In this document: piece by piece, positions 1 through 6,625 of the stretch
Position numbering within the stretch: the stretch's first letter is position 1
How the letters are laid out: each line of letters opens with the position of its first letter
NCBI GenBank assembly: GCA_028871595.1
Contig: JAGWMT010000178.1
Location: forward strand, 1 to 6,625
Origin: Elusimicrobiota bacterium
GTDB lineage: Bacteria > Elusimicrobiota > Elusimicrobia > UBA1565 > UBA9628
Length of the DNA: 6,625 nucleotides
Direction of reading: 5' to 3'
The notes under the pieces: generated by a model
Told to the model about the DNA's origin: nothing
Seen by the model: only the letters and a program-made list of their open reading frames with translations
Databases searched by the model: none
Program-made: the position numbers and the translations under genes

Positions 1-1
1 G

Positions 2-145
2 AAGAAGCACTGGCAGGTCGAGATCAAGCGCATGCTGACCAGCGGCCTCAAGTTCGAGCTCGACGCGCTGGCCAACAAGGACTTCCAGTACCTGACCAAG
101 CAGTACCTGCCGCGCAAGCTCAAGGACAAGGACTGGCTGGACTGA
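2..145 (+). CDS. top6A: DNA topoisomerase VI subunit A (Spo11/Top6A-like), C-terminal fragment
   Basis: This is a 47-residue C-terminal piece, open at the left window edge and ending in TGA at 143-145. It starts with a KKHWQVEIKRML helix. It continues through a segment like the end of Topo VI A / Spo11 family proteins: an ALANKDFQYLT stretch, then a QYLPRKL motif and a short charged tail ending KDKDWLD. In the family, this end follows the Toprim domain and packs into the A-subunit dimer. The catalytic Tyr and the Toprim acidic residues would lie outside the window. The full enzyme is an A2B2 type IIB topoisomerase that passes one duplex through another using ATP. The B subunit gene is expected next to it but cannot be seen. 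The assignment rests on recognising the ALxxKxFxxLxxxYLPxKL pattern over a short stretch, so moderate confidence is appropriate. Confidence 0.72.
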   Translation, partial: KKHWQVEIKRMLTSGLKFELDALANKDFQYLTKQYLPRKLKDKDWLD

Positions 146-174
146 TTCCACTGGCGTAAAGAGGCTTCCGGGGT

Positions 175-180
175 TATACT
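175..180 (+). promoter_or_regulatory. Possible -10 element (TATACT) upstream of the 223-852 gene
   Basis: TATACT lies in the 77-bp gap between the Topo VI tail and the next gene. A 17-bp spacer puts the -35 at TGGCGT (152-157), a poor match. The local sequence GGGGTTATACTCGG resembles GGGGGCATACTTCGG at the better promoter near 972, which is the main reason for listing it. It is weak evidence alone. Confidence 0.3.
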
Positions 181-222
181 CGGCAAGACGTCACCCTGGC
201 CCAGGAGCAGGCGCGGGCACGC

Positions 223-852
223 ATGACCGCGCTGATGCGGGATCCGGACTGGACGTCCGCGTCCCCCGCCGGAACCTTCGCCACCTTCAGCCGGGCGGGC
301 GCCGCTCCGAATCCGGCGTTCGCGAAAGTCTTCAAGGCGCGTGCGGCGCCGACCCGGGAGGTCATGCAGGCCGTCGCGGCGAACATGGGCGTCCCGCTGA
401 AGACGATGCCCAAGGGCGTGCGCCTGGCCGGCCGCAATTCACTGGGCCGCGACATTGAGGCGGGCGGCGTGCTCCCGAACCCCGGCAAGGCCCTGGACGA
501 CGGGACCATCACCGGGACGGGCGCGCATCTGCTCCGCGACGGCTCCCCGCACATGGTGTCGGTGGCCGACCGCCTCACCGGCGGCGCGGTCCTCTTGATG
601 ACCGGCTATGCCGACGCGCACCGCGTGAAGAAGACGCTGTCGGGCGTCATGTACGAGTTCGAGCAGGTGGCCGACGCCGCGAGGATTCCCCCCACGCGCG
701 AGGTGTTCACCGACGTGCTCACCCAGGGCGAGACCGTCGTTCCCCAGGCGGAAGGCGCCGACATGATCCTGGCGGAACTGGACGCCATGCCGCACAACGG
801 GACCATGCGCGTCGAAATTTCTTCCGAGGCCGACGTCCACATCCGGCGCTGA
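223..852 (+). CDS. Conserved-looking hypothetical protein, 209 aa
   Basis: I do not recognise this family. Codons strongly favour G or C in the third position across the whole frame, supporting real coding, whereas the antisense reading gives Arg/Gly-rich shadow protein. There is no signal peptide or membrane segment; it looks like a soluble cytoplasmic alpha/beta protein with a hydrophobic stretch near residues 121-130 (GGAVLLMTGY). The start is uncertain. ATG 223 has no well-spaced ribosome binding site: the nearest AGGAG is at 203-207, about 15 nt upstream. The frame stays open back to about 160 with plausible helical coding (TLAQEQARAR), but contains no ATG, GTG or TTG there, so the N-terminus may be eroded. 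The last codons (EADVHIRR, TGA) lie in repeat R1 and recur at 2748-2774 as ENGVHIRR with TAA. It reads away from the Topo VI tail in the same direction and converges on the glycosyltransferase remnant. Confidence 0.7.
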   Translation: MTALMRDPDWTSASPAGTFATFSRAGAAPNPAFAKVFKARAAPTREVMQAVAANMGVPLKTMPKGVRLAGRNSLGRDIEAGGVLPNPGKALDDGTITGTGAHLLRDGSPHMVSVADRLTGGAVLLMTGYADAHRVKKTLSGVMYEFEQVADAARIPPTREVFTDVLTQGETVVPQAEGADMILAELDAMPHNGTMRVEISSEADVHIRR

Positions 853-919
853 GTCTCTATCCGCGTCAAGAAAAGCCGTGGGCGAATGATCGGAAATACC
901 ATTCGTCGTCGTGACGACG
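826..919 (+). repeat. Direct repeat R1, copy 1 (partner 2748-2841)
   Basis: These 94 bp align without gaps to 2748-2841 at an offset of 1922, with 14 mismatches (about 85% identity). The repeat spans the last codons and stop of the 223-852 gene, a 13-bp gap, and the terminal codons of a minus-strand glycosyltransferase. It is therefore a duplicated convergent gene junction and does not look like a mobile element end. No inverted terminal repeats were seen. Confidence 0.9.
866..919 (-). pseudogene. Glycosyltransferase family 2 remnant, last ~17 codons only
   Basis: On the minus strand this encodes RRHDDEWYFRSF followed by AHGFS and TGA (866-868). That is nearly identical to the end of the larger decayed glycosyltransferase at 2788-3303 (THGFS). 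Related enzymes often finish in an Arg-rich helix then D-D/E-W-F/Y-F. No coding similarity to the family extends right of about 919; the sequence passes directly into R3 and then the promoter of the next gene. The rest of the gene has been lost here. Assignment depends on comparison with the longer copy. Confidence 0.65.
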
Positions 920-940
920 GGGGGATAAATCAAGGGAGAC
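913..940 (-). repeat. Direct repeat R3, copy 1 (partner 4604-4629), orphan promoter segment
   Basis: The sequence GACGACGGG, a variable spot, then AATCAAGGG and GAC occurs here and at 4604-4629, with a 2-bp length difference. At the partner site it contains the -35 (TTGATT on the minus strand) of the metalloprotease promoter. The same hexamer survives here at 928-933, but no -10 or gene follows it, only the 17-codon glycosyltransferase remnant. It therefore looks like a stranded promoter left by a deletion. Confidence 0.6.
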
Positions 941-948
941 AGCCGTCC

Positions 949-977
949 TTGACAGAGCGCGCCGGCGGGGGCATACT
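949..977 (+). promoter_or_regulatory. Sigma70-type promoter for the 988-2508 gene
   Basis: A perfect -35 TTGACA (949-954) is followed by exactly 17 bp and a -10 CATACT (972-977), which matches TATAAT at four of six positions. Transcription would begin near 983-985, only a few bases before ATG 988, leaving no room for a ribosome binding site. It lies just right of the R1/R3 fusion, so the downstream gene carries its own promoter. Confidence 0.75.
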
Positions 978-987
978 TCGGAATACC

Positions 988-2508
988 ATGAACCCGTCCA
1001 TCTTGGCCGCCGTTTTCCTGATTTACGCGGCATCGTCTTGGTCCGAGACCACTCCGTTGGATCAGGCGCGCGCGTCCTACCTCGCTCATGAAGTCGGCCA
1101 GCGGACTCTCGACGAGTCATTTCTGCCGTCGGACGCGCGGGCCTCCGGCGAATTTCTGTCCGCCCTCGCGGCGGCGCGCGACGTGCAGATCGGCTGCGCC
1201 CGGCCATGCGCCGCGCCCGCCGAGGTCGAGATTTACCGAGAGAAAGTCCGGCTGGCGGCGATCAAACTCGGCTTCTCCGGCTCGGACCTCGTCAAGATCG
1301 ACCAGCACTACCTGCCGAAGGGCAAGCCGCGCCTCCGGCAATCCGCGGACGACGGGAAGGACGCCGCGGCCCGCCGGCTTGAGGCGGAAGCCGTGCGGCG
1401 CCTGCTCGCCCAGCGAACCCTCTCCGCGCCGATGCGCGCCGCCATGACGCGGAAAGCTCAATCCCTCGCCGCCGCCCTCGGCAGAACGACCGAAATAGGA
1501 GCAGGCGGAGGAGGAGCCGCCGTCGCGCCGGGAGCCCGGGGCGCGCCGGCCGCTCGGACGCTCGCGGAGCTCAACGCGCTGCCCGACGCCCGCCTGCCGC
1601 TCTCGTTGGCGACGAGCGCCAAGGCCCCGCCCGCGCCCGGCCTGAGCCGGGAGGATCTTTCCGCCGCCGCGCGTTCCGCCTCGTCCGCGAACGGTCCCGC
1701 CGCCGCTGTCGAGAAGACCCCGTCCCGGCCGAGCGACGGCGCGCCTGCGCCGCGGGCGCGCAACCCCGCGCATCGGGAGCCGGACGGTTTTCAGGCCAAG
1801 GGGGCCTCAGCGAAAAATCGGTACCCACCGGTTCTCGGAGACACCAAGTGCCGGCTGATCTTCAACATGGTGCAAGACGAGAAGCGCTACGGGAACGTGC
1901 GCGCCGCGACGATGTGGAGCATCACCTTTCCCGGCGAAAAAAAAATGGGCAACCACTTCACCAATCCCGTTCCGTACGACAATCTCACGCCGACGGCCGC
2001 CGGAGACATCGACCTGGATTGGTATATGGACCTGACCGTCGGCGCGGGAGGCCTGCCGAATATCCCCGGCAAATCGCTCGCCGTCCAGGAACTATATTTG
2101 AACATGAAAGGCGCCTGGGAAGGCGTGACCGCGATCGGCTCGCTGTTCGGTCTCTACAAGGAGTCGAACGACGCGAAATATCATTTTGAAAAACCATACG
2201 ACGACCCGGGGGAGAATGTCGCGGTCGCGGCGGTGGGGAAGGGGCTAAAGATCGCCGACTTGTTTCCGGAGCCGTGGTTTCGGGCCAATTGCCTTTCTCT
2301 TTATTCGGTCAAGCAGTACGTAGACCGGCGCCGCAAAGAGGAGAGAGTCCGCGCGTTGCTGAACGGCCGCCCCCCCATGAGCGCCGAGGCCATCGCGAGG
2401 ACCTTGGGGCTGAGCGCTGGCACCGTGCGCGAGTTGATCGACGACATGGACGGCAAAGAGCTGCAGGCATCGGGACAGCCCGCGAGCGACGCGATCAAAA
2501 ACCGGTGA
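988..2508 (+). CDS. Secreted-looking protein with Ala/Pro-rich linker and C-terminal HTH-like segment, 506 aa
   Basis: I do not recognise this family. ATG 988 was preferred over ATG 886 because it gives a good signal peptide (MNPSILAAVFLIYAASSWS) and sits just after a strong promoter; the earlier start runs through the promoter and the repeat. Residues 20-165 are mostly helical and charged, with a CARPC pair at 70-74. Residues 170-270 are Ala/Pro/Gly-rich and probably a disordered linker. Residues 278-440 look globular, with aromatic motifs such as DLDWYMDLTV (342-351) and DLFPEPWFRANC (424-435). Residues 464-487 (MSAEAIARTLGLSAGTVREL and on) resemble a DNA-binding helix-turn-helix, odd for an exported protein. 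A run of nine A at 1937-1945 encodes the E-K-K stretch near residue 318. The gene fills the interval between R3 and the speA-tail fragment and probably arrived as an insertion. No enzymatic motif was seen. Confidence 0.75.
   Translation: MNPSILAAVFLIYAASSWSETTPLDQARASYLAHEVGQRTLDESFLPSDARASGEFLSALAAARDVQIGCARPCAAPAEVEIYREKVRLAAIKLGFSGSDLVKIDQHYLPKGKPRLRQSADDGKDAAARRLEAEAVRRLLAQRTLSAPMRAAMTRKAQSLAAALGRTTEIGAGGGGAAVAPGARGAPAARTLAELNALPDARLPLSLATSAKAPPAPGLSREDLSAAARSASSANGPAAAVEKTPSRPSDGAPAPRARNPAHREPDGFQAKGASAKNRYPPVLGDTKCRLIFNMVQDEKRYGNVRAATMWSITFPGEKKMGNHFTNPVPYDNLTPTAAGDIDLDWYMDLTVGAGGLPNIPGKSLAVQELYLNMKGAWEGVTAIGSLFGLYKESNDAKYHFEKPYDDPGENVAVAAVGKGLKIADLFPEPWFRANCLSLYSVKQYVDRRRKEERVRALLNGRPPMSAEAIARTLGLSAGTVRELIDDMDGKELQASGQPASDAIKNR
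1937..1945 (+). other. Nine-adenine homopolymer inside the 988-2508 gene
   Basis: The codons read GGC GAA AAA AAA ATG. It is a notably long A run for GC-rich coding DNA. A one-base slip to the -1 frame would change the C-terminal third and stop at 2187-2189, removing the HTH-like segment. It could be a slippage or phase-variation site, or simply a chance Lys-Lys pair. Confidence 0.5.
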
Positions 2509-2522
2509 AGCGCCACGCGCGC

Positions 2523-2547
2523 GGGCGCCGGCTTCGAGTTCCGGCCC
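2523..2547 (+). terminator. Possible hairpin after the 988-2508 gene
   Basis: GGG plus CCGG (2523-2531, with a two-base bulge) can pair with CCGG plus CCC (2541-2547) around a 9-base loop, 15 bp after the stop. There is no T run after it, so an intrinsic terminator is not demonstrated. It lies between convergent readings, where such a hairpin is common. Confidence 0.25.
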
Positions 2548-2557
2548 TGAAGAGCGA

Positions 2558-2702
2558 TTAGGCGACCGTTTCGGTGGGCTTGGCGGCCGGCGCGTGGCCG
2601 TTCGTACCGGCGGGGACCGCGTCGGACGCGCGGCGCTTGGGCGTGTTCTCGTCCACCCCGGGCAGATGGTCCACGTAGGTGTACTCGGTGAGGACCGCCT
2701 CG
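2558..2702 (-). pseudogene. speA: Detached 3' end of speA (repeat R2, copy 1; partner 4671-4815)
   Basis: The minus strand encodes the last 47 residues of arginine decarboxylase plus the stop: EAVLTEYTYVDHLPGVDENT, then a Pro/Ala-rich tail ending KPTETVA. It aligns gap-free to 4671-4815 at an offset of 2113. All 12 mismatches fall in the 63 bp at the gene's 3' end, while the 82 bp at 2621-2702 are identical. Most mismatches are synonymous; replacements are limited to Ala/Val, Thr/Ala and Gly/Ala changes in the tail. The piece lacks every catalytic region. An upstream ATG on the minus strand (2762-2764) would add 20 unrelated residues and give a 68-aa frame, which I regard as accidental. It marks one breakpoint of the proposed tandem duplication. 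Confidence 0.9.
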
Positions 2703-2747
2703 CCTGAAGGGCCGAAAGAGCCCAGCGAAAGGCCGAAAGCCCCCCTA
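2703..2747. other. Junction filler between the two duplicated units
   Basis: These 45 bp separate the truncated speA tail from R1 copy 2 and match neither parent. They contain two near-repeats of GGCCGAAAG (from 2710 and from 2731). The first is part of GGGCCGAAAGAGCCC (2709-2723), which can form a 4-bp stem. This resembles filler DNA at an old rearrangement breakpoint. Confidence 0.5.
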
Positions 2748-2841
2748 GAGAACGGCGTCCACATCCGGCGTTAAGTCTTTATCGGGGTCAAGAAAAACCG
2801 TGGGTAAATGATCGGAAATACCATTCGTCATCGTGCCGCCG
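2748..2841 (+). repeat. Direct repeat R1, copy 2 (partner 826-919)
   Basis: It begins with the last codons of the 223-852 gene (ENGVHIRR and a TAA stop at 2772-2774) but has none of that gene's body upstream. It runs through the stop codon of the glycosyltransferase (2788-2790). Unlike copy 1, the glycosyltransferase similarity continues to the right, to about 3303. Confidence 0.9.
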
Positions 2842-3303
2842 AAGCGCTGAAAGTTCTCGACGGCGGACTTCGAAATCGCCCGCCGCCAACTGCGCCAAGG
2901 CCGCGGGAAACTCGGTGTGACGACGGAAGGCATCGATGACCCGCTCGGCTCGATGCGGGGAAAAATGAACGAAGGCCACGCGCAGGGCGTTGTGAATGAC
3001 ACCTCAGGGACGACCAGAAGGCGATAGCCCAACAGGTTGAACCGTATGCTCATCTCGATGTCGGACATGCCCCAGGTGCTCATCCCCGGGTCGAACCCGC
3101 CGGTACGGACAAACGTATCCTTCCGCATTGCGAGGAAGCAGCCGGGGACGATTGGCACGCGGTACGGATCCACCCGCGGCGAGGAAGCCATTCAGTGGAA
3201 AGGTCCGCCGCCTTCAATCGCAGACCATATCCCTTCACCTTTGAATCGCCCATTACCGACACGCACGGAGCGACGGCGCCGACGCCCGATATAACAGGAG
3301 TCC
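2788..3303 (-). pseudogene. Glycosyltransferase family 2 pseudogene (C-terminal half, frameshifted)
   Basis: Three minus-strand pieces in different frames join into one family 2 (GalNAc-transferase-like) C-terminal half. The first (about 3303-3180) includes GYGLRLKAADLSTEWLPRRG. The second (about 3180-3000) includes VDPYRVPIVPGCFLAMRKDT, GGFDPGMSTWGMSDIEMSIR and LLGYRLLVVPEV; the G-G-F-D and W-G-x-x-D-x-E motifs are typical of the acceptor and divalent-metal side of these enzymes. The third (about 3000-2788) begins VIHNALRVAFVHFSP and ends EWYFRSF with a stop. The first joint is a small frameshift near 3170-3182. At the second, near 2995-3003, PEV passes directly into VIHNALR, so roughly 17-20 residues that normally carry an H-x-F-R-x-x-x-P-Y element appear deleted. 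The N-terminal half with the DXD motif is missing and the metalloprotease gene begins where it should continue. This is a dead gene. Confidence 0.75.
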
Positions 3304-3332
3304 CGTTACGACGCAATTCGCGACCAGTGCTA

Positions 3333-4577
3333 TCAGTGCACAAGCCCGCTCGCGCGCAGAATTACGAAAACGCGTGCGAAATGCTCCGGAAGAACGCGAC
3401 CGCCTGGAGAGCTCATGATGCTCGCCGGAAGCTCAACGACGGAAATGCTCCGATCCGCGGAATCGTAACTTTCGACGTAGTCGTCTTCCAGCCCCAGTAA
3501 ATGTCCGAACTCGTGGGCAGGAGCTGAATGTCCGAATCCGCGCCCAAGAACCAGCTTGCCGCCCCCCGCGTGCGTGACCGAGTCTCCGCCGTCGATCAAA
3601 CGAAGCGCGTCTGATGGGAATTCACCGCCCGGCGCCAATGGAACGAATTCGACGCTCGTCCGCCAGCCGGCTCGACGGCCATCAAGAGTCCATTCACCCC
3701 GCCAGGCGGACTCGATCGAACTCTTGACCTCCGCGAGGACCGCGGGGTCGCGAATGTCGGTCGCGAACCGCGCCGTCAAAACGAAAACGCCTGCCTCCGA
3801 CCGTAACCGGATACCCCCATGAGTCGAGACTTCTTCAGAGCGATGTGGCCGCTGGTCGACGAACGAGCGGCGCAGGGCATACCCGGAGAAGCGCTCCAAC
3901 ATCTTCCGCCAATAAACCCGGCGTGATTCAAGCCTGGCGCCCAGAGCGCGCGCAGCATCCGGGCGATTGCTCGCCTCGGCCTTATCAAACTCCGCGCCTG
4001 CCTCGTCGATTTCAGTCCCGAGGCCCGCCAAGGTCGTCCGGTTTGAGAGGAGGGGACGGACGGATTCCGGGAGACGAGGCGACGCCACGGCACGCCGTTG
4101 AGCGGCCGTCCCAACGTCAATGGCCCGAAAGCGAGATTCAAGAACAGATCGCTTCTGCTCGACGCGACGAACATCATCCATCTCCCGCAAGAATGATCCG
4201 TCCGTCAAACGCGCCCGGGTGTCCTCGGCCATTTTGCGCTCAGTAACGGGCAATCGACCGTCAGTCGACATCGAGGACAGAAACGCGGCGTAGTCCACGG
4301 AGAATCGTTCTATGAATTCCGGACGCTTGAACTGCGTGGAATGGTCGGATTCGATCCGCGCAAGACTATCGTACATCGAATACAGCATGGGCTCTGTGAG
4401 TTCGGGTCGATTCTCCAAACGACTCAGGGCCGTTTTGCCTTCTCCTTGGACAATCATCGACAGCTCGGCGCCGAAAAAAAGGCCTTGCGTGACGGATCGC
4501 GAGTATTCTCCTCCGGCTATCGCGTATGTCGGCAGGAACGTCAGGAGCGACAATAGCCCGCGGCCCAGAATTCCCAT
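3333..4577 (-). CDS. Secreted metzincin-like zinc metalloprotease, 414 aa
   Basis: A signal peptide covers residues 1-22 (LLSLLTFLPTYAIAGG core). Residues 40-240 form a long, charged, helix-rich region that may be a propeptide or inhibitory domain. The catalytic domain follows from about 262: a strand/helix fold, then HEFGHLLGLEDDY at 355-367. This is the zinc motif HExxHxxGxxD with H355, E356, H359, G362 and D365, so the third ligand is probably Asp, as in snapalysin-type enzymes. SIMSS (386-390) supplies a plausible Met-turn. The predicted role is an exported, zinc-dependent endopeptidase; the substrate is unknown. The ATG at 4575-4577 is preceded by GGGGGGA and a promoter. Third codon positions are less strictly G/C than in speA, suggesting a different origin. 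It ends 30 bp before the recognisable glycosyltransferase remnant on the same strand. Confidence 0.82.
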   Translation of the reverse strand: MGILGRGLLSLLTFLPTYAIAGGEYSRSVTQGLFFGAELSMIVQGEGKTALSRLENRPELTEPMLYSMYDSLARIESDHSTQFKRPEFIERFSVDYAAFLSSMSTDGRLPVTERKMAEDTRARLTDGSFLREMDDVRRVEQKRSVLESRFRAIDVGTAAQRRAVASPRLPESVRPLLSNRTTLAGLGTEIDEAGAEFDKAEASNRPDAARALGARLESRRVYWRKMLERFSGYALRRSFVDQRPHRSEEVSTHGGIRLRSEAGVFVLTARFATDIRDPAVLAEVKSSIESAWRGEWTLDGRRAGWRTSVEFVPLAPGGEFPSDALRLIDGGDSVTHAGGGKLVLGRGFGHSAPAHEFGHLLGLEDDYVESYDSADRSISVVELPASIMSSPGGRVLPEHFARVFVILRASGLVH

Positions 4578-4581
4578 GACT

Positions 4582-4588
4582 TCCCCCC
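4582..4588 (-). promoter_or_regulatory. Ribosome binding site of the metalloprotease gene
   Basis: On the minus strand GGGGGGA ends four bases before the ATG at 4577. It is purine-rich and close, and it fixes this ATG as the start that also yields the signal peptide. Confidence 0.6.
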
Positions 4589-4594
4589 GCTAGG

Positions 4595-4622
4595 AGTGTA
4601 ACCGACGACGGGTATTAATCAA
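4595..4622 (-). promoter_or_regulatory. Promoter of the metalloprotease gene
   Basis: On the minus strand a -35 TTGATT (4622-4617), a 16-bp spacer and a -10 TACACT (4600-4595) precede the gene. The transcript would begin near 4588, giving a leader of only about 11 nt that holds the ribosome binding site. The -35 lies inside R3. Confidence 0.55.
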
Positions 4623-4629
4623 GGGGGAC
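4604..4629 (-). repeat. Direct repeat R3, copy 2 (partner 913-940)
   Basis: This is the same GACGACGGG ... AATCAAGGG ... GAC segment as at 913-940, here in the speA to metalloprotease intergenic region. It is a short, gapped match and would be weak alone. Its position fits the order predicted by R1 and R2. Confidence 0.6.
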
Positions 4630-4659
4630 GATGACGGACGGACTTTTTAGATCCCCCCC
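4623..4659 (-). terminator. speA: Possible speA terminator hairpin
   Basis: About 12 bp after the speA stop, a run of seven G on the minus strand (4659-4653) can pair with five C (4627-4623) across a long loop of about 25 bases. TTGATTAAT follows, only mildly T-rich. The arm overlaps the start of the metalloprotease promoter. The stem is simple and the loop long, so this is a weak call. Confidence 0.3.
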
Positions 4660-4670
4660 GAGCGAGCTTA

Positions 4671-4815
4671 TTAAGCGACGGTCTCGGTCGGCTTGACGGC
4701 CGGCGCGTGGCCGTTGGCCGCCGCCGGGACGGCGTCGGACGCGCGGCGCTTGGGCGTGTTCTCGTCCACCCCGGGCAGATGGTCCACGTAGGTGTACTCG
4801 GTGAGGACCGCCTCG
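4671..4815 (-). repeat. speA: Direct repeat R2, copy 2 (3' end of intact speA; partner 2558-2702)
   Basis: These are the last 47 codons and stop of the long speA gene, duplicated at 2558-2702. The right boundary of the match (4815) is inside the coding sequence, and the reading continues here as VDRY while the fragment passes into junction filler. Confidence 0.9.
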
Positions 4816-6625
4816 TAGCGGTCCACCAGCTCGGCGGCCTCGCGCGGCTTGAGGGCGCCGGCCTTCGCCTGCGCGTCGGCGGCTTCCTTGACCATCTTCA
4901 CCAGGTCGTAATGCGAGTACTGGATCTCCTCCAGCACGTCGCGGATGTTCTGGCCTTTGATGGTCTCCTCGATGTAGTAGCCCTTGGGCTCGTCCTCGTC
5001 CTTGAAGACGTGGACCTCGTTGACGCGGCCGAACAGGTTGTGGATGTCGCCCATGGTGGCCTGGTAGGCGCCCATCAGGAAGAAGCCCAGGTAGTAGGGG
5101 CTGCCGTTGAGCGTGTGCACGGGCAAGGTGCCGCCCGCGTTGCGGTGGCAGGCGAACTGGGTGATCTTGCCGTCGGAGTCGCAGGTGATGTCCACCAGGC
5201 TGGCGCGGCGCACCGGCTCCTCGGTCAGGCGGTGCAGCGGCATGATGGGGAACAGCTGGCCGATGGCCCAGGAGTCGGGCAAGGACTGGAACAGCGAGAA
5301 GTTGCACAGGTACTGGTCGTACAGCGCCTTCTGCATCTCCAAAAGGTCCTCGGAGACGAACTTGGCTTTCGGCAGGAGCTTGCCGATCTCCAGGCACAGC
5401 TTCCAGTACAGGTGCTCGACCTTGGCCTTGTCCTCCAGGCCCAGGTAGCCCAGCTTGAACAGGGAGAAGGACTCCTCCAGATGCTGCTGGCCGTCGTGGA
5501 AGCTTTCCGCGATGTTCTTGGGCGACAGCGCCTTGAGCGATTCGCGCAGCTCGCGCACCACCTGGTGCTCGTCGGCGGTCTGCGGGAGCTCCACCGGCGA
5601 GGAGCCGGTCTCGATCGCGCCGAACACGTTGACCACCAGCAGCGCGTGGTGGGCCACCATGGAGCGGCCCGACTCGGTCACCAGGTTGGGCTCGGGGACC
5701 TTTTCCTGCTTGCAGACCTCCTGGACGGAGTACACCACGTCGGCCACGTACTCGCGCAGGTTGTAGTTCATGGAACTGTCCACCGCGGTGTGCGTGCCGT
5801 CGTAGTCCACGCCCAGCCCGCCGCCGCAGTCCAGGTACTCCACGCCCAGGCCCATCTTGCGCAGCTTCGCGTAGTAGCGCGCGCCTTCCTTGACCGCGTC
5901 CTTGAGCGTGCGGATGTCGCAGACCTGCGAGCCGATGTGGAAATGGACCAGCTTCAAGCAGTCGGACAAGCCCTCGGCCTTCAGCGCCTCCACGACGCCC
6001 AGGATCTCGGGGGTGGTGAGGCCGAACTTGGCGAAATGGCCGCTGGATGAGCGCCACTTGCCCACGCCCTGCGTCTGCAGCTTCACGCGCAGGCCAATCA
6101 TGGGCTTGACGCCCGCCTCGCGCGCGGCGGTGAGCAGGAGCTGGAGCTCGGAAAGCTTCTCGATGACGACCACGACCTTGCGGCCCAGCTTGAGGCCCAG
6201 CACCGCCAGGCGCATCATGGACTCGTCCTTGTAGCCGTTGACGATGGTCAGCGCCTCGGAGGAGTTCATCGCCAGCACGGCGAGCAGCTCGCCCTTGGAG
6301 CCGGCCTCCAGCCCGTACTGGAAGGGGCGTCCCGCGTCGGTGATCTCCTCGACGACCTCGCGCAGCTGGTTGACCTTGATGGGGTACACGCCGAAGTAGC
6401 GCCCGCCGTAGCCGTACTCCGAGATGGTGGCGGCGAACGCCTCGTTGATCAAGGTCACGCGCCGGCGCAGGATGTCCTGGAAGCGGATCAGCACGGGCAT
6501 CTTGATGCCCCGGGAGGCCACGTCCTCGACCACGTCCATCACGTCGATCGCGCCCTCGGCCTTCAGCGCCTCCACGACGCCCAGGATCTCGGGGGTGGTG
6601 AGGCCGAACTTGGCGAAATGGCCGC
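4671..6625 (-). CDS. speA: Biosynthetic arginine decarboxylase SpeA, open at the right edge
   Basis: This is a PLP-dependent fold III decarboxylase converting L-arginine to agmatine and CO2, the first step of the agmatine route to putrescine and spermidine. It is probably cytoplasmic. Numbering from the GTG at 6573-6575, it shows YPIKVNQ (64-70, K67 the PLP lysine), GLEAGSKGEL (88-97), HFHIGSQ (211-217), GGGLGVDYDG (251-260), VTESGR (299-304), NFSLFQSLPDSW (425-436), VDITCDSDG (461-469, with the substrate-contacting Cys-Asp) and LGFFLMGAYQATMGDIHNLF (496-515). A 35-residue Pro/Ala-rich tail follows, absent from E. coli SpeA. The N-terminus is abnormal. Family members have about 60 residues before the AIDVMDVVEDV segment, including a W-G-x-x-Y motif; here that segment is preceded in frame by a copy of internal residues 179-202. 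No true start is visible, so GTG 6575 should not be trusted. Confidence 0.93.
   Translation of the reverse strand, partial: GHFAKFGLTTPEILGVVEALKAEGAIDVMDVVEDVASRGIKMPVLIRFQDILRRRVTLINEAFAATISEYGYGGRYFGVYPIKVNQLREVVEEITDAGRPFQYGLEAGSKGELLAVLAMNSSEALTIVNGYKDESMMRLAVLGLKLGRKVVVVIEKLSELQLLLTAAREAGVKPMIGLRVKLQTQGVGKWRSSSGHFAKFGLTTPEILGVVEALKAEGLSDCLKLVHFHIGSQVCDIRTLKDAVKEGARYYAKLRKMGLGVEYLDCGGGLGVDYDGTHTAVDSSMNYNLREYVADVVYSVQEVCKQEKVPEPNLVTESGRSMVAHHALLVVNVFGAIETGSSPVELPQTADEHQVVRELRESLKALSPKNIAESFHDGQQHLEESFSLFKLGYLGLEDKAKVEHLYWKLCLEIGKLLPKAKFVSEDLLEMQKALYDQYLCNFSLFQSLPDSWAIGQLFPIMPLHRLTEEPVRRASLVDITCDSDGKITQFACHRNAGGTLPVHTLNGSPYYLGFFLMGAYQATMGDIHNLFGRVNEVHVFKDEDEPKGYYIEETIKGQNIRDVLEEIQYSHYDLVKMVKEAADAQAKAGALKPREAAELVDRYEAVLTEYTYVDHLPGVDENTPKRRASDAVPAAANGHAPAVKPTETVA
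5970..6043 (-). repeat. Exact direct repeat R4, internal copy in speA (partner 6552-6625)
   Basis: These 74 bp encode HFAKFGLTTPEILGVV and EALKAEG in their natural place, just before the conserved HFHIGSQ region. They are identical to the last 74 bp of the window at an offset of 582 bp, exactly 194 codons. Confidence 0.95.
6552..6625 (-). repeat. Exact direct repeat R4, copy at the right window edge
   Basis: This is identical to 5970-6043 and in frame with the downstream speA reading, but in the wrong place: it replaces the normal N-terminal codons. Because the window ends inside it, its true length is unknown. It is either the edge of an in-frame tandem duplication of 194 codons or an assembly loop at a sequence end. 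Confidence 0.95.

Follow-up and report, generated by a model that had tools for sequence, protein, structure and literature searches.

What lies at this locus? The window, by which we mean the whole stretch of DNA that was analysed, is an entire Elusimicrobiota contig of 6,625 bp, with the 3′ end of top6A at its left and speA at its right. The left flank (positions 1–145, plus strand) was recognized as the end of top6A, which encodes topoisomerase VI subunit A, by its DNA identity to relatives: it agrees at 82.8–90.3% of positions with the corresponding gene end in L004, L010, L011, L028 and L030. The orthologue in L010 matches PF21180, PF04406 and PF20768, and these matches overturned a reading of the flank as a deoxyhypusine-synthase-like gene. 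A search of one literature library for work pairing Elusimicrobia with topoisomerase VI found no paper. At the right, speA (4671–6551, minus strand) encodes the biosynthetic arginine decarboxylase (TIGR01273, 697.9 bits against a cut-off of 624.1). Its protein is 84–87% identical to 15 of the 38 loci found, mostly labelled Elusimicrobia, and 57–71% identical to the other 23. The native 5′ end of speA is absent from the contig. In its place, where relatives have the native start, the final 74 bases are an exact copy of 5970–6043. The join before these bases is probably false and the right end chimeric.

Three open reading frames lie between the flanks. The first, p209 (223–852, plus strand), is complete and encodes 209 amino acids, with a GC content by codon position of 0.68/0.51/0.91. 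Relatives of p209 were sought widely. It found only itself among 687 protein-search candidates, appeared in 0 of 44 family genomes (a search run without a positive control), gave no confirmed relative in viral contigs, and matched nothing in Pfam, NCBIfam or PHROG. The second, p540 (886–2508, plus strand), is modular; read by eye, its start likely lies at 988 and its N-terminus is probably that of an exported protein. Relatives of p540 occur in 16 of the 44 family genomes, and among them the N-terminal part is found with different C-terminal parts. The window's sole sigma-70-type match, a candidate p540 promoter at 949–977, is no more than shuffled sequence gives. A putative promoter of the third reading frame, MP, was read by eye and lies outside the result of that scan. 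MP (3333–4577, minus strand; 414 amino acids) carries a metalloprotease-type HEFGH motif and matches PF05547 weakly, below the Pfam cut-off. It has relatives in 11 of the 44 family genomes, and the motif is present in all ten relatives whose ends were printed; none was found in five individually chosen genomes. Among the family-genome matches listed, no contig carries both p540 and MP. Third-position GC falls from 0.97 in speA through 0.91 in p209 and 0.81 in p540 to 0.66 in MP, a value suggesting that MP arrived later or from a more distant source.

The original prediction held that two repeats, R1 and R2, recur in the same order and orientation across this region, and so they do, with 80 of 94 and 134 of 146 positions identical. 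What are these repeats? The copies of R1 lie at 826–919 and 2748–2841; their gap-free core (831–919 and 2753–2841) is identical at 77 of 89 positions, and the pair scores E 3e-25 when the gap is compared with itself by blastn. R1 combines the tails of two convergent genes. The left copy holds the last eight codons and stop of p209 on the plus strand and, antisense at 866–919, the last 17 codons and stop of a GT2 glycosyltransferase (GT). The right copy likewise holds the p209 tail (plus strand) and the GT tail (minus strand). The minus-strand peptide, RRHDDEWYFRSF(A/T)HGFS followed by a stop, is the C-terminus of the GT, and it aligns with the C-termini of all eight matched proteins that were aligned.

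On the right the GT tail belongs to a pseudogene (2788–3343, minus strand) spread over three frames, from which about 115–120 N-terminal and about 17 inner residues are missing. A composite of the three pieces matched 44 proteins, the window's own included, the best being P0003 (66% over 95%). On the left only the 17 codons are left. Within the GT frame, five of the six differences between the R1 copies fall at codon position 3 (P 0.012), so most of the divergence of the GT tail arose while the gene still worked. Over the whole of R1, 2 of 14 differences are C/G swaps, and 9 of 14 have A or T in the right copy. Because that copy belongs to a dead gene, R1 serves as a rough control for the speA tails described below. 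The C-terminal piece of the GT was found in 0 of the 44 family genomes, again in a search without a positive control. A longer piece found weak relatives alone, in 9 of 235 genomes of the class, and matched only itself in a protein search. Since R1 is also the end of the GT, both units once carried this gene, and their origins are less different than they look.

R2 is the tail of speA. The left copy (2557–2702, minus strand) comprises the last 48 codons of the gene, so that the break lies where predicted, 48 codons from the speA stop; the right copy (4670–4815, minus strand) lies within speA itself. How do the two tails differ? All 12 differences fall within the 58 bp from 2561 to 2618 and are followed by 84 identical base pairs (P 0.00027). 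The left copy is thus diverged over 2557–2618 and identical over 2619–2702 to 4732–4815, the divergence of 19% ending abruptly at 2618/2619. Nine of the 12 differences are at third codon positions (simulated P 0.002) and seven are C/G swaps. In comparisons of the window's speA with seven of its 15 close relatives, C/G swaps make up 49–56% and third positions 56–65% of differences. The spectrum of R2 resembles that between intact speA genes of different species. The R1 and R2 tests rest on few differences (6 and 12, respectively) and were chosen post hoc, with the data already seen. The two tails are closer to each other than to the tails printed for the 15 close relatives, and they have in common a C-terminal sequence absent from those printed tails, which argues that the source lineages split fairly recently. 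Neither the antisense GT tail in R1 nor the one-sided placement of the R2 differences figured in the original prediction.

A third repeat, R3, had been placed at different positions within the two units. Its coordinates were not given, and the sole candidate that we found pairs 913–940 with 4604–4629, upstream of MP (23 of 26 columns identical, plus a 2-nt gap). As predicted, its position differs: the left copy is adjacent to R1, and 1.76 kb separates the right copy from R1. Is it real? Its score exceeds that of 1000 of 1000 shuffles if the comparison is limited to the two short regions. When the gaps are compared blind, however, 42 of 200 shuffles equalled it, and 15 of 100 equalled a shortened version. 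We regard R3 as weak and reject it as proof of shared descent. Nor is it a common motif: the 12-base core, with 11 specified bases, turned up three times in 736,250 bases of fetched loci.

Between the two truncated tails, at 2702 and 2748, lie 45 bp of filler (2703–2747) containing an imperfect 21-bp tandem repeat (family D18). The anatomy was predicted correctly: each gene has one copy on the outside and a truncated tail on the inside, with the junction at 2702–2748. The speA and p209 tails that meet here are unrelated, as expected of joining without long homology. Illegitimate joints of the homology-facilitated type usually show microhomology of a few bases; at this joint the original ends are hidden by the filler. 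The filler resembles nothing in the rest of the window beyond what shuffles give, the junction shows no folded structure beyond shuffles, and an Rfam scan gave no match.

Could a tandem duplication in place, the option that the original prediction put first, have produced this arrangement? It might have been short, as originally drawn. Alternatively, it might have taken in the whole locus, speA included, both copies then being long selected before the stretch between the left speA and the right p209 was deleted, different cargo was lost on each side and 84 bp underwent gene conversion. The order, the orientation and the truncated inner tails fit a duplication. R3, if real, would suggest that the MP promoter region used to be present in the left version, and that the GT–MP body between it and the GT tail was lost. 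The speA tails argue otherwise for the short form. A fragment of 48 codons is presumably functionless, so neutral decay would be expected after a short duplication, and the left tail, with its third-position differences and C/G swaps, does not show it, small as these numbers are. The whole-locus form would explain the speA differences too, but it needs several later deletions as well as the conversion. No trace of the p540 flanks is seen at 4630–4673, where 577 and 760 of 1000 shuffles are as good, and R3 is not significant in the blind comparison. Nor do the units share the content that a duplication predicts: by blastn, 920–2557 and 2842–4670 have nothing in common with E below 0.1 besides R3. 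The earlier statement that the unit contents now differ therefore holds for the cargo, but R1 qualifies it, since both units once had the GT. We consider a tandem duplication, in either form, improbable. An old duplication is the weaker of the two options originally offered; the other, two alleles of a variable locus brought together, fits both the speA-tail spectrum and the abrupt stop of divergence at 2619.

If the region holds two alleles, how variable is the site in related genomes? We examined 44 genomes of the family to which L010 belongs. The top6A gene was detected in 23 of them. The speA query matched 43, of which 38 matches were strong (E < 1e-20) and five weak, the latter being related decarboxylases. 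Both genes lie on one contig in six of the 44 genomes and are convergent in all six. Proposed with the original prediction, the comparison of this interval, run here for top6A–speA, shows that the cargo differs and that the gap is 1.2–2.8 kb in relatives (1161, 1305, 1762, 1946, 2107 and 2818 bases) against 4.5 kb (4525 bases) in the window. Pfam was run on six open reading frames from four of the six gaps. They comprise an M48 peptidase (L004), a response regulator (L011), a cupin and a chalcone-synthase-type enzyme (L028), and an outer-membrane barrel and an unassigned reading frame (L030). A reading frame of about 190 residues beside top6A is common to four of the six gaps, and a barrel-type one to the gaps of G010 and L030. 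Such sharing indicates that the site is variable, yet not wholly so. The window's gap has no reading frame in common with the six at E 1e-4, and its sole DNA match to them is a stretch of 34 bases in G010, within p540. G022, another genome, has a relative of the C-terminal part of p540, 164 residues long, that adjoins top6A in the opposite orientation; no speA was found within the 14.9 kb fetched.

Gap contents that vary among relatives, and cargo flanked by repeats, are also what a mobile element with R1 and R2 as its ends would give. But R1 does not resemble R2, and each consists of ordinary gene tails. Among the seven reading frames scanned with Pfam there was no recombinase or transposase, and none of the three cargo proteins tested matched a PHROG. 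As a dispersed repeat, R1 DNA was found in 0 of the 44 family genomes, in a search without a positive control. We think this explanation very improbable indeed.

A more serious rival, raised already with the original prediction and still standing, is an artefact: a chimeric read, or the assembler, would have fused the versions of two strains or fragments of those versions. The contig probably contains one false join or more, because its last 74 bases copy an internal stretch where the native speA start is expected, and diverged tails are what two strains would supply. On the other hand, the copies share no identical sequence at 2702/2748 that could prompt an assembler to join them, and both flanks are ordered and oriented as in the six relatives. 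That one locus should be joined twice would be rare for a random event, and 84 identical base pairs beside 19% divergence are odd for two separate strains. We hold a chimera to be unlikely, though it deserves to be taken seriously.

We favour, over an old tandem duplication, the reading that two diverged versions of one locus were joined by one-sided illegitimate recombination, and give it about an even chance of being right. On this reading the top6A–speA gap is a variable cargo site, of which this contig holds two versions side by side. Version A would consist of p209, the GT tail, p540 and the last 48 codons of speA; version B would consist of the last eight codons of p209, the GT2 pseudogene, MP and speA, starting with the right copy of R1. 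Such a joint is supported by the R2 pattern, by the third-position differences in the GT frame and by the likeness of the two speA tails. It is supported too by the site: the convergent top6A–speA pair encloses differing contents in six of six relatives, and R1 and R2 are gene tails exactly where the joint predicts them.

How might the joining have come about? DNA from a version A strain would have entered a version B cell and paired at the left, in or beyond top6A. The right end of the donor DNA, within speA, would have fused, with no homology, to the end of the resident p209, the body of which was deleted. This single event, homology-facilitated illegitimate recombination, would leave the two truncated tails at 2557–2841, so that one-sided recombination explains both at once. 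Where 19% divergence gives way to identity, at 2618/2619, an ordinary crossover within speA, or else gene conversion, may have taken place beforehand. We observe the repeats, the genes they belong to, the synteny of the site and the pattern of divergence; we infer that DNA was transferred, in which direction, in a single step and with a crossover on the left. Several things count against this course of events: the joint contains 45 bp of filler instead of a short overlap, the 84 identical base pairs require a second event, and the right end of the contig is probably chimeric. The R2 differences resemble those between speA genes of different species, and our searches found no donor; no sibling with version A or version B alone was found by protein search, in the 44 family genomes or in viral contigs.

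Events of this kind have been described elsewhere. Homology-facilitated illegitimate recombination has been put forward as a hypothesis for type VI secretion (T6SS) effector loci (PMC5361080) and for CDI loci (PMC6336857), and the former paper calls it rare beside ordinary recombination. The Vibrio cholerae T6SS effector–immunity arrays (PMC5361080) resemble our locus in having homology on one side and none on the other, and in keeping the older version truncated alongside, with truncated 3′ gene ends marking the joint. They differ in that the upstream part of an effector gene serves as anchor and the array occurs in many strains, whereas here there is one contig, an inferred anchor and unrelated cargo. 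In Acinetobacter (PMC6336857), orphan cdi remnants of displaced genes likewise stand in a row beside the present genes, and tandem duplication is discussed as a second source of orphans. Those are toxin–immunity modules at cdiA, while ours occupy a gap between housekeeping genes. Merodiploids of Streptococcus pneumoniae, made by transformation, also carry two versions of a region in tandem after DNA uptake, and a 3,276-bp duplication that lacks flanking repeats is noted as well; the characterized duplications, however, are of some 100–900 kb, arise between repeats and keep whole copies (PMC3784515).

A bolder reading, which we offer tentatively and think rather doubtful, is that the top6A–speA gap of these Elusimicrobiota accretes exported modular proteins with no recombinase involved: one version after another would be stacked by one-sided illegitimate recombination, and the orphan tails left by each event would record past cargo. 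It likens the gap to the arrays of orphans at T6SS and CDI loci, but the cargo is different and the lineage uncultured. The comparison of tails may be of wider use: asking whether a dead, duplicated gene tail differs as living genes do is a reusable test that separates imports from duplications in place. Should the joint prove an artefact, it would be an example of two strains imitating a duplication. A real joint would record gene flow between diverged lineages, in a group that we know here through metagenome assemblies alone, and would show how the gap between two housekeeping genes can gather cargo without the enzymes of a mobile element.

The protein p540, the version A cargo encoded on the plus strand at 886–2508, looks modular in its build. 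Its N-terminal part is common to longer proteins whose C-terminal parts differ, and some relatives carry several such p540-type proteins per genome. The related genome G022 (locus L069, 7851–8345) encodes a small protein that is related to the C-terminal part of p540 and lacks the N-terminal one; its gene adjoins top6A, the gene for topoisomerase VI subunit A, in the opposite orientation.

How widespread is topoisomerase VI subunit A? It is encoded at 13875–14969 of the related locus L010 and was found in 23 of the 44 genomes of the bacterial family to which L010 belongs. A limited paper search found no literature linking this subunit with Elusimicrobia.

The terminal 74 bases of the window (6552–6625) are an exact copy of 5970–6043, within the arginine decarboxylase gene speA, and occupy the site of the native speA start in relatives. 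This contig end is probably chimeric. The junction at 2703–2747, following the left speA tail, is filled by an imperfect 21-bp tandem repeat.

At 0.66, the third-position GC of MP (3333–4577, minus strand), the version B cargo with a metalloprotease-type motif, contrasts with 0.97 in speA, which suggests that MP is a later arrival.
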